Of a DNA stretch of 64,000 nucleotides, positions 1-64,000 are shown one piece after another. Source of the DNA: Candidatus Methanomethylophilaceae archaeon (GTDB lineage: Archaea; Thermoplasmatota; Thermoplasmata; Methanomassiliicoccales; Methanomethylophilaceae); assembly GCA_944321505.1 (NCBI GenBank), contig CALULN010000013.1, positions 1-64,000 on the forward strand. The letters run 5' to 3'. The notes under the pieces are model-generated. The model saw only the letters and a program-made list of their open reading frames with translations. It was not told where the DNA came from and searched no databases. A program made the translations under genes and the position numbers. How positions within the stretch are numbered: the stretch's first letter is position 1; every line of letters begins with the position of its first letter.

Positions 1-163
1 GAAGGATGACCGCGAGACGCCGTCTGAGGAGCTCCTGCACCGCCACATCCGCGTCGGTGACGTGGTTGTCCTTGGTGCCCTTGTCCCTCACGCCGGTGAA
101 CCCGCGGCGCATCAGCTCCCCCGCCTCCAGGGCGGCGGAGCGCACATCGTCGATGAGGGTCAT
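1..163 (-). CDS. Inositol monophosphatase family protein (partial, cut by window edge)
   Basis: Only the first 54 codons are visible; the rest lies left of the window. The N-terminus is helical (MTLIDDVRSAALEAGELM) and is followed by a K-D-N-H-V-T-D-A-D segment and QELLRRRL. This matches the start of inositol-1-monophosphatase/archaeal fructose-bisphosphatase family enzymes, where a conserved T-x-A-D stretch precedes the metal-binding acidic residues. Family members remove phosphate from inositol phosphate or sugar bisphosphates with Mg2+. The ATG at 163 overlaps the stop of the flavoprotein gene upstream as ATGA, so the two are probably translationally coupled. The catalytic motifs are outside the window, so the substrate cannot be judged. 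Confidence 0.72.
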   Translation of the reverse strand, partial: MTLIDDVRSAALEAGELMRRGFTGVRDKGTKDNHVTDADVAVQELLRRRLAVIL

Positions 164-714
164 TCCTCCAGCCTGTCCACGAAGGCGTTGAGCCTCACCA
201 TGTTGAGATCGGAGTGCACGCCCTCCTTGGTGGCGAAGGGGACCGCGAAGGTGCCCTTGTACACCGCTCCGAAGTACTCGCAGAAGAACTGGATGGCGTT
301 GCTGGCGCTGGCGGCCACCATCTCCTCGTCCCCCATGGTGGTGACGAAGGCTATCTTCTTGCCCCTGATCTTGTTGAAGGACGGGTCGCAGGCCCTGTTC
401 AGGGCATGGAGGCGGTCCATGAACGCCTTGGTGGGGCCGGTGATGCCCCACATGTAGATCGGAGAGGCGATGACGATGAGGTCCGCGTCGACGAACGCGT
501 CGTAGAGGGGAGTCATGCCGTCCTCCAGGGCGCAGTACGACAGCGGGCCCTTCTGGCAGAGGCCGCAGTTCTGGCAGCCGCAGAAGTCTATGCCCTCCAG
601 CATGTACTCCTCGGTGGTGTGCCCCCTGGATGAGAGCTCCGCCCTGAGGCAGGAGGTGAGCTCGGAGGTGTTGCCGTTGCGGCGGGGGGATCCGTTGAAG
701 ACCGAGACCTTCAT
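160..714 (-). CDS. Iron-sulfur flavoprotein (NADPH-dependent FMN reductase-like)
   Basis: A 184-residue flavodoxin-fold protein. The N-terminal VFNGSPRRNGNTSEL is the FMN-phosphate loop typical of NADPH-dependent FMN reductases. A cysteine cluster near residues 47-63 (C-x2-C-x2-C-x7-C within CQNCGLCQKGPLSYC) is the compact 4Fe-4S motif of archaeal iron-sulfur flavoproteins. Next come the flavin-contact SPIYMWGITGPTKAFMDR segment and a TTMGDEE loop. In methanogens this family moves electrons between ferredoxin and flavin and is linked to oxygen or peroxide detoxification; the partner here is unknown. It sits in a minus-strand run between the YbjN-like gene upstream and the phosphatase gene downstream, with a 4-base overlap to the latter. 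Confidence 0.85.
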   Translation of the reverse strand: MKVSVFNGSPRRNGNTSELTSCLRAELSSRGHTTEEYMLEGIDFCGCQNCGLCQKGPLSYCALEDGMTPLYDAFVDADLIVIASPIYMWGITGPTKAFMDRLHALNRACDPSFNKIRGKKIAFVTTMGDEEMVAASASNAIQFFCEYFGAVYKGTFAVPFATKEGVHSDLNMVRLNAFVDRLEE

Positions 715-720
715 GAGGCA

Positions 721-1197
721 TCACCCGTACATTATGCTGTCATGGACGTCGGATGCCTTCCACTCCTCGGGCAGCTTGCCCTTGAGCATACCGTCGTGCA
801 TGTCGGTGATCTGCAGCGAGATGCCGAGCAGAGTCTCCACAAGGTCCTTAGTCACCTTCGCGTCGCCGTAGAAGTGCACCATCCTGAAGACGGGGCTCTG
901 CTCAACCAGGCAGAAGCATCCGATGTTGATGTTGGCGTTGAGGTTGTTGAACTCGTCCAGCATCACCGCCTTCGCCGTCTCGGGGACCTCGAACATGAGC
1001 CTGGCGCTGAAGCTCAGGAGCTTCGCCTTGTCGTTCACGTTGATGATCATGCCGATGGGCATGTCGTCCCCTCCGAAGGACGACGCCAGGATCAGGTTCT
1101 CGTCGTCGGCCTGGTACGGATAGCCCTTGCTGTCGAAATACCCCTTCACGATGTCGTAGACATCCTTGCCCGACTGATTCTTACCGAACCCCAGCAT
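721..1197 (-). CDS. YbjN domain-containing protein
   Basis: About 158 residues with the alpha/beta pattern of the YbjN family (type III secretion chaperone-like fold). That family is widespread, poorly understood and usually regulatory. Recognisable parts are a helical start (VYDIVKGYFDSKGYPYQ), a central strand-rich part (PIGMIINVNDKAKLLSFSARL) and a helix (AVMLDEFNNLNANINIGCF). An earlier GTG at 1206 is in frame, but it lies inside a good ribosome-binding site (GAGGGTG, 1204-1210) placed 6 bases before the ATG at 1197, so the ATG is chosen. A TATA-like element is readable on the minus strand near 1233. The iron-sulfur flavoprotein gene follows after 6 bases. Confidence 0.7.
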   Translation of the reverse strand: MLGFGKNQSGKDVYDIVKGYFDSKGYPYQADDENLILASSFGGDDMPIGMIINVNDKAKLLSFSARLMFEVPETAKAVMLDEFNNLNANINIGCFCLVEQSPVFRMVHFYGDAKVTKDLVETLLGISLQITDMHDGMLKGKLPEEWKASDVHDSIMYG

Positions 1198-1253
1198 CGT
1201 ATGCACCCTCAGCGAGTATAGCCATAGGGTATTAATTGGGTTCGGTGGGCAGG

Positions 1254-1337
1254 TGCGGGAGCCGGGATTTGAACCCGGGGACTACTTAAGACAGGATCCT
1301 AAGTCCTGCGCCGTTGGCCGTGCTTGGCTACCCCCGC
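1254..1337 (-). tRNA. tRNA-Leu (anticodon TAG)
   Basis: An 84-base cloverleaf with a long variable arm, as expected for tRNA-Leu. The acceptor stem is GCGGGGG/CTCCCGC with one G-T pair and discriminator A73. The anticodon stem is CAGGA/TCCTG around loop CTTAGGA, giving anticodon TAG. The T arm is CCGGG-TTCAAAT-CCCGG. CCA is not encoded at the 3' end. It reads CUA codons, and by wobble other CUN codons. Confidence 0.95.
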
Positions 1338-1416
1338 ACCGGGCATGACATGCGCAGGTGCCCTTTATCCGTTGCGCCTCCGACGATTATTTAAACATGT
1401 CCGTATAGCCCCCGGC

Positions 1417-1986
1417 ATGGCATGGTACGTGGTGGACGGCATGGACGGGGTCGGCAAGACCACCGTGGCCCGCATGCTGGAGGCCCGCCTGAGGGAGAGT
1501 GGCAGGAGGGTGATGACAGTGCACCATCCCAACCGCGACACCCGCCTCGGGAGGGCTTCAAGGAAGTGTCTCATCGGAGAGGGCGCCCCCCATATGGCCG
1601 CCGCCACCGCGCTGTACTTCATGGACATGGTCCACTCCCTCATGGACATGCGCCGCTTCCGCAACCGGTACGACGACTTCGTGTTCGTCCGCTACACGCT
1701 CTCCGTCTGCTACCTCCCCGATTCGGTATACCTTCAGGCATACCGTGCGTTGGACACCCTCCTCCCCTCCCCGGACGCCGCCATACTGGTGGACGCCCCC
1801 GAGGACGTGGCCATGGACAGGATCTGCGTGAGGGACGAGGAGCGGGAGATGTTCGAGACCCACGACAGGCTGCGGACCGTCCGCCGGAGGATGCTCTCGG
1901 TCTCCGACGGATGGACGGTGGTGGACAACTCGGGAGACCAGGCCGACACCTCCGAGGCCGTCCTCGGCGTGCTGAATGCTTTATAA
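1417..1986 (+). CDS. Thymidylate kinase-like P-loop NMP kinase
   Basis: A 189-residue nucleotide kinase. The Walker A loop GMDGVGKTT sits at residues 8-16, and the downstream pattern fits thymidylate kinases: HHPNRDTRLGR in the substrate loop region and VFVRYTLSVCYLP in place of the DR(Y/H) motif. It may phosphorylate dTMP or a related (d)NMP, but the substrate residues diverge from textbook Tmk, so specificity is uncertain. The ATG at 1417 is preferred over further-upstream starts because a TATA element (TATTTAAA, about 1388-1395) lies about 26 bases before it, which implies a leaderless transcript. iorA starts 34 bases after its stop. Confidence 0.72.
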   Translation: MAWYVVDGMDGVGKTTVARMLEARLRESGRRVMTVHHPNRDTRLGRASRKCLIGEGAPHMAAATALYFMDMVHSLMDMRRFRNRYDDFVFVRYTLSVCYLPDSVYLQAYRALDTLLPSPDAAILVDAPEDVAMDRICVRDEEREMFETHDRLRTVRRRMLSVSDGWTVVDNSGDQADTSEAVLGVLNAL

Positions 1987-2020
1987 TCGCATACCTTACC
2001 GACGGGAAGGAGCGATTCAC

Positions 2021-3850
2021 TTGGCAGACATATTGTGCGACGAGGGCAGGGCCCTGCTTCTGGGCAACGAGGCAATCACGCGCGGACTCATCGAGGCGGG
2101 GGTGCGGTTCGCATCCACGTACCCCGGGACCCCCTCATCCGAGGTGGGCAACATCCTGGAGAGGATCTCGCAGGACGCCGGGATGTACTTCGAGTTCTCC
2201 GTGAACGAGAAGGTTGCTTTGGAGACCTCCGCCGCCGCGGCGGTGTCCGGAATCAGGTCCTTCGCGTTCATGAAGCACGTGGGGCTCAACGCCGCCGCCG
2301 ACCCGCTGATGACCCTGGCCTACTCCGGCGTCAGGGGCGGCATGGTGATCATGACCGCCGACGACCCCAGCGCCCACAGCTCCCAGAACGAGCAGGACAA
2401 CCGCTTCTACGCCCCCCTCTCCCTGATGCCCATGGTGGAGCCCTCCACCCCTGCCGAGGCCAAGGAGATGGTGAAGGAGGCCTTCCGCATATCCGAGGAG
2501 CTCTCCATGCCCGTGCTCTTCCGCACCACCACCCGCGTCAACCACGCCAGAGGGGTGGTGGACTTCGGCCCCCGCCTGGACACCCCGGCCAAGGGCCGCT
2601 TCGAGAAGGACGACAGGCGCTTCGTCTGCGTCCCCGCCAACGCCAGGCTCAACCGCATCGAGCTCCTCAAGCGCAACGAGAAGGCGCTTCAGATGTCAGA
2701 GGAGTCCCCCCTCAACTACGTCTGCGGGGACACCTCGTCGGACATCGGCATCATAACGTCCGGCGTCAGCTTCACCTACGTCAGTGAATTCGTGAGGAAC
2801 GCCGCCGTGCTCAAGCTCGGATTCATACACCCGCTGCCGGAGAGGAAGATCGCGGACTTCCTGGTGGGCAAGCGCATGGTCATCATCGTGGAGGAGCTGG
2901 ACCCGTACCTGGAGGACGGAGTCCTGAGGATAATGGGCCAGTACCGCATATCCGTCCCCGTACACGGCAAGAGGGACGGTACCCTGCCCAGGGAGTGGGA
3001 GTTCTCCCCGGACACCATGACCAAGCTCTCGTCCCTGGTGGATGTGGAGAGGTTCCCGGAACCCCTCGCCGCACCGGACATACAGCTGCCGGCCAGACCC
3101 CCCACCCTGTGCGTGGGCTGCCCCCACAGGGGGAGCTACGCCGCCATGAAGAAGGCGGTGGGGAAGAGGGACGTGGTGTACGCGTCGGACATAGGATGCT
3201 ACACCCTCGGATCCCAGCCGCCGTTCAAGATCGCCGACTTCGTCCTATGCATGGGCGGAGGCGCAGGCGTGGCGGGAGGGTTCGCGGAGGCCACCGACCA
3301 GAAGGCCGTGGCCTTCCTGGGCGACTCCACCTTCTTCCACTCCGGCATCGGACCCCTGATCTCGGCGAAGTTCAACAACCACAACATGACCATGGTCATC
3401 CTGGACAACCGCATAACCGCCATGACCGGCCAGCAGCCCAACCCGGGCACCGGCAGGGACTTCGGCGGGATCAGGACCGAGGGCGCCGACATAGAGTCGA
3501 TCGTCAGAGGCATAGGCGTCGGGTTCGTGGAGACCGTCAACCCCTTCGACGTGAGGTCCGCGTCGGAGGCCATGAAGAGGGCGCTGGACTACAACGGCGT
3601 GTCCGTTATCATTTCCAGGGCGCCCTGCCAGATCGACCTCCGCAAGAGGAGGATCGCTCCGGAGAAGCCCCTCAGGGTGGACAAGGATGCCTGCATCAGG
3701 TGCTACACCTGCGTCAAGACCGTGGCCTGCCCGGCCCTGATCAAGAGGCCGGACGGATCCATCGAGACCGACCCGTCCCAGTGCGTCGGGTGCGGCATGT
3801 GCGCATCGGTCTGCCCCAAGGACGCCATCGTCAAGGAGGCGGTCGAATGA
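2021..3850 (+). CDS. iorA: Indolepyruvate ferredoxin oxidoreductase, alpha subunit
   Basis: A 609-residue thiamine-diphosphate enzyme. With IorB it oxidatively decarboxylates aryl pyruvates (indole-, phenyl-, hydroxyphenylpyruvate) to aryl-acetyl-CoA and reduces ferredoxin; methanogens can also run it in reverse to make aromatic amino acids. Visible features are the N-terminal pyrimidine-binding domain (YPGTPSSEVG, FSVNEKVALE), the C-terminal ThDP domain (GDSTFFHSGIGPL, LDNRITAMTGQQPNPG), and a C-terminal 2x4Fe-4S ferredoxin domain from about residue 558 (CIRCYTC, CVGCGMCASVCP). The start is TTG at 2021, 8 bases after AAGGAG; the in-frame ATG at 1976 would overlap the kinase gene and add 15 unconserved residues. 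Overlaps iorB by ATGA. Confidence 0.95.
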   Translation: MADILCDEGRALLLGNEAITRGLIEAGVRFASTYPGTPSSEVGNILERISQDAGMYFEFSVNEKVALETSAAAAVSGIRSFAFMKHVGLNAAADPLMTLAYSGVRGGMVIMTADDPSAHSSQNEQDNRFYAPLSLMPMVEPSTPAEAKEMVKEAFRISEELSMPVLFRTTTRVNHARGVVDFGPRLDTPAKGRFEKDDRRFVCVPANARLNRIELLKRNEKALQMSEESPLNYVCGDTSSDIGIITSGVSFTYVSEFVRNAAVLKLGFIHPLPERKIADFLVGKRMVIIVEELDPYLEDGVLRIMGQYRISVPVHGKRDGTLPREWEFSPDTMTKLSSLVDVERFPEPLAAPDIQLPARPPTLCVGCPHRGSYAAMKKAVGKRDVVYASDIGCYTLGSQPPFKIADFVLCMGGGAGVAGGFAEATDQKAVAFLGDSTFFHSGIGPLISAKFNNHNMTMVILDNRITAMTGQQPNPGTGRDFGGIRTEGADIESIVRGIGVGFVETVNPFDVRSASEAMKRALDYNGVSVIISRAPCQIDLRKRRIAPEKPLRVDKDACIRCYTCVKTVACPALIKRPDGSIETDPSQCVGCGMCASVCPKDAIVKEAVE

Positions 3851-4437
3851 AGTACTCCGTTCAGATAGTCGGCGTCGGAGGCCAGGGCGTCCTGCTGGCG
3901 TCCATGGTCCTGGGCAACGCCGCCAAGGATGCGGGCTACGACGTGGCCATGAGCGAGGTCCACGGCATGGCCCAGAGGGGCGGCAGCGTGCTGTGCACCC
4001 TGAGGTTCGGAGAGGGCGTAACCAGCCCCCTGGAGGCCATGGGAGGCGCGGACCTGCTGCTTGGATTCGAGCCTGCGGAGACCTGCAGGAACCTGAGGCT
4101 CTGCAACAAGGACTCCTCCGTGGTCATGAACCTGGATCCGCTGTTCCCCTCCATGGTGGCGGCGGGCTTCGAGACCTACCCGCCGGTGGACGACATCGTC
4201 GCCGCCGTCAGGAAGGTCACCCCGAACCTGAAGACCATCGACGCCACCTCGCTGGCCATCGAGGCCGGGAAGGCCGTGGCCGCCAACGCGGTGATGATCG
4301 GCGCGGTGGCAGCAGTCAAAGGGTTCCCCCTGGGCAGAGACCTCCTGCTGGAGGAGCTGAAGCGCAACGTCCCCGCCAAGTTCCTGGACATAAACGTGAA
4401 GGCCTTCGAGCTGGGATACGCCAGGATGTCCGAGTAG
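3847..4437 (+). CDS. iorB: Indolepyruvate ferredoxin oxidoreductase, beta subunit
   Basis: A 196-residue gamma-type subunit of the 2-oxoacid:ferredoxin oxidoreductase superfamily. The N-terminal VGVGGQGVLLASMVL is the diagnostic glycine-rich motif, followed by SEVHGMAQRGGSV, conserved in IorB and PorG. It pairs with IorA to form the oxygen-sensitive cytoplasmic enzyme. The start codon overlaps the iorA stop as ATGA, typical of coupled subunits made in equal amounts. A GC hairpin follows 33 bases after the stop, before the convergent ftsZ-like gene. Confidence 0.95.
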   Translation: MKYSVQIVGVGGQGVLLASMVLGNAAKDAGYDVAMSEVHGMAQRGGSVLCTLRFGEGVTSPLEAMGGADLLLGFEPAETCRNLRLCNKDSSVVMNLDPLFPSMVAAGFETYPPVDDIVAAVRKVTPNLKTIDATSLAIEAGKAVAANAVMIGAVAAVKGFPLGRDLLLEELKRNVPAKFLDINVKAFELGYARMSE

Positions 4438-4470
4438 GACGTTCCCGCACGGTCCGGAGAAAAAGATTGT

Positions 4471-4488
4471 GCGGGGGTTTCCCCCCGC
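4471..4488. terminator. GC hairpin between convergent iorB and ftsZ-like genes
   Basis: Stem GCGGGGG (4471-4477) pairs with CCCCCGC (4482-4488) around a 4-base loop, between two convergent stop codons. It has no long T-tract on either side; it may be a transcript-end structure for either gene. Confidence 0.45.
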
Positions 4489-4505
4489 GGGGAGAGAATT
4501 AATCG

Positions 4506-5210
4506 TCAGTTGTCCGCGGACTGGTCCATGGGCATTCCGCTGGACCCTCCGCCGAATCCGGGGCGCGGCAGCGCGTCCTCCAGCTCCAGCATGCAGTCCA
4601 GCTCCTCCGCGAACACGTCGGACATCCTGTCGGACGTCCTGCGGATGTAGTCCGCGATGCTCCTGTTGACCGCCCTGAACACCGCCATCATGCTCGCATC
4701 GGGCATCTTCCCGAAGGCGGCTTCGTTGCTCACGGGCAGGGTCATGTTGCACACGGACCTGAGCCTTGCGAGGCCCGCGTGCGCCGCATCGGTGCGTGCG
4801 GTCTCGAACGCGAAGGGCATTATCGGGATGGCCAGCGTGATCAGGCCCATCCTCTGGGCCATCTCCGCCACGATGGGTGCGGCCCCGGTCCCGGTGCCTC
4901 CGCCCATGCCCGCGACTATGAACACCGCGTCGTATCCGGAGAGGACCGTCTCGATCTCCTCCAGATGGGCCTGTGCGCATCTGCGTCCCAGCAGGCTGTC
5001 GCCCTTGGTGCCCTCGCCCTTGGTCACGGACCTGCAGATGTAGAGCTTCCTGTCCGCCTGCGTGGCGTGAAGCGAGTCGCAGTCGGTGTTGATTGCGATC
5101 GCATCCGCCTCCGGGTACCCGCGGTAGATGTAGGACACGACGTTGCATCCGGCGCCGCCGACCCCGACCACCGCCACCCTGGGCTCGATCTCCACATTGC
5201 TGCTGTCCAT
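4506..5210 (-). CDS. Truncated FtsZ/tubulin-family GTPase (GTPase domain only)
   Basis: A 234-residue protein with a clear FtsZ nucleotide-binding domain. T1 is GVGGAGCNVV, T2 AINTDCDSL, T3 SVTKGEGTKGDSLLGR, T4 the full tubulin signature GMGGGTGTGAAP, T5 PFAFETARTD and T6 LPVSNEAAF. After helix H7 the protein ends within about 60 residues in a Gly/Ser/Pro-rich tail. The T7 synergy loop and the whole C-terminal domain of canonical FtsZ (about 350-400 residues) are absent. It can probably bind GTP but should not complete a normal FtsZ active site with a neighbouring subunit. The ATG at 5210 follows AGGAG. The ribbon-helix-helix gene lies 72 bases upstream on the same strand. It could act as a regulator or capping partner of a full FtsZ elsewhere. 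Confidence 0.85.
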   Translation of the reverse strand: MDSSNVEIEPRVAVVGVGGAGCNVVSYIYRGYPEADAIAINTDCDSLHATQADRKLYICRSVTKGEGTKGDSLLGRRCAQAHLEEIETVLSGYDAVFIVAGMGGGTGTGAAPIVAEMAQRMGLITLAIPIMPFAFETARTDAAHAGLARLRSVCNMTLPVSNEAAFGKMPDASMMAVFRAVNRSIADYIRRTSDRMSDVFAEELDCMLELEDALPRPGFGGGSSGMPMDQSADN

Positions 5211-5245
5211 GCTACTCCTTTCCTTAACCGGTTTCACTGTGCATC

Positions 5246-5264
5246 GGCGGGGGAGACCCCCGCC
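5246..5264. terminator. Strong hairpin between the RHH regulator and the ftsZ-like gene
   Basis: Perfect 8-bp stem GGCGGGGG (5246-5253)/CCCCCGCC (5257-5264) with a 3-base loop, in the 72-base gap of the minus-strand pair. It could end the regulator transcript, lower read-through into the ftsZ-like gene, or mark an RNA-processing site. No T-tract follows on the minus strand. Confidence 0.45.
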
Positions 5265-5282
5265 TCTGCCATCCCTTCTGAT

Positions 5283-5642
5283 TCACTGAGGTATGTTGGA
5301 TGTCGCCATCTGGAAGGCCTTGCGGGCCTCGTTCTCGGCCACCCCCTCAGCACCGATCAGCTTCGACACAAGCGCCCACATCACCGCTTCGCGGTTGAAG
5401 TAGACAGTGCCGACCAGGGAGTCGACTGCGGCGAGCTGCGCGTTCGTCAGTCTGACGGACACGACGTTGCCGCCGGCAGGCTCCTGTTCCGCGAGGGCAT
5501 CTGCATCCCTTCTGATGTACTCGCGGACCGCTGTCCTGATGAAAAGCGAACGGCTTCCCAGCTCCGGATGCTCGGCAAGGAAGGCATCCATGTCGCGGAG
5601 GTCCTCCTTCCCTATCCTGAGGGATATCTTCTCGTCGTCCAT
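5283..5642 (-). CDS. Tandem ribbon-helix-helix transcription regulator (CdrS/CdrL-like)
   Basis: A 119-residue protein with two ribbon-helix-helix segments. The first is about residues 5-44 (KISLRIGKEDLRDMDAF then RSLFIRTAVREYI). The second is about residues 58-95 (VSVRLTNAQLAAVDSL then NREAVMWALVSKLI). RHH proteins insert the beta-strand into the DNA major groove as dimers. In euryarchaea, RHH regulators of the CdrS/CdrL group lie next to ftsZ and control division genes; the neighbouring FtsZ-like gene makes that the best guess here. The ATG at 5642 is chosen for its GGTGA ribosome-binding site 5 bases upstream. A TATA box and a perfect palindrome lie upstream and may mediate autoregulation. 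Confidence 0.8.
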   Translation of the reverse strand: MDDEKISLRIGKEDLRDMDAFLAEHPELGSRSLFIRTAVREYIRRDADALAEQEPAGGNVVSVRLTNAQLAAVDSLVGTVYFNREAVMWALVSKLIGAEGVAENEARKAFQMATSNIPQ

Positions 5643-5713
5643 CTTCTCACCTGCTGTTGTGCTCCTGTAGAGTCCCATCCCTTCGAAGAGCAATCACTCC
5701 ATTCGCTACCAAC

Positions 5714-5751
5714 TATAAATAACTGTCCTACAAAGTCGGACTTTGTCCGAC
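5714..5751 (-). promoter_or_regulatory. Promoter and palindromic operator candidate of the RHH regulator
   Basis: On the minus strand a TATA element (TTATTTATA, 5722-5714) lies just downstream of a perfect palindrome, ACAAAGTC-G-GACTTTGT (5730-5746). A second overlapping inverted repeat, GTCGGA (5735-5740)/TCCGAC (5746-5751), shares its right half. Two nested dyads directly upstream of a TATA box, ahead of a tandem-RHH gene, fit an autoregulatory operator. leuS starts 140 bases away on the other strand. Confidence 0.6.
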
Positions 5752-5885
5752 GGAAGGGGGAACAGGCAACGGATGCGGAGGATGGGGACGCTTCCGCCTC
5801 CGCCCGATTCCTCCCTTATAAAGACGCGAAATATAATAAACAGCTCGGCCTAACCCGGCTCGGTACAACACCAGAGGTCTGGGAA

Positions 5886-8789
5886 ATGGCATCCGCATAC
5901 GGCGAAATGGAGAGGAAATGGCAGAAGAGATGGTCGGACAGGGGTCTGAACCTGTCCGACAGGGACGAGAGCAAACCCAAGTTCATGCTCATATTCGCCT
6001 ACCCCGGGGTGACGGGGTACCTCCATGTCGGACACATGCGCGGATTCAGCTACGTCGATGCCATCGGACGCTACAAGCGCATGACCGGGTACAACGTCAT
6101 GTTCCCGGTGGGCACCCACGCCACCGGCAACGGCTCCATATCCCTGGCGGAGAAGATCCGCCGCAGGGACCCCGGCACCATCGACTACCTCCTGCGGAAC
6201 GGATGCCCCGAAGAGAAGGTGGCCGACCTCACCGAGCCCATGGACGTGGTCCGCTTCTTCAACGACGTGTACGTCAACGAGTACTGGAAGAGGTTCGGGT
6301 TCCTGGCGGACTGGCGCAGGTTCACCTGCACCCTCTTCCCCGATTACGCCAGGTTCATACAGTGGCAGTTCCGCAAGCTGCACGACAGGGGGCTGCTGAT
6401 ACAGAAGCCCTACTTCGCGCCGGCCTGCCCCTCCTGCGGCCCTGTGGCGGTGGACGCCTCCGAGACCGACATATCCAAAGGCGGCAGCGCCGAGACGCAG
6501 GAGTACACCCTGCTGAAGTTCAGGCACGGGGACGAGTTCCTGGTGGCCGCCACCCTCAGGCCGGAGACCGTCTACGGACAGGTCTGCTTCTGGGTGAACC
6601 CTGACGTGGAGTACGTCAGGGTCAGAGTGGGCGGCGAGACATGGGTGGTGTCCCCCCAGGCAGCGGAGAAGCTCTCCCATCAGAAGGAAGGGGTGGAGAC
6701 CGTCGGCACCGTCCCCGGCAGGGAGCTCATCGGATGGATGTGCACCGCCCCCATGATACACAGGGACATCCCCGTCTTCCCCGCCAGGTTCTGCGACCCG
6801 GACGTGGGCACCGGACTGGTCACATCCGTCCCCTCCGACGCGCCCGACGACTGGATCTCCCTGGAGGCCCTGAAGTCCGACACCGCCATGGCGGAGGAGT
6901 ACGGCCTTAGCAGGGAGCTTATCGACTCCGTCGTCCCCATACCGATCATCGACATGGAGGGGTACGGCCGGTTCCCCGCCAAGGACATCATAGACCGCAT
7001 GGGCATCACCGCCCCCGGGGACCCGAAGCTGGTGGAGGCCAAGAAGCAGGTCTACAAGGACGGCTACCACATGGGCCGCATGAACGCTGTATGCGGCGAG
7101 TACGCCGGTCTGAAGGTGGATATCGCCAAGGACCGCATGAAGCAGGCCATGCTGGACGCCGGCGAGGCCGATGTGTTCTACGACCTGACCGAGGAGGTCG
7201 TCTGCAGGTGCGGCAAGAGGGTGTTCATCCGCAGGATCGACGACCAGTGGTTCATCAACTACGCCGATAAGGACCTCACGGAACGCACCGCCGAGCACTG
7301 CAGGACCATGGGAATCATGCCCTCGGAGTACTACAACAACGTCCAGGGCGTCCTGAGCTGGTTCAGGGAGAGGGCCTGCGTCCGCCTGGGCAACTGGCTG
7401 GGGACCGAGTTCCCCTTCGACGGCAAGTGGATCATCGAGGCCATCTCCGACTCCACGCTGTACCCCATATACTACTGCATTTCGCTGTACGCCAACGACG
7501 GGAGGATCAGGCCGGAGCAGATGACCGAGTCCTTCTTCGACCACGTCATCCTCGGCAAGGGCGACCGCTCCGCCGTGTCCGAGGAGACCGGCATACCCGA
7601 GGACCTGCTCGGCAGGATAGCCGACGACATCAGGTACTGGTACCCCCTGGACCTCAACCTAGGAGGGAAGGAGCACATGACCGTCCACTTCCCGGCCTTC
7701 CTGAAGAACCACGTGGCCATCCTCCCGCAGGAGATGTGGCCCCGCGGCATCATGGTGAACTGGTACGTCACCGGCAAGAAGAACAAGGCCACCGGCAAGG
7801 GCGACAAGATATCCAAATCCAAGGGAGGGGCGCAGCCCATCCCCGGAGCGGCGGACACCTACGGCGTGGACGCCCTCAGGCTGTACTACGCCCATGTGGC
7901 ATCACCCTTCGCGGACGTGGAGTGGGACGAGGACAACGTCCTGTCCTACAGGCAGAGGCTGGACAGGATCCAGGCTTTCGTCGGGGAGCTGGACGCCTTC
8001 GCCGAGGACACCGAGCCCACGGGCATCGACAGATGGCTGGTGTCCCGCTTCAACGGGCACATCAAGACCATCCGCGAGGCCATGGACAGGTTCGATCTCC
8101 GCATGATGGCGTCCACCGCCTACTTCGAGATGTTCAACGACCTGAAGTGGTACACCAGGCGCGGCGGCAGATGCCGCTCCGCATTAAGGGAGGCGTACCG
8201 CAGATGGTTCATGGCCATGATGCCGGTCACCCCCCACACCGCAGAGGAGCTGTGGGAGACCGAGGGCTTCGAGGGCCTGGCCTCCGAGTCCCTGCTGGCG
8301 GAGTACGACCCGGAGCTGGACTGCCCCGAGGCAGAGTACGGCGAGGACCTGATCAGGTACGTCATGTCCGATGCGGCGCAGATCGTGAAGGTCACCGGCA
8401 TCGCCCCGAAGAGGATCATCCTCTACACCGCCCCCGCCTGGAAGAGGAAGGTGGTGTCCAACGCGGCGGACCTGCTGGGACAGGGGAAGCTCGACATCCC
8501 CGGCCTCACCAAGGCCTGCATGGCCGACCCCGAGCTGAGGAGCCGCGGCAAGGCCGTGTCCGACCTGTGCAGGAAGGTGGCGGGAGACCACATGCGCAGC
8601 ACCGAGGAGAATGTCCGCCCCATAGCCGAGACCGACGAGTTCGCGCTGCTGTCCTCCGCCGCCGGTTTCATCGGCGACGACCTCAGCACGAAGGTCGAGG
8701 TCCTGGACTCCGATTCCGAGGGCCTGTACGACCCCGCCGGCAAGTCCAAGGCCGCCGTCCCCGGCAGGCCGGCGATCCTCATCGAGTGA
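5886..8789 (+). CDS. leuS: Leucyl-tRNA synthetase (archaeal/eukaryotic type)
   Basis: A 967-residue class I synthetase that charges tRNA-Leu. The HIGH signature appears as HVGH (about residues 46-49: YLHVGHMRG) and KMSKS as KISKS (about 641-645, GDKISKSKGG). The CP1 editing domain lies between (TLRPETVYGQ, then GTGLVTSVPSDAPDDW with the editing aspartate), and an anticodon-binding helical domain follows. The length matches archaeal LeuRS. The ATG at 5886 has GAGGT 7 bases upstream. TATA-like elements occur near 5815-5822 and 5830-5841, so the leader is short. The cognate tRNA-Leu(TAG) is about 4.5 kb upstream. Confidence 0.96.
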   Translation: MASAYGEMERKWQKRWSDRGLNLSDRDESKPKFMLIFAYPGVTGYLHVGHMRGFSYVDAIGRYKRMTGYNVMFPVGTHATGNGSISLAEKIRRRDPGTIDYLLRNGCPEEKVADLTEPMDVVRFFNDVYVNEYWKRFGFLADWRRFTCTLFPDYARFIQWQFRKLHDRGLLIQKPYFAPACPSCGPVAVDASETDISKGGSAETQEYTLLKFRHGDEFLVAATLRPETVYGQVCFWVNPDVEYVRVRVGGETWVVSPQAAEKLSHQKEGVETVGTVPGRELIGWMCTAPMIHRDIPVFPARFCDPDVGTGLVTSVPSDAPDDWISLEALKSDTAMAEEYGLSRELIDSVVPIPIIDMEGYGRFPAKDIIDRMGITAPGDPKLVEAKKQVYKDGYHMGRMNAVCGEYAGLKVDIAKDRMKQAMLDAGEADVFYDLTEEVVCRCGKRVFIRRIDDQWFINYADKDLTERTAEHCRTMGIMPSEYYNNVQGVLSWFRERACVRLGNWLGTEFPFDGKWIIEAISDSTLYPIYYCISLYANDGRIRPEQMTESFFDHVILGKGDRSAVSEETGIPEDLLGRIADDIRYWYPLDLNLGGKEHMTVHFPAFLKNHVAILPQEMWPRGIMVNWYVTGKKNKATGKGDKISKSKGGAQPIPGAADTYGVDALRLYYAHVASPFADVEWDEDNVLSYRQRLDRIQAFVGELDAFAEDTEPTGIDRWLVSRFNGHIKTIREAMDRFDLRMMASTAYFEMFNDLKWYTRRGGRCRSALREAYRRWFMAMMPVTPHTAEELWETEGFEGLASESLLAEYDPELDCPEAEYGEDLIRYVMSDAAQIVKVTGIAPKRIILYTAPAWKRKVVSNAADLLGQGKLDIPGLTKACMADPELRSRGKAVSDLCRKVAGDHMRSTEENVRPIAETDEFALLSSAAGFIGDDLSTKVEVLDSDSEGLYDPAGKSKAAVPGRPAILIE

Positions 8790-8850
8790 TATAGCCAGCA
8801 CATATGCGAGATGGCTCCGGCCATTCCGCATCCTTATTATATTGGATACT

Positions 8851-8871
8851 TGTTGGATGGTACATCCAACA
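8851..8871. promoter_or_regulatory. Perfect 9-bp palindrome upstream of the nrdJ TATA box
   Basis: Arms TGTTGGATG (8851-8859) and CATCCAACA (8863-8871) flank a 3-base centre, directly before the TATA element at 8874-8881. The position suits a transcription-factor operator. The leuS stop is about 60 bases away, so a leuS 3' hairpin is the alternative, although the AT-rich arms and lack of a T-tract make that weaker. Confidence 0.55.
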
Positions 8872-8990
8872 GATTAAATACCTCCCCGCCAATGCATGAG
8901 CATCGGCAGTGGACCGATGCCGGCCACCCTCCTTTCGGGATGCGGATGCCGGTCGCGACACCTATACCTCAAACGCCTTCGGACGGCCGA

Positions 8991-9016
8991 GGGAGGGTCC
9001 GGGCAGGGACCCTCCC
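8991..9016 (+). promoter_or_regulatory. 10-bp hairpin in the nrdJ leader
   Basis: GGGAGGGTCC (8991-9000) pairs perfectly with GGACCCTCCC (9007-9016) across a 6-base loop. It lies about 110 bases before the nrdJ start and would be part of the long leader. No T-tract follows. It may be an attenuator-like or RNA-stability structure. Confidence 0.4.
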
Positions 9017-9124
9017 GGAGCCGGCACAGCGCCCCCGGGGAGGCCCCCGCGGACCGTTCTCCCGAGGGGCTTCCATAAGGTTAATACGGACCACTCCATG
9101 CAGCACCAAGGCTCAGGTGAGGAC

Positions 9125-11365
9125 TTGAAAATAGAGAATTGGCTAGGCGAGGACAACCAGCTCGGTATCGATATCTGGAACAAGAAGTACTGCTACAACG
9201 GCGAGTCGTTCGACGAGTGGCTCGACCGCGTCACCGCGGGGAACACGGAGATCAGGGAGATGATGCTCTCCCAGAAGTTCCTGTACGGCGGCAGGATCCT
9301 GGCCAACCGCGGCCTGTCCAAGTACGGGATCAAGGTCACCCTCTCCAACTGCTACGTGGTGGAGCCCCCGGAGGACAACATCGAGTCCATCTTCGAATGC
9401 GCCAAGAAACTGGCCAGGACATCCTCCTACGGCGGCGGCGTGGGCATCGACATATCCAAGCTCTCCCCCCGCGGAGCCAAGATCAACAACACCGCGTCGG
9501 TCACCTCCGGCGCAGTGTCCTTCACCGACCTCTACTCCCTGGTCACCGGCCTCATCGGCCAGCACGGCAGGCGCGGAGCCCTCATGCTCTCCATGTCCTG
9601 CGACCACCCCGACCTGGAGGAGTTCATGTCCGTCAAGACGGACCTGGAGAGGGTCACCAAAGCCAACATGTCCATCAGGGTCACCGACGACTTCATGAAC
9701 GCCGTGAAGGAGAAGAAGGTGTTCCCCCAGACCTTCACCCGCCCGGAGACCAGCGAGGTCATCCGCAAGAACCTGGACGCGTACGGGTTCTTCCAGAGGC
9801 TCTGCTACGCCAACTGGGACTTCGGCGAGCCCGGATGCCTGTTCTGGGACAGGATCAGCAGCTGGAACCTGCTGTCCGAGTTCCCCGACTACGAGTACGC
9901 GGGCACCAACCCCTGCGCCGAGGAGCCCCTCCCCGCCGGAGGCAGCTGCCTCCTGGGATCCATGAACCTGGCCGCCTTCGTCAAGGACGGGAGGTTCGAC
10001 GAGGAGGACTTCAGGGACGCCGTGGCCGTCTGCGTCAGAGGTCTGAACGAGGTCCTGGACGAGGGCCTCCCCCTGCATCCCCTCCAGGAGCAGAGGGAGT
10101 CCGTCACCAACTGGAGGCAGATCGGCCTCGGCATAATGGGGCTGGCCGACATGCTCATCGCCATGGGCCTGACCTACGGGTCCAGGGAGGCTCAGGACGT
10201 CTGCGACCGCATCGGCTTCGTCATGGCAGACGCAGCCATCGCCGAATCCGCCCGCCTCGCCAAGGAGCAGGGGCCGTTCCCCAAGTGCGACATCGACAAC
10301 CTGATCAAGTCGCCCTACCTGCAGCACAACACCACCGAGGAGACCAGAGAGCTCGTCTCCAAGTACGGGCTCAGGAACTCCCAGCTGCTCACCATCGCCC
10401 CCACCGGCACCCTGTCCACCATGCTGGGCATCTCCGGCGGCATAGAGCCCATCTTCGCCACCAGCTACACCCGCAGGACCACGTCCCTGTCCGACCACGA
10501 CGAGTACTACAAGGTCTACACAGCCTGCGTCAAGGCCTACATGGACGCCCACGGCCTGGAGGACGACACCCACCTGCCGGAGTTCTTCGTCACCGCCCAG
10601 AACCTGGACTACAAGCAGAGGCTCAACATGCAGGGCACATGGCAGATGCACATCGACGCATCCATCAGCTCCACCGTGAACCTGCCCTTCGAGTTCCCCC
10701 AGGAGGACGTGTACGGCCTGTACATGTACGCCTGGCAGATCGGATGCAAGGGGGTCACCGTCTTCAGGGACGGATGCAAGCGCCTGGGCATCCTGTCCAC
10801 CCAGGGTAAGGAGAAGGAGGCCAAAGAGGCAGAGGCCAAGAAGAAGGCCGTCGAAGAGGGCGAGAGAGGGATCGTCGAGGAGGTGGAGGACAACGTCGTC
10901 GGCAAGAAGCGCAAGCTCATGACCGGCTGCGGCAGCCTTCACTGCACCGCGTTCTTCAACCCCAAGAACGGCCGCCTCATGGAGGCCTACCTGAACAAGG
11001 GATCCACCGGAGGATGCAACAACTTCATGATCGGCCTCTCCAGGATGATCTCCCTGGCCGCCAGGAGCGGATGCGACATACAGGACATCGTCGACCAGCT
11101 GAAGAGCTGCGGCGCGTGCCCCTCCTACGCCGTCAGGTCCGCCACCAGGAAGGACACCAGCAAGGGGTCCTGCTGCCCGATGGCGGTGGGATACGCCCTC
11201 ATGGAGATGGAGAAGGAGATGAAGAAGGAGCTGGGGATCGCCGACGCCAAGGAGGAGCTCCAGCCCGCCAAGGTCATCAACCCCTGCCCCGTCTGCGGCG
11301 ACGAGCTCCGCTTCGAGGGCGGATGCAACATCTGCAAGTCCTGCGGATGGACCAAGTGCGAGTGA
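9125..11365 (+). CDS. nrdJ: Adenosylcobalamin-dependent (class II) ribonucleoside-diphosphate reductase
   Basis: A 746-residue class II reductase that makes deoxyribonucleotides with B12 radical chemistry and needs no oxygen. Visible motifs: FLYGGRILANRG, LSNCYVV (redox Cys at residue 76), NPCAE (262-266; catalytic Cys and Glu), GSCLLGSMNLAAF and APTGTLSTM. The C-terminal part has a TGCGSLHCTAF/GGCNNFM domain with a CGACPSY segment, and ends in a zinc ribbon (CPVCGDE...CNICKSCGWTKC). The chosen start is TTG at 9125, 4 bases after GGTGA; an in-frame ATG at 9098 lacks a ribosome-binding site but cannot be excluded. Its stop codon directly abuts the stop of the convergent surface-protein gene. 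Confidence 0.95.
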   Translation: MKIENWLGEDNQLGIDIWNKKYCYNGESFDEWLDRVTAGNTEIREMMLSQKFLYGGRILANRGLSKYGIKVTLSNCYVVEPPEDNIESIFECAKKLARTSSYGGGVGIDISKLSPRGAKINNTASVTSGAVSFTDLYSLVTGLIGQHGRRGALMLSMSCDHPDLEEFMSVKTDLERVTKANMSIRVTDDFMNAVKEKKVFPQTFTRPETSEVIRKNLDAYGFFQRLCYANWDFGEPGCLFWDRISSWNLLSEFPDYEYAGTNPCAEEPLPAGGSCLLGSMNLAAFVKDGRFDEEDFRDAVAVCVRGLNEVLDEGLPLHPLQEQRESVTNWRQIGLGIMGLADMLIAMGLTYGSREAQDVCDRIGFVMADAAIAESARLAKEQGPFPKCDIDNLIKSPYLQHNTTEETRELVSKYGLRNSQLLTIAPTGTLSTMLGISGGIEPIFATSYTRRTTSLSDHDEYYKVYTACVKAYMDAHGLEDDTHLPEFFVTAQNLDYKQRLNMQGTWQMHIDASISSTVNLPFEFPQEDVYGLYMYAWQIGCKGVTVFRDGCKRLGILSTQGKEKEAKEAEAKKKAVEEGERGIVEEVEDNVVGKKRKLMTGCGSLHCTAFFNPKNGRLMEAYLNKGSTGGCNNFMIGLSRMISLAARSGCDIQDIVDQLKSCGACPSYAVRSATRKDTSKGSCCPMAVGYALMEMEKEMKKELGIADAKEELQPAKVINPCPVCGDELRFEGGCNICKSCGWTKCE

Positions 11366-13303
11366 TCACACCGCGCTGAGATCCATGTCGCCGTCGACGG
11401 TGATGTGGCACCCCGGCGGAAGGATGAAGCCGTCCCCCAGATCCCAGCCGGAACACCCCTCCGGGACCTCCGGCAGCTCCACGGAGGATCCGGGCTCGGC
11501 ATCGATCTCTGAACCGTCGGAGAAGGACAGAGTGCAGACGCCTTCGGCTGTGACAGGGTAGAGCACCGTGTCGCCGGAACCGGAGACGAAGACGCTCACG
11601 GTCCCCTCGCATCCTACCTCCGCATCGCCGCCCTCGGTGTAGGACAGCCCCTCGGTCCCCTCCGGCAGACCGACGGACGACATGTCGACCTCCACGGCGG
11701 GGTCGCCTGCGCGGTACTCCGCAACCGGTCCGGGCACGCCGTCGACGAACACGTAGAACGTATCGACCACCGTCACCTCGCACACCGCGCTATTGCACAC
11801 CGACTCCGTGTTTATGGCGTTGGGGTCATGATTTATCAGCACCGCGCAGACACGATGCCCGCCGGGCTCCCAGGTCAGGTCCGGCGGCAGCCTGCACACG
11901 AGGCCGTCTCCGAATGGCTCCCCGTCCAGGAACCACGACACAGTGACCTCGCCCACCACGTCCGCATGGGACACCGAGAGGACGACCTCATCGCCCCTGG
12001 ATGCCTCAACGGAAGCGAGCAGATCCGATGTTATCTCGGGAGACATGGCGTTGGTGCGCTTCCACACGGCCTCCATGAGCATATCGCCAAGCAGCTCCAC
12101 CTGCTCCCCCGGACCGTATTCCGTATCGCCGGACCTCCATCCCATGAGCGTGAACACCCCTCCCGTATCCATGTCCGACGGAAGCGTGAGGACGTATCCG
12201 CCGTCGAACCGGTGGGACTCCGTCTCGTGATGCTCCGATTCGAAGACCACCGTGACCTTCTCCGGCACCCACACCGATTCCATGGTCATGTCGCCCTCCA
12301 CAGTCAGCGTATCGCCGGGCGCATGCTTCGAACGGGAGCCGTCGTCGGTGCGCTCCCAGCGCAGGAGCTTCATGCCGTCGGAAGCGTCCATGCCAGGCAT
12401 CTCATAGGGAGTGCCGTAGACCACCGGGACCTCGGCGACGCGGTCGAAGAGGCTATCGGTATACGTCACTGTGTACGTCACCGGCTCCCATACCGCCTCC
12501 AGATTCAGGTCACAGACCGCCAGGATGTCCTCGCCTATGGCGTAGTCCTTCCCTTCGCGGGTGTCATGCCACCCTGTGTGGGTGTAGTGCTGCCGTTGGA
12601 GCACCTGATCGGATATGGACGAATCCTCGAAGCGCGGGAACGTCTCCTCCAGGACCGTCTCTCCGAGGGAGCTGTAGGTGTACGTGAACTCCGTCTTCTC
12701 CTTCAGGATGATGTGAAGCTCCACGTCATGGTCAGGCAACATCAATGTACCACCGGGAGCATAACTTACGCTATTATCCACGCGATACCAGCCATCGAAT
12801 GTGTATCCGTCTAAAACTTGCGGTTGCGGAAGATACACTGAATTAAAACCGTAATCTTCGTGGTTCTCAATCGGACTCAGAGTATATCCGTGTGTGTAAT
12901 ATGATACACAATAGACACTTTCCCATATCGCCATGAATATGTAGTTATCACTATCATCGTGAGGAGTGAACAAACTACCTGCCACATATTCATCATAAGG
13001 ATAGACCGAGCACGACCACTTCCTCACATCCTCCCCTTCCCTGGGCTCGATCCCCAGGTCCTCTATCGTAGGCAGGACGATCCTCTCGCTCCTGTCGGCC
13101 TCGAACGGACCGTAGAAGTTGCCGAACCCGTCGCCGAAGGTCAGGGTGACCTTATCGCTTCCGGAAGCATCGGGTGCACCCTCGTGTCCCGCATCGGCTG
13201 CATCGAGTCCTCTGCCCGAATCCGCCGACATGCCCAGGATGAGGGCGGCAGTCACGGCCGCCAGCAGAATCAGCGCGGCGGCCCGGATGAACCCGGCCGT
13301 CAT
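11366..13303 (-). CDS. Secreted/surface protein with InlB B-type (Listeria-Bacteroides) repeats
   Basis: A 645-residue protein. The N-terminal hydrophobic segment (AAALILLAAVTAALILGM, residues 8-25) fits a signal peptide or anchor. The middle holds several diverged InlB B repeats: TFDGWYRVDN, HTGWHDTREGKDYAIGE, KLLRWERTDD...PGDTLTVEGDMTMESVW and FTLMGWRSGDTEYGPGEQV...LMEAVW. The C-terminal third looks like Ig-type beta domains (SPEITSDLLASVEASRGDEV and onward). Such proteins are common adhesin-like surface proteins in gut Methanomassiliicoccales. The ATG at 13303 is chosen because it begins the signal peptide. It lies 40 bases behind ubiX. No sortase or PEF motif is evident at the C-terminus. 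Confidence 0.75.
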   Translation of the reverse strand: MTAGFIRAAALILLAAVTAALILGMSADSGRGLDAADAGHEGAPDASGSDKVTLTFGDGFGNFYGPFEADRSERIVLPTIEDLGIEPREGEDVRKWSCSVYPYDEYVAGSLFTPHDDSDNYIFMAIWESVYCVSYYTHGYTLSPIENHEDYGFNSVYLPQPQVLDGYTFDGWYRVDNSVSYAPGGTLMLPDHDVELHIILKEKTEFTYTYSSLGETVLEETFPRFEDSSISDQVLQRQHYTHTGWHDTREGKDYAIGEDILAVCDLNLEAVWEPVTYTVTYTDSLFDRVAEVPVVYGTPYEMPGMDASDGMKLLRWERTDDGSRSKHAPGDTLTVEGDMTMESVWVPEKVTVVFESEHHETESHRFDGGYVLTLPSDMDTGGVFTLMGWRSGDTEYGPGEQVELLGDMLMEAVWKRTNAMSPEITSDLLASVEASRGDEVVLSVSHADVVGEVTVSWFLDGEPFGDGLVCRLPPDLTWEPGGHRVCAVLINHDPNAINTESVCNSAVCEVTVVDTFYVFVDGVPGPVAEYRAGDPAVEVDMSSVGLPEGTEGLSYTEGGDAEVGCEGTVSVFVSGSGDTVLYPVTAEGVCTLSFSDGSEIDAEPGSSVELPEVPEGCSGWDLGDGFILPPGCHITVDGDMDLSAV

Positions 13304-13343
13304 GGGAGCACCGCAATGCTCACGGCTTGCGGATTGAAAAACC

Positions 13344-13886
13344 TCACTCCCAGCGGCGGTACAGGGAGTGCTCCAGCCCCAGCTGGTCCATGCACCTGCC
13401 GACGACGAAGGACACCATGTCATCCACCGTCTGCGGGCGGGAGTAGAAGGCGGGATTCGCATCCAATATGCAGGCGCCGCACCTGGCGAGCTTCAGCTCG
13501 TTCTCCAGCAGCACGGCGCTCTTCGGCGTCTCCCTCACCATGAGGACCAGTTTCCTGGACTCCTTCAGGGCGACGGCCGCCGCCCTCGTTATGAGGGTGT
13601 CCGCCAGGCCGCAGGCGATCTTCCCCAGGGACGATGCGCTGCATGGAGCGACGATCATAGCGTCGAAGCGGTGGCTGCCGGATGCGATGGGCGCGAACAT
13701 GTCGCCGTCGTCGTAGACCTCGTCGGCCAGAGCCCTGACCTCGTCCAGGGGCATCCCGGTCTCGTGGGGGATTATCCTCTCGGCCATCTCCGACATCACC
13801 AGCACCTTCTCCCCGGGGAGCTCCCTCAGCAGTCTGACCCCGTAGACGGACCCGGAAGCGCCGGTTATAGCTACGACGAACCTCAC
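13344..13886 (-). CDS. ubiX: Flavin prenyltransferase UbiX
   Basis: A 180-residue flavoprotein that joins dimethylallyl phosphate to FMN to make prenylated FMN, the cofactor of UbiD-type decarboxylases. The FMN-binding N-terminus VVAITGASGSVYGVRLL and the central APCSASSLGKIACGLADTLITRAA are diagnostic, with KLVLMVRETP and a C-terminal RPQTVDDMVSFVVGR. In most archaea, prenyl-FMN is needed by the UbiD-like decarboxylase of the modified mevalonate pathway; hmgA of that pathway is also in this window. The GTG at 13886 is chosen because a TATA box (centre about 13913) would put transcription start there. The ATG at 13898 is the alternative. Confidence 0.93.
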   Translation of the reverse strand: MRFVVAITGASGSVYGVRLLRELPGEKVLVMSEMAERIIPHETGMPLDEVRALADEVYDDGDMFAPIASGSHRFDAMIVAPCSASSLGKIACGLADTLITRAAAVALKESRKLVLMVRETPKSAVLLENELKLARCGACILDANPAFYSRPQTVDDMVSFVVGRCMDQLGLEHSLYRRWE

Positions 13887-14165
13887 GGCAGCCCACATGC
13901 GGTCCGACGATTAATAGGGCTCGGGGAGATGTATAAATACCAAGTCATCATCATCCCGACCACGGACAAAGGGTGCGCATGCATCCTCCGTGGCGGACAT
14001 TGCGTCTGCGGGCCGTACGGGGGCCGATCGGGCCGAACGTGCGGGATTCGATTCTGAACTATTGGATTATAGTGTCTTTTCAGCAACGCTTATATACATC
14101 TTCAAGGATACCAGCAGGCATCGATGCACGCCGGCCAGCCGGCATGCGTCCGAAGAGGTAAGAAA

Positions 14166-14594
14166 ATGGTAACCGTCTATGACGTCCCTGCGGAGAAGCT
14201 GATTCTCAAGGTCGCAGAGAAGCTCAAGGGCAACTCAGCCATCGAGCCCCCTGCATGGGCCGAGTTCGCTAAGACCGGCAGGCACACCGAGAAGGCCCCC
14301 ACCCAGGAGGACTGGTGGTACACCAGGTCCGCAGCCATCCTGAGGAAGATCTACGTGAAGGGCCCCATGGGCTCCTCCAAGCTCGCAGCCGAGTACGGCG
14401 GATACGCCGACAAGGGCTCCATGCCCAACAAGGCAGTGAAGGGTAGCCGCAACATCGCCAGAAAATGCATGATCCAGCTCGAGAAGGCGGGCTACCTCGT
14501 CTCCGTGAACAAGCAGGGCCGTGCCATCAGCCCCAGCGGGATGTCCCTCCTGGACAACGCCGCCAAAGAGGTGTCCGACGAGATGAAGGCCTGA
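14166..14594 (+). CDS. rps19e: 30S ribosomal protein S19e
   Basis: A 142-residue archaeal/eukaryotic ribosomal protein of the small-subunit head, needed for 18S/16S-type subunit maturation. The start TVYDVPAEKLILKVAEKLK and the core EDWWYTRSAAILRKIYVKGPMG are characteristic, with the winged-helix end GRNIARKCMIQLEKAGYL-type segment (read as SRNIARKCMIQLEKAGYL). The ATG at 14166 follows GAGGT by 6 bases; a TATA box (CTTATATAC, 14089-14097) lies upstream. First gene of the conserved archaeal operon with pdcd5, rpl39e, rpl31e and eif6. Confidence 0.97.
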   Translation: MVTVYDVPAEKLILKVAEKLKGNSAIEPPAWAEFAKTGRHTEKAPTQEDWWYTRSAAILRKIYVKGPMGSSKLAAEYGGYADKGSMPNKAVKGSRNIARKCMIQLEKAGYLVSVNKQGRAISPSGMSLLDNAAKEVSDEMKA

Positions 14595-14609
14595 TCGGGA
14601 GTGACGAGC

Positions 14610-14951
14610 ATGGAAGACCCTGAATTGGAAGCGTTGAGACAGAAGAGGATGGCCGAGCTGCAGAACAGCCAGCAGCAGGCCATCGCCCAGCAGCAGGCAG
14701 CCGAGCAGCAGAGGCAGCAGATGGAGGTCCAGAAGCAGATGATCCTCCGCCAGATCCTCACGCCCGACGCCAGGGACAGGCTGTCCAACGTTAGAGTGGC
14801 CAACCCGGAGCTCTGCAACGCAGTTGAGATGCAGCTCATCCAGCTGGCGCAGTCGGGTAGGCTCCAGGGCGTCGTCAACGACGACATGCTCAGGAACATC
14901 CTGAGGCAGGTATCCCCCCAGCACAGGGAGATAACCATCGAGAGGAGATGA
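14610..14951 (+). CDS. DNA-binding protein, PDCD5/TFAR19 family
   Basis: A 113-residue archaeal homologue of human PDCD5. A highly charged, glutamine-rich N-terminal helix (residues about 5-45, [17 protein letters not shown]) leads into the three-helix core [20 protein letters not shown] and [16 protein letters not shown]. The function in archaea is unclear; DNA or ribosome/proteostasis binding is proposed for the family. An upstream in-frame GTG (14601) sits inside the GGAGTGA ribosome-binding site, which places the true ATG at 14610. Always found with rps19e and rpl39e, as here. Confidence 0.93.
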
Positions 14952-14955
14952 TCAT

Positions 14956-15111
14956 ATGAGTTCAACCAAACCGCCGGCAATGAAGACCAGGCTCAACAAG
15001 GCGACCAAGCAGAACCGCCGCGTCCCCGCCTGGGTCATGATGAGGACTAACAGGCAGTTCCTGCGCCACCCCAAGAGGAGGTCATGGCGCATGAGCAAGC
15101 TCAAGGAGTGA
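14956..15111 (+). CDS. rpl39e: 50S ribosomal protein L39e
   Basis: A very short, basic protein of exactly 51 residues. It begins [20 protein letters not shown], continues [12 protein letters not shown] and ends with the arginine-rich [15 protein letters not shown]. This is the full-length L39e, the small protein that lines the archaeal/eukaryotic peptide exit tunnel in place of part of bacterial L23. GGAG lies 8 bases before the ATG. The stop is 5 bases before the rpl31e start. Confidence 0.97.
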
Positions 15112-15116
15112 TTCCG

Positions 15117-15380
15117 ATGGCAGAAGAGATCGAGAGGATAATGACCGTGCCCCTCAGGGCCACCAAGATGGCGCCCCGCACCCGCAGGGCGAACCGCGCC
15201 GTGAAGGAGGTCAGGGACTTCGTCCAGAGGCACATGAAGGCCGAAGAGGGCAAGGTCTGGATTGACACCTCCGTCAACGAGAAGATCTGGGCCAGGGGCA
15301 TCCAGAACCCCCCCAGCAGGATCATCGTCAAGGCAGTCAAGTTCGAGGACGGCCTTGTCGAGGTCACCCTGGCGGAGTGA
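15117..15380 (+). CDS. rpl31e: 50S ribosomal protein L31e
   Basis: An 87-residue archaeal/eukaryotic large-subunit protein located around the tunnel exit. Signature segments are RIMTVPLRATKMAPRTRRANRA and KAEEGKVWIDTSVNEKIWARGIQNPP. The ATG at 15117 has AAGGAGTGA just upstream, inside the end of rpl39e; the upstream in-frame ATG (15084) would overlap rpl39e and is rejected. Coupled to eif6 downstream by a 5-base gap. Confidence 0.96.
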   Translation: MAEEIERIMTVPLRATKMAPRTRRANRAVKEVRDFVQRHMKAEEGKVWIDTSVNEKIWARGIQNPPSRIIVKAVKFEDGLVEVTLAE

Positions 15381-15385
15381 TCGGG

Positions 15386-16045
15386 ATGATGCGCATCTCC
15401 CGCCAGGCCGGCACCCCCAGCATCGGGGTCTTCGCAAGGGTCAGCGAGAGCTGCGCATTCATCGCCAACGACCTCGACGGCGGATTCGCCGACGAGGTCT
15501 CACTCGCCCTCGGCGTGGAATGCATCCGCACATCCGTGGCCGGATCCTTCGTGGTCGGGTCCCTGATGGCGGCCAACTCCAACGGGGCCGTGGTCTCCGG
15601 ACTGGCAGAGCAGTCCGAGCTGGACAGGATCCGCAGGGTCCTGCCGGTGGCCACCCTGGAGGACCGGTTCAACGCCGCGGGCAACAACATCCTTGTCAAC
15701 GACAACGGGGCCATCGTCAACCCCGAGCTCAGCGATGAGGAGATCCGCAACGTGTCCGACGCCCTGGGCGTCGAGTGCGTCCGCGGCACCATCGCCGGCA
15801 TCCAGACCGTCGGAGCGGTCTGCCTGGCCACCAACCTGGGTGCGGCGGTCCACCCCGGAGCCACCTCCGAGGACCTGGAGCTCATAAAGGACGTGCTGAA
15901 GGTGGAGGCCGTGCGCACCACCCTCAACCACGGCGTTCGCACCGTGTCCGCCTGCGCCCTGGCCAACTCCAAAGGCGCGCTCGTAGGCGACCTCACCACC
16001 CCCATCGAGATGGGGAAGCTGGAGGACGCCCTGGCGCTGTACTAG
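15386..16045 (+). CDS. eif6: Translation initiation factor 6 (aIF6)
   Basis: A 219-residue ribosome anti-association factor that binds the large subunit near L14 and keeps immature or inactive subunits apart. It shows the fivefold pseudosymmetric repeat of the family: SIGVFARVSESCAFI, NSNGAVVSGLAEQSEL, NNILVNDNGAIVNPELSDEE, TNLGAAVHPGATSED and NSKGALVGDLTTPIE. The length is typical. The ATG at 15386 follows GGAGTGA by 5 bases; a second ATG follows directly. The stop codon (16043-16045) overlaps the stop of the convergent hydrolase gene. Confidence 0.96.
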   Translation: MMRISRQAGTPSIGVFARVSESCAFIANDLDGGFADEVSLALGVECIRTSVAGSFVVGSLMAANSNGAVVSGLAEQSELDRIRRVLPVATLEDRFNAAGNNILVNDNGAIVNPELSDEEIRNVSDALGVECVRGTIAGIQTVGAVCLATNLGAAVHPGATSEDLELIKDVLKVEAVRTTLNHGVRTVSACALANSKGALVGDLTTPIEMGKLEDALALY

Positions 16046-16686
16046 CTGCGGTCGAAGACCCAGCACTCCTTCCTGTCCGGCAGCTCGTCCTTCGTTATGT
16101 CCACGGAGTTGCCCACGTACTCCACGAACTCCGGCGGGATCATGTCCAGGAACCCGTCTATGTCCGCCACCGGCAGGGTCAGCCCGCCGACCCGGTAGTG
16201 CATCGGCACGATTATCCTGGGGTTCACCTCCTCGATGAACCTCCTGACCTCCGGGAGCTCCATTGTGTATACCCCGCCGATGGGGAGGAAGAGGAAATCC
16301 ACCTCCCGGATGGCGTTGAGGACCTTATGGTTCGGTATGGCCCCCAGATCGCCGCAGTGGCAGAGGGTAATACCCTCCGCCGTGAAGCGGTACATTGTGT
16401 TCATCCCGCGCTTGGCTCCATTGACATCGTCATGGTACGTGGACAGCCCGTAGAACGGGATGCCGCGGAACTCGAACCTGCCGTTGCGGGCGAGCGCCGA
16501 CTTGAAGTTCCCGTTGATGGTGCGGGATGCGTTGTGATCGTAATGATCGTGGGTCATCAGGACGAGGTCCGCCGTGGCGGACGGCACCTTGATCCCCAGG
16601 GACTTCCCGTCGTGGGGGTCTATCACTATGGTTGTGTCCCCGGTGGTCACCTCGAAGCAGGAATGCCCGTGCCACTTTATGCGCAT
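16042..16686 (-). CDS. Metallo-beta-lactamase-fold metal-dependent hydrolase
   Basis: A 214-residue MBL-fold enzyme. The opening MRIKWHGHSCFEV and the HxHxDH motif THDHYDHN (about residues 45-52) bind two metal ions; further histidine ligands appear in LCHCGDLG and VPMHYRVGG. It resembles the UPF0173/L-ascorbate-lactonase-like group of small MBL hydrolases, whose substrates in archaea are unknown. The last codon overlaps the eif6 stop on the other strand. A divergent leaderless promoter region separates it from the DUF373 gene, including a C/G alternating inverted repeat at 16740-16759. Confidence 0.85.
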   Translation of the reverse strand: MRIKWHGHSCFEVTTGDTTIVIDPHDGKSLGIKVPSATADLVLMTHDHYDHNASRTINGNFKSALARNGRFEFRGIPFYGLSTYHDDVNGAKRGMNTMYRFTAEGITLCHCGDLGAIPNHKVLNAIREVDFLFLPIGGVYTMELPEVRRFIEEVNPRIIVPMHYRVGGLTLPVADIDGFLDMIPPEFVEYVGNSVDITKDELPDRKECWVFDRS

Positions 16687-16796
16687 AGGGTCTGAAGATG
16701 CGTGTACACGAATTATCCTTTCGGACCGCGGCTCATATGCGCGCGCCGTCCCGCGCGCGTGAAGGTTATTAACGCCCTAGGATGTACACCGTCACG

Positions 16797-17942
16797 ATGA
16801 AGACTCTGGTCCTGGCGGTAGACAGGGACAACGATTACGGGGAGAAAGCCAACGTCCCCACGCCGGTCATCGGACTGGACGACTGCCTCAACGCCGCCAT
16901 GATGCTCGGGATCGCCGACCCCGAGGACTCCGACGTCAACGGCCTCCTGGCCGCCATACAGACCTACAAGGAGATCATGGAGGACTCCAGAGGCGTCAAG
17001 GGCAGGGAGGCGGAGATCGCCCTCATCTGCGGCGACCGCAAGGTGGGCCACCGCTCCGACTACGCCGTCATCGACCAGCTGGACGAGGTGCTGGAGAAAG
17101 TCAGACCCGACAGGGTCATCCTTGTGGGAGACGGCGCCGAGGACGAGTACATCTACCCCGTCATCACCTCCCGCGTGCAGGTGGACTCCGTCAGAAAGGT
17201 CTACGTCAAGCAGGCGCCGGGGGTGGAGGGCACGCTGTACATCATCTCCAGGATGATGAGGGACGCCGACAAGAGGAAGCGCTTCCTGGTTCCGCTGGGA
17301 GGCCTCTTCCTGCTGATCGGCCTGATATTCATCTTCGAGGGGCTGTACGCCTACATGATCACCGGCGACGGCTCCTACATCTACACGCAGACCTGGCCCA
17401 TCCTCTCCCTCATACTCGGCATCATGCTGCTGATGTACGGGTACAACATCATGGACCGCTTCATCCAGGGATTCGAGGACCTCGGCAAGAACATCAAGAG
17501 CGGCGACATCACCATCACATTCAGCATCATCGCCTTCGGCCTGCTGGCCACCGGCATCGCCATGGGGGCCTACTCCATATGGAACATCCAGACCGGGGAC
17601 ACCCTCTACCTGATCGTCCAGTTCTGCTCCTACGCCATGTGGCCCATCATCCTGTCCATGGTCTTCAGTGACGGCGGCAAGGTCATGAAGACCTACCTCT
17701 CCATGAGGAAGATCAACAGGAGCTTCATGGTGGGCACCATCGCCGTCATCGGCATCGGATTCATCCTCCAGGGCGTCCTGGACCTCATCAAGGTGCTCAT
17801 GGGCTACGGCGAGATCGGCAGCCCCCTCATCACCCTGGAGATAATCATCGGCGTAGGGTTCCTTGTGGCATCCTCCGTCCTCCAGACCACATTCAGCAGG
17901 TACTTCCGCTCCCTGCACGGTGAGACAGATGAAGTACAGTGA
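16797..17942 (+). CDS. DUF373 family membrane protein
   Basis: A 381-residue archaeal protein of unknown function. A soluble N-terminal half (TLVLAVDRDNDYGEKANVPTP, GDRKVGHRSDYAVIDQLDEVL, RVILVGDGAEDEYIYPVI) is followed by about six transmembrane segments from residue 160 (for example GLFLLIGLIFIFEGLYAYMI, ILSLILGIMLLMYGYNIM, ITFSIIAFGLLATGIAMGAY). The ATG at 16797 is chosen because a TATA element (GTTATTAAC, 16765-16773) lies about 27 bases upstream and would give a leaderless mRNA; an in-frame ATG sits at 16782. mptE starts inside its last codons, so they are co-transcribed. Confidence 0.85.
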   Translation: MKTLVLAVDRDNDYGEKANVPTPVIGLDDCLNAAMMLGIADPEDSDVNGLLAAIQTYKEIMEDSRGVKGREAEIALICGDRKVGHRSDYAVIDQLDEVLEKVRPDRVILVGDGAEDEYIYPVITSRVQVDSVRKVYVKQAPGVEGTLYIISRMMRDADKRKRFLVPLGGLFLLIGLIFIFEGLYAYMITGDGSYIYTQTWPILSLILGIMLLMYGYNIMDRFIQGFEDLGKNIKSGDITITFSIIAFGLLATGIAMGAYSIWNIQTGDTLYLIVQFCSYAMWPIILSMVFSDGGKVMKTYLSMRKINRSFMVGTIAVIGIGFILQGVLDLIKVLMGYGEIGSPLITLEIIIGVGFLVASSVLQTTFSRYFRSLHGETDEVQ

Positions 17943-18573
17943 CTGGGACCCGGTGTACCGGGAGATCCTTGACGACATGGGCTACTCCCGCACCGAGGAC
18001 GAGGCCTGTGCCAGGCTCCTGAAGGCGCTGATGGCCAACGCCGATCTGGTGGACCCGGACGACCTTGTGTTCGGGGACACGGTTGCGGTCATCGGCCCCG
18101 CCCACCCCTGCCTTGAGGATCTGGAGGGCAGGACGGTCATATCCGCCGGTTCGGCGACAGAGGCCCTGTGCTCCGCCGGACTGGTTCCCGACTACGTGGT
18201 CACAGACCTGGACGGAGACATAGACTGCCAGATAGCCATGTCCCGCAGGGGTGCGGTGACGTACATCCACGCCCACGGGGACAACGCCGACCTGGTGATG
18301 CGCTACGCCAGGGAGTTCACCGGACCGGTGGTCCTCACCACCCAGTCGCGGCCGGACCTGGTGCTCCACAACTTCGGAGGGTTCACCGACGGCGACCGCG
18401 CGGTATGCATAGCCAGGGAGAGAGGGTGCTCGATCGAGCTCAGGGGATTCGACTTCAGGCATCCCTGCACTAAGGACGGCTCGGACCCGGCTGTGAAGAT
18501 GAGGAAGCTGGGATGGGCCGAGAGGATCATCGTCCCGGACTCCCCGGACATCGTCAGAATACCACCGCAATGA
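17929..18573 (+). CDS. mptE: 6-hydroxymethylpterin diphosphokinase MptE-like protein
   Basis: A 214-residue protein of the archaeal DUF115/MptE family. MptE activates 6-hydroxymethyl-7,8-dihydropterin with ATP in the synthesis of tetrahydromethanopterin, the one-carbon carrier of methanogens. Visible motifs: VAVIGPAHPCLEDL, ISAGSATEALCSAG, PDYVVTDLDGDI (metal-binding aspartates), THHAHGDN-type segment read as YIHAHGDNADLV, and GFTDGDRAVCIA. The ATG at 17929 overlaps DUF373 by 14 bases and follows GGTGAG. Its 3' end overlaps the convergent M50 protease gene by 20 bases. Confidence 0.87.
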   Translation: MKYSDWDPVYREILDDMGYSRTEDEACARLLKALMANADLVDPDDLVFGDTVAVIGPAHPCLEDLEGRTVISAGSATEALCSAGLVPDYVVTDLDGDIDCQIAMSRRGAVTYIHAHGDNADLVMRYAREFTGPVVLTTQSRPDLVLHNFGGFTDGDRAVCIARERGCSIELRGFDFRHPCTKDGSDPAVKMRKLGWAERIIVPDSPDIVRIPPQ

Positions 18574-20101
18574 CCACCAGCAGCATTATGCCCAGCATGG
18601 CGTAGGTCACCATGGCGCACACGGGATCCGCTATGCGGTCCCTCTCCTCCTGGGTCTTCCTGCCGGCCCTCTCCAGCACCCAGTCGACGCCTCCCCTGAA
18701 CAGGTGCCCTCCGTCGAAGGGCAGGCCGGGGAGGGCGTTGGATATGGCCAGGACCATACTGAGCCAGAAGATCCAGTAGATCACGTAGATCAGCACCCAG
18801 AACACGTCGTCCGGCATGAATGTGCAGTCGTACCACCAGGTGACGTCCTGGGGGACCGGAGAGAAACCGTTCAGCGGGGCGCTGATGTACGACAGCAGGG
18901 ACAGCGCGCCGGAGGATACGCCGTCGGCGCCGTTCAGAGGGTTTATGCCCTCCTGAAGCACCATGTGCGGGGTGGTGAAGGTGAATCCCGACAGCGATGT
19001 GGATATACCAAGGTACCCCACGGATCCGGAGCTGGACAGCACCGCCTCCCTCACGTGGTGGTCCGTACCGTCGAAGTAGCGCACCGATACGGTGTCTCCC
19101 GGGGACGTGGTCTGCATGAATGACGTGAAGTCAGAGGGCACCGCCACCGGCCGCATCGCCTCCCCGGCCTTCCCGATGCCGGTGACGAACATCCCCTTCT
19201 CCAGGCCGATGGCGTATGCCGGAGACACCGACACCACAGCCTCCACCTGGGCCCCCAGATGCAACACCCTTTCATACCGCACGTCCTTGTAGACGTACCC
19301 GACGGTGCAGGTGAGCACATCGGTCGAGGCCTTCTCGCGCAGTATGCTCTCGAAGGATGCGTAGTCGGTCACCTCCTCGCCGTCCACATCGCATATGACC
19401 GCAGACGTGGGTATCCCGGACCCGTATGCTTCGGAACCATCGCTGACGGCATAGACCGCCGGCATGTCGGAGTACTCCGAGGTGACGCCGGCGGACAGCG
19501 CCGCGAACATAACCGCGAAGAGCGCCACCGCCGCCAGGAAGTTGGTGGTTATGCCGGCGGCGAAGATGTCCATCCTCGCCCTGCGGGGGGCCTTCTCGAT
19601 GTCGTCGCTGTTCAGCTCCACGAACGCCCCCAGGGGGATGACGCAGTACTGCAGCCCGGAGTGCTCCACACCCACGCCGTTGGCCCGGCTCTGGATGCCA
19701 TGAGCCAGCTCATGCATGATCATAGCCACCACCAGGCCGATTATCCCGTACACCAGCGGGAGCATCGGGTTCAGCCCCGGGATGGCGAGAGCGTACTCGA
19801 TGCCCAGCCCGTCCGACCGCATCGCCTGGGGCAGGAATATCAGGTCGATAATGAGGATGACCGCGATGACCGCCATCAGGGCGAAGGACACCGCCATCGA
19901 CACCCGACCCATGATCCTCCAGAAGCGGGTGTGCTTCGCCAGACGGTCCATCATCCTGAGGCCCCAGGGGGTCCTCAGCATGATCACCGGCCCCCATGTG
20001 ACCACTCCCCTCTCCTGCAGGCGCGGGGAGCGGCGCACCGCGTAGAATATCATCACGTAGACCGCGAAAAGGATGAGCAGGACCAGCGCGACAGTACTCA
20101 A
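18554..20101 (-). CDS. M50 family site-2-type membrane metalloprotease with PDZ domain
   Basis: A 515-residue intramembrane zinc protease. Membrane segments occur at about 3-20, 66-90 and 113-130. The zinc motif HELAH (residues 130-134) sits in a membrane helix. The central extracytoplasmic part (about 225-400) includes a PDZ-like region (AYAIGLEKGMFVTGIGKAGEAM). The C-terminal helix carries LPGLPFDGGHLFRGGVD, with the third metal ligand (Asp). Such proteases cleave membrane-bound regulators or leftover signal peptides. The start is TTG at 20101, with GGGTG 5 bases upstream. A TATA element is near 20136. Overlaps mptE tail to tail. Confidence 0.9.
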   Translation of the reverse strand: MSTVALVLLILFAVYVMIFYAVRRSPRLQERGVVTWGPVIMLRTPWGLRMMDRLAKHTRFWRIMGRVSMAVSFALMAVIAVILIIDLIFLPQAMRSDGLGIEYALAIPGLNPMLPLVYGIIGLVVAMIMHELAHGIQSRANGVGVEHSGLQYCVIPLGAFVELNSDDIEKAPRRARMDIFAAGITTNFLAAVALFAVMFAALSAGVTSEYSDMPAVYAVSDGSEAYGSGIPTSAVICDVDGEEVTDYASFESILREKASTDVLTCTVGYVYKDVRYERVLHLGAQVEAVVSVSPAYAIGLEKGMFVTGIGKAGEAMRPVAVPSDFTSFMQTTSPGDTVSVRYFDGTDHHVREAVLSSSGSVGYLGISTSLSGFTFTTPHMVLQEGINPLNGADGVSSGALSLLSYISAPLNGFSPVPQDVTWWYDCTFMPDDVFWVLIYVIYWIFWLSMVLAISNALPGLPFDGGHLFRGGVDWVLERAGRKTQEERDRIADPVCAMVTYAMLGIMLLVVIAVVF

Positions 20102-20210
20102 CAGGGCACCCGCTCACCCATCCCCACTACGGATATTTAACCATAGCCAGCACCCGAGGGCAAGGTGACCCCAGCTAACTATAAGTCACATGATTGCATA
20201 GTCCGCGACA

Positions 20211-21191
20211 ATGGACCTCCTGCCGATAGTAGATGCCATAAGGACATTCCCGGGCGTCACCAGGAAGAACGCCATCCACGAGATCGTCCGCCTCCTGCCC
20301 ACCGGCTCGTTCGTGAACGTGGCGGCCTCGGAGGGAGAGGACGCCGCCGCCATCGAGTTCGGCGACGACTACATACTCTTCGCCACCGACGGCATAATGG
20401 AGTCGCTGGTGAAGACGGATCCGTTCAGCGCAGGATACTACGCCGTCCTGGTCAACGTCAACGACATCGCGGCCATGGGCGGGAAGCCCCTGGCAATGGT
20501 GGATGTCATGTCCATCAAGGAGGAGCGCATCTGCTCCCAGATCCTCAGGGGCATGGAGAGGGCGGTCCGCAAGTTCAACGTGCCCATCGTCGGCGGCCAC
20601 ACCCATCCGGACTGCCAGTACCAGGCCATCGACATATCCATCATCGGCTCGGTCCCGAAGACCGACCTCATAAGGAGCAGCGACGCCAGGCCCGGCGACG
20701 ACATCGTCTTCGTCATGGACCTGGACGGATACTACCCATCCAACCTCCCCGCGGTCTGGGACACCACCACCCGCAAGGACGACGGCATCGTCCAGGCGCA
20801 GATGGCGGCCATGTGCACCGTCGGGAAGGAGCATCTGGCCCATTCGGCCAAGGATATGAGCAACCCCGGATGCATAGGCACCCTGGGCATGATGCTGGAG
20901 ACGTCCGGCATGGGCGGATGGGTGGATGTGGACAGGATCCCCGTCCCCGAGGGGTGCAGCGACTTCATACAGTGGATCCTCGCCTACCAGGGATGCGGCT
21001 TCGTCTTCGCCTGCCCTCCCGAGTGCTCGCAGAGGATCGTCGACATATTCTCGGAAGTGGGATGCGCCGGCGCGGTCGTCGGCAAAGTGGAGGACAGCCA
21101 CAGGCTCACCCTGGTCTCCGGCGGCGAGAAGGCGGTCCTGTTCGACTTCAGCATGGACATCATAACCGGCTGCAGGCCCAAGAAAGATTGA
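20211..21191 (+). CDS. Methanogenesis marker protein 2 (AIR synthase/SelD-related)
   Basis: A 326-residue ATP-binding protein of the PurM/SelD/ThiL/HypE fold. Diagnostic parts: the N-terminal Gly/Asp-rich GEDAAAIEFGDDYILFATDG with its ATP-Mg2+ aspartates, VNVNDIAAMGGKPLAMVDVMS, and IVGGHTHPDCQYQAIDISI. This architecture matches methanogenesis marker protein 2, found almost only in methanogens. The phosphorylated substrate is not known. The ATG at 20211 lies about 28 bases after a TATA element (AACTATAAGT), so the message is probably leaderless. The 3' end touches the SRP RNA gene on the opposite strand. Confidence 0.88.
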   Translation: MDLLPIVDAIRTFPGVTRKNAIHEIVRLLPTGSFVNVAASEGEDAAAIEFGDDYILFATDGIMESLVKTDPFSAGYYAVLVNVNDIAAMGGKPLAMVDVMSIKEERICSQILRGMERAVRKFNVPIVGGHTHPDCQYQAIDISIIGSVPKTDLIRSSDARPGDDIVFVMDLDGYYPSNLPAVWDTTTRKDDGIVQAQMAAMCTVGKEHLAHSAKDMSNPGCIGTLGMMLETSGMGGWVDVDRIPVPEGCSDFIQWILAYQGCGFVFACPPECSQRIVDIFSEVGCAGAVVGKVEDSHRLTLVSGGEKAVLFDFSMDIITGCRPKKD

Positions 21192-21192
21192 G

Positions 21193-21503
21193 TGCCGAGC
21201 CACAGGGGTTGATGAGACTTCCGACACGGGTTTGCCACTTCGTTCCTCGACCCCGCTACCCTGCGAGCGTCCGTAGCCCGCGGTAAGGCTGCTCCCGTCA
21301 GGGCCTGACCCGGTCTCCGCGGTTAACACGACTCCGGCTGCCCTCCGGCAGCCGCCGAACGTGAACGCAGACCCCGCAAGACAGGATCTCATAGTCACTC
21401 CGTGGGCCCGCACCTTCTGTCAGCACCGTCCCCTGCTGTCACCTCCGCATATTGACGGTTTCGGTATACAAGGATACGCCAAACATCCCGGTCTAGCCCG
21501 ACG
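21193..21503 (-). ncRNA. ffs: Signal recognition particle (7S) RNA, archaeal type
   Basis: About 311 bases on the minus strand. Helix 1 closes the molecule: GTCGGGCT (21502-21495) with GGCTCGGC (21201-21194). The Alu domain follows, with a TGTAT (UGUNR) motif after CCGGG-ATGTTTGGC. Helix 8 is the SRP54-binding element, with GTCAGG on one side and GGGAGCAGC on the other. Its apex is CCC-TGAC-GGG (loop at 21297-21300), a URRC-type tetraloop instead of the usual GGAA. A TATA box (GATTAAATAC, 21532-21523) lies 25 bases before position 21503. SRP54 is encoded at 51321-52676. Ends are inferred to within a few bases. Confidence 0.93.
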
Positions 21504-21522
21504 GACGGCCGATGCCGTCCGC

Positions 21523-21532
21523 TGTATTTAAT
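21523..21532 (-). promoter_or_regulatory. TATA box of the SRP RNA gene
   Basis: Minus-strand GATTAAATAC, centred near 21528, is 25 bases before the 5' strand of SRP RNA helix 1. This agreement between an independent promoter call and the RNA fold supports both ends. Confidence 0.75.
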
Positions 21533-21544
21533 CTATCGGGGGGA

Positions 21545-22846
21545 TCACTCGTATTTCCTGTTGTCGGTGACGTGCTTGGACTTCCCCTCGAACCTCTCAA
21601 GGGTGCCGGGGAGGACCAGCTTCACCTCGGCCTTGATGTTGAGGATCTCCTTCAGGCGGCGGTCCAGCTGGTTGGCCATCTTGGTGAGCTCCACCATATC
21701 CTCGGTGAGGCTCTCCTCGTTGAGCTCGGCCTCCACCACCAGACGGTCCATGTAGTTCTTGTTGTCCAATGTGAGATGGTAGAACGGGCTGAGGAACGGC
21801 ATCTCACCGATGACCGCCTCGATCTGCGACGGGAACACGTTGATCCCGCGGACCACCAGCATGTCGTCGGTCCTTCCGGACAGCCTCTGCAGCCTGGGGT
21901 GGGTCCTGCCGCACTTGCAGACCCCCCACTCCAGAGAGGAGATGTCCCCGATCCTGTACCTGATCAGCGGGAAGGCCTCCTTCTGGAGCATGGTGACCAC
22001 TATGGCGCCCCGCTCCCCGTCCTTCACGGGCTCGTCGTTGTCGTCCAGGATCTCGATCAGACACAGGTCCGCCCATATGTGCACCCCTGCCTGCTCTTCG
22101 CACTCCAGGAACATGGGTCCGCTGAACTCGCTGGCCCCGTAGCAGTTGTAGGCCTTGATGCCGGTGCGGTCCTCCAGCTTCTTCCTCATGGATTCGGACC
22201 AGGGCTCACCGCCGGCGATGGCCTTGCGGACCTTGGTGTCCCTGCGGATGTCCACTCCCCTCTGGTCGCAGACATCAGCAATATGAAAGAGGTACGACGG
22301 CGTGCCGGCCATGACGGTCACCGGCAGGTCGCACATAAGGTCGATCTGGCGGTTGGTGTTGCCGGTGCCGGTGGGCAGCACTGTGGCACCGATCCTCTCG
22401 CCCGCCGCGTGCACTCCCAGCCCGCCGGTGAACAGGCCGTATCCGTGGCTGTTCTCCAGCATGTCCTTGCGGGTCATCCCGAAGGAGGTCATGCCGCGGG
22501 CCAGGGACTCGGACCAGTTGTCCAGGTCCTTCTGGGTGTACCCGACCACGGTGGGCTTGCCGGTGGTGCCGGATGAGACATGCACTCTGACGAGGTCGTC
22601 GTAAGGCCTGACGAACAGTCCGTCGGGGTAATGGTCCCTCAGGTCGGTCTTCTTCATGAAGGGGAGCTTGCGGATGTCGTCCAGCGTCCTGATGTCCTCA
22701 GGCTTGACGCCTTTCTCGTCCATCCTCTTCCTGTAGAACTCGGAGTCCCGGTAGGTCCTCTTCACCAGGTCCTGCAGCAGCCTCAGCTGCATAGCCTTGA
22801 GATCCTCCACGGGCATAGTCTCAATCTCCTCGTTCCAGAAGGCCAT
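21545..22846 (-). CDS. paaK: Phenylacetate-CoA ligase (copy 1)
   Basis: A 433-residue adenylate-forming ligase that turns aryl acetates into aryl-acetyl-CoA with ATP. Motifs: the P-loop-like VHVSSGTTGKPTVVGYTQ, the second core motif NCYGASEFSGPMF, RYRIGDIS, and the zinc-like CKCGRTHPRLQRLSGRTDDMLVVRGINVFPSQIE. The ATG at 22846 follows GGAGTGA. It has its own TATA box (minus strand, near 22913) behind two tandem hairpins, so it is a separate unit from the copy at 25005-26303. Likely works with IorAB, where aryl-acetyl-CoA is product or substrate. Confidence 0.92.
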   Translation of the reverse strand: MAFWNEEIETMPVEDLKAMQLRLLQDLVKRTYRDSEFYRKRMDEKGVKPEDIRTLDDIRKLPFMKKTDLRDHYPDGLFVRPYDDLVRVHVSSGTTGKPTVVGYTQKDLDNWSESLARGMTSFGMTRKDMLENSHGYGLFTGGLGVHAAGERIGATVLPTGTGNTNRQIDLMCDLPVTVMAGTPSYLFHIADVCDQRGVDIRRDTKVRKAIAGGEPWSESMRKKLEDRTGIKAYNCYGASEFSGPMFLECEEQAGVHIWADLCLIEILDDNDEPVKDGERGAIVVTMLQKEAFPLIRYRIGDISSLEWGVCKCGRTHPRLQRLSGRTDDMLVVRGINVFPSQIEAVIGEMPFLSPFYHLTLDNKNYMDRLVVEAELNEESLTEDMVELTKMANQLDRRLKEILNIKAEVKLVLPGTLERFEGKSKHVTDNRKYE

Positions 22847-22922
22847 TTCATCACTCCGGTGTGCTCCGTGCCAGCAATTAGCACGGTAGTCCGCCCTATC
22901 GCGGACACGTTTATAAGAGTTG

Positions 22923-22964
22923 GCTTCCCGGCAACGCCGGGAAGCGGTTGACATGGATGTCAAC
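22923..22964 (-). terminator. Two tandem perfect hairpins after the paaK/EF1A-like operon
   Basis: Reading down the minus strand after the stop at 22967: first GTTGACAT (22947-22954)/ATGTCAAC (22957-22964) with a 2-base loop, then GCTTCCCGGC (22923-22932)/GCCGGGAAGC (22936-22945) with a 3-base loop. The second stem runs straight up to the TATA box of the downstream paaK, so the pair probably insulates the two units. Confidence 0.6.
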
Positions 22965-22966
22965 GG

Positions 22967-23608
22967 TCAAAGGGTGTCGATGAAACCGCGCCACTCGGAG
23001 GACCGCTCGCCGACGGTCAGCCTCGCCCCGCAGTAGGGGCAGGCCTTCAGGTCCATGACGCTGACGCCTCCGGGAGTGGGCATCACCTCGTGCCCCTTCA
23101 GCTTCAGTGCCTTGAACTCCTGCGCCGTCATCGTCATGGAGAACTCCGGCTCCGCCCCTTCGGGCACATCCGCCAGGGACACCGAGCCTGCGATCAGCGC
23201 ATCGAGCATCCTGCCGCAGCAGGCGCTCTCGGCATCGTCGCCGTTGAGGCGCAGGACGCCCAGAGGACGGGAGCGGAGCAGCATGCCGCGGAAATCCCCC
23301 AGACGGCTCCAGAGCTCTGCGCTCCTGCGGTCGCCCTCCGGGGACATGGCGGCGGTGTAGTAGAGCATCGACTTCCAAGGGTCCTTGGGCAGCGTCCCGT
23401 CCAGGTACATCCTGCCGAGGGACTCGCAGGCCTCCCTGTCGCCCTTGATGCTGTCCGCCAGGCCCCTGAGGATCTCCGCCGCATCGGCGGCCCTCCCCTC
23501 GGAGACCAGCTTCTCCGCCTCGGCCCTGCGGGAGGCGGCGTAACGGTCGTACGTCATGTCATCCGGGTAGCCGTAGAGCCTCCTGAGCTCCTGCTCCATG
23601 TCCGCCAT
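22967..23608 (-). CDS. Uncharacterised Sel1/TPR-like protein with C-terminal zinc ribbon
   Basis: A 213-residue protein that I cannot assign to a known function. Residues about 20-120 are helical with a Sel1-like repeat look (ADAAEILRGLADSIKGD, CESLGRMYLDGTLPKDPWKSMLYY, AELWSRLGDFRGMLL). The end has a CPYCGARL knuckle, with only one clear CxxC pair and a nearby CC (residues about 130-131). The ATG at 23608 has GGGTGAT upstream. It is the last gene of the minus-strand run paaK-ACT-EF1A-like-this gene, 4 bases behind the EF1A-like stop. A scaffold or adaptor role is a guess. Confidence 0.6.
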   Translation of the reverse strand: MADMEQELRRLYGYPDDMTYDRYAASRRAEAEKLVSEGRAADAAEILRGLADSIKGDREACESLGRMYLDGTLPKDPWKSMLYYTAAMSPEGDRRSAELWSRLGDFRGMLLRSRPLGVLRLNGDDAESACCGRMLDALIAGSVSLADVPEGAEPEFSMTMTAQEFKALKLKGHEVMPTPGGVSVMDLKACPYCGARLTVGERSSEWRGFIDTL

Positions 23609-23612
23609 GGGA

Positions 23613-24575
23613 TCACCCGAGGGGGATCCTTCCGACCACCCTGAGCTTGCCTCCCTCGAGGTACATCATCAGGGCGGAGTCGCCTGGCTTGTGGATGAGG
23701 TCGGACTCCAGCTCCAGCTCTAACGTGGGGGAGTGGAAGTCGCCGTCGTCGGAGACGGCCTTCACGCGGCAGGGCACCATCTGCATCCAGTGGCCCAGAT
23801 GCATGACCATGCCCTCTTTGATCGGGCTCTTCCAGTACTTGACCAGCTCCGCCTTCCCGGACACCGAGCGGATCATGCAGACGGACGGGTCCGTAGTGAG
23901 CACATAGCCGCGGTCCAGCTCGTCGGACTCGATGCCCCTGAGGGCCAGGCCGACATGGTCGCCCCTGACGCCGTCGTCGGCGTCCACATCGTGCTTCTGG
24001 ATGGATTTGAGCACCACCTCGCGGTTCAGCGGCAGCACCCTCATCTTGTCGTGCTTGCGGAACCAGCCGTCGATCACCGACCCCAGGACCACGGTCCCGA
24101 CGCCCTTGACGTTGAAGTGGCTGTCCACCGGGCAGGAGCCGCAGGTCCCCTGGCCGGGCTCCTTCACTGTGGAGCAGGCCAGGTCCAGCAGCATCTCCCT
24201 GACGGCGGCGGCATCGTCCTCGAGGGGCTGGTACCCCTCCAGGCAGGTCCCGGCCAGCAGAGGCGCCAGCTGCTCCGGCTGGATGTAGTTGCGGAGCACC
24301 ACCCATCCCTTGGAGATGCCCATGGAATCGGCCATGACGATGGTCTCGCCTAGGTACGCGTCGATGGCTTCCACCACCAGGATGGCGTACTCAGACATGG
24401 CGGCGGCGTAGAACAGTGAGGACAGCTTCTCGGGGTACTTGGACGGCTCGATGAGGGTGACGGAGTCCGTGCCCCTCTTGAGCTCGAAGAAGGTCATGTC
24501 GGTGACCGTGCCCTTCTTCCCCACCTCGCCGGCGAATCCCTTGCCGCCAAGCACCGCCACGTTCAGGTTGCCCAT
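23613..24575 (-). CDS. EF1A/EF-Tu paralogue with degenerate GTPase domain
   Basis: A 320-residue protein. The C-terminal two thirds read as EF-Tu/EF1A domains 2 and 3: GTVVLGSVIDGWFRKHDKM, VLKSIQKHDVDADDGVRGDHVGLALRG and DRGYVLTTD. The N-terminal part resembles a G domain that has lost its consensus. In place of GHVDHGKT it has VLGGKGFAGEVGKKGT; VEPSKYPEKL-type sequence (read as IEPSKYPEKL) replaces DxPGH; VLRNYI replaces NKxD. It probably does not act as a normal GTPase. Similar proteins occur in other methanogens, with no settled function. GAGGTG precedes the ATG at 24575. It sits between an ACT-domain gene and a Sel1-like gene in the paaK operon. Confidence 0.75.
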   Translation of the reverse strand: MGNLNVAVLGGKGFAGEVGKKGTVTDMTFFELKRGTDSVTLIEPSKYPEKLSSLFYAAAMSEYAILVVEAIDAYLGETIVMADSMGISKGWVVLRNYIQPEQLAPLLAGTCLEGYQPLEDDAAAVREMLLDLACSTVKEPGQGTCGSCPVDSHFNVKGVGTVVLGSVIDGWFRKHDKMRVLPLNREVVLKSIQKHDVDADDGVRGDHVGLALRGIESDELDRGYVLTTDPSVCMIRSVSGKAELVKYWKSPIKEGMVMHLGHWMQMVPCRVKAVSDDGDFHSPTLELELESDLIHKPGDSALMMYLEGGKLRVVGRIPLG

Positions 24576-24584
24576 GTGCGCACC

Positions 24585-25004
24585 TCAGAGGTCGGACTCG
24601 GAGAGGGTCCTGAACCCTTCCTTCTCCAGCGCGGAGATGGCGGAAGCGGGGTCGTCCACCCTGAAGAACACGGCGGGGCCCTTGACGCCGGCGTATGCGT
24701 AGGCGTACTCGATGTTGATGCCGGCGTCGCCGAAGACCTTGCCCACCTCGTACAGCCCTCCGGGCTGATCCTGCATGGGCACCGCGATGACGTCGGTGAG
24801 CTTGACGATTATGTTCCTGTCCTTGAGCGTGGCGTAGGCCTCCTTCGGATTGTCGGCGATGGCCCTCAGCACTCCGAAACCGGAGGACTCGGCGATGTTG
24901 AACGCCTTGAGGTTGATGCCGCATTCCTTGAGGATGCCGGATATGGAGGCGAAGGCCCCCGGCTCGTTCTTGACGAATATTGAAAGCTGCGTGATTATGG
25001 TCAT
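24585..25004 (-). CDS. Tandem ACT domain protein
   Basis: A 139-residue protein of two ACT domains. The first begins TQLSIFVKNEPGAFASISGILKECGINL; the second begins VIAVPMQDQPGGLYEVGKVFGDAGINIEY. ACT domains bind amino acids and control enzymes or transcription. Stand-alone tandem-ACT proteins are typical partners of phenylacetate-CoA ligase and Ior genes in methanogens, probably sensing an aromatic amino acid. The ATG directly follows the paaK stop (TGA-ATG), with GGGTGATG upstream, so translation is coupled. Confidence 0.88.
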   Translation of the reverse strand: MTIITQLSIFVKNEPGAFASISGILKECGINLKAFNIAESSGFGVLRAIADNPKEAYATLKDRNIIVKLTDVIAVPMQDQPGGLYEVGKVFGDAGINIEYAYAYAGVKGPAVFFRVDDPASAISALEKEGFRTLSESDL

Positions 25005-26303
25005 TCACATCACCCTGTTGTCGATTACCCTTTTTGCTTTGCCCTCGAACCTCGGCAGCGTGCCGTGCTCCTTGAGGTCCACATCCACAGCGATGTTGAG
25101 GTACTTCTTCATCTCGTGCTCGATGCGCCTCTTCAGCTCCATCATGTCCTCCATCTTGTCGCTGAAGGCCTCGGGCTTCAGCTCCACCTGGACGGTCATG
25201 TGGTCGAGGGCGCCCTCGCGGTCCACGATGATCATGTACTGGTCGCCCACCTCGGGGATCTGCATAAGGGTGTGCTCCACCTGCGACGGGAACACATTGA
25301 TCCCGCGGATGATGAGCATGTCGTCGGACCTGCCGGTGATCCTGCCGATGCGGGGGGACGTCCTCCCGCACTTGCAGGGCTCGTCGATGATGTAGGTGAG
25401 GTCCTTGATCCTGTACCTGACGAGGGGGAAGGCCTCCTTCTGCAGCATGGTGACCACCAGCTCCCCCCTCTGCCCGGCGGGGAGCACCTCCTCGGTCTCG
25501 GGGTCGATGACCTCGACGTACATTATGTCGCCGGGGATGTGGATGCCGTCCCTCTCCATGCACTCGGTGAACATGGGTCCGGCCTGCTCCGACGTCCCGT
25601 AGATGTCGAAGGCCTTGACGCCCATGTCCTCCTCGATGTGCCTGCGCATGCCCTCGGTCCAGGGCTCGGCGCCGAGGATGGCGGTCCTGAGCTTGGTGTC
25701 CCTGCGGAAGTCCACGCCCATCTTCTTGGCGATGGTGGACATGTGGATGAGGTAGGAGGGGGTGCAGGCGATGGCCGTGACGCCCAGGTCCTTCATGAGC
25801 TCCAGCTGCCTCTCGGTGCCGCCGGTGCCGGAGGGCAGGACGGTGGCGCCCACGGCCTCCGCGCCGTAGTGGAGGCCCAGACCGCCGGTGAACAGGCCGT
25901 AGCCGTAGGACACCTGGATGATGTCGTCCTTGGTTATGCCGATGGACGTCAGGGAGCGGGCGAGGGCCTCGGACCAGTATCCGATGTCGTGCTGGGTGTA
26001 GCCCACAAGGGTGGGCTTGCCGGTGGTCCCCGAGGACACGTGGTACCTGACGATATCCGTGTTGGGAACGGTGAACAGCCCCGTGGGGTAGTAGTCCCTC
26101 AGGTCGCTCTTGTACATGAAGGGCAGCTTGCTTATGTCCTCCAGACACCGGATGTCCTCCGGCTTGACGCCTTTCTCGTCCATCCTCTTGCGGTAGAAGG
26201 CGTTGTTGGCGTAGAGGTTGTCGATCAGGGCCCTGAGCTTCTCGTACTGGAGCTTCCTCAGCTCCTCCCGGGGCATGCACTCTATCTTCTCGTTCCAGAA
26301 CAT
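25005..26303 (-). CDS. paaK: Phenylacetate-CoA ligase (copy 2)
   Basis: A 432-residue ligase closely related to the copy at 21545-22846: RKRMDEKGVKPEDIR, YHVSSGTTGKPTLVGYTQ, DIYGTSEQAGPMF, VRYRIKDLT and CKCGRTSPRIGRITGRSDDML are near identical. The two may be paralogues with different aryl-acetate preference. The ATG at 26303 is chosen with AGGTGG 8 bases upstream; a GTG at 26315 lies within that site. First gene of a four-gene unit with the ACT protein, the EF1A paralogue and the Sel1-like protein. Confidence 0.92.
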   Translation of the reverse strand: MFWNEKIECMPREELRKLQYEKLRALIDNLYANNAFYRKRMDEKGVKPEDIRCLEDISKLPFMYKSDLRDYYPTGLFTVPNTDIVRYHVSSGTTGKPTLVGYTQHDIGYWSEALARSLTSIGITKDDIIQVSYGYGLFTGGLGLHYGAEAVGATVLPSGTGGTERQLELMKDLGVTAIACTPSYLIHMSTIAKKMGVDFRRDTKLRTAILGAEPWTEGMRRHIEEDMGVKAFDIYGTSEQAGPMFTECMERDGIHIPGDIMYVEVIDPETEEVLPAGQRGELVVTMLQKEAFPLVRYRIKDLTYIIDEPCKCGRTSPRIGRITGRSDDMLIIRGINVFPSQVEHTLMQIPEVGDQYMIIVDREGALDHMTVQVELKPEAFSDKMEDMMELKRRIEHEMKKYLNIAVDVDLKEHGTLPRFEGKAKRVIDNRVM

Positions 26304-26366
26304 CGGATGTTCCACCTGTTACGGTGCCGCCGATGCATTCAAATTATTAAAGACAGAAGGAGGAGC

Positions 26367-26645
26367 TCACCTGGTGAACCCCTTGTTGGCCATGCCCACG
26401 GCGATCTTGATCATCTTCTGCATGCATGGTTCCGCATAGAAGTCCTTCCTCACCGTGAGCTCCCCGAACAGCGCGTCGGGATCCTTGCCCTTCAGATCCT
26501 CGATGCTCCTTATGCCCAGGAGGTACAGTCCGCGGCAGCACTTCTCGCTGACCGACGGGAGCTTCCTCAGCTCCGCCACGACCGCCTTCTCCTCCTCGCT
26601 CATCTCCCCTTCCGGGCCTCCGAGCCCGCATGCCGCTTCTGCCAT
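26367..26645 (-). CDS. Helix-hairpin-helix protein, Cdd1/pathogenicity-locus family
   Basis: A 92-residue protein with a single HhH-like module (KLPSVSEKCCRGLYLLGIRSIEDLKGKDPDALFGEL), matching the small Cdd1 family, whose members are thought to bind nucleic acid without sequence preference. The function is unknown. The ATG at 26645 is chosen because the shared TATATA element at 26668-26673 lies about 25 bases away, which gives a leaderless message. The longer GTG start at 26660 is too close to that box. Confidence 0.7.
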   Translation of the reverse strand: MAEAACGLGGPEGEMSEEEKAVVAELRKLPSVSEKCCRGLYLLGIRSIEDLKGKDPDALFGELTVRKDFYAEPCMQKMIKIAVGMANKGFTR

Positions 26646-26667
26646 GTCCGCGGAATCCACTCACGCG

Positions 26668-26673
26668 TATATA
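26668..26673. promoter_or_regulatory. Single symmetric TATA box serving two divergent leaderless genes
   Basis: TATATA is its own reverse complement. Its centre is 25.5 bases from the minus-strand ATG (26645) and 26.5 bases from the plus-strand ATG (26697), the archaeal TATA-to-start distance in both directions. No other TATA-like sequence lies in the 51-base gap, so both genes probably use it. Confidence 0.65.
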
Positions 26674-26696
26674 AGCGGATAGAGGGTTCGGGTGGC

Positions 26697-27323
26697 ATGG
26701 ACCAGGAGGAGTGTTGGGACCGCCTCTACGCATCCGACGGGCGCAGATGGAGAGGGGTCGCATCCCTCGGGGATCTGCCGTTCCCGGAGGGAGGGAGGAT
26801 CCTTGAAGTGGGCTGCGGCAACGGCAAGACCGCCGCCGCGCTATGCGCCGCCGGTTACAGGGTCACGGCGGTGGACTTCTCGGCGGAGGCCGTGGAGGCG
26901 TGCCGCAGGTACGTGCCCGAAGCGGAATGCGTCAAGGGGTCCCTGCTGGACCTCCCGTTCCCCGACGGCTCCTTCGACGGGGCGGTGCTGCACCACGTCA
27001 TGGAGCACATCCCTCCGGAGGACCTGCCTGCGGCATCGAGAGAGCTGGCACGTGTGCTGGCCCCGGGATCCTTCGCCTCGGTGAGGTCCTTCGCCGCAGG
27101 GGACCTGCGGTCGGGCACCGGGGAGCCCTCGGAGAACGGGTCCGTCATCAGAGGCAACGGCATAGCATACTTCTACCGCAGCGAGGAGGGTTTCTCGCGC
27201 ATGTTCCCGGACGCCGAGGCGGTATCCGTCCGCCTGACGGAGGAGCCCACCAGGTTCGGCGGCACCCGGAGGAGGCTGGAGGGCATGTTCAGGTTCGGCT
27301 GTACCAAGGTTGATATCGGATGA
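26697..27323 (+). CDS. SAM-dependent methyltransferase (class I)
   Basis: A 208-residue Rossmann-fold methyltransferase. Motif I is ILEVGCGNGKTAAAL (about residues 34-48), motif II VTAVDFSAEAVEACRR, motif III region VKGSLLDLPFPDGSFDGAVLHHVMEHIP. The small size and the lack of extra domains leave the substrate open (small molecule or protein). The ATG at 26697 is 26 bases from the symmetric TATA element, so it is probably leaderless. The helix-hairpin-helix gene is transcribed divergently from the same box. Confidence 0.85.
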   Translation: MDQEECWDRLYASDGRRWRGVASLGDLPFPEGGRILEVGCGNGKTAAALCAAGYRVTAVDFSAEAVEACRRYVPEAECVKGSLLDLPFPDGSFDGAVLHHVMEHIPPEDLPAASRELARVLAPGSFASVRSFAAGDLRSGTGEPSENGSVIRGNGIAYFYRSEEGFSRMFPDAEAVSVRLTEEPTRFGGTRRRLEGMFRFGCTKVDIG

Positions 27324-27339
27324 ACCTGTGCCCGTTCCC

Positions 27340-27696
27340 ATGAAGTGCCCGAAATGCGGATTCGACAATCCGGACGGCAGCGTGTTCTGCGAGGAATGCG
27401 ACTGGAAGCTCAACATCGCGTACAAGGGCGAGAAGATGGCGGTGAACTCCGTGTACCTGGCCATCGCGGCCCTCGTCCTCGGCATCGTCGCCACGGCCAC
27501 CGCCTTCCTGGATCAGGGGATTGTTGCGCTGATCTGCGGAGCGGTGGGCATGTTCCTCAGCGGATACACCCAGTCCCTGGTCAGGCTGACCGGCATACAG
27601 GGCAACGTGAAGCAGAGGCTCATGGTCATGACCACCATAGGCCTGATCCTCTCCGTCGTCGGATTCATCTACGGCGTCTACCTGATGTTCGCGTGA
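27340..27696 (+). CDS. Zinc-ribbon membrane protein
   Basis: A 118-residue protein that opens with a zinc ribbon (CPKCGFDNPDGSVFCEECDWKL) and continues with three hydrophobic helices (VYLAIAALVLGIVATATAFL, IVALICGAVGMFLSGYTQ, MTTIGLILSVVGFIYGVYLM). The soluble ribbon probably faces the cytoplasm; function unknown. The ATG at 27340 puts the ribbon at the N-terminus, as in similar proteins. A TTG at 27310 would overlap the methyltransferase gene. The YkgJ-like gene follows after 4 bases. Confidence 0.68.
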   Translation: MKCPKCGFDNPDGSVFCEECDWKLNIAYKGEKMAVNSVYLAIAALVLGIVATATAFLDQGIVALICGAVGMFLSGYTQSLVRLTGIQGNVKQRLMVMTTIGLILSVVGFIYGVYLMFA

Positions 27697-27700
27697 TCCG

Positions 27701-28228
27701 ATGGCCCTGTACCGCGGGAAATACATACTGGAGGGCCTGGACTCCATCCCCCCGGAGATGGAGCGGGACCTGGACCTCGCCTACGGCATCTGCAGGGAGC
27801 TCAAGGAGACGTCCCCCTGCGAGATGTGCGGCAGGTGCTGCCATCAGCCCTTCATAACCGTCAGGGACAGCGAGGTGGAGAGGGTGGCGGAGGCCGCCGG
27901 CATCGACCCGTACACCTTCGCCACCGAGTACCTCTACAGGGACGGCGGACGCTGGCTCTTCACCAGGACGGACCCGTGCTTCTTCCTGCGGGAGGACAAC
28001 CGCTGCAGGATATGGAAGGACCGTCCGGAGATCTGCGACGACTTCCCATACATGGTGTCCATGTTCATGAGCAGGGTGTACCTGGCCATCGTCAATCCGG
28101 ACCACGACATCATGGGGGACCTGGAGTACATGGACGACACCTGGCCCTGCACCCCCAACATAAAGTCCCGCATCCGCGAGATGGTGGAGAAGGCCAGAGA
28201 GGAGCGTCAGTCGTTCTCCTCGATGTGA
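27701..28228 (+). CDS. YkgJ family cysteine-cluster protein
   Basis: A 175-residue protein with the YkgJ/UPF0153 metal-binding pattern: PCEMCGRCCHQPFITV (residues about 39-54), then PCFFLREDNRCRIWKDRPEICDDFP (about 93-117). The eight or so cysteines likely hold an Fe-S cluster or zinc. Members are widespread, with no settled function; some are implicated in protein or cofactor modification. Its last 22 bases overlap the 3' end of the convergent hydrolase gene. Confidence 0.82.
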   Translation: MALYRGKYILEGLDSIPPEMERDLDLAYGICRELKETSPCEMCGRCCHQPFITVRDSEVERVAEAAGIDPYTFATEYLYRDGGRWLFTRTDPCFFLREDNRCRIWKDRPEICDDFPYMVSMFMSRVYLAIVNPDHDIMGDLEYMDDTWPCTPNIKSRIREMVEKAREERQSFSSM

Positions 28229-28986
28229 GCCAGGAACTCCTTCTCGTAGAGGGCCGGCTTGATTATGTGCCCGGCGCCGGGGACCCTCAGCACCTTGCAC
28301 CCCGGGATCCTGTCGGAGATGTAGTCTCCGAACCTGGGCTCCACCATTATGTCGTCCAGGCCGTGGACGGACAGCGTGGGCACCGAGATCAGATGGACCT
28401 TCTCCCTGGTGTCGAACTCGTCCAGGGCGTTCATCTGGTCCTTGAGGCCCTTGGGGTCCAGCCCGGCCAATGACTTCAGCCTGTGGCCCTTGGCCTCCTG
28501 CGCCTCGAAGAAGTCCTCGGTGAAGCAGAAGGCGTTGGTCATCATGCTGATGTACTCCGGCCTGCCGCCCTCCAGGGCGCAGTCCACGATGCCGTTCATG
28601 AAGTAGCTGGAGCGTGCCGGCCTGTAGGGGTAGGCGGACACGAGGGTCAGGCTCCTGAGCAGCTCCGGATGCTGCAGTGCGAACTCCTGGGCCATGTGCC
28701 CTCCCAGGGACCAGCCCAGCATGTGCGCCCTCCCGATATCAAGGTAGTCGAACAGAGCCAGTATGTCGTCCACGAAGTCCTGTGCCCTGATGCCGTCACG
28801 GGGGTACTCGGTGGTCCCCGCGCCGCGGTTGTCGAAATAGACGACCCTGTGGTCCGCGGATACGGCGGGTATGAGCTGCTTGAAGAAGTCCGTGTTGCCG
28901 CTGAACCCTGTGACGAGGACCACGGGCGTTCCCTCGCCCTCCTCCTCGTAATGCATCCTGATGCCGTTGATCTCCGCGAAAGGCAT
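28207..28986 (-). CDS. Alpha/beta hydrolase
   Basis: A 259-residue alpha/beta-fold hydrolase. The oxyanion strand VVLVTGFSGNTDFF is followed by FDNRGAG and the nucleophile elbow GWSLGG (Ser about residue 93). The acid is in VHGLDDIMVEP and the histidine in VPGAGHI, completing Ser-Asp-His. Similar enzymes are esterases or lactonases (3-oxoadipate enol-lactonase-like). A minus-strand TATA element (near 29013) 27 bases before the ATG points to leaderless transcription. Confidence 0.85.
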   Translation of the reverse strand: MPFAEINGIRMHYEEEGEGTPVVLVTGFSGNTDFFKQLIPAVSADHRVVYFDNRGAGTTEYPRDGIRAQDFVDDILALFDYLDIGRAHMLGWSLGGHMAQEFALQHPELLRSLTLVSAYPYRPARSSYFMNGIVDCALEGGRPEYISMMTNAFCFTEDFFEAQEAKGHRLKSLAGLDPKGLKDQMNALDEFDTREKVHLISVPTLSVHGLDDIMVEPRFGDYISDRIPGCKVLRVPGAGHIIKPALYEKEFLAHIEEND

Positions 28987-29057
28987 GGCTGCCAGATTGG
29001 CGGATGCTACTTAAACCTTGCAGAAAGGTAGGATAAGATCGTCCATTGACTCCGCTG

Positions 29058-29131
29058 GCTTGTGCAACGTGTTCCAACAAGCTTTTTTTACCATGCCACC
29101 CTAGGGCGGTCCGCGGTTCAGCCGCGGAGGT
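29058..29131 (+). promoter_or_regulatory. Control region of the HTH-cupin gene: dyad, T-rich promoter, hairpin over the ribosome-binding site
   Basis: GCTTGT (29058-29063) and ACAAGC (29077-29082) form a 6-bp dyad just before a T-run (29083-29089) and the start of transcription. A hairpin with 7-bp arms, TCCGCGG (29110-29116)/CCGCGGA (29122-29128), runs into the ribosome-binding site GGAGGT (29126-29131), so its right arm would partly hide it. Confidence 0.45.
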
Positions 29132-29137
29132 AAGGAT

Positions 29138-29695
29138 ATGACCACCGAAGGAAAGCTCGGAGCTAGGATAAGGAAATACAGGGAGCAGCTCGGCCTGACC
29201 CGCGAGCAGCTGGCAGTCAACGCAGGACTCGACGCCGGCTTCCTCGAGGACATCGAGTGCGACCTCGTGTACCCGCCCATCGGCACCATCATAAAGCTTT
29301 CCAGGGCGCTGGGGCAGAGAGTCGGCACATTCATGGACGACCAGTACCGCCCGGACCCCGTCATCACCAGGAGGGGGGCCGTGGAGGAGGAGACCGCGTC
29401 CCACCGCGGCGCCAAGGGCCACTACCACTACTACCCCCTGGGCAAGGGGAAGACCGACAGGCACATGGAGCCTCTGTTCATCACCATCGACGAGGACGAG
29501 GAGAAGGAGATGTCCTCCCACGAAGGGGAGGAGTTCATCATCGTCGTCTCCGGAAAGGTCCTGGTGAGGTACGGCAAGAAGGAGGAGGTGCTGGAGGCCG
29601 GGGACTCGGTGTACTACAACTCCGTGGTGCCCCACTTCATAGGCGCCGTGGACGGCCCGGCTGAGATCTACGCCGTCCTGTACGTCCCGATGTGA
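29138..29695 (+). CDS. XRE-family HTH regulator with cupin sensor domain
   Basis: A 185-residue regulator. The N-terminal helix-turn-helix (residues about 8-62: RIRKYREQLGLTREQLAVNAGLD...LEDIECDLVYPPIGTIIKLSRAL) is followed by a cupin barrel (about 110-180: EEFIIVVSGKVLVRYGKKEEVLEAGDSVYYNSVVPHFI). This two-domain form is common beside acyl-CoA synthetase and acetyl-CoA-metabolism genes in archaea, and here it lies 9 bases before one. The cupin may bind an acyl-CoA or organic acid, but that is inference. GGAGGT precedes the ATG at 29138. Confidence 0.88.
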   Translation: MTTEGKLGARIRKYREQLGLTREQLAVNAGLDAGFLEDIECDLVYPPIGTIIKLSRALGQRVGTFMDDQYRPDPVITRRGAVEEETASHRGAKGHYHYYPLGKGKTDRHMEPLFITIDEDEEKEMSSHEGEEFIIVVSGKVLVRYGKKEEVLEAGDSVYYNSVVPHFIGAVDGPAEIYAVLYVPM

Positions 29696-29704
29696 GGCGG
29701 TAGC

Positions 29705-31366
29705 ATGCCGTGCATACCCAGGAAGGAATTCACCAGCGACGAGAGGCTGGGCGACCTGCTGGACAAATGCGTCAGGAACCACCCGGACAACGACGCCATA
29801 GTCTACGTGGACAGGGACCTCAGGCTCTCCTGGAGGGAATGGGGCGAGTCCGTGGACCAGCTGGCCAAGGGCCTCATGGCCATGGGCGTCCAGAAGGGCG
29901 ACAAGGTGGCCGTCTGGGCCACCAACGTCCCGGATTGGGTCACCCTCATGTTCGCCACCGCCAAGATCGGGGCGATCCTGCTCACCATCAACACCAACTA
30001 CCAGGAGGCGGAGCTGGACTACGTCCTGAAGCAGTCGGACATGAACTACCTGTTCCTCATCGACGGGGTCAGGACCACCGACTACGTGCAGATCGTCTAC
30101 AACCTGGTGCCGGAGCTGCTGACGCAGCCCAGGGACTCGTTCCACAGCGAGAGGTACCCGTACCTCAGGAAGGTCTGCTTCCTGGGCCCGGAGAAGCACA
30201 GGGGCATGTACTCCATGAGCGAGGTCCGCTCCCTGGCGGTCCAGACCGACGATGACGAGTACCGGGAGCGCAAGGATTCCGTGGACGTCCACGATGTCAC
30301 CATGATGCAGTACACCTCCGGGACCACCGGCTTCCCCAAGGGAGTGATGCTCACCCACTACAACATCGCCAACGACGGCTACTGGCTGGGGGCCAACATG
30401 AACTACGGGCCGGAGGACAGGCTCTGCCTGAACGTCCCCCTGTTCCACTGCTTCGGCTGTGTGCTGGGGGTCATGGCCTGCATCAACCACGGCGTCACCA
30501 TGGTGTTCTGCGAGGTCTTCGACCCGGTGAAGGTCATGACCTCCATCGAGACCGAGAGGTGCACCTCCGTCTACGGCGTGCCCACCATGTTCATCGCCAT
30601 ACTGGAGCACAAGCTGTTCAGCAAATTCGACTTCTCGTCCCTGAGGACCGGCATCATGGCCGGCTCCCCCTGCCCCATCAAGACCATGGAGGAAGTGGTG
30701 GACAAGATGAACATGAAGGAGATCACCATCGTGTACGGGCTGACCGAGGCCTCCCCCGGCATGACGCAGACCCGCTACGACGAGCCCTCCCTGGAGAAGA
30801 AGTGCTCCTCCGTGGGGAAGAAGCTCCCCGGAGTGGACACGGTGATCCTGGACCCCGAGACCTACGAACCCTGCCCGCCCGGAAAGGTGGGGGAGTTCTG
30901 CTGCAAGGGGTTCAACGTCATGAAGGGTTACTACAAGATGCCCGAGGAGACCGCCAAGGTCATCGACTCCAACGGGTACCTCCACAGCGGGGACCTGGGG
31001 TACATGGACGAGGAGGGCTACTTCTACGTCACCGGCAGGATCAAGGACATGATCATCCGCGGAGGGGAGAACATCTACCCCAAGGAGGTGGAGGACTTCC
31101 TGTACAACTGCCCCGGCATCAGCGACGTCCAGGTCATCGGCGTCCCCAGCAAGAAGTACGGGGAGCAGCCCGGGGCCTTCGTCATCAAGAAGGAAGGGTC
31201 CGACCTCACCGAGCAGGACGTCATGGACTTCTGCAAGGGGAAGATCTCCTGGTACAAGATCCCGAAGTACGTGGCCTTCGTGGACGGCTTCCCGCTGAAC
31301 GCTGCCGGGAAGATCATGAAGTACAAGCTCAGGGAGCAGGCGCACGAGCTCTGGCCCGACGCCTGA
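29705..31366 (+). CDS. AMP-forming acyl-CoA synthetase
   Basis: A 553-residue adenylate-forming enzyme that joins a carboxylic acid to CoA with ATP. Motifs: A3 YTSGTTGFPKGVMLTHYN, A5 VYGLTEASPGMTQ, A7 YLHSGDLGYMDEEGYFYVTGRIKDMIIRGGENIYPKEVE and A10 AAGKIMKYKLRE with its catalytic lysine. The length and sequence type resemble medium-chain or branched-chain acyl-CoA synthetases rather than acetyl-CoA synthetase. The HTH-cupin gene directly upstream probably regulates it. Methanogens use such enzymes for uptake of fatty or aryl acids. Confidence 0.92.
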   Translation: MPCIPRKEFTSDERLGDLLDKCVRNHPDNDAIVYVDRDLRLSWREWGESVDQLAKGLMAMGVQKGDKVAVWATNVPDWVTLMFATAKIGAILLTINTNYQEAELDYVLKQSDMNYLFLIDGVRTTDYVQIVYNLVPELLTQPRDSFHSERYPYLRKVCFLGPEKHRGMYSMSEVRSLAVQTDDDEYRERKDSVDVHDVTMMQYTSGTTGFPKGVMLTHYNIANDGYWLGANMNYGPEDRLCLNVPLFHCFGCVLGVMACINHGVTMVFCEVFDPVKVMTSIETERCTSVYGVPTMFIAILEHKLFSKFDFSSLRTGIMAGSPCPIKTMEEVVDKMNMKEITIVYGLTEASPGMTQTRYDEPSLEKKCSSVGKKLPGVDTVILDPETYEPCPPGKVGEFCCKGFNVMKGYYKMPEETAKVIDSNGYLHSGDLGYMDEEGYFYVTGRIKDMIIRGGENIYPKEVEDFLYNCPGISDVQVIGVPSKKYGEQPGAFVIKKEGSDLTEQDVMDFCKGKISWYKIPKYVAFVDGFPLNAAGKIMKYKLREQAHELWPDA

Positions 31367-31423
31367 GAGGGGGCAGGCCCCCCTCCCCAAACGGTTTCCC
31401 GTACGGTTTCGTTTCTCCGGCCC

Positions 31424-31861
31424 TCATAACAGGACCGCCATGCTGACCTTCAGCACGCCGCCGCCGGTCACATGGTACTCTCTCGTGCAGGATGATACGG
31501 GATCGCCGTCCTCGGTGCCTAGGGTCACTCCGATGCCGTTGTAGTCCAGGACTATGCGGTACCCGTAGCGGTCGCCGATGGCGTCGCGCATCACCCCGTC
31601 CATGTAGCCCTCGATGAATGATGTCTCACCGGAGTTCACCGCCATGGCGGCCAGGTCGGCCATGGGGTAGACGGTGCCGCCGCCTCCCTCCACCACCTCC
31701 TCAGCTTTCAGGCGGGCGTCGAAGATGCCGTCGCAGATCTCCGAGGCATCCGGCCCGTCATGGGCAATCTGCGGGACGCCGATGACCGCGCATGCCGCAA
31801 CCGCGAGTATGGTCACAAATATGACCGCGTCCAATGTGGACACCAGACCTCTGCGGTTCAT
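31424..31861 (-). CDS. Pseudopilin-like small membrane protein
   Basis: A 145-residue protein whose N-terminus looks like a class III (pilin-type) signal: NRRG then a hydrophobic helix LVSTLDAVIFVTILAVAACAVIGV, where cleavage could follow the glycine. The rest is a soluble globular part with a cysteine (EICDGIFDARLKAEEV) and SSCTREYHV near the end. It overlaps the pilin-like gene upstream by ATGA and shares its promoter. The type IV pilus-type ATPase and platform genes are about 2.5-6 kb to the right. I cannot say whether it is a major or minor pilin. Confidence 0.62.
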   Translation of the reverse strand: MNRRGLVSTLDAVIFVTILAVAACAVIGVPQIAHDGPDASEICDGIFDARLKAEEVVEGGGGTVYPMADLAAMAVNSGETSFIEGYMDGVMRDAIGDRYGYRIVLDYNGIGVTLGTEDGDPVSSCTREYHVTGGGVLKVSMAVLL

Positions 31862-32256
31862 GCGGATGATACCACCACCTCGTATGCCGCGGTGACCGCC
31901 GTGCCGTCGTCGCAGGGCACCGCCATGGTGCCGGATGCGAACCCCAGGTTCTCGCCGGAGACATCCCCGGCCTTCAGCGTCACCGGTCCGTCGGGCAGCC
32001 TGACGATCACCTTCACCGCCATGGACCCGTACCCCATCATCCCGCACTCCCTCCGGAGGACATCCTCGTCGATCCCGACTATCACTCCGTCCTCGACTGA
32101 CAATGCGTCGAGGAATGACAGGGACACCTCCGGAGGGTGCTCCTCCGCGGCCGTGTGGACGAGAACGCCCATGAACGCAGTCAGCGCTATGGTGGCCACC
32201 ATCATGGCCACCAGCGCCTCCATGAATCCCGCTTCCGCTCTCCTGTTGAGCCTCAT
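31858..32256 (-). CDS. Type IV pilin-like protein
   Basis: A 132-residue protein with a basic N-terminus (MRLNRRAEAG) followed by FMEALVAMMVATIALTAFMGVLV, the form of an archaeal prepilin: positive stretch, glycine, then a helix with an early glutamate. The remainder is a small beta-rich domain (SMAVKVIVRLPDGPVTLKAGD). First gene of a two-gene unit with the pseudopilin downstream. The ATG at 32256 lies 29 bases from a TATA box that carries the same upstream element as the pilus-export operon on the other strand. Confidence 0.65.
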   Translation of the reverse strand: MRLNRRAEAGFMEALVAMMVATIALTAFMGVLVHTAAEEHPPEVSLSFLDALSVEDGVIVGIDEDVLRRECGMMGYGSMAVKVIVRLPDGPVTLKAGDVSGENLGFASGTMAVPCDDGTAVTAAYEVVVSSA

Positions 32257-32280
32257 GCGCGGACCATCGCGCGGATGCGG

Positions 32281-32305
32281 GTTATAAATCGGGAGCTACG
32301 GTTAG
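32281..32305 (-). promoter_or_regulatory. Pilin operon promoter with shared 15-bp upstream element
   Basis: On the minus strand CTAACCGTAGCTCCC (32305-32291) is followed by GA and TTTATAAC (32288-32281), with the pilin ATG 24 bases further on. The same 15-bp element, same TATA core and nearly same spacing occur at 34260-34284 on the plus strand. Together 23 of 25 positions agree. The element lies in the 50-base gap between the U32 gene stop and the pilin start. Confidence 0.8.
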
Positions 32306-32306
32306 C

Positions 32307-34196
32307 CTACACCCCTCTCAGGTAGTGGCCGGTGTTGACGGTGCCGCCGCACATCCTCCTGACCGTGGCCGCATCCTCTGCGGAGCGGGTGCGGAACGCC
32401 TTCCCAACCGCCTGTGCCAGCGCCGCCGGGCGCTTCCTGACGTCGATCCCCAGGGAGCCGATCCCCCAGCGTGACAGCTCGTCCACACGGTCAAGGAGCA
32501 TGGTGTCCGACGAGTTCAGTATGCGGACGAAGCCTCCGCGGTCCCTGTAGACCGGGAACACGAACCCCCTGCCGTCGGTTATGGAACCTGCCGCCAGGTT
32601 GGGGTCGCGGCTGTACATCAGCTCCGCCCTGCCGAAGGCCATGCACTCCAGACGCCCGCCGTATGTGGAGCAGATGTCCCTGATCTCGGCTCTGGAGAGC
32701 TCCAGGGACAGGGTGGTCTGATACGACTCCAGAGGGAATGCGGAGTTCATCATGTTGCAGACGTGGCTGCAGTACACCTGCCTGCCGTCGTTGTACCTGC
32801 GGTACTGCCCGGGGTTGTGGACCATCACCGGCACCCCCGCCGGGATCTCCGGCTCCTCCGGGGTCATCCTCGGCAGATGGACCACCAGCCTTTCGCCGGC
32901 GATGCCCGCGGCCTCCTCCCAGTCGGACCCGTCGTAGTACACCCTGTCTGCGTATGGGAGCACCGCCTCCAGCACCTTCAGGGTGGACACGTAGAACGAC
33001 AGCTCCGGATCGGCCTTCTCCCTGCGGATTTCAGGGAGGTCCCTGTGCCAGGGACAGCGATGGATGCCCCCTGTGAGCTTGGGCGGCTGCCCGATGAGGT
33101 TCTTGACCTCGTCTATCCTGGGGTCGTAGGTGCGGTACAGGTCGTACTCCCCGTCCGCCATCTTGAACGGGACGGTCTCGGTCCCCAGGGTGCGGACCTT
33201 GAACCCGCCGACCTTCTCCTCGCCGGAGAAGAACGAGACGCCGTCCCCGATCCCCAGACCCAGACCCTCTGTGGAGAACCTGCGGTTCCTCATGTGCACC
33301 CTTCCCAGGTACTGCCCCCTGTTGTCCGGATAGGTGGACTGCACCAGGTCGCGGACGCCGTCGAGGTATCCGTTGCAGTACCCGCGGTTGAACACCGTCT
33401 TCAGCAGCTCCACCGTATGAGCCAGCTCCGGATCGTCGGGGTTCCTGTAAGCCAACGAGTAGGCCCTGGTGGCCAGGTACGCGTACGCCGGGCTCCTCAT
33501 CCTGCCCTCGATCTTCACCGATGCTATGCCCATCCGCTCAAGATCCCCCAGATGGTCTATGGCGTAGAGGTCGGCGTTACTCAGAAGATACCCCGACCCG
33601 GAAGGGGACTCGTACCGCTTCCTGCAGGGCTGGGCGCATTCCCCCCTGTTGCCGCTCCTCCCTCCAGCCATGGATGAGAAGAGGCAGCCGCCGGACATGC
33701 AGTAGCACATGGCCCCCTGCACGAACACCTCCAGCTCCACCGGGGACTCCGACGCGATGGCGGATATCTCCTCGAGAGTGAGCTCCCTCGCGAGTATGGC
33801 GCGCGATATGCCGTTCTCGGCGCACCATCTGGCGCCTTCGAGGGAGTGGATCTGCATCTGGGTGGAGGCGTGCTTCGCGATGGGTATGTGCCGTATGGAG
33901 TCCAGCAGACCCAGGTCCTGGATGATGACGGCGTCGGCCCCGGCATCCTTGACGAACTGCACGAACTGCACCGCCTCGTCCAGCTCGCTGTTCTTGACCA
34001 GGGTGTTCACGGTCACGTGCACCCTGACGCCGTTGGCGTGGGCGTAGGCGACGGCTCCCTCCAGCTCCGGGTCCGAGAAGTTCTTGGCGGATGCCCTGGC
34101 GCCGAAGTCCTTGCCTGCGAGGTACACGGCATCGGCGCCCCCCTTCACCGCCGCCACCAATGATTCCGGCGATCCGGCGGGCGCGAGTATCTCCAT
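32307..34196 (-). CDS. U32 family peptidase/RNA-hydroxylation-type protein
   Basis: A 629-residue U32-family protein. The TIM-barrel-like start MEILAPAGSPESLVAAVKGGADAVYLAG, LSPVELEVFVQGAMCYCMSGGC-type segment (read as VELEVFVQGAMCYCMSGGC) and GNRGECAQPCRKRY give the conserved four-cysteine cluster near residues 166-200. The long C-terminal part resembles RlhA/TrhP-type members, which hydroxylate rRNA or tRNA, rather than the short collagenase-like members. No catalytic residue assignment is possible by eye. A minus-strand TATA box (CTTATATAG, centre 34221) lies 25 bases before the ATG, so it is leaderless. It lies between the two pilus-related units and may not be functionally linked to them. 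Confidence 0.85.
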   Translation of the reverse strand: MEILAPAGSPESLVAAVKGGADAVYLAGKDFGARASAKNFSDPELEGAVAYAHANGVRVHVTVNTLVKNSELDEAVQFVQFVKDAGADAVIIQDLGLLDSIRHIPIAKHASTQMQIHSLEGARWCAENGISRAILARELTLEEISAIASESPVELEVFVQGAMCYCMSGGCLFSSMAGGRSGNRGECAQPCRKRYESPSGSGYLLSNADLYAIDHLGDLERMGIASVKIEGRMRSPAYAYLATRAYSLAYRNPDDPELAHTVELLKTVFNRGYCNGYLDGVRDLVQSTYPDNRGQYLGRVHMRNRRFSTEGLGLGIGDGVSFFSGEEKVGGFKVRTLGTETVPFKMADGEYDLYRTYDPRIDEVKNLIGQPPKLTGGIHRCPWHRDLPEIRREKADPELSFYVSTLKVLEAVLPYADRVYYDGSDWEEAAGIAGERLVVHLPRMTPEEPEIPAGVPVMVHNPGQYRRYNDGRQVYCSHVCNMMNSAFPLESYQTTLSLELSRAEIRDICSTYGGRLECMAFGRAELMYSRDPNLAAGSITDGRGFVFPVYRDRGGFVRILNSSDTMLLDRVDELSRWGIGSLGIDVRKRPAALAQAVGKAFRTRSAEDAATVRRMCGGTVNTGHYLRGV

Positions 34197-34259
34197 GCGG
34201 TTCCCATCGCAGACCGCTATATAAGGGGTTGTCCGCGCGCGGCAAGGAGAGCTAACCCT

Positions 34260-34284
34260 CTAACCGTAGCTCCCGCCTTATAAC
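34260..34284 (+). promoter_or_regulatory. Pilus-export operon promoter with shared 15-bp upstream element
   Basis: CTAACCGTAGCTCCC (34260-34274) is followed by GC and CTTATAAC (34277-34284), with the ATG of the first gene 25 bases further on (34310). It is an inverted copy of the pilin-operon promoter at 32281-32305, with two differences in 25 bases. A short dyad GAGCTA (34249-34254)/TAGCTC (34267-34272) overlaps the element. Confidence 0.8.
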
Positions 34285-34309
34285 CGAGCGCGTCGCGCGT
34301 CCTATATCC

Positions 34310-34822
34310 ATGGCATTCGGAAAGAGAGCCGGGAAGAAGAATGGGCCCTCCGTCACCGCCGACGGAGGCAGGCTGACGATCGACTGCAGGCCATGCGGCG
34401 GCCCCGCATGCATATCCGACGGGCGCTGCGCCGCCTGCATCTGCAGCGTGGTGAGATCGACGGGTGAGATCGACTCGATACTCATCAGGTCCGCCACCGA
34501 CACCGCATACCACGGCGAGGCCGTGGAGCTGGTGAGGGACCTGGCGTCCGCCTACGCCATGGCCACAGCGGACCTGGCGGACAGGCGCGGATCCAGATGC
34601 AGGATGTGCCGGAAATCCTTCGCCCACATCATGGCCGACCAGCTGCCGCTGTTCCCCGAGATCGACATCGAGGCTCTGAGGCAGAGGACGGCGCAGATCC
34701 CCGTGAGCAACGAGGTCTGCGGGATATGCGTGTCCGACTCGGCCAGGATGGCCGAGGAGCTCTGGAGCGCACTGTGCAGGCTCTCCGCCAGGATTGCGGA
34801 GTACGGCGGAGGCGGGTTCTGA
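34310..34822 (+). CDS. Unknown cysteine-rich protein, first gene of the pilus-export operon
   Basis: A 170-residue protein that I do not recognise. It has three cysteine groups: CRPCGGPACISDGRCAACIC (about residues 27-46), CRMCRKSF (about 97-104) and CGICVSD (about 138-144). That gives about 11 cysteines, enough for zinc or Fe-S sites. There is no signal peptide or membrane helix, so it should be cytoplasmic. The stop overlaps the ATPase start (TGATG), so the two are made together. Placed in front of a pilus ATPase, it could be a metal-dependent regulator or assembly factor; nothing in the sequence proves that. Confidence 0.65.
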   Translation: MAFGKRAGKKNGPSVTADGGRLTIDCRPCGGPACISDGRCAACICSVVRSTGEIDSILIRSATDTAYHGEAVELVRDLASAYAMATADLADRRGSRCRMCRKSFAHIMADQLPLFPEIDIEALRQRTAQIPVSNEVCGICVSDSARMAEELWSALCRLSARIAEYGGGGF

Positions 34823-36648
34823 TGGTCAGGATAGTCCGCGAGACCGAGGAGATATGCGCCGGACCCATCACCGGGACCGGCAGGGTTGACGCGTTCCCCG
34901 GGTACAGCATGCCCACCCAGGTCCGCACCGGGCCGATATGCGCATCCGCAGGCGCACGGGAGCCCGCGTGGGAGCCTGCGCCGAAGGCCGTCCCCGCACC
35001 TCCCGCGAGAGATGAGCCTGCCGCACAGGATGCCGTCGGGCTGCTGGCCGCCTTCGGGGAGATGACCCGCAGGATCGGCATGAGGAAACCTCTGTTCGCC
35101 GACTGCTGGACCGTCGGGACCGGAAGGGGCCTGAAGGAGCTGGAGGGCTACGACATGCCCGGAGGCAGGGTCACCATCGGCATCGCCGACGACGGCGAGC
35201 TCGAGTACAACCTGGTGCCCAGGGAGTACTCCTACGGGCCTGAGCTCACGGACGTGATACGCTCGGCGGTGGAGGCCGTCAGGTCCGAGTACCGCAGGAA
35301 GGGAGGCAGGATGGACCGTCAGTCCGTCCTGTTCTCCGCCAGGGAGCACATCTGCAGGACATGGCCGGAGTGCGACGACGTCAACTGGTCCATGGACGAC
35401 CTCTGCGACGCCGTCCACAGGTACGTCCTGGGCCTGGGGATCTTCGACATACTCCTGTCCGACCCCAGGATCGAGGACATCTACGTGGACGCCCCCTGCG
35501 ACAGGAACCGCATCCACATCACCATGAACAGCGTGGAGGGGTTCAACTCCCACGTCCGCTGCAGGACCAACCTCATCGCCGAGGACAGGGAGATCAAGAA
35601 CCTCATCAGCCGTCTGAAGAAGGACACCGGCCTCCCCTACTGCGAGTCCAGCCCCGTCCTGGAGACGGACATGGACGACGGGAGGGCCAGGGCCACGGTT
35701 GTCGGCTACCCCATGAGCCCGAACGGCGATTCGGTTGCGATAAGGAAGCATTCCGCATCCCCCTGGACCCTGACCCGCCTCATCGGCAACGGCACCATCT
35801 CCGCCAGGTCGGCGGGTCTGCTGTCATTCCTGGTGGACAACAGGTCGTCCATCATCGTGTGCGGAGCCAGGGGTGCAGGCAAGAGCTCCCTGCTGTCCGC
35901 CCTGATGTTCGAGTTCCCGCTGGCCCAGAGGATACTCACCATCGAGGACACCATGGAGCTGCCCGCCAGGACCATGAGAGGCCTGGGATACAAGGTGCAG
36001 ACCCTGCTGATCGACGACAGGATGAGCGGCGACGCCAGGTCCAGGGCGGACGATGCCCTCAGGGTCTCCCTGAGGCTGGGCGAATCCGCCATAGTCCTGG
36101 GAGAGGTCAGGGGCGACGAGGCCCGCACCCTCTACCAGAGCATGAGGACAGGCAAGGCCGGGAGCTCCATCATGGGCACGATGCACGGCGACTCCGCCAG
36201 GAGCGTCTACGAGCGCGTGGTACACGACATGGGGATCAGCCCGGAGGCCTTCATGGCCACCGACTTCCTCGTCACGCTGGGCATGGTCAGGGAGAGGGGA
36301 GGCCACAGGCAGAACCGCGCCCTGACGGAGATGGTCTCCACCTCCGGTATCCCCGGCGAGTTCACCGACATCACCGGGGCCGGCCTGCTGATGTCCCCCG
36401 CCGTGAGGAGGATCATGGACGCCTCGTCCATGGACGCCAGGGACCTGGAGGACGAGATACAGATGCGCGCGGACATGCGCCAGCTGCTGGCCGACCTCGC
36501 CCATAGGCACGGGGACAGGTTCTACGGGCCGGAGTGGATAGTCATGGCCAACGACCACCTGTCCGCGCAGCTGTCCTCAGGGATCAGGGACAGGAAGGCG
36601 ATCGTGGAGTCCTTCCGCAGAAGGGTCTCCGAGACCGCGGGGGTGTGA
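34822..36648 (+). CDS. Type II/IV secretion ATPase (TadA/PilB/VirB11-like)
   Basis: A 608-residue hexameric ATPase that powers pilus or secretion assembly at the membrane. After a variable, proline-rich N-terminus (about 1-75) the core has DPRIEDIYVDAP, Walker A GARGAGKSS (about 350-358), the Asp box TIEDTMELP, Walker B AIVLGEVRGDE (about 423-433) and the His box GTMHGDSARSVYERVVHD. The ATG at 34822 overlaps the Cys-rich gene stop. The T2SF platform gene starts 3 bases after its stop. The family assignment is firm; whether it builds a pilus or exports proteins is inference. Confidence 0.92.
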   Translation: MVRIVRETEEICAGPITGTGRVDAFPGYSMPTQVRTGPICASAGAREPAWEPAPKAVPAPPARDEPAAQDAVGLLAAFGEMTRRIGMRKPLFADCWTVGTGRGLKELEGYDMPGGRVTIGIADDGELEYNLVPREYSYGPELTDVIRSAVEAVRSEYRRKGGRMDRQSVLFSAREHICRTWPECDDVNWSMDDLCDAVHRYVLGLGIFDILLSDPRIEDIYVDAPCDRNRIHITMNSVEGFNSHVRCRTNLIAEDREIKNLISRLKKDTGLPYCESSPVLETDMDDGRARATVVGYPMSPNGDSVAIRKHSASPWTLTRLIGNGTISARSAGLLSFLVDNRSSIIVCGARGAGKSSLLSALMFEFPLAQRILTIEDTMELPARTMRGLGYKVQTLLIDDRMSGDARSRADDALRVSLRLGESAIVLGEVRGDEARTLYQSMRTGKAGSSIMGTMHGDSARSVYERVVHDMGISPEAFMATDFLVTLGMVRERGGHRQNRALTEMVSTSGIPGEFTDITGAGLLMSPAVRRIMDASSMDARDLEDEIQMRADMRQLLADLAHRHGDRFYGPEWIVMANDHLSAQLSSGIRDRKAIVESFRRRVSETAGV

Positions 36649-36651
36649 GGG

Positions 36652-38199
36652 ATGGACCCGAAGACCTCCGCGATCCTGGCAGCACTGGTCTCCGCCGGGG
36701 CCTTCGCCGCCATTGCAACGCTGATCGGGATCGACAGCGTGCGCCTGGCGGCACCCGCCTTCGCAGCCCTCCCCCTTGCGGTCTACCTCAAATGGAGGGA
36801 GAGGGCCAGCCCCTTCAGGATCGGCCCCATGCTCAACGAGGCCCCCTCCGTCGTGTCCATGATGTCCGCCGTCCTGGCGGCCGGAGGCTCCCTGGACGCC
36901 GCCATCAGGTACGTGGCGGAGAACGGCCCCGCCCGCAGCTCCGCGATATTCGGGGACCTGGTCACCGCGGTGGACTGCAGGGAGGCCCCCGACATGAGGG
37001 AGGCCTTCCACAGGATGCTCTCCTCCATGCCCGCAGAGCTGGGCCCCTACAGGAGGGCCATGCACATGGTGGTCTCCGCCTCCGACGCCGCCGGCGCCGA
37101 GATGAGCAGGATACTCAGGGAGGCCACGGAATCCGCCCTGGCCGGGCTGAGGCAGGCCGGCGAGGAGTACAGCTCCAAGCTCCAGAGCCCCTGCATGGTT
37201 GTGTTCGCCCTGGGCATCATGGTCCCCATGATCCTGCTGTCCATAGTCCCCCTCCTGGGGATCGGCGGGGAGTTCGGGGCGGAGCTGCCCGTCAGCGACG
37301 CTCTTATGGAGTTCCTTGTCCTGGTTGCGGTGCCGGTCTGCGTCGGCATGGTCATGGTGTCCATCCGCGGCAGGAACCCCATGTCCTCCGGATCGCCCTC
37401 CGGGAGGGGATGGTGGAGGGCCGCCGCCTTCCTGGCGGCTGTTCCTCTGTGCGGGGCCCTCCGTTCCGCAGGGTTCGACGACAGTGCCTCGATCGTGATC
37501 GCGGTCATCGCCGCATCGATGCTGGCACTTGCCACCGTCCTCCCCGAGGTCAGGAGGGAGAAGGCCAGAGTGAGGACCGAGAGCGCGCTGAAGGACGTCC
37601 TCTTCGACCTGGGCAACCGCCTAGTTGCCGGCGAGAATTTCGAATCCGCCCTTACCGGGTCCATGGCCGTGAGGAAGGAGTGTCGCGACCTGGCGGAGCG
37701 CCTCTCCAGGGAGATCGTGCTGTGCAGGGGCGATGTGGCCGGAGCCGTGCAGGCGTGCGTGTCCCCGGTGTCCCCGCAGATCGCCGGGATGCTGGCGGAC
37801 GTGCATTCCGCCTCCCTCAGGGACATAAGGGACTCCGGGAGGCTGGCAACCGCGCTGGCTCACCAGCTCCAGGACAGGGACTCCGTGTGGAAGGCCACCG
37901 CCAACAGGCTCAGGAGCCTCAGCGACATGATGACCGGCACCGCCGCGGTGTTCGCGCCCCTGGTGCTGGGCATGAGCATCATGATGCTGAGCCCCATATC
38001 CGGCCTCACCGGCGGCGCGGACATCCCCGGGACATTCTCCATGGTGGCGGTCTACCTGTGCGAGTTGGCGTTCATGATGTCGGGGTTCTCGGCGGTGCTG
38101 TCGGACAGGTTCGGATCCACCGAGGTTGTGTACAGAGCGTCCATCGTGCTCTCGGCCGCCATGGCCATCCTCCTGGTCTGCTCCAGGCTCTCCTTCTGA
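36652..38199 (+). CDS. Type II/IV secretion platform protein (T2SF/TadBC-like)
   Basis: A 515-residue inner-membrane protein with two copies of the T2SF helical module. The first is about residues 60-200 (SVVSMMSAVLAAGGSLDAAIRYVAENGPAR). The second is about 300-420 (LFDLGNRLVAGENFESALTG...RECRDLAERLSREI, read with KE before C). Several membrane segments separate them (AAIATLIGI, MVVFALGIMVPMILLSIVPLLG, FLVLVAVPVCVGMVMV, and the C-terminal VVYRASIVLSAAMAILLVC). It would form the membrane base for the ATPase encoded directly upstream. A hairpin with a short T-run follows. Confidence 0.88.
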   Translation: MDPKTSAILAALVSAGAFAAIATLIGIDSVRLAAPAFAALPLAVYLKWRERASPFRIGPMLNEAPSVVSMMSAVLAAGGSLDAAIRYVAENGPARSSAIFGDLVTAVDCREAPDMREAFHRMLSSMPAELGPYRRAMHMVVSASDAAGAEMSRILREATESALAGLRQAGEEYSSKLQSPCMVVFALGIMVPMILLSIVPLLGIGGEFGAELPVSDALMEFLVLVAVPVCVGMVMVSIRGRNPMSSGSPSGRGWWRAAAFLAAVPLCGALRSAGFDDSASIVIAVIAASMLALATVLPEVRREKARVRTESALKDVLFDLGNRLVAGENFESALTGSMAVRKECRDLAERLSREIVLCRGDVAGAVQACVSPVSPQIAGMLADVHSASLRDIRDSGRLATALAHQLQDRDSVWKATANRLRSLSDMMTGTAAVFAPLVLGMSIMMLSPISGLTGGADIPGTFSMVAVYLCELAFMMSGFSAVLSDRFGSTEVVYRASIVLSAAMAILLVCSRLSF

Positions 38200-38208
38200 A
38201 ACCCCTTA

Positions 38209-38234
38209 CCGGGCTCTGCCCGGGACCCTCTTTT
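38209..38234 (+). terminator. Hairpin and T-run after the pilus-export operon
   Basis: CCGGGC (38209-38214) pairs with GCCCGG (38218-38223) over a 3-base loop, followed by CTCTTTT ending at 38234. This is the clearest terminator-like structure in the window, 9 bases after the platform-protein stop. Confidence 0.6.
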
Positions 38235-38328
38235 CCTGCAAACTATATAAGCAAGGAAAGTATCGGCGGGTCAACAGCAGCGGTCCTGAACCGTATGCCT
38301 TTTAGCCCGATTCTGGAAGGTGTGAAGA

Positions 38329-38961
38329 ATGGCTGACGAAGCGCTTAAGACAGGGACAACCACCATAGGCATCAAGTGCAGGGACGGAGTCATCATGGCC
38401 TCCGACCAGAGAGCTACGATGGGCAACATGGTCGCCCACAAGGGAGTCCGCAAGGTGTACCCCCTCTCCGACAACATCGGCATGACCATCGCCGGCGTGG
38501 TCGGCGACGCGCAGCTCATGGTGAGGTACATGCAGAGCGAGATCGCCCTGTACTCCATCAAGAAGGGGTCCCCCATGTCCGTCAGCGCAGCGGCGACCCT
38601 CGTCGCCAACGTCATCCGCCAGGGCTTCTACCTGGGCCTCATCGTCGGAGGGCACGACTCCACCGGCGGCCACGTCTTCAGCATCGACGGCGCCGGCGGC
38701 TACATCGAGGACAACGTGGTCTCCGTGGGCTCCGGATCGGTCTTCGCGCTGGGAGCGCTGGAGGCGGGCTACAAGGACGGCATGACCAAGGACGAGGGCA
38801 TCGCCCTGGCCATCACCGCGCTGAACTCCGCCATCAGGAGGGACTCCGCCTCCGGAGACGGCATGATAATCGCGTGGATCGACTCCGACGGGTACACCGA
38901 GCTGCCCAACGAGGAGGTCCGCACCAGAGTCGCGGAGCTGGGGTTCACCTACCCCCAGTGA
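38329..38961 (+). CDS. psmB: Proteasome beta subunit
   Basis: A 210-residue N-terminal-nucleophile peptidase of the 20S proteasome. A 9-residue propeptide (MADEALKTG) is removed to expose Thr10, the mature Thr1 of TTTIGIKCRDGVIMASDQRAT, with the catalytic Lys region HKGVRKVYPL and the GSGS segment VSVGSGSVFALG. A TATA box (ACTATATAAG, 38242-38251) precedes it, with a leader of about 57 bases. The pairing with the aCPSF1 gene downstream is conserved in archaea. Confidence 0.96.
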   Translation: MADEALKTGTTTIGIKCRDGVIMASDQRATMGNMVAHKGVRKVYPLSDNIGMTIAGVVGDAQLMVRYMQSEIALYSIKKGSPMSVSAAATLVANVIRQGFYLGLIVGGHDSTGGHVFSIDGAGGYIEDNVVSVGSGSVFALGALEAGYKDGMTKDEGIALAITALNSAIRRDSASGDGMIIAWIDSDGYTELPNEEVRTRVAELGFTYPQ

Positions 38962-39009
38962 TCCCTTCTCCAAACCCGTTCCGTCCATCCAATTCAAAGT
39001 TGATTCGTC

Positions 39010-40917
39010 ATGAATACCGACAGGCTGTTCAACAACCTCCGCGAAGAGGTGCGCCGCATAGTCCCCTCGGACCTGGACATCTCGTCCATAGCCTTCGAGG
39101 GCCCGACCGTCGTGATATACACCAAGGACTTCGACAAGTTCTCGGAGAACGCCGCCATCACCAGGACCCTCGCCACCGAGCTGAGGAAGAGGGTGGACAT
39201 CCGTCCCGACCCCGAGTCCCTGTCCGAATCCGACGTGGTGGAGGAGAAGATCCGCGCCAAGGTCCCAGAGGAGGCGGAGATCACCGACCTGTTCTTCGAC
39301 TTCGACACCGGAGTGGTGACCATCGAGGCCATCAACCCCGGGGCCATCGTCGGCAAGGGAGGGCAGCTCCTCAACGACATCAAGAAGGAGTGCGGATGGA
39401 ACGTGAAGCCCGTCCGCTCGCCGCCCATACCCTCCAAGACCATCTCCGACGTCAGGGGGTACCTCAGGTACAGCCGCGAGGAGAGGGCCCGCATCCTGGA
39501 GCGCATCGGCAGGAAGATCGCCAGGCCCACCCTGGAGGGAGGGGAGCAGTTCGTCAGGATGACCGCCCTCGGCGGGTTCCGCCAGGTGGGCAGGTCATGC
39601 ATGCTGCTCCAGACCAAGGAGAGCAGGATCCTCATCGACTGCGGCCTGGATCCCGGGTCCGACGCCACACCATACTTCAACATGCCGGAGCTCCAGCCCC
39701 TGGACGGCATCGACGCCGTGGTCATCACCCACGCGCACATGGACCACTGCGGCCTGCTGCCCGTCCTCTTCAAGTTCGGATACGACGGCCCGGTCTACTG
39801 CACCCCGCCCACCAGGGACCTGATGGCGCTGCTGCAGCTGGACTCCATCAAGCTCATGTACGGCGAGGCGAAGAAGGCGCCCTTCGAGGCGTCCCACGTC
39901 AGGAGCGAGATACTCCACGTGATACCCATCGCCTACGAGAAGACCACCGACATCTCCCCCGACGTCAGGCTGACGTTCTACAACGCCGGCCACATCCTGG
40001 GGTCGTCGATAGCGCATTTCAACATCGGCAACGGGTTCCACAACGTAGCCTTCACCGGCGACACCAAGTACGAGAAGAGCTGGCTCTTCAACCCTGCCAA
40101 CACCCGCTTCATCAGGCTGGAGTCCATGGTCATCGAGTCCACCTACGGCGGCAGGAACGACGTCCAGCCCAGCCGTGCGGACGCCTCCAAGGAGATGGCC
40201 GAGATCCTGGCCCAGGCCGCCGGCACCGGCGGGAAGGTGCTGATACCTGTCTTCGCCGTGGGGAGGTCCCAGGAGGTCATGCTGGTCATCGAGGAGATGA
40301 TGCGCACCGGCGCCATGCCGAAGATACCCGTCTATCTGGACGGGATGATCTGGGAGGCCACCGCCATCCACACCGCCTACCCGGAGTACCTCAACAGCCA
40401 GCTGAAGACCCAGATATTCCAGCAGAACGAGAACCCGTTCCTCTCCCCCATATTCAAGAGGGTGGAGACCGCGGACATGCGCGAGGAGATCTGCCACTCC
40501 CCCGACCCCTGCATCGTGCTGGCCACAAGCGGCATGATGACCGGCGGACCGGTCATGGAGTACTTCCGCGAATGGGCGGACGACGAGAGGAACTGGCTGC
40601 TCTTCGTGGGATACCAGTCCGAGGGATCCGCCGGAAGGCAGATCCAGAGGGGAAGGAAGGAGATGACCCTCCGCAGGGGAGGTAAGGAGATGACGCTGGA
40701 CATCAGGATGCACGTGGAGACGGTGGAGGGATTCTCCGGCCACTCCGACCGCAAGCAGCTGATGCGCTACATATCGTCCCTTGAGCCCAAGCCCTCCAAA
40801 CTCATAGTCTGCCACGGAGAGGACAGGAAGTGCACGGACTTCGCCTCGTCGGTCTATCAGAAGTACCGCATCGAGACGAAGGCCCCGCTGAACCTGGAGA
40901 CCGTCAGGCTCAGGTGA
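39010..40917 (+). CDS. aCPSF1/FttA: KH-domain beta-CASP ribonuclease, transcription terminator
   Basis: A 635-residue archaeal cleavage factor. Two N-terminal KH domains (about 1-150; GAIVGKGGQLL is the GxxG loop) precede the metallo-beta-lactamase core, with HAHMDHCG (the HxHxDH metal motif), the beta-CASP insert (VLIPVFAVGRSQEVMLVIEE) and the C-terminal HSDRKQL histidine motif. Work in other archaea shows that aCPSF1/FttA cuts nascent RNA and ends transcription genome-wide, which suits a genome with many convergent genes lacking terminator hairpins. It follows psmB by 48 bases and its stop abuts the next convergent gene. Confidence 0.96.
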   Translation: MNTDRLFNNLREEVRRIVPSDLDISSIAFEGPTVVIYTKDFDKFSENAAITRTLATELRKRVDIRPDPESLSESDVVEEKIRAKVPEEAEITDLFFDFDTGVVTIEAINPGAIVGKGGQLLNDIKKECGWNVKPVRSPPIPSKTISDVRGYLRYSREERARILERIGRKIARPTLEGGEQFVRMTALGGFRQVGRSCMLLQTKESRILIDCGLDPGSDATPYFNMPELQPLDGIDAVVITHAHMDHCGLLPVLFKFGYDGPVYCTPPTRDLMALLQLDSIKLMYGEAKKAPFEASHVRSEILHVIPIAYEKTTDISPDVRLTFYNAGHILGSSIAHFNIGNGFHNVAFTGDTKYEKSWLFNPANTRFIRLESMVIESTYGGRNDVQPSRADASKEMAEILAQAAGTGGKVLIPVFAVGRSQEVMLVIEEMMRTGAMPKIPVYLDGMIWEATAIHTAYPEYLNSQLKTQIFQQNENPFLSPIFKRVETADMREEICHSPDPCIVLATSGMMTGGPVMEYFREWADDERNWLLFVGYQSEGSAGRQIQRGRKEMTLRRGGKEMTLDIRMHVETVEGFSGHSDRKQLMRYISSLEPKPSKLIVCHGEDRKCTDFASSVYQKYRIETKAPLNLETVRLR

Positions 40918-41154
40918 TCATTCGCCGCAGTGGCAGCCGCAACCGCACTCGTGGTCCGGCTCGTCGCCCATCAGGTGCATTATGCGCTCCATGCGGGCGC
41001 AGACCTGCTCCAGGCTTATCATGAGGGAGCCGTCCACCACGAAGTTGCAGCGGCGGCAGTCGCCGTCACTGCAGATCAGGTTGTTTATCCTGCAGCGGTC
41101 CTCAGGCGTGCGGTACGCCTCGGCGGCCTTGACGTTGGAGAAATCCTCTTCCAT
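40918..41154 (-). CDS. Small cysteine-rich protein of unknown function
   Basis: A 78-residue protein that I cannot name. It has CRINNLICSDGDCRRCNFVVDGSL in the middle (four Cys) and ends DHECGCGCHCGE, a metal-chelating tail. SLMISLEQVCARMERIMHLM looks like an amphipathic helix. It may bind zinc or an Fe-S cluster. It lies 63 bases behind rubrerythrin, with a strong hairpin in between, and its stop abuts the aCPSF1 stop on the other strand. Confidence 0.6.
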   Translation of the reverse strand: MEEDFSNVKAAEAYRTPEDRCRINNLICSDGDCRRCNFVVDGSLMISLEQVCARMERIMHLMGDEPDHECGCGCHCGE

Positions 41155-41187
41155 GGCCTTGCATGGACGGGGTGATGAAAAGGGTAT

Positions 41188-41210
41188 CGCCCGGGGGATG
41201 GCCCCGGGCG
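41188..41210. terminator. 9-bp GC hairpin between rubrerythrin and the small Cys-rich gene
   Basis: CGCCCGGGG (41188-41196) pairs perfectly with CCCCGGGCG (41202-41210) over a 5-base loop, 8 bases after the rubrerythrin stop on the minus strand. It probably limits read-through into the small gene. Confidence 0.55.
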
Positions 41211-41217
41211 GCAGGGC

Positions 41218-41760
41218 TCACCAGTTGACGGCCCTGAGCTCGAAGTAGGCCTTGGGGTGCTTGCAGACCGGGCAGACCTCGGGGGCCTCCTCGGCCACGT
41301 GGATATGCCCGCAGTTCCTGCACTTCCACACCGCGACCTTGTCCTTCTTGAAGACGATGCCGTCCTCGATGTTCTTCAGGAGCGCCAGGTACCTCTCCTC
41401 GTGCTCCTTCTCGATGGCGCCCACGCCCTCGAACATGTCGGCGATCTCGTCGAAGCCCTCCTCCCTGGCCTCCTTGGCGAAGGTGGCGTACATGGAGGTC
41501 CACTCGTAGTTCTCGCCGCTGGCGGCGTCCTTGAGGTTGGTGACGGTGTCGGGGACGGACCCGCCGTGGAGCGCCTTGAACCAGAGCTTGGCGTGCTCCT
41601 TCTCGTTGTCGGCGGTCTCGGTGAATATGGCCGCGATCTGCTCGTAGCCCTCCTTCTTCGCCGCGGAGGCGTAGTAGGTGTACTTGTTCCTGGCCTGGCT
41701 CTCTCCGGAGAATGCCTCCAGGAGGTTCTTCTCGGTCTTTGATCCTTTGAGTGTAGGCAT
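41218..41760 (-). CDS. rbr: Rubrerythrin
   Basis: A 180-residue peroxide-reducing di-iron protein. The ferritin-like domain (about 1-145) has the ExxH iron ligands in [29 protein letters not shown] and [11 protein letters not shown]. The C-terminal rubredoxin domain holds CRNCGHIHV and [11 protein letters not shown]. It protects strict anaerobes from hydrogen peroxide, with electrons from rubredoxin-type donors. Start ATG at 41760; a minus-strand TATA-like ATAATATAC lies near 41795-41803. Confidence 0.96.
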
Positions 41761-41828
41761 CGTAAAAGCTCCGAGGCTCCCTAGGCGCCCCCGCGTATAT
41801 TATGGTGTTGCACCGGCCTGCGGAAGGG

Positions 41829-42458
41829 TCAGCGGGCGAACCTCTCCAGGAACCCTCTGCGGGGGCCCTTGTCGCCGGAGTACTTCCTCTTGGACAGTCT
41901 CTTCAGCGCGGCGGCGGTCTTGGGGTTGCCGGGGTTGATCTCGTCGGCCTTCATCAGCTGGATCCTGCCCTCGTCGTAGTTGCGCAGATCATTTATCAGC
42001 AGGCTGGCGAGGCTCAGGCGGTACATCTCCGAATCCGGGCGCAGGGCCACGCATCTGAGGAAGCACTCCTCCGCCTTGGCGAAGTTGAGCAGCTGCTCCC
42101 TGCAGAACTTGCCGTAGCTGTGGAGGAGATCGGAGTCGTCCGGGTGCTTGGCGAGGAGGTACGCGAAGTGCTCAGCGGTCTCGGCGTTGTACTTCTTGCG
42201 GGACTTCAGCACCGTCACCAGGGCCTTCCTGGCGTCGTCGAAGTCCGGATCCGACGCGACGATGGCATCCAGATGGCGGAGGCCGTCGTCCGCCCTGCCC
42301 ATGTCCATTATGAGTATGTTGGCCAGCAGCATCCTGGACCTGTGGTCCAGGGGTTCGGCCTCCAGCCTCGAGGTCAGGGTGGCCACGGCCCCCTCCAGGT
42401 TGCCGCTGGAGCGCTGATTCTCCGCCTTCCTCCTGGCCTCGTATCCCGGGTCGGACAT
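41829..42458 (-). CDS. Tetratricopeptide repeat protein
   Basis: A 209-residue, almost entirely helical protein with five or so degenerate TPR units: AENQRSSGNLEGAVATLTSRLEAEP, LANILIMDMGRADDGLRHLDAIVASDP, YLLAKHPDDSDLLHSYG and CVALRPDSEMYRLSLASLLI. It ends with a basic tail (KRKYSGDKGPRRGF). It probably mediates protein contacts; partner unknown. The ATG at 42458 lies about 26 bases from the near-symmetric TATA box it appears to share with the deoxyribosyltransferase-like gene. Confidence 0.75.
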   Translation of the reverse strand: MSDPGYEARRKAENQRSSGNLEGAVATLTSRLEAEPLDHRSRMLLANILIMDMGRADDGLRHLDAIVASDPDFDDARKALVTVLKSRKKYNAETAEHFAYLLAKHPDDSDLLHSYGKFCREQLLNFAKAEECFLRCVALRPDSEMYRLSLASLLINDLRNYDEGRIQLMKADEINPGNPKTAAALKRLSKRKYSGDKGPRRGFLERFAR

Positions 42459-42479
42459 GGACCTCCCATCCCGTCACCG

Positions 42480-42487
42480 ATATTAAT
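42480..42487. promoter_or_regulatory. Palindromic TATA core between two divergent leaderless genes
   Basis: ATATTAAT contains the self-complementary ATTAAT (42482-42487). Its centre is 23.5 bases from the plus-strand ATG (42508) and 26.5 bases from the minus-strand ATG (42458). It is the second divergent pair in the window arranged this way. Confidence 0.6.
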
Positions 42488-42507
42488 CCGTTGGCGGATG
42501 GACGTCC

Positions 42508-42930
42508 ATGGTTTCGGTCTACTTCGCCGCCCCTCTGTTCTCGGAGGGGGAGAGGGCATTCAACGCATCGGTGGCAGAGGCGGTGAGGAAGCGGGGCCAC
42601 TCGGTCTTCCTCCCTCAGGAGCATGCCGCGTCCCTGCCCCCCGCTGACTCCCCGGAGAGGCCGGCTGCGGAGGATGCGGTCTTCGGTGCGGACATCGGTG
42701 CCATAGACGCCTGCGAGGTTCTGCTGATGGTGATGGACGGCAGGGTCCCCGACGAGGGCGCATGCTTCGAGCTGGGATACGCCTACGCCCGCGGGAAGAC
42801 GGTGCTGGGTCTGAAGACGGACACCAGGGTCTCCGAGCACGGAGGGGACAACGTCATGCTGTCCTCTCCGCTGCGGGGCAGGATCGCACGCGGCATCGGG
42901 GAGCTCCTGTCCATGCTGGACTCCGTGTGA
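42508..42930 (+). CDS. Nucleoside 2-deoxyribosyltransferase-like protein
   Basis: A 140-residue protein of the nucleoside 2-deoxyribosyltransferase family. VYFAAPLFSEGERAFN and DACEVLLMVMDGRVPDEGACFELGYAYARGK, with the catalytic glutamate in the last motif, are typical. Members move deoxyribose between bases or hydrolyse nucleotide N-glycosidic bonds (like DNPH1/Rcl). It may salvage or sanitise deoxynucleotides. Leaderless from the shared TATA box. Confidence 0.87.
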   Translation: MVSVYFAAPLFSEGERAFNASVAEAVRKRGHSVFLPQEHAASLPPADSPERPAAEDAVFGADIGAIDACEVLLMVMDGRVPDEGACFELGYAYARGKTVLGLKTDTRVSEHGGDNVMLSSPLRGRIARGIGELLSMLDSV

Positions 42931-42964
42931 ATATTAATCAACCCGCAACGCGTTCGGCGACGGC

Positions 42965-44119
42965 ATGGACATCGAGGCGGCACTCAGGAACCGCGGGAAG
43001 GAGAGGGCAGACGTTGAGGAGCGCCGCAGAGCGGCGGAGGCTTACACAGGTGCCAGCCTCGAGGCCGTCGCCTCGTACCCCTTCGACCCGAAGGCCGCCG
43101 CCACCAACGTGGAGAACATGATCGGCGTGATCCAGGTCCCCCTCGGGTACGCCGGGCCGGTGCTGATCGACGGCGACCACGCCAAAGGGTCGTTCCTCGT
43201 CCCCATGGCCACCACCGAGGGCGCCCTCGTCGCATCGGTGTCCAGAGGGATGTCCGTCATAACCGCCGCCGGAGGCGCCAGGGCGAAGGTTCTGTCGGAT
43301 GCCATGACCCGCGCCCCCGTGCTGAGGGTGGACGGCGTAGACCACGCCCAGAGGGTCATCGACTGGATCTCCGAGAACACCGAGGCCATCGACGCCGAGG
43401 TGTCCAAGACCACATCCCACGGCCAGCTGATGGAGATCGAGACCTTCCCCGCCGGCAGGGACCTCCATCTCAGGATGTCCTACCGCACCGGCGACGCCAT
43501 GGGCATGAACATGTGCACCATAGCCTCCGAGGCGGTCTGCAGGCTGATATGCCAGAACACCGGCGCCGTGCTGGTGTCCGTCTCCGGGAACATGTGCACG
43601 GACAAGAAGCCCGCTTCCATAAACGCCATCCGCGGCAGGGGTAAGACCGTCGTCGCGGAGGTGAGGATCCCCAAAGCCCTGGTGGAGGAGAAGCTCCACT
43701 GCACCGCCGCGCTGATGGCGGAGGTGAACACCCGCAAGAACCTCATCGGCAGCGCCATGGCCGGCAGCATGGGCTGCAACGCCCATGCCGCCAACATGGT
43801 GGCGGCCGTGTACATAGCCACCGGACAGGACCCCGCACAGGTGGTGGAGGGGAGCCTGACCCTGACCACCTGCGAAGTGGACGGAGAGGACCTGTACATG
43901 GCGGTCAGGATGCCCGCCGTGGAGGTGGGCACCGTGGGAGGTGGCACCAGGCTGCCCGCGCAGGCCGAGGCGCTGAACCTCATAGGATGCGGCGGAGAGG
44001 GCAAGGCCAGGAAGCTGGCGGAGGTCGTCGCCGTCACGGTGCTGGCGGGGGAGCTCTCCACCATCGGCGCACAGGCGGCCGGCCATCTGGGGAAGGCCCA
44101 CAGCCAGCTGGGGCGCTGA
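42965..44119 (+). CDS. hmgA: 3-hydroxy-3-methylglutaryl-CoA reductase (class I)
   Basis: A 384-residue cytoplasmic HMG-CoA reductase that makes mevalonate with NADPH, the committed step to archaeal ether lipids. Motifs: ENMIGVIQVPLGYAGP, MATTEGALVASVSRG (catalytic Glu), DAMGMNM (NADP-binding), CTDKKPASINAI (catalytic Lys), and GTVGGGTRLPAQAEAL, with the catalytic histidine near GHLGKAHSQ. The length fits class I archaeal enzymes with no membrane domain. A TATA element (ATATTAATC) lies about 30 bases before the ATG. UbiX at 13344-13886 would supply prenyl-FMN later in the same pathway. Confidence 0.97.
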   Translation: MDIEAALRNRGKERADVEERRRAAEAYTGASLEAVASYPFDPKAAATNVENMIGVIQVPLGYAGPVLIDGDHAKGSFLVPMATTEGALVASVSRGMSVITAAGGARAKVLSDAMTRAPVLRVDGVDHAQRVIDWISENTEAIDAEVSKTTSHGQLMEIETFPAGRDLHLRMSYRTGDAMGMNMCTIASEAVCRLICQNTGAVLVSVSGNMCTDKKPASINAIRGRGKTVVAEVRIPKALVEEKLHCTAALMAEVNTRKNLIGSAMAGSMGCNAHAANMVAAVYIATGQDPAQVVEGSLTLTTCEVDGEDLYMAVRMPAVEVGTVGGGTRLPAQAEALNLIGCGGEGKARKLAEVVAVTVLAGELSTIGAQAAGHLGKAHSQLGR

Positions 44120-44188
44120 GAACCGCAGGCCCTCCTCCGAAGCCCGCTTGGCACAATCGCTTAATACGTTACGCGCGTACGCGCACGC

Positions 44189-45850
44189 ATGCCTGTCATC
44201 AACTTCGACTACAGCGACCTCTGCTCCCTCATCGGCGAGGAGGTCCCCCGGGACCGCCTCCTGGAGAGGATACCCATGATCGGTGCGGATATGCACGACA
44301 CCGAGGGGGAGGTCGAGGAGATGTCCGTGGAGTTCTTCCCCGACCGTCCGGACCTCTACAGCGTCGAAGGGCTGGCCAGAGCGATGAGGGCCTTCCTGGA
44401 CATCGAGCCCGGGATGATGGAGTACGAAGCGGAGGACACGGACATCGACGTCTACGTGGATGACAGCGTCAAGGACGTCAGGCCGGTGTTCCTCTGCGGC
44501 GCGGTGTTCGACGTCACCATCGACGACACCTTCCTCAGGTCCATCATGGAGATGCAGGAGAAGCTGCACATAACCATCGGCAGGAAGAGGTCCAAGCTGG
44601 CCATCGGCATCCACGACCTGGACAAGGTCCGCCCGCCATTCACCTACAAGGCGGTGGACCCCCGCAGCATCAGGTTCGTGCCCCTGGCCAAGGATGAGGA
44701 GTGGGACCTGGAGGAGATCCTGCAGAAGCACGAGAAGGGCGTCGGGTACAGACACCTCCTGGACGGATACGACAGATACCCCGTCATCACCGACGCCGAC
44801 GGGAACGTCCTCTCATTCCCGCCCATCATCAACGGCGCCCTGACCGCCGTCACGGAGTCCACCCGCAACCTGTTCATCGACGTCACCGGATACGACGAGA
44901 AGATGGTGAAGGGCGCGCTGGACATCATAGTCACATCCCTGGCCGAGAGGGGAGGGTCCATAGGGACCGTCACCATGCACGACGGCGGCAGGGAGTTCCT
45001 GTCCCCGGACCTCTCGCCCTCCAGCTGGACCATATCGGCATCCGCCTGCTCCCGCTTCCTCGGCGCGGACCTGTCCCCCGAGGACACCGTCGCGGCCCTC
45101 AGGCGCATGGGGCTGGACGCCCTGGCGGAGGGAGACGACGTGCACGTGGAGGTGCCGTCCACGAGGCTGGACGTGATGCACGACGTGGACCTCTACGAGG
45201 ACGTGGCCACCGGCTACGGGTTCGAGAGGTTCGGCGTCGGGAAGCACAGGCTCACCCAGACCATCGGATCCCTCAAGCCCTCCACCCTGGTGGCTGAATC
45301 CATCAGGGACGTGATGACAGGCATGGGATTCACCGAGGTCACCACCCTTACCCTCAGCTGCGAGAAGGACGAGTTCGCCCTCTCCGGACTGCCTGAGAGG
45401 GATGTGGTGAAGGTGCTCAACCCCATCACCGAGGACCACACCTGCCTCAGGTCGTACCTCACACCGAGCCTGCTGAGGATCCTCCGCCGCAACAAGCGCA
45501 GGGACCTCCCGCAGATGGTGTTCGAGGTGGGCGACACCGTCGTGGACGGCAAGAGGGACATCCGCGTCGCCGCGGCGGTGATGGCCTCCAAGACCTCCTT
45601 CACCGGGATCAAGTCCTACACGGAGGCGCTGCTCAGGGAGCTGGGCGCCGAATACGGCATAATCCCATCTGAGATAGCGGCCTTCATCCCCGGTAGGGGG
45701 GCGGAGGTCGTGGTGGACGGGGAGACCGTCGGATTCTTCGGAGAGGTGTCCCCGCAGGTGCTGTCGGATTTCGAGATCAACCACCCGGTCATGGCCTTCG
45801 AGATCGACCTGGCGGGCTTCGTCGCATCCCGCTCCGGATCCATATTCTGA
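44189..45850 (+). CDS. pheT: Phenylalanyl-tRNA synthetase beta subunit (archaeal type)
   Basis: A 553-residue subunit with the archaeal/eukaryotic short form, lacking the bacterial EMAP and ferredoxin-fold extensions. It shows the B3/B4 editing domain region (LHITIGRKRSKLAIGIHDLDK, DGYDRYPVITDADGNVLSFPPIING), the B5 domain (STRLDVMHDVDLYEDVATGYG) and the C-terminal class II-like core (LNPITEDHTCLRSYLTPSLLRILRRNKRRDLP, FGEVSPQVLSDFEI). The partner pheS is not in this window. A TATA element (TTAATAC, near 44161) is about 26 bases before the ATG, so it is leaderless. Confidence 0.95.
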   Translation: MPVINFDYSDLCSLIGEEVPRDRLLERIPMIGADMHDTEGEVEEMSVEFFPDRPDLYSVEGLARAMRAFLDIEPGMMEYEAEDTDIDVYVDDSVKDVRPVFLCGAVFDVTIDDTFLRSIMEMQEKLHITIGRKRSKLAIGIHDLDKVRPPFTYKAVDPRSIRFVPLAKDEEWDLEEILQKHEKGVGYRHLLDGYDRYPVITDADGNVLSFPPIINGALTAVTESTRNLFIDVTGYDEKMVKGALDIIVTSLAERGGSIGTVTMHDGGREFLSPDLSPSSWTISASACSRFLGADLSPEDTVAALRRMGLDALAEGDDVHVEVPSTRLDVMHDVDLYEDVATGYGFERFGVGKHRLTQTIGSLKPSTLVAESIRDVMTGMGFTEVTTLTLSCEKDEFALSGLPERDVVKVLNPITEDHTCLRSYLTPSLLRILRRNKRRDLPQMVFEVGDTVVDGKRDIRVAAAVMASKTSFTGIKSYTEALLRELGAEYGIIPSEIAAFIPGRGAEVVVDGETVGFFGEVSPQVLSDFEINHPVMAFEIDLAGFVASRSGSIF

Positions 45851-45853
45851 GGC

Positions 45854-46264
45854 ATGGACATGGACGCGCCCTCCTTCAGGCTGGCGGACGAGAACGGCGA
45901 GCCCCTGGACTCTTCGCTGATCTACGGCATGACCTACGTTCTGTGCGCCGTTCCCGGCCTGTCGCAGGAGTCGGAGGACTTCCTGGCGTCCATGGACGCC
46001 ATCTATCAGAAGCTCATGGTGCGCAACACGCCGGTCCTGGCCGCCGTCCCGGCGGACGAAGCCGGGCTTGCGGACCTGAGGGACAGGCTCGGCCTGAGGA
46101 TCAAGCTCCTGTCCGACCCGGACTGCTCGGTATACGCATCGTTGAACGGATGCGGGAGACCGATCGCCGCGGTGATATCCAGGGACGAGACCGTAGCCGG
46201 AACGCACTCCGGACCCGACGCGTCAGGACAGGTCTACTCCGCCGTCAAGGCCCTCCTCAAGTGA
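45854..46264 (+). CDS. Peroxiredoxin-like protein lacking the peroxidatic cysteine
   Basis: A 136-residue thioredoxin-fold protein of the AhpC/TSA-Bcp type (DAPSFRLADENGEPLD, then a beta-strand and helix, VLAAVPADEAGLADLRDRLGLRIKLLSDPDCSVYASL). At the active-site turn, Bcp proteins read P-G-C-T, while this one reads CAVPGLSQES: the peroxidatic Cys is Leu37 and a lone Cys31 sits earlier. The resolving position is also unclear (Cys in SDPDC and LNGC). It may be a non-enzymatic or altered-specificity relative. It overlaps the convergent etfA gene by 42 bases. Confidence 0.72.
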   Translation: MDMDAPSFRLADENGEPLDSSLIYGMTYVLCAVPGLSQESEDFLASMDAIYQKLMVRNTPVLAAVPADEAGLADLRDRLGLRIKLLSDPDCSVYASLNGCGRPIAAVISRDETVAGTHSGPDASGQVYSAVKALLK

Positions 46265-47308
46265 TCTGAGCATCGATCTGAGGACGGCGTCGGCATCGCC
46301 GATTATCGCTTTGTCAGCGGACGAGTTCATGGGAGCATCCGGGTCGCGGTTGACGGAGACTATGCGCTTGGCGCGGACGCCTGCCATGTGCTGAACCGAA
46401 CCCGATATGCCGAACGCTATATAGAGGTCCGGAGACACCGTCTTGCCGGATTGGCCCACCTGCCTCGAATGCGGGAGCCATCCGCGGTCGGCCATCGCCC
46501 TGGAGCAGGACACCGTGGCGCCGATGAGGGCGGCGATGCGGAATGCGGCATCCACCGACTCCCGCCTGCGCACCCCGTTCCCCAACGAGATCAACACCTT
46601 CGCCTCGGAGACGTCCTCGGTTCCCTCCACCGCCCTCACCTCTCTGACCTCCCTGCCGCTTCCGCGGAGCACCAGCGACACGACGGTGCCCTTGCGGCCT
46701 GCCTCGGGGACCGGATCCGGGAACGTCCCCGGACGGATGGTGGCCATCTGCGGGAACCCGGATGCGGCGATGGTGGCGGATATGTTGCCCCCCAGTGCCG
46801 GACGGGTCATCATCAGCGTCCTTCCGTCCGCTTCGATGGATGTGCAGTCGGCGGTGAGGCCGGCATCCAGCCTCGCCGCGATCATGGGGGCGACCTCCCT
46901 CCCCTGAGGGGTGGCAGGCAGCAGGAACGCCGCGGGGAGCACCCTGCGGCACAGGTCCGCCGATGCATCGGCGTAGGGCTCCGGAGAGTAGACGGCTTTC
47001 GGGTCCCTCATGTGGTACAGGGTGTCCACCCCGTAGGAGAACAGCGCCTCGTACAGCGGCTTGAGCTCTGCAGGGCCGAAGATGACGGCGAACACCCTGC
47101 CGGTGGTCAGCTCTGCGGCCTTACCCACCAGGCCCGGCACTGCGGGATGGAGCCTCCAGCTCCCGTCCGCCTTGTACACCTCTGCATATACGAGTATTCC
47201 GTCAGCGACCTCCTGGTCGAGGTCGTACACCCTCAGCATCCCTGGAGGGAGCCTGTCCCTGCATTCGCCGTCGGTGCAGGTGGAGCATGAACCGCCGCAG
47301 TCGCTCAT
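46223..47308 (-). CDS. etfA: Electron transfer flavoprotein alpha subunit
   Basis: A 361-residue EtfA/FixB. The C-terminal FAD domain carries GRGW-type sequence (read as ADRGWLPHSRQVGQSGKTVSPDLYIAFGISGSVQHMAG), VRAKRIVSVNRDPDAPMNSSADKAIIGDADAVL, all diagnostic. The N-terminus adds a cysteine-rich stretch (CGGSCSTCTDGEC, residues 4-16), which could hold a metal or Fe-S site not found in ordinary mitochondrial-type EtfA. Last gene of the run srp54...ldh-etfB-etfA; its start overlaps etfB by ATGA. Confidence 0.93.
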   Translation of the reverse strand: MSDCGGSCSTCTDGECRDRLPPGMLRVYDLDQEVADGILVYAEVYKADGSWRLHPAVPGLVGKAAELTTGRVFAVIFGPAELKPLYEALFSYGVDTLYHMRDPKAVYSPEPYADASADLCRRVLPAAFLLPATPQGREVAPMIAARLDAGLTADCTSIEADGRTLMMTRPALGGNISATIAASGFPQMATIRPGTFPDPVPEAGRKGTVVSLVLRGSGREVREVRAVEGTEDVSEAKVLISLGNGVRRRESVDAAFRIAALIGATVSCSRAMADRGWLPHSRQVGQSGKTVSPDLYIAFGISGSVQHMAGVRAKRIVSVNRDPDAPMNSSADKAIIGDADAVLRSMLRSLEEGLDGGVDLS

Positions 47309-48078
47309 TTGCCGACCTCCTCGAGGACCGCCCTCGCCCCGGCATCGGGATCGGATCCGTCGACGGTGACGGTGTCCGCGTGCCTTCCGGGGACTGCGGT
47401 GACCTTCACCACCCGGGTGGCCGACCCCTTCATCCCCACCATGCGGTCCGGCAGGCCTATGTCATCCAGAGCGACACGCCTCACAGGGACCGCCGAAGCG
47501 CGCATGCGGTCCTCCAGACTGGGCAGCTGAGGGCTGCCCTCGGGAGCGCGGCAGACCGATACCACCGCCGGGAGCTCCATGACCGTGTCCTGCTCGTAGC
47601 GCTCGTAGCATTGGGTGGCGACGATCCCCCCGTCATCCCGTATGGCGGAGACGTAGGAGTACAGCCCGTAGCCCAGGAGGGCCGCCAGCTCCGGAGGGAC
47701 CTGTGCGGTGTCGCCGTCGGTCGCCTGCATGCCGCAGAAGACGATGTCGAACCCCTCCCTCTTCGCCAGTGCCGCCAGCGCGCGGGAGGTGGCGATAGTA
47801 TCGGAGCCGGCGAACCTCCTGTCGGTCATGAGGACTGCGTCGTCGGCACCGAACTCTAGGCACCTGCGCAGCACCTCCTCCGCCTGATCCGGCCCCATGG
47901 TCACCGCGGTGACCTTCCCGCCGGCATCCTGCCTGAACCTCAGCGCCGTCATCAGCGCCATCCTGCCGAAGGGGTCCAGCATGGAGGGCACCCCGTCCCT
48001 CTGCAGCGTCCCGGATTCCGAGACCGACACCATGGACGGGTCGGGGACCTGTTTGACGAACACGCCGATGCTATGCAA
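47305..48078 (-). CDS. etfB: Electron transfer flavoprotein beta subunit
   Basis: A 257-residue EtfB/FixA. IGVFVKQVPDPSMVSVSESGTLQRDGVPSMLDPFGRMAL is the typical start, followed by VTAVTMGPDQAEEVLRRCLEFGADDAVLMTDRRFAGSDTIATSRALA and CGMQATDGDTAQVPPELAALLG. It binds a nucleotide and, in bifurcating Etfs, an FAD. The TTG start at 48078 is chosen with GGGGTGA 5 bases upstream; a GTG at 48087 is possible. It overlaps the end of the oxidase gene, so ldh, etfB and etfA are coupled. Confidence 0.93.
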   Translation of the reverse strand: MHSIGVFVKQVPDPSMVSVSESGTLQRDGVPSMLDPFGRMALMTALRFRQDAGGKVTAVTMGPDQAEEVLRRCLEFGADDAVLMTDRRFAGSDTIATSRALAALAKREGFDIVFCGMQATDGDTAQVPPELAALLGYGLYSYVSAIRDDGGIVATQCYERYEQDTVMELPAVVSVCRAPEGSPQLPSLEDRMRASAVPVRRVALDDIGLPDRMVGMKGSATRVVKVTAVPGRHADTVTVDGSDPDAGARAVLEEVGK

Positions 48079-49594
48079 CCATGTCACCCCTGTTGAGTAT
48101 GAATCCGGGATCGAAGTACCGCTTCACCCTGCGGATATCCTCCTCCCCTCCGCTGCCGTACATCATCCCGATGTACCTCCTCTTCAGCTTCCCTATGCCG
48201 TGCTCCGCACTGGGGGACCCTCCTCTGCGCACGGCCTCAGCGGCGAACACGTCGTAGACCTCCCTGGCCTTCTCCAGATCCGCCATGTCCTTCAGGATGA
48301 TCTCCACGTGGGGATGGAAGTTCCCCATATGCCCGAAGATCACGTACTCCAGCCCTGATTCCTCCAGCTTCTCCCTATAGAAGGACATCATGCCGGGGGA
48401 CTGCTCGCGCGGCACGGACATGTCGGTGCCCATCTTGTTTATGGCGGGCATCTCCTCCTTGAGGCCCGCGACGTAGTCGAATATGGATTTGGGGACGCAG
48501 TGCCTGAACTCGAACATCCTCCTCCTGTCGCCGGCATCGCTTCCCGCCCAGGTGCGGGACGGGGACCCTCCGTGAGACGAGATGATGTCCGCCAGGTCTC
48601 TCATGCGGGCTCCGTCGCCCGCATCCATGTCCAGGAACACCGCGGAGCATCTCCCCTCAGGGGGAGTGAGCAGCGTGGGGTCCCCAGCGGACACCCTGCG
48701 TACGAGGTCGATGGATGCGCAGTCGAAGTACTCCAGGAACTCCGGGCTCACGGTGCTGTCCCTCAGGTCGTCGATCAGGGACAGCGCCGAATCGTCGTCG
48801 GGCATGAAGGCGATCACCGACAGGAGCGGATGCCACTCGGTCAAACGCACCTCCGCTTCGGCGATGACCCCCAGGACCCCCTCCGATCCGATGAAGAGGT
48901 CTATGAGGTCCATTCCGTCCGCGGCGTACAGCCCGGCGGCGTTCTTGACGGCTGTGTTGAAATCGTATCCGGGGGCATCGAATGAGAGGTGCACGTCATC
49001 GACGGTGCAGTCGAACCTCCTGCCCTCCGCATGATGTTCGCCGCGGCGGATGCCTATGATGCGGCCGTCCGGCAGGACCACGCGGATCCATCTGACCCAG
49101 TCCCTGGTGGGACCGTACTTGAGGGTCCTGGGCCCGGAGGCGTTGGTGGCGATGTTGCCGCAGACGGAGCCGTCCATCTCGGTGGGGTCCACGGGGTAGA
49201 AGAACCTGCGCGGGTCCCTGCGGAACCTCCCGCATGCGTCCGGCGTCAGATCGGTCAGGCCCTCGATGCGCTTGAGCAGCATGGTGTCCGTGAGGGTGCG
49301 CACGGAGACGCCGGGGCCGATGCGGACGTAGTACCCTTCATCATCCTGACCCATGCCGATGAGCCCGGGCATCCCCTCCAGGGACATGACCCAGCCCTCA
49401 TCCGGAACCCCGCCGCCGCACAGGCCGGTGCGGTTGGCGCTGACGGTGACGGGGATGCTCTTGCCGTATGCGTCGCGGAGCACCTCCGCGATGTCCTCCG
49501 CATTCTCGGGGAAGATGACCAGGTCCGCCTCCCCTCTGATCTTGCATTCGTCGATGGTGTACGGCGATTCCGGTCCCGGTACGATGGATCTCAT
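48071..49594 (-). CDS. FAD-linked oxidase, GlcD/Ldh type (lactate or 2-hydroxyacid dehydrogenase)
   Basis: A 507-residue flavoprotein of the vanillyl-alcohol-oxidase/GlcD family. The FAD-binding PCMH domain reads FPENAEDIAEVLRDAYGKSIPVTVSANRTGLCGGG, with GPGVSVRTL and GNIATNASGPRTLKYG. The C-terminal substrate cap shows the metal/FAD motif HMGNFHPHVEI and SAEHGIGKLKRRY. With etfBA directly downstream, the unit matches the Ldh-EtfAB arrangement known from Acetobacterium, where lactate oxidation by NAD is driven by ferredoxin. The substrate is inferred, not shown. It starts 1 base after the CoaD/NTPase gene stop. Confidence 0.87.
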   Translation of the reverse strand: MRSIVPGPESPYTIDECKIRGEADLVIFPENAEDIAEVLRDAYGKSIPVTVSANRTGLCGGGVPDEGWVMSLEGMPGLIGMGQDDEGYYVRIGPGVSVRTLTDTMLLKRIEGLTDLTPDACGRFRRDPRRFFYPVDPTEMDGSVCGNIATNASGPRTLKYGPTRDWVRWIRVVLPDGRIIGIRRGEHHAEGRRFDCTVDDVHLSFDAPGYDFNTAVKNAAGLYAADGMDLIDLFIGSEGVLGVIAEAEVRLTEWHPLLSVIAFMPDDDSALSLIDDLRDSTVSPEFLEYFDCASIDLVRRVSAGDPTLLTPPEGRCSAVFLDMDAGDGARMRDLADIISSHGGSPSRTWAGSDAGDRRRMFEFRHCVPKSIFDYVAGLKEEMPAINKMGTDMSVPREQSPGMMSFYREKLEESGLEYVIFGHMGNFHPHVEIILKDMADLEKAREVYDVFAAEAVRRGGSPSAEHGIGKLKRRYIGMMYGSGGEEDIRRVKRYFDPGFILNRGDMVA

Positions 49595-49595
49595 G

Positions 49596-50528
49596 TCACA
49601 GCCTCGGCACCATGGCGGCGAGGACCGCCTGCTGGGTCAGTCCTTTGCGGTCGAGCAGCCCGCGGCTGAGGATGCCGATGGCGCCCTCGGAGTGCCCCAC
49701 CGACTCCCTTCCGTGCAGGGCATCCATCGCCCTGCCGACGGTCATGCCCGAACGGACCATCTCCGCGACCTCGGGGGGATAGGCGAATCCGGAGCCCATG
49801 CCCACCGTCACCCTGCCGTCGCGGTCCAGGACCACGCAGTGCTGTATGTCTATGAGCTCGCCGTAGAGCTCGAACACCCCTGCCTCGATCCCCACGGACA
49901 GGTCGCAGTCGCCGAGGGCGGCCCTGGCGCGGTTGAGCGCTCCGCGGTAGGTCTCGTCGCCGAAGGGCTGCTCCGGCACCCCGGACGGCACGTCTATGGG
50001 TATGATGATCGCATCGCCGTAGATGCGCTCCATCACCTCGCGGACCGCCTCCACCTTCACGTGGTTGGCGGAGCCGACCGCTATGCGGGGTCCGGCGGCA
50101 CCGTGCCTGGAGTACCTGCCCTCCATGACACCTGTGGCGCTTATCCTGGTGCCGTCGGAGGACATCACCATGGGTACCACCGACAGCCTCAGGCTGCGGC
50201 CTTCCGACTCGGCCCTCTCGGCCACCTTCCTGCCGTTGTCCAGGGATTCCTCGGAGACCACCAGCACATCCACGCCGTCCAGCATCCCGGGCGGACCGTA
50301 GATGTCGTCTATGGGTTCGAACACCGCCGTGCGGCCTTTGGAGGAGATGTAGTCCTCCACCGCCTTGCGGCGCATGTAGAACGGGAGGATATCGCCGCGC
50401 TCCGCGGAGGCCATGGCGTCGGAGGTTATGCCGACGATGACCTCGTCGCCCTCCTCCAGAGCGCGGTCTATCAGCGCGCGGTGGCCGTCGTGGAGGACAT
50501 TGAACGTCCCGGCCACAGCGGCTCTCAC
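49596..50528 (-). CDS. Fusion: archaeal phosphopantetheine adenylyltransferase + YjjX/DUF84 inosine/xanthosine triphosphatase
   Basis: A 310-residue two-enzyme protein. Residues 1-150 are an archaeal CoaD: AAVAGTFNVLHDGHRALIDRALEEGDEV with the nucleotidyltransferase HxGH-type site, and SSDGTRISATGVMEG. It adds AMP to phosphopantetheine in CoA synthesis. Residues about 155-310 are a YjjX-type NTPase: RIAVGSANHVKVEAVREVM, GDETYRGALNRARAAL and SVGIEAGVF, expected to clear (d)ITP/XTP. GTG at 50528 overlaps the stop of the upstream zinc-ribbon gene. An ATG at 50543 would add 5 residues. The fusion may only reflect merging of neighbours. Confidence 0.85.
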   Translation of the reverse strand: MRAAVAGTFNVLHDGHRALIDRALEEGDEVIVGITSDAMASAERGDILPFYMRRKAVEDYISSKGRTAVFEPIDDIYGPPGMLDGVDVLVVSEESLDNGRKVAERAESEGRSLRLSVVPMVMSSDGTRISATGVMEGRYSRHGAAGPRIAVGSANHVKVEAVREVMERIYGDAIIIPIDVPSGVPEQPFGDETYRGALNRARAALGDCDLSVGIEAGVFELYGELIDIQHCVVLDRDGRVTVGMGSGFAYPPEVAEMVRSGMTVGRAMDALHGRESVGHSEGAIGILSRGLLDRKGLTQQAVLAAMVPRL

Positions 50529-50728
50529 TTCAGCATGAGCCATATGCCGACCATCATGAGGATGACTGCCCCGACCCAGACGATGACTAGCTTGTTCTTC
50601 TTGGTCCTCAGCTCCTCGGTCCTGCCCTTCTCGCATCCGGCGCTGCAGTACATGCCGCCGCCGGTGAACGCCTTCCCGCAGTTGGCGCAGTGCCTGTGCT
50701 GCGGGATCCTCTCCACCTGTTCGCTCAT
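50525..50728 (-). CDS. Small zinc-ribbon membrane protein (DUF2116-like)
   Basis: A 67-residue protein. The N-terminal zinc knuckle (HCANCGKAFTGGGMYCSAGCEKG) has four cysteines. A charged linker (RTEELRTKKNK) leads to a C-terminal membrane helix (LVIVWVGAVILMMVGIWLML). Such tail-anchored ribbon proteins are common in archaea between trmY/srp54-type genes and others; function unknown. GGAGG precedes the ATG. It overlaps trmY (ATGA) and the CoaD fusion. Confidence 0.75.
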   Translation of the reverse strand: MSEQVERIPQHRHCANCGKAFTGGGMYCSAGCEKGRTEELRTKKNKLVIVWVGAVILMMVGIWLMLK

Positions 50729-51318
50729 GCCGCTCTCCTCCTGTCCATCTCGTTGTGCACGATGACCATGCAGTGATTCGCATGGAGGCTCACCGGTCCC
50801 AGGCTTATGCGGTCCGCGCCCACGGAGCCGATGACCGATTCCTCCTCCTCGTCGGGGTCCCTGTCGTCCCCCATTATGAAGCACGGGTCCTTCGGGAACT
50901 CGTAGTCCCTGACGTCCTGCCCGCCTTCCCTCATGTAGACGAAGGTGCACTCCCCCTTCAGCGACCCTATGACGTCGCCGAACGACCTGCGGGAGATGTA
51001 GACCCCGGGGGACGATCTGACCTCTTCGTCGCCGACCCTCTTCATGAGGGCGTTGCGTATCAGCGATGCGGTGCTGCGCTCGTCGGGATTCAGGTACCTC
51101 AGCTCGTCACCTCTGAAGCGCACCGTCTTGGGGGCATCCTCGCCCCCCTCCAGCACCAGCAGCAGCTCCACGTCCTTCCTCAGGTCGTGGCTGAGGAAGA
51201 AGGCGGAGTTCACGCACCTGCACAGGATGTCCAGGCGTCCGGCCCCTCCGCAGATGTCGTCCAGCTTGAAGTCGGCCGTGGTGTGTGCGCGGTGGCCGAT
51301 GACGAGGAACCTGATCAT
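50725..51318 (-). CDS. trmY: tRNA (pseudouridine(54)-N1)-methyltransferase TrmY
   Basis: A 197-residue SPOUT-class methyltransferase that makes N1-methylpseudouridine at position 54 of archaeal tRNAs. The start RFLVIGHRAHTTADFKLDDICGGAGRLDILCRCVNSAF is almost a signature of TrmY. The C-terminal knot region contains CFIMGDDRDPDEEEE and GPVSLHANHCMVIVHNEMDR. The ATG at 51318 follows GGAGTGA; a GTG at 51324 lies within that site. It begins 2 bases after the srp54 stop region, in the same minus-strand run. Confidence 0.95.
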   Translation of the reverse strand: MIRFLVIGHRAHTTADFKLDDICGGAGRLDILCRCVNSAFFLSHDLRKDVELLLVLEGGEDAPKTVRFRGDELRYLNPDERSTASLIRNALMKRVGDEEVRSSPGVYISRRSFGDVIGSLKGECTFVYMREGGQDVRDYEFPKDPCFIMGDDRDPDEEEESVIGSVGADRISLGPVSLHANHCMVIVHNEMDRRRAA

Positions 51319-51320
51319 GC

Positions 51321-52676
51321 TCACTCCTTCATGGAGTCGAGGTCCATGTCCGAGACACCCATCTGCTTCATCATCTGCTTCCGCATCCTGCGGTTGCCCA
51401 TCATCCCCTTGATGGCTTTCCTGCTCTGGTTGAACTGCTTGAGCAGCTCCCTCACGTCCTGGACGGACGTGCCCGAGCCGGCTGCGATGCGCTGGACGCG
51501 TGACGACTTGATTATGGACGGGTCCTCCTGCTCCTCCAGGGTCATGGAGTCCATGATGTGGCGGTATCTGGCCAGCCTCTGCTGGGACTCCTCGAAATCC
51601 ACCTTGTCCTCCATCTTGGACATCCCCGGGATCATGGACATGATCTTCTTCAGCGGGCCCATCTTGTTCATGGCCTCCATCTGCTGGTACATGTCCCTGA
51701 GGGTGAACTTGCCGGACATCATCTTCCGGCCCACGTCCTGGAGCTCCTGCTCGCTGCCCTCGTAGCCGTCCTTGGCCATGTCCACCAGGGCGCTGATGTC
51801 CCCCATGCCCAGGAGGCGGGAGATGAACTTGTCGGCCTTGAAGGGCTCCAGGTCCCTGATGTGCTCGCCCACTCCGATGCAGACGATCCTGGCGTTGGTC
51901 TTGGCGACTGCGCTGATGGCGCCTCCTCCCTTGGCGGTTCCGTCCATCTTGGTCAGCACCACGCCGGTGACGCCCACGGCGTTGTGGAACGCCTCCGCCT
52001 GGGGGCCCGCCTGCTGGCCCACCTGGGAGTCCAGCACCAGGAACCTCTCGTCCGGCTTGGCGACTGCGGCGATGTCCTTGATCTCCTTGATGAGGTCGTC
52101 CTCCAGGGCGTGGCGCCCGGAGGTGTCGATTATGATGACCTTGCGGTCCTTGAAATGCTCCATCCCCCTGCGCACGATGGCAGGGGCGTCCTTCTCCCCG
52201 GGCTCCCCGTAGACCTCCACGCCCACCTTCTCTCCCAGCTGGCGCAGCTGGTCGTAGGCTGCCGGCCTGTAGACGTCGGCGGCGATGAGGCCCACGCGGA
52301 ACCCCTTCTTGTTGAACAGATTGGCCAGCTTCCCGGTGGTGGTGGTCTTGCCCTGTCCGTACAGGCCCACCATCATGATGACCTGGGGCTTCATCTGCAG
52401 GCCCTCGCCGTTGTCCAGCAGGGACACCAGCTCCTCGTAGATGATGCCGATGACGTGCTCCTTGGGGCTCTTGCCCGCAGGGGGCTTCTCCTCCAGGGCG
52501 CGGGTCTCAATCCTCTTGGTGAGGCCGAGCACCAGCTGGACGTTGACATCCGCCTGCAACAGGGCGCGCTGCAGGTCCTTGACCACGTCCTTTATCAGCT
52601 GCTCGTCCACCGACGTGGCGCCGCTGATGCGCCCGAGGGCGTTCCTGAGGGACTTGCCCAATCCTTCGAGAACCAT
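51321..52676 (-). CDS. srp54: Signal recognition particle 54 kDa protein
   Basis: A 451-residue SRP GTPase that binds signal peptides as they leave the ribosome. The N domain is about 1-95. The G domain has G1 GLYGQGKTTTTGK (from residue 104), AADVYRPAAYDQLRQL, DTSGRH (G3) and LTKMDGTAKGGG (G4). The methionine-rich M domain reads RDMYQQMEAMNKMGPLKKIMSMIPGMSKME and continues to a MGNRRMRKQMMKQMG tail. The G4 reading LTKMDG is standard. A minus-strand TATA element lies about 33 bases before the ATG. It heads the run that ends with etfA. Its RNA partner is at 21193-21503. Confidence 0.97.
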   Translation of the reverse strand: MVLEGLGKSLRNALGRISGATSVDEQLIKDVVKDLQRALLQADVNVQLVLGLTKRIETRALEEKPPAGKSPKEHVIGIIYEELVSLLDNGEGLQMKPQVIMMVGLYGQGKTTTTGKLANLFNKKGFRVGLIAADVYRPAAYDQLRQLGEKVGVEVYGEPGEKDAPAIVRRGMEHFKDRKVIIIDTSGRHALEDDLIKEIKDIAAVAKPDERFLVLDSQVGQQAGPQAEAFHNAVGVTGVVLTKMDGTAKGGGAISAVAKTNARIVCIGVGEHIRDLEPFKADKFISRLLGMGDISALVDMAKDGYEGSEQELQDVGRKMMSGKFTLRDMYQQMEAMNKMGPLKKIMSMIPGMSKMEDKVDFEESQQRLARYRHIMDSMTLEEQEDPSIIKSSRVQRIAAGSGTSVQDVRELLKQFNQSRKAIKGMMGNRRMRKQMMKQMGVSDMDLDSMKE

Positions 52677-52902
52677 TGCTATCGGTCGGTGATGCGCACC
52701 CATTATTTTATAGGTTGGCGGGAGAGAATGCGGCGGACCAGAGCCAGTGGTGACAGTGTCGGGGGGACGGGCCCCCCTTGGTAACGGAGGCATAAATCAG
52801 TAATACTGATTCGTGATTAGGTGTTACGACATACTCATATTTCAATCTATCCATGTGTGCCCCTCTGACAACGTTTATCGGGCAGAAACGGATGGGGAGC
52901 CG

Positions 52903-54321
52903 ATGAGGAGGACGTTCGTCACCAGGGTGGAGGACAGGGCGGGATCGTTCCTGAAGGCGGCCAGGGCGGTGGCCTCCCACGGCGGGAACATCGCCAGGAC
53001 CAGCTACAACCGGACGGTGGACAGCAGGACCGTCTTCATGGACGTGACCGCCGGCTCCGAAGAGGACCTGGATGCCATAACGGCCGACCTGGAGGGCATG
53101 GGGTACCTGCGCACCGGCGAGGACGAGGAGGTCCTTCTGCTGGAGCTCAGGCTGAGGGACGTCCCCGGAGCGATAGTCCCCGCCCTGGAGGTCCTGGACC
53201 GCCACGGCGTGAACATATCCTACATGAACGCCAGAGAGGACGGCGGCCCCTACCAGTCCTTCGCCATGGGCATCTATCTGGAGAGCACCGCCGCGGCGAA
53301 GGCCGTGCTGGAGGAGCTCTCCGGCATCTGCCAGGTCACCGTCAGGGACTACAGCGCCACGGACCTGGCACTGGACAACACCGTGTTCTACATCACCTTC
53401 GCCGACGACATCAGGAGGATGCTGTCCCTGGACGACGTGCGTGCTCGGGAGGTGCTGGTCGCCTCCAACATGGCCATGCAGCACCTCGAGTCGACGGGCG
53501 GGCAGCCTGCGAAGACGTTCGCCTACATACGCAGGTTCGCCGAGGACGTGGCCGCAGGGCTGCACGGAGGGTTCTCCCCCGTGACGGATACGATGGACCT
53601 CCCCGGAGGGAGGAGGCTGCACATGTTCGAGCCGCCCTGCGGCAGCACCACCTACGTCCTGGAATCCGACGAGGAGCAGCTGTTCGTGGACGGCGGGTTC
53701 TCCTGCTTCTCCGATGCCATGATGCGGATCGTCGACTCCGCATGCCCCGCCCGCGGAAGGAGGCGGGTGCTGGCGATCACCCACTCGGACGTGGACCACA
53801 CCGGGCTGTGGCCGTTCTTCGACAGGATCCTTGCGTCGGGTGCCGCGGCGGACGACATCCGCCGCCAGCATGAGGGCGGCCCGGCGCTGAGGGAGGCCGA
53901 CCCCAGGCATGCCCCGTACTACAGGCTGAGCAAGGCCATCTCCGGCCACCGCATCCCGGACCCCGACAGGATCGAGGCCGTCGGCAGGAGGTCCGGCGAC
54001 GGAACGTACGAATCCATAGGGTCGTTCGAGGCATGCGGCCTGGTGTTCGAAGCCTGCGAGGGCAACGGCGGACACATACCCGGGGACACGGTGTTCGCCT
54101 GCAGGGAGCTGCGCATAGTGTTCACGGGAGACGACCTGATCAACCCCGGAGGCTCCTCCGAGAGCCAATCCGAGTTCAACACCCTGGCGCCGTATCTGAT
54201 GGAGAGCGTCAACACCAACTCCGCCAAGGCCCGCGAATGCAGGAAGCGCCTCACGGAGATGTTCGGCGGATGGACGGCGTGCCCGGGCCACGGGAGCTGG
54301 ATGACGATAAGAAACGCGTGA
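52903..54321 (+). CDS. ACT-ACT-metallo-beta-lactamase fusion protein
   Basis: A 472-residue protein with an unusual order. Two ACT-like domains come first (about 1-75: TFVTRVEDRAGSFLKAARAVASHGGNIART; about 82-160: LELRLRDVPGAIVPALEVLDRHGVNISYM), then a linker, then an MBL-fold domain (about 225-470: GSTTYVLESDEEQLFVDGGF). The metal motif is H-S-D-V-D-H, where the second His of HxHxDH is Asp, like the HxExDH of flavodiiron proteins. GGHIPGDT and FTGDDLI follow. The ATG at 52903 has GGGAG upstream. The ACT pair suggests control of a hydrolase by an amino acid. Confidence 0.75.
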   Translation: MRRTFVTRVEDRAGSFLKAARAVASHGGNIARTSYNRTVDSRTVFMDVTAGSEEDLDAITADLEGMGYLRTGEDEEVLLLELRLRDVPGAIVPALEVLDRHGVNISYMNAREDGGPYQSFAMGIYLESTAAAKAVLEELSGICQVTVRDYSATDLALDNTVFYITFADDIRRMLSLDDVRAREVLVASNMAMQHLESTGGQPAKTFAYIRRFAEDVAAGLHGGFSPVTDTMDLPGGRRLHMFEPPCGSTTYVLESDEEQLFVDGGFSCFSDAMMRIVDSACPARGRRRVLAITHSDVDHTGLWPFFDRILASGAAADDIRRQHEGGPALREADPRHAPYYRLSKAISGHRIPDPDRIEAVGRRSGDGTYESIGSFEACGLVFEACEGNGGHIPGDTVFACRELRIVFTGDDLINPGGSSESQSEFNTLAPYLMESVNTNSAKARECRKRLTEMFGGWTACPGHGSWMTIRNA

Positions 54322-54609
54322 TTATGGAGAACAGACCGGCCAGTCAGAAGGGATGGGATGCACTCTACAGAACCGGTCTGTTCTTCCTGCACCCCACTAC
54401 ATCCGGTGATGTATTTAACATTTCCCCAGAAACAGCGGTTTTCTAGGCATTCTCTGGGATTTCTGAAGCAGAAACTTATATTAACAACGTTGAAACGGCC
54501 GATCCGGTCACCCTCACTGCCATAGGCCGGATGCACCCTCCGGGAATCGGGTCCCGTCACCCTAACTATATAAAGGCCACGGCATTAGGCCACTCCGAGG
54601 CCATACCGT
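54322..54609. other. 288-base intergenic region with a long inverted repeat and two AT-rich promoter-like sites
   Basis: No gene is supported. AGAACAGACCGG (54328-54339) and CCGGTCTGTTCT (54373-54384) form a perfect 12-bp inverted repeat spaced by 33 bases. TATA-like sites occur near 54411-54419 (ATGTATTTAAC region), 54476-54484 (CTTATATTAAC region) and 54566-54574 (AACTATATAAAG); the last fits the acyl-CoA synthetase start 36-44 bases downstream. Confidence 0.5.
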
Positions 54610-56319
54610 ATGATCGACCCCGCGTACACACCCTGGCTGGACCACTACGGGTCCGTCTGCAAGCACATGGAACTGCCCGACCGCACACTGTACAACATGG
54701 TGGCATACGCCGCCAAGGACGTCATGGACGGCGTCGCCTGCGAATTCATGGGCAGGAAGATCACCTACAGGGAGTTCATGGGGTCCGTGGACCGCTGCGC
54801 CGCCGGGCTGTACGCCAAGGGCATACGCGCCGGGGACCACGTGATGATCTGCATGCCCAACTGTCCCCAGGCGGTCATCGCCTTCTACGCCGTCAACAGG
54901 CTGGACGCCGTGGCGGTGATGGTCCACCCCCTGTCGTCCAAGGGAGAGCTGGAGTACGTGGTGGGATACGCGGACTGCAAGATCATCATAACCCTGGACA
55001 TGTTCTACCCCAACTTCCCGCCGCTGAAGGACTGCGGCATGTGCCAGGAGTTCATAGTCTCCTCCATCGCCGACGGCCTGTCCGCCGCCAAGGGCTTCAT
55101 GTACCGCCATGTGGTGGGCAGGAAGGACCCCAAGATCCCCAAAGGGACCGAGGGTGTCACCCTCTGGAAGGACTTCATATCCAACGACTGCCCCGAGCCC
55201 CCTCCCAGCGTCAACGACGTGGACGCCCCCGCCGTCATACTGTTCACCGGCGGGACCACCGGCAGGATGAAGGGTGCGGTGCTCTCCAGCAACAGCTTCA
55301 ACTGCGTCGCCCTGGGCATGATAGAGCTGTCCCAGGTGCTGGACGACGGCGACACCATGATGGCCGTCATGCCCATATTCCACGGCTTCGGCCTCTGCGC
55401 GTGCATACACATACCCCTCATTGTCGGGAAGAAGATGATCCTGGTCCCCAGGTTCACCCCCGACTCCTACGCCAAGCTCATCGTCAAGGACAGGCCGAAC
55501 TTCATCGCCGGCGTGCCCACCCTGTACGAGCACATGATCAGGAGCAAGTGGCTCCAGAAGGCGGACCTGTCCTACCTCAAGGGCATATTCTGCGGAGGGG
55601 ACACCCTCACCGTGGAGACCAAGGACAGGATCGACGCCTTCCTCAAGGCCCACAACTGCGGCACCACCGTCAGGGAGGGCTTCGGGACCACCGAGTCGGT
55701 CACCGCCAACACCATCAACCCCAAGTTCGAGCAGAAGAGGGGCAGCGTCGGCGTGCCGATGCCCAACCTGTACTTCAAGATCGTCAAACCCGGCACCGAG
55801 GAGAGGATGCCCTACGGCGAGGACGGCGAGATCTGCGTTTCCGGCCCCGCCCTGATGCTGGAGTACTACAAGGAGCCGGAGGAGACCGCCCACGTCAAGA
55901 AGGTCCACGCCGAGGACGGTATGACCTGGCTGCACACCGGCGACATCGGGTACATGGACGAGGACGGGTACATATTCTTCAAACAGAGGATCAAGAGGGT
56001 CATCATCACCTCAGGGTACAACGTCTACCCCAGCCAGGTGGAGAACGTCCTGAACCAGCTGCCCTTCGTCCAGGACGTCTGCGTCATCGGCGTCCCCGAC
56101 GAGCTCAGAGGCGCCAGGATCAAGGCGTGCATAGTCCTGGAGAAGGACGCCCCCTCGCAGGAGGAGGCCCTGAGCAGGATCAAGGAGCACGTCAGGGAGA
56201 ACATCTCCAAGTTCGCCAAGCCCAGGGAGTACGAGTTCATACCCGCCATGCCCAGGACCAAGGTGGGCAAGATCGACTACCGCAAGCTCGAGGCCGACGC
56301 CATCGGCATCGGGGAGTGA
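54610..56319 (+). CDS. AMP-forming acyl-CoA synthetase (class I adenylate-forming)
   Basis: A 569-residue CoA ligase of the same superfamily as the one at 29705-31366 but distinct: A3 is VILFTGGTTGRMKGAVLSS, A5 EGFGTTESVT, A7 WLHTGDIGYMDEDGYIFFKQRIKRVIITSGYNVYPSQVE and A10 TKVGKIDYRKLE with lysine. The A3 motif has TGGTTG in place of TSGTTG. It may accept medium or aryl acids. A TATA box (AACTATATAAAG, 54566-54577) precedes the ATG at 54610. A strong hairpin overlaps its stop codon. Confidence 0.9.
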   Translation: MIDPAYTPWLDHYGSVCKHMELPDRTLYNMVAYAAKDVMDGVACEFMGRKITYREFMGSVDRCAAGLYAKGIRAGDHVMICMPNCPQAVIAFYAVNRLDAVAVMVHPLSSKGELEYVVGYADCKIIITLDMFYPNFPPLKDCGMCQEFIVSSIADGLSAAKGFMYRHVVGRKDPKIPKGTEGVTLWKDFISNDCPEPPPSVNDVDAPAVILFTGGTTGRMKGAVLSSNSFNCVALGMIELSQVLDDGDTMMAVMPIFHGFGLCACIHIPLIVGKKMILVPRFTPDSYAKLIVKDRPNFIAGVPTLYEHMIRSKWLQKADLSYLKGIFCGGDTLTVETKDRIDAFLKAHNCGTTVREGFGTTESVTANTINPKFEQKRGSVGVPMPNLYFKIVKPGTEERMPYGEDGEICVSGPALMLEYYKEPEETAHVKKVHAEDGMTWLHTGDIGYMDEDGYIFFKQRIKRVIITSGYNVYPSQVENVLNQLPFVQDVCVIGVPDELRGARIKACIVLEKDAPSQEEALSRIKEHVRENISKFAKPREYEFIPAMPRTKVGKIDYRKLEADAIGIGE

Positions 56320-56469
56320 GCGGGCATCCGCCCGCTCCAAACCCTTTACCGTACCGTTCTGAGTCCGGCTCCGATGCGGCTGTGCGCTGCGCCCGATTAC
56401 CTGTGACACGGTGCCGCAGCATGACGCGGCACCGGGGATAAGAAGAGAAGGGGCGGCCGCAGCCGCCCC
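56318..56469. terminator. Three perfect hairpins between convergent acyl-CoA synthetase and coiled-coil genes
   Basis: GAGCGGGC/GCCCGCTC (56318-56325, 56330-56337) starts inside the synthetase stop. CGGTGCCGC/GCGGCACCG (56409-56417, 56426-56434) is central. GGGGCGGC/GCCGCCCC (56450-56457, 56462-56469) lies 9 bases from the coiled-coil stop. The outer two suit 3' ends of the two transcripts; the middle one is unexplained. Confidence 0.6.
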
Positions 56470-56478
56470 GAGACGGCC

Positions 56479-57543
56479 TCACAGGAGGCCGGATTTCTGG
56501 AGGGCCATGAGGTCCTCCGTGCTGAGCTTCTCGCCGTTCTTGAACCTGGCGAAGATGTCGTCGGCGGCCTTCTTGGACTCGGCGTCGACCTTCTTCTTCT
56601 TGGCGTTCTTCTGCCTGTTCTTGATGGCGTTAACGTCACGGTCGGTCTCGTGGACGCTCTTGATCTGCTCGATGTGCTTGCGGTGCTCCTCGTCGGCGGC
56701 CTTCTTGCACTCGATGAACTTGGCCTGGGCCTCGTCCGCCTGCTTCCTCAGGGCGTCTGCCTGCTCGTACAGGGAGATCATGGTGTCGTGCTCCTTCTGG
56801 GCCTGCTCGGCGTACTCCGAGACCATCTTGTGGTACCTCTCGGCCTCCGCCTTCGCCTCCCTCAGAGCGGTGAGCTTCTCGCGCAGGTCTCCGGAGACCT
56901 CCTGCTCGCCCTCCATCTCCTTGATCTGGGCGTCGATCTCCTTGAGCCTCTTGATGAGGTTCTCCTCCTCCTTCTTCTTGAGGACCTGAGTCTGCTGCTT
57001 GAGCTCCAGATCGGAGAATTCCTTCCTCAGCTGCTTGATAGAGGGCCTGTCCCTGTCCTTCTCGCCCTGGGGGAGGTCCTTCCTGAGGGCGTGGTACTCC
57101 TCGGTCAGCTCGGTGACCTTGTGGTTGCACTCGTCCCTGAAGACCTTCGACTCCCTGACCTTCTGGTTGAGGGCGTCGCGCTCCTCCCTGTGCTTTCCTG
57201 CCTCCTCGACCAGCTTGCGCACCTCTGCGTTGAGAGCGTCCCTCTTGGCGACCCATTCCTTGGTCTGCTTGTTGAGGTCGTCCCTCAGGCGCTTGTGCTT
57301 CTCGGCGTCATTGTTGATGACGCTGCGCTTCTGCTCGAGCTTCTCCAGGTTCTCGGACACTGCGGCAGCCTCCTCCTCGGTCATCTCCTCGGATTCCTCC
57401 GCTGCCTCCGTCGCCGGGGCCTCGGCCTGCTCGGCGGGGGCCTGGACGGTCTCCTCTGCAGCAGGGGCCTCGACGGGGGCATCCGCCGCAGGCGCCTCTA
57501 CAGACTCCAGCTGATCGATTCTCTCCTCCGTGAACTCTTCCAT
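56479..57543 (-). CDS. Long coiled-coil protein (archaeal COG1340-like)
   Basis: A 354-residue protein. The N-terminal 60 residues are acidic and Ala/Pro/Glu-rich. The rest (about 65-320) is a continuous coiled coil full of K/E/Q heptads (SENLEKLEQKRSVINN, LNKQTKEWVAKRDALNAEVRKLVEEAGKHREERDALNQKVRESK). It ends in a short folded tail (DDIFARFKNGEKLSTEDLMALQKSGLL). Archaeal proteins like this (including the SMC-like Sph proteins of halophiles) have been linked to DNA or cytoskeleton organisation, and some are misnamed phosphoserine phosphatase. No ATPase head is present here. GAGTGGT precedes the ATG at 57543. Confidence 0.72.
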   Translation of the reverse strand: MEEFTEERIDQLESVEAPAADAPVEAPAAEETVQAPAEQAEAPATEAAEESEEMTEEEAAAVSENLEKLEQKRSVINNDAEKHKRLRDDLNKQTKEWVAKRDALNAEVRKLVEEAGKHREERDALNQKVRESKVFRDECNHKVTELTEEYHALRKDLPQGEKDRDRPSIKQLRKEFSDLELKQQTQVLKKKEEENLIKRLKEIDAQIKEMEGEQEVSGDLREKLTALREAKAEAERYHKMVSEYAEQAQKEHDTMISLYEQADALRKQADEAQAKFIECKKAADEEHRKHIEQIKSVHETDRDVNAIKNRQKNAKKKKVDAESKKAADDIFARFKNGEKLSTEDLMALQKSGLL

Positions 57544-57700
57544 AATAAACCACTCGTTCGTATACGCCGAAGTGTAGTTCTGGGTGGTTGCCGGGGTCTT
57601 AATAACGAAATCTGATATAAAGTTATGCGTCCGATACATCACCTGGGCGCGCGCGACGAAGATGCTTTATAATTATAAGCAATCGGAGCCGCCGATTCCC

Positions 57701-59068
57701 ATGACGGACAACCTGTGCCCCCTCGACTACAGATACGGCCGCAAGGAGATGAAGGACATCTTCTCCGAGGAGAGCCGCCTCGGATACCAGATGCAGGTGG
57801 AGGCGGCGCTGGCCAGGGCCCACGCCTCCCTCGGCACCATCAGCGCCGAGGACGCCGCCGAGATCGGCAGGGTGGCGGACCTGAGCGTCGTCAGCATCGA
57901 CAGGGTCAAGGAGATCGAGAGGGACACCCGCCACGACGTCATGGCCATGGTCAGGGCCATGACCGAGCAGTGCAGGGGGGATGCAGGCAAATACGTCCAC
58001 TACGGAGCCACCTCCAACGACATCGTCGACACCGCCACCGCGCTGCAGATGAAGGCGGCGCTGACGATCATAGCCGAGGATGTGGACTCGTTCATCGTCA
58101 CGCTGTCCAGGCTGGCGAAGAGGGAGAGGGACACCCTGGAGATAGGTAGGACCCACGCCCAGTTCGCCATACCCATAACATTCGGGTTCAAGGTGTCCGG
58201 CTACATAGCCGAGATGCTCAGGCACAGGGAGCGCCTGCAGCAGGTCATGCCCAGGGCATGTGCCGGCAAGATGGCGGGAGCCGTGGGCACCGGCGCCGCC
58301 CTGGGGAAGAACTTCTTCCTGGTGCAGGAGAGGGTCATGGAGGACCTCGGCCTCACCTACGAGCCCGCCGCCACCCAGGTCGTGGGGAGGGACAGGTACA
58401 CCGAGGCGGTCTGCCTCATCGCCAACATAGCCACGTCGCTGGAGAGGTACGGCACCGAGGTCAGGAACCTGCAGAGGTCCGAGATCGGCGAGGCCGCCGA
58501 GCCCTTCGACGTGAAGAAGCAGGTGGGCAGCTCCACCATGGCGCAGAAGCGCAACCCCATGATGTCGGAGAACGTCTGCGGACTGGCCAGGATCGTCAGG
58601 TCCATGGTGACCCCCATGTTCGAGAGCCAGGTGCTCTGGCACGAGAGGGACCTCACCAACTCCAGCTCCGAGCGCTTCATACTGCCGCACGCATTCGTGC
58701 TCCTGGACGAGATGTTCGCCAAGATGGAGACGGTGTTCTCCGGACTGACCGTCAACAGGGAGAGGATGCTGAAGAACATCGAATCCTCAAGAGGCCTTGT
58801 CATGGCCGAATCCGTCATGATGGCCATGACCAAGAAGGGCATCGGCAGGCAGGACGCCCACGAGATCGTGAGATCCTCATCCATGGTCGCGGAGGACGAG
58901 GACCGCCAGCTCCTGGACGTGCTCCTGGAGAGGGAGGACCTGATGGAGGTCATGACCCCCGACGAGGTCAGGCAGGCAATGGACCCGGCCAACTACACCG
59001 GCGGAGCCGCGGAGATCGTGGACCGCGTGGTGGCGGAGGCGGAGAAGGCCCTCGGAAGGAAGGTGTGA
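57701..59068 (+). CDS. purB: Adenylosuccinate lyase
   Basis: A 455-residue fumarase-superfamily lyase that acts twice in purine synthesis (SAICAR to AICAR, and adenylosuccinate to AMP). Motifs: DTRHDVMAMVRAMTEQ, YVHYGATSNDIVDTA, EIGRTHAQFAIPITFGFKV, and the family signature SSTMAQKRNPMMSENVCGLAR, with the catalytic serine loop. The ATG at 57701 has an AT-rich promoter (TTTATAATTATAA, 57665-57677) about 27 bases upstream, so it is probably leaderless. Confidence 0.96.
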   Translation: MTDNLCPLDYRYGRKEMKDIFSEESRLGYQMQVEAALARAHASLGTISAEDAAEIGRVADLSVVSIDRVKEIERDTRHDVMAMVRAMTEQCRGDAGKYVHYGATSNDIVDTATALQMKAALTIIAEDVDSFIVTLSRLAKRERDTLEIGRTHAQFAIPITFGFKVSGYIAEMLRHRERLQQVMPRACAGKMAGAVGTGAALGKNFFLVQERVMEDLGLTYEPAATQVVGRDRYTEAVCLIANIATSLERYGTEVRNLQRSEIGEAAEPFDVKKQVGSSTMAQKRNPMMSENVCGLARIVRSMVTPMFESQVLWHERDLTNSSSERFILPHAFVLLDEMFAKMETVFSGLTVNRERMLKNIESSRGLVMAESVMMAMTKKGIGRQDAHEIVRSSSMVAEDEDRQLLDVLLEREDLMEVMTPDEVRQAMDPANYTGGAAEIVDRVVAEAEKALGRKV

Positions 59069-59070
59069 CC

Positions 59071-59262
59071 TTGGACCCGGTGAAGAAGGGCAGGATGGTC
59101 GCGGGAGCGATCCTCGGCGCCATAGTGGGCGCCTTCATCGCCCTGATATTCTACGCCATGGACGTGGGGCTCCTGTCCCTGGCCATGGTGCCGCTGGGAG
59201 CGGTGATGGGTGGCGCCCAGGCCGTGGTCGGCGCTGGGCGCGGAGAAGAGGAAGAGGATTAG
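59071..59262 (+). CDS. Small two-helix membrane protein
   Basis: A 63-residue protein read from TTG at 59071 (GGTG in the site upstream). It has a short basic start (DPVKKGRM), two hydrophobic stretches (VAGAILGAIVGAFIALIFYAM and VGLLSLAMVPLGAVMGGAQAVVGA) and a glutamate-rich end (GEEEED). Function unknown. It starts 2 bases after the purB stop, so it is probably co-transcribed. It overlaps the tail of the convergent split-barrel gene by 4 bases. GTG at 59080 is an alternative start. Confidence 0.55.
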   Translation: MDPVKKGRMVAGAILGAIVGAFIALIFYAMDVGLLSLAMVPLGAVMGGAQAVVGAGRGEEEED

Positions 59263-59666
59263 AGCAGCTTCCTGCCCGCACCGGGGCCGGGGGTGACGGA
59301 GTAGACCTCCTCCACCTTCAGCTTGACCAGCGACTTCGCGGGGTACTTCTCGCTCTTGGCGTGGGCGAAGGCCACCGCCTTCTCGTAATCGGCGCCGCTG
59401 TCCTCCACCGTAGCGGAGAACTTCAGCTGATAGGACTCCGGCGTGTCGGGGTCCCAGATGTCCATGGACGCCCTGGGGTTCTCCTTCAGGTTGGCCAGTG
59501 TCTTGCACATGTAGTTGTCCACGATCCAAACGGTCTCCATGTCGTCCTGCAGGATCACCATGCCCATGGGCGCCACGTTGGGCACCCCGTCCCTGGACGC
59601 GGTGGCGAGGTAGTATGGCTTGACCTTGGAGAAGACCTCCTTCATCTCTGGCGTGATCTTTACCAT
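59259..59666 (-). CDS. Pyridoxamine 5'-phosphate oxidase-like split-barrel flavoprotein
   Basis: A 135-residue FMN-binding split beta-barrel. It has PYYLATASRDGVPNVAPMGMVILQDD (the flavin-contact strand pair), VDNYMCKTLANLKENPRASMDIWD and VEDSGADYEKAVAFAHAK. Small archaeal proteins of this type bind FMN or F420 and act as reductases; the substrate here is unknown. A minus-strand TATA-like element (TTGAAATAC, centre about 59692) lies 26 bases from the ATG, so it is likely leaderless. Confidence 0.84.
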   Translation of the reverse strand: MVKITPEMKEVFSKVKPYYLATASRDGVPNVAPMGMVILQDDMETVWIVDNYMCKTLANLKENPRASMDIWDPDTPESYQLKFSATVEDSGADYEKAVAFAHAKSEKYPAKSLVKLKVEEVYSVTPGPGAGRKLL

Positions 59667-59743
59667 GGCTCCCGAATCGGCTCATGCGTATTTCAACCCA
59701 GGCGCCCGCTACGGTCAAATACAGCCAATGGGGTCCGGCTGTC

Positions 59744-60901
59744 ATGTCAACCGGCGGCTACGGCACCGACGGCCTGTTCTCCGACTCCAGGACCCTCAGC
59801 GGAAGGCAGAGGGAGCTGGACGCCGTCCGCGGCCTGTCCGTCTTCCTGATGGTGGGCGCCCATGTGATGAACCAGTTCCAGCCCGTGTCCGGCGGGTCCG
59901 GCGGGGGGATCATAGACTTCATCGCCACCACCGTCACCGGCGCGTTCCCCGGAGGAGCCAACTGCTTCATGATGGTCATGGGCATGGTGATGCTGTTCTC
60001 CACCACCGCCACCTACAAACACTTCATCAGCAGAGGGCTGATGCTCATCGTCGCCGGTTTCGGCGTCGAAGTGATCAAACTCATCCCCGGGCTTGTCAAC
60101 CTCTGGCTCACCGGGGACTTCGTCAGCTTCTATCCCGAGTTCCCCCAGGGGACGCAGGACCAGCTCATGGTCATCACCCTGTTCTGGCAAGACATACTGA
60201 TCTTCGCGGGCATGGCGATGGTGTTCCTGGGCGTCATGCAGAGGCTGAAGGTGTCCAACATCGGCCTGCTGGCCATCGTCGCCGTGATGATGATCGCCAA
60301 CGAGTTCCTGGTGGGGATGCACACCGGCAACGACGCGGTGGACATCTTCTGCGGGTACTTCTGGGGCACCACCGTCTTCGACGATGCCATGACGACGTCC
60401 AGATACCCGTTCTTCTCCTGGATACTGTACCCTGTCGCAGGGTACGTGCTGGCGGAGTTCATGGTCAGGACCACCGACAAGCGCCGCTTCTACCGCAACG
60501 TGGGCCTGTGGTTCCTCATAGCCATCATACCCCTGACCGCCGCCGGGATCCTCACCGGGTTCTTCAGCTTCGAGGGGACTCCGGGAGTGGCCTACCAGAC
60601 CCGCATCATCGGCACCCTCTGGCTCACCTGCGCCGGGGTCCTGTGGATAGACCTGTGGTACTGGATAGCCGAGAAGGCGGGGGACAGGGTGCTGTCGCCC
60701 CTGTACAGATGGAGCAGGAACATCACCTGGATCTACGTGCTGCACTTCGTGGTGCTGTCGGTGATGATCCAGATCGTCCCCGCGGGGCTGAGCATCATAC
60801 TGTGCATCGCGGTGTTCCTGGTGGTGTTCGCATTCGTGGACGTCCTGTCCGAGCTGATCGTCCGGAAGAGGAAGGAGCGGCGGGGTGCCCGGGCCTGCTA
60901 A
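59744..60901 (+). CDS. Multispanning acyltransferase, HGSNAT/DUF1624-like
   Basis: A 385-residue membrane protein with about ten hydrophobic helices. The start RQRELDAVRGLSVFLMVGAHVMNQF resembles heparan-alpha-glucosaminide N-acetyltransferase catalytic domain proteins (DUF1624), with the conserved histidine in GAHVM. Family members transfer acetyl groups to sugars across the membrane. The archaeal substrate may be a cell-surface glycan, which is inference. An upstream in-frame ATG (59684) is rejected because a TATA-like AAATAC (about 59717-59722) lies 25 bases before the ATG at 59744. A tRNA-Ala gene follows. Confidence 0.72.
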   Translation: MSTGGYGTDGLFSDSRTLSGRQRELDAVRGLSVFLMVGAHVMNQFQPVSGGSGGGIIDFIATTVTGAFPGGANCFMMVMGMVMLFSTTATYKHFISRGLMLIVAGFGVEVIKLIPGLVNLWLTGDFVSFYPEFPQGTQDQLMVITLFWQDILIFAGMAMVFLGVMQRLKVSNIGLLAIVAVMMIANEFLVGMHTGNDAVDIFCGYFWGTTVFDDAMTTSRYPFFSWILYPVAGYVLAEFMVRTTDKRRFYRNVGLWFLIAIIPLTAAGILTGFFSFEGTPGVAYQTRIIGTLWLTCAGVLWIDLWYWIAEKAGDRVLSPLYRWSRNITWIYVLHFVVLSVMIQIVPAGLSIILCIAVFLVVFAFVDVLSELIVRKRKERRGARAC

Positions 60902-60947
60902 AGTTTATATCCGTGGTCTCGATGGAGGGGACACCGGGGTTCTCCCT

Positions 60948-61021
60948 GGGCAAGTAGATCAGCCCGGTAGATCGCTGCCTTCGCAAGGCAGAAGTCGCGA
61001 GTTCGAATCTCGCCTTGTCCA
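60948..61021 (+). tRNA. tRNA-Ala (anticodon CGC)
   Basis: A 74-base cloverleaf. The acceptor GGGCAAG/CTTGTCC has the G3-U70 pair that marks tRNA-Ala, with discriminator A at 61021. The anticodon stem CTGCC/GGCAG encloses TTCGCAA, giving CGC, which reads GCG codons. The T arm is GCGAG-TTCGAAT-CTCGC. CCA is encoded directly after (61022-61024). A TATA element (TTTATAT, 60904-60910) precedes it by about 40 bases. Confidence 0.95.
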
Positions 61022-61024
61022 CCA

Positions 61025-61355
61025 CCTATCCCTTTCGAGTTTCGTTTCGGAGTCCTTCGGATCCACTGCCCGCCATCCGGAATCGGGAATGAAAACAGGG
61101 TTCGACTCCGACCCTCGTTTATACGGCGCAGATGCCGCCCATCGGCCATCTTCGAGAAATTATTCCTAACAGCCCTCTCCGATAGGCCCGTAGTCTGGGA
61201 AATCGCCCCTGGGTCATCGATGAGTCGGATGCCATACAGTCGAGGATAAGCCTCTGGCTATCGGTCGGGATGGACTCCTTCGTAATCCCGACATCTCATC
61301 AGGCATACGCCCCTGCCCTCCCGCTCTGACGGCACCCGATTATGGTCGCCGGACT
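61025..61355. other. 331-base intergenic stretch with a candidate structured RNA
   Basis: No protein-coding gene is supported. On the plus strand a TATA-like CGTTTATACG (about 61116-61125) precedes a block that could fold as one unit. CCGATAG near 61170 pairs with CTATCGG (61257-61263) over about 80 bases. GAGG/CCTC forms a small inner hairpin (about 61242-61254). GTCGGGAT (61264-61271)/ATCCCGAC (61285-61292) forms an 8-bp hairpin directly after it. No known RNA family was recognised. Confidence 0.4.
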
Positions 61356-62579
61356 TCATTCCGACAATAGCCAATCGATCACATTCAGATGCCTGATACC
61401 GGATCCGGGGTCGCGTCTGACCGCATCGAGGGACAATATGGTCTTGCGGTACCCGTTCCTCATGTCGGCCAGGGACCTCCGCTCCCTCTCGAAAGTGCCG
61501 TCATCCATCACGGATACTGCCACCTGGAACAGCTCGGTCTCCCCGTCGCGCACAGCGGTAAAGTCCACCTCTGAATCCCGGTAGCGGCCCACTGACACCG
61601 TGTACCCGCGCCTCAGGAGCTCCAGGAACACGACGTTCTCCAGCGGCCTGCTCAGGTCATCGCCGGCGGCATTCTCCAGCACCGCGTTGCGCATGCCGGT
61701 GTCGACGGCGTAGTACTTCTCCGCGCTGTTGAGCATCCTCCCGCCGAGTATGTCGTACCTCTGCACCCGATAGAACACGAACGATTCCAGGAATGCGTCG
61801 AGGTATGCGGACATGGTCTTGTAGTCGATGCCCGCGGCCCTGGCCATCTTCGGCACGCTGGACAGGTTGCCGATGTTGTGGAGCAGGAACGAAGCGGTGG
61901 CGCGCAGCTTGGATAGGTTGACCTTATCCGAGAGCCTGGTGGCGATGTCCTTGTACATTATGTCCCCGAACATCCCCTGAAGAAGCTGGCGGTTGAACCT
62001 CTCCCCCCGCGACGGATCGACCGCCGGCATGCCACCCCAGACCAGATACTCCATGAAACGGGACTGCCTATCGCGCTCCGCATCCGGAGGATTCAGGGCC
62101 AGGAACTCCCCGAAAGACAGAGGGAGCATACAGACCTCGAACACCCTTCCGGTCAGGAAGGTCCTCAGCTCCGATGAGAGGATGAACGCGTTGGAACCGG
62201 TGACGTACACATCCAGCCCGTCGGCATCGCCGAGCCTGTTCAGACAGTCCTCCCAGCCGTTGAGGCGCTGAATCTCGTCTATCAGCACATACGACAGCCC
62301 CTGCGGGAGCCTGGACTCCGCCATGTCCAGGACCTGGGCCCCTTCGGTGATCCCGCGACATCCCAGGGATTCGAGATCGAGATGCAGTATGGCCGATTCG
62401 GGAACGCCCTGTTCCTTTAGGCGCATCTCGAACTGGTCCATCAGCGTTGATTTCCCGCATCTGCGGACTCCCGTGATCACCTTCACGAGATCGGTCCTGC
62501 CCCTGGCGGACTCCAGCAGGGACATGTATCCCTCCCTGACAACGAACCTGCTCCCTTTCCTGTCGTACACCCGGGCCAT
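61356..62579 (-). CDS. AAA+ ATPase with DUF4143 domain
   Basis: A 407-residue archaeal-type ATPase. The N-terminal P-loop is ITGVRRCGKSTLMDQF (Walker A, about residues 36-51), Walker B is YVLIDEIQRL (about 96-105) and sensor-like TGSNAFIL follows. LPLSFGEFLAL and YLVWGGMPAV are typical of the DUF4143 group, whose C-terminal part (about 200-400) resembles a PD-(D/E)xK nuclease fold: EVDFTAVRDGETELFQVAVS keeps E-x-D and a distal Q rather than ExK. Such genes are mobile, often multicopy and sometimes defence-associated. A TATA element (centre about 62603) gives a leaderless start, behind two copies of a palindromic repeat. Confidence 0.85.
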   Translation of the reverse strand: MARVYDRKGSRFVVREGYMSLLESARGRTDLVKVITGVRRCGKSTLMDQFEMRLKEQGVPESAILHLDLESLGCRGITEGAQVLDMAESRLPQGLSYVLIDEIQRLNGWEDCLNRLGDADGLDVYVTGSNAFILSSELRTFLTGRVFEVCMLPLSFGEFLALNPPDAERDRQSRFMEYLVWGGMPAVDPSRGERFNRQLLQGMFGDIMYKDIATRLSDKVNLSKLRATASFLLHNIGNLSSVPKMARAAGIDYKTMSAYLDAFLESFVFYRVQRYDILGGRMLNSAEKYYAVDTGMRNAVLENAAGDDLSRPLENVVFLELLRRGYTVSVGRYRDSEVDFTAVRDGETELFQVAVSVMDDGTFERERRSLADMRNGYRKTILSLDAVRRDPGSGIRHLNVIDWLLSE

Positions 62580-62606
62580 GAATGCCGATGGATGTCCGGA
62601 TATTTA

Positions 62607-62669
62607 TTGGATTATAATCCAAGATTTCTATGATTTGCGTGATTTCGTGGATTATAATCCAAGATTTCT
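62607..62669 (-). promoter_or_regulatory. Duplicated palindromic operator before the DUF4143 ATPase gene
   Basis: Two 22-base direct repeats (62608-62629 and 62648-62669), spaced 40 bases start to start, each contain the perfect palindrome TGGATTATAATCCA followed by AGATTTCT. The left copy extends to TTGGATTATAATCCAA (62607-62622) and abuts the TATA box of the leaderless ATPase gene. Two identical dyads about four helical turns apart are typical for cooperative repression. Confidence 0.7.
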
Positions 62670-62809
62670 GCATGCCGATGTCCGGCGGAACCATGACGGG
62701 CGCATACCTTTCGGATCGACCCCCGGCAGCCTGACAGACAGGAATCTGGGGGCATCCAGTTAAGTACCTGGAACCTGCATAATGCGGGCACCGAGGAGTG
62801 AGCCGCACG

Positions 62810-63376
62810 ATGAGGAAATCGATTCTCAGTCTATTCTGCGTCATCGCCCTGTGCCTGGGGATCGCATGCACGGCAGTGCCGACGGACGGATACGCGGAGC
62901 AGACGTACGCTGAAGCAGGAGACGCCGACATCCCCATGTTCGCCGTCACCGCATCTCCGGTCGTCCTGAGCTTCGGAACCGCCGACGAAGGATATGCGTC
63001 CGCACCTGCCGCCCTGACGGTCACGGTCACCAACATCGGCAACCGCACCGTGACCCTGGAGCAGCCGGCATCCACAGAGCATTTCGAGGTAGGGGCCCTG
63101 TCCGATGAAGATCTCGCCGCAGGCGGCACCGCGACCTTCACCGTGCAGCCGAAGACCGACCTCCCTGCCGGAGCATACAGCGACAGGATAAGCGTCCGTG
63201 GGACCAGCGGTGGAAACTCTGTGGTGGCCGACGTCTTCGCGGGATTCACCGTTCTGCCAACGGCATCCGCCGTTGAACCGGATGACGGCGGCCGCGACAG
63301 CATCCTGAAGGCATCCGCCGCGATCATCGTCGCTCTGCTGGCGATCGCGATCATGGTGGACGGCAGAAGGGGCTGA
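62810..63376 (+). CDS. Secreted, C-terminally anchored beta-sandwich protein
   Basis: A 188-residue exported protein. The signal peptide is about residues 1-25 (KSILSLFCVIALCLGIACTAV). An Ig-like/HYDIN-type domain follows (VLSFGTADEGYASAPAALTVTVTNIGNRTVTLEQP ... AGGTATFTVQPKTDLPAGAYSDRISV), and a final membrane helix (ILKASAAIIVALLAIAIMVD) precedes a basic end (GRRG). It should face the cell exterior with a C-terminal anchor. The ATG at 62810 follows GGAGTGAG by 7 bases; a GTG at 62798 lies in that site. Function unknown. Confidence 0.72.
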   Translation: MRKSILSLFCVIALCLGIACTAVPTDGYAEQTYAEAGDADIPMFAVTASPVVLSFGTADEGYASAPAALTVTVTNIGNRTVTLEQPASTEHFEVGALSDEDLAAGGTATFTVQPKTDLPAGAYSDRISVRGTSGGNSVVADVFAGFTVLPTASAVEPDDGGRDSILKASAAIIVALLAIAIMVDGRRG

Positions 63377-63521
63377 CCGCACCCCCTCCCATCATGACAT
63401 CCGCGGTCGGCAAAGGCGCATAGCACCCAAGCGGCGGCACGACGGTACCGTTTCCCGACAACGGGATGGCTCTGAGACGGATACAGACCAATAATTGCTT
63501 AATGGCACCTTTCCCTTCGAT

Positions 63522-63564
63522 TAACTCCGAATATTGATACAAAATGTATCAGAATTCCGAGTTA
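63522..63564. repeat. 43-base imperfect palindrome
   Basis: Two 20-base arms (63522-63541 and 63545-63564) match at 17 of 20 positions around a central AAA; the inner TGATACA/TGTATCA (63535-63541, 63545-63551) is perfect. It is far longer than a typical operator half-site pair and sits in AT-rich DNA. Confidence 0.7.
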
Positions 63565-63739
63565 GTGCTGCTTTTTCCTTTGATTAATCCGGAAAATAAA
63601 CAGCAATAGGGCACCCTCTGATGCGGAGAATCGACTGCTTCAACCCCCCCCCCCTCCGATCCCATAAACAGGGGCGATTCCGAGTCTCCGCCACATCCGA
63701 TTATATCGGAGAAGCGATGCGACCGAATGCGGACCGGCC

Positions 63740-63771
63740 CGCATCCGATGCCTGGCGCTACATCGGATGCG
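63740..63771. repeat. 11-bp perfect inverted repeat before the last gene
   Basis: CGCATCCGATG (63740-63750) and CATCGGATGCG (63761-63771) flank a 10-base loop, ending 28 bases before the ATG at 63800. A shorter dyad, TCCGAT-TAT-ATCGGA (63696-63710), shares the ATCCGAT/ATCGGAT core, so the two could bind the same protein. Confidence 0.6.
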
Positions 63772-63799
63772 ATCATCGAAACGCAGAAGATAATCGTCC

Positions 63800-64000
63800 A
63801 TGGCCATCGGAGAATCTCTGACCTGCCTGCTCTCGGGGCTGGGGGATGCGGGAGTGCTCCTCGGCGTGCTGCTGGTATTCCTCATCGACGCGCTGATGGT
63901 CCCCGCCCTGCCGGAGGTCTTCTTCATCGGCGCCTACACGACCCACCCCGACCCGCTCTTCGGGATCCTTCTCCTCACGGCATCCTTCATCGGCGAGGCA
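63800..64000 (+). CDS. Predicted multispanning membrane protein (partial, cut by window edge)
   Basis: An open frame from ATG at 63800 runs to the window end, 67 codons. It reads MAIGESLTCLLSGLGDAG, VLLGVLLVFLIDALMVPALP, EVFFIGAYTTHPDPLFGILL, LTASFIGEA: a long hydrophobic helix, then a loop with acidic and proline residues, then a second helix. The pattern (helix with Asp/Pro, then a re-entrant-like segment) recalls DedA/SNARE-associated or small-molecule transporter families, but I cannot assign it from this fragment. Codon use matches the neighbouring genes. Confidence 0.6.
   Translation, partial: MAIGESLTCLLSGLGDAGVLLGVLLVFLIDALMVPALPEVFFIGAYTTHPDPLFGILLLTASFIGEA

Follow-up and report, generated by a model that had tools for sequence, protein, structure and literature searches.

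A conserved nine-base promoter element as the putative site of a factor co-regulating scattered type IV pilus genes in Methanomassiliicoccales

The window, i.e. the whole stretch of 64,000 nucleotides that was analysed, contains two pilus-related operons on opposite strands that seem to share one promoter element, raising the question of whether pilin genes and pilus machine genes may be switched by the same factor. The first operon consists of pilA (31858..32256, -), coding for a pilin-like protein of 132 amino acids with a short charged N terminus followed by a hydrophobic helix and adjoining the U32 gene across the family, and pilB (31424..31861, -), coding for a second pilin-like protein of 145 amino acids (NRRGLVSTLDAVIFVTILAV). 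Neither protein matched Pfam, and the pattern of a class III signal peptide and hydrophobic helix that suggests their nature was recognized by inspection. The second operon starts with a gene for a Cys-rich protein of 170 amino acids (34310..34822, +), followed by genes for a pilus assembly ATPase of 608 amino acids (34822..36648, +) and a putative platform membrane protein of 515 amino acids (36652..38199, +). The ATPase belongs to the TadA/FlaI/CpaF/VirB11 superfamily (PF00437, E=4.7e-20), with 2oap, CpaF, and FlaI as relatives in the PDB and with scores below the cut-off for the TadA- and FlaI-type models of NCBIfam. The platform protein matched PF00482 just below the cut-off (E=6.5e-05; 23.3 bits versus 25.2), and its position in the operon fits such a role. 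A peptidase U32 family gene (32307..34196, -; PF01136, E=2e-73), syntenic across the order, lies between both operons; it has a TATA-like promoter of its own (34217-34226, -) and was left out of the regulon. This gene order, with pilB-pilA-U32 on the minus strand and cys-ATPase-platform on the plus strand, is largely kept in the order, the small pilins often being too diverged for detection in relatives. The U32 gene is locked between the pilin and pilus machine operons in nearly all loci read from the order, without carrying the shared element.

The earlier note had placed the two copies of the element at 34260-34284 (+; CTAACCGTAGCTCCCGCCTTATAAC) and 32305-32281 (-; CTAACCGTAGCTCCCGATTTATAAC), with 23 of 25 bases identical and with 25 bases left to the ATG at 34310 (+) and 24 bases to the ATG at 32256 (-), all of which was confirmed on the sequence. 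Both promoters contain the 15-mer CTAACCGTAGCTCCC followed by a TATA box, the minus-strand copy standing directly 3' of the stop codon of the U32 gene. In both cases the nine-base core CTAACCGTA (34260..34268, + and 32297..32305, -), which was also followed through orthologous promoters, is separated by 9 bases from the TATA box TTATAA (34278..34283, + and 32282..32287, -), and this spacing recurs in relatives. The distance of about 25 nucleotides from TATA box to ATG would fit leaderless transcripts for both operons. In addition, a second CTAAC (34252..34256, +) occurs in the same direction 8 bases upstream of the core of the machine promoter, a tandem arrangement (CTAACCCGCTAACC) that is also found in the machine promoter of genome G094. 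The absence of a third copy from the window had been judged correctly by eye, as the exact 15-mer occurs twice and the next-best match (54104-54118) has three mismatches. A third exact copy is present in the whole genome of 1.385 Mb (C10:6812-6826), where 0.0035 would be expected by chance (2 x 1.385 Mb at 60% GC); an ATG follows about 34 bases beyond it, compared with about 35 bases for both window copies. The gene behind this copy has 59 codons, and its relatives also carry the element.

Regarding the part of the element that is conserved, orthologous promoters were fetched by synteny, independently of the motif, and expectations were derived from dinucleotide shuffles. The 15-mer was rejected as the conserved element, since it occurred with at most one mismatch in only 5 of the 102 genomes of the family. 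Judged from these promoters, the conserved unit is the nine-base core CTAACYGTA, which they keep ahead of nine variable bases and the TATA box; the GCTCCC part of the 15-mer is, by the same comparison, local drift. Outside genus g10, the exact core was found on either strand in 17 of 27 pilin promoters (0.03 expected) and 17 of 27 machine promoters (0.08 expected) of the family, many of the genomes sampled being incomplete metagenome assemblies. In other families of the order, it was present in 7 of 19 pilin regions and 3 of 20 machine regions (about 0.05 and 0 expected, respectively). Many remaining orthologous promoters showed one mismatch at the same place, e.g. CTAACCTTA in G094, and some had only a degenerate core with two or three mismatches. 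The earlier note had proposed to look for the 15-base element ahead of orthologous genes, its absence there speaking against it; an element is indeed present across the family and the order, its conserved part being only the core.

Genome-wide searches, with the reversed pattern as control for core enrichment, extended the regulon considerably. The core followed by nine nucleotides and a TATA box gave 175 sites in the 102 genomes versus 38 for the reversed pattern, and 173 versus 27 outside genus g10, with about 0 to 8 sites per genome. In all, 147 distinct forward sites were examined. Of these, 120 stand ahead of gene families that recur and are mostly of pilus type, usually with an ATG 24 to 26 nucleotides behind the TATA pattern. 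The count of 120 is partly circular, as element-bearing loci served to define every family other than pilA, the machine operon, and U32. The recurrent families comprise pilA (22 forward sites), the Cys-rich/ATPase operon (21), an Ig/CarboxypepD-like pilin of about 155 amino acids (21), a giant pilin-like protein of about 1320 amino acids with a lamin-tail domain (LTD; 20), a YgjP-like protein (12, two of these being weak matches; leader of about 40-60 nucleotides), a TctA-family membrane protein (10), a tiny acidic protein (4), a PD-(D/E)XK-like protein (4; named by inspection and without a match in Pfam), a secreted LTD-PLD protein (3), a putative prepilin peptidase (2), and a minor pilin (1). 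Of all 171 distinct sites, 40 were left without an assigned family, 27 of them forward and 13 inverted, and chance matches are expected. Hence, the element does not occur at random throughout the genomes, and a regulon of only the two operons of the window, as first supposed, proved too small: it is much larger, covers many unlinked pilus-type families, and may carry the core inverted. Two inverted sites ahead of U32 were not treated as significant, and this gene was not accepted as a member. The prepilin peptidase with the element in G011 is A24-like (weak match, E 0.007) and has a homologue in G019. Secreted proteins combining lamin-tail and PLD domains stand behind the element in G011, G004, and G019 (L142:4050-6053, L127:4050-5099, and L263); their best relative in NCBIfam is the NucT nuclease, far below the cut-off.

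Free of the circularity mentioned above are the synteny test and a test on orthologues in the genome of the window itself. Searching at the protein level alone located the TctA, giant pilin-like, and Ig-pilin orthologues of this genome. The core is present in each of their promoters, in forward direction in the case of TctA (TAACTGTA) and as CTAAC-N7-GTTAG in the same register for the genes of the giant pilin-like protein (C29) and of the Ig-pilin (C10). The element thus stands ahead of no fewer than six transcription units in this genome, namely pilA/B, cys/ATPase/platform, the tiny gene, TctA, the giant pilin-like gene, and the Ig-pilin gene. The Ig-pilin gene is followed by two more small pilin-like genes (L005:9145-10432, C10), 2.3 kb from the third 15-mer. 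The tiny acidic proteins (59-69 amino acids, motif YExLFxxRDL; L001:1548-1724 on C10 of this genome, L092, L094, L152, and L279) stand behind the element in several genera, and one member compared with Pfam had no match. A further candidate site is located at G000:C16:20003-20050 (-) (loci L176/L177), where the core TAACCGTA is followed after 9 bases by a TATA-like TTATCT; it precedes a TauE/SafE-like membrane protein, named by inspection. The element also stands ahead of a conserved short predicted transcript that begins with GCCAGG..GGAGTCCGGC (L114:331-590, L292:2718-2977, L143:4049-4308, L131:4719-4978 (-), and L115:4086-4345 (-)). It contains hairpins, the last one with a changed stem sequence in G004, as well as a ribosome site (GGAGGTGA) and a hydrophobic peptide of about 35 amino acids (DQGR..LVLAAVRLIVELLK). 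This transcript matched no Rfam family and is absent from the genome of the window. In genus g10 it occurs in multiple copies, which lack the canonical element.

In genus g10, the canonical core was not enriched (2 matches versus 11 controls), its place in both promoters being taken by TGACCGCA. For instance, the machine promoter and the promoter of a pilA-like gene of G060 have 22 identical bases in common (TTTCCGATTGTTGACCGCAGTA), and G053 carries ACGTGACCGCACG in both its machine and pilin promoters. The change of AACCGTA into GACCGCA affects two positions, and the distance to the TATA box is roughly kept. Such a concerted change would be expected from a joint drift of factor and site, and is what co-evolution of a regulator and its site would look like; local gene conversion may have contributed to the identity of both promoters. 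A near-invariant protein of 60 amino acids (MDxKEQILEAMKKAGEPLNAGKVAELTGLDRK...) is encoded behind U32 at L074, L077, and L078 and was seen only in this genus; by appearance it looks like a winged helix and is a candidate regulator.

The orientation of the core bears on its nature as well. The reversed core TACRGTTAG, with an unchanged spacing to the TATA box, was found in the machine promoter of G090, ahead of pilA of G092, ahead of the giant pilin-like genes of G094 and G001, and ahead of the Ig-pilin genes of G092, G001, and G035. Inverted sites were accepted only where the downstream gene was a known target, their support coming from genus g1 and from single orthologous promoters. As a family-wide signal the inverted pattern was rejected, its few matches being hardly above those of its control. 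The BRE is directional, and the use of the core in inverted direction therefore speaks for a separate protein-binding site.

Taken together, the element is probably the site of one sequence-specific factor, likely an activator, that would co-regulate type IV pilus genes dispersed over the genomes of Methanomassiliicoccales, and it is very probable that the element-bearing pilus genes respond jointly to one protein. Co-regulation by a single factor, as put forward in the earlier note, is supported by the conservation of the element in orthologous promoters and its enrichment at pilus genes; the single binding protein is the part that we infer, together with activation and leaderless mRNAs. This factor would recognize CTAACYGTA(G) irrespective of its orientation. 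It would sit some 35-45 bases ahead of the start codon, just upstream of the B-recognition element (BRE), and could help TFB and TBP to load onto the TATA box that follows after 9 bases, with transcripts expected to begin at the start codon or close to it. A dedicated factor with a repressing or dual action on the pilus genes, instead of an activator, is rather unlikely, albeit with some points in its favour. Archaeal repressors often overlap the BRE or TATA box. A repressor placed beside the BRE could block TFB and TBP too, and many of the TATA boxes look good (TTATAA, TTTAATA), so that an activator is perhaps unnecessary. However, the core is clear of the TATA box, at a spacing of 9 with varied sequence in between, which is the layout of the activators EarA and Ptr2 (PMC10665913), and activation is favoured over repression because the layout is that of EarA. 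As to the purpose of the co-regulated genes, it is a doubtful idea that the pilus would capture and process environmental DNA under a dedicated switch, an idea put forward because the targets in some relatives include a secreted lamin-tail protein with two PLDs, giant lamin-tail pilin-like proteins, and a TctA-type protein. It is very improbable that the element is a lineage-specific basal promoter part, i.e. an extended BRE without pilus-specific information. The fixed spacing to TATA box and start codon would suit this, but the small number of sites per genome and their concentration on recurrent pilus-type families argue against it, as do the inverted core in the same register, unexpected for a BRE, and the lack of the element in most genomes at U32, which is divergent from the machine operon. 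Finally, recent copying or gene conversion between neighbouring promoters, instead of selection for a binding site, has hardly any probability left, as the core persists in different genera and families despite completely diverged flanks and stands at unlinked loci of the window's own genome (C10, C20, and C29), although 16 identical bases in this genome, 22 in G060, and flanks shared beyond what the core needs would suit it; as sole cause, copying is largely refuted by the cross-family footprint, and locally it may have contributed.

Concerning the identity of the factor, the activator of the archaellum operon of Methanococcus and Thermococcales, EarA, offers a comparable layout, as it acts about nine bases upstream of the BRE, where it presumably recruits TFB when the BRE is weak (PMC10665913). 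Like the EarA box, the element is a short box at a fixed distance upstream of BRE and TATA box (9 between core and TATA box in the present case), ahead of appendage genes. Unlike the EarA box, which is TACATA or A(C/G)(C/G)TACA(T/C) and stands ahead of one archaellum operon (PMC10665913), CTAACYGTA occurs ahead of many unlinked pilus operons, and the inverted core TACRGTTAG has only TACA in common with that box. EarA (PF07381) had no match at E<=0.01 in the genome of the window, and on this ground it was rejected as the factor; across the 147 genomes of the order, weak matches occurred in 13, one being over the cut-off and covering a partial C-terminal region (profile positions 55-89 of 90). 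Similarly, Ptr2 of Methanocaldococcus, an activator of the Lrp family, acts upstream of the TATA box by recruiting TBP (PMC10665913), a position that the element shares, whereas no Lrp-type factor is known to be linked to the element. A DNA-binding role of the Cys-rich protein was sought via its fold. The CxxC pairs of this protein suggest two metal sites, and its fair structure model (pLDDT 81.5) had no fold match in the PDB at E<=0.001, nor any better than E=1.

The genes concerned resemble those of archaeal type IV pili, such as Aap of Sulfolobus, PilB/C of Haloferax, and CdiP of Cuniculiplasma, in having a T2SSE-type ATPase, a probable platform protein, small putative pilins with a hydrophobic N terminus, distant pilin loci, and, in relatives, a putative prepilin peptidase; they differ in the Cys-rich first gene, the giant LTD pilin-like protein, and the secreted LTD-PLD protein. 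A census of archaeal pili from 2016 discussed Methanomassiliicoccus among the lineages without secretion ATPases (PMC4858521). As 96 of the 102 family genomes and 135 of the 147 order genomes encode a homologue of the ATPase, the pilus system of Methanomassiliicoccales may have been overlooked until now. The earlier note knew of no such element for archaeal pili, and a literature search indeed retrieved nothing on it or on how pili are regulated in Methanomassiliicoccales; among the matches listed for the motif string, all were unrelated. Very little is known about the regulation of archaeal pili outside a few model organisms. The nine-base element marks a regulon by sequence alone and so lists the scattered pilus genes of a genome, including those for giant pilin-like proteins, minor pilins, secreted nuclease-like proteins, and small unknown proteins. 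Furthermore, it can serve as bait to purify the regulator from these methanogens, and the order-wide footprint, together with the change in both promoters of genus g10, represents a natural experiment on the co-evolution of a regulator and its site.
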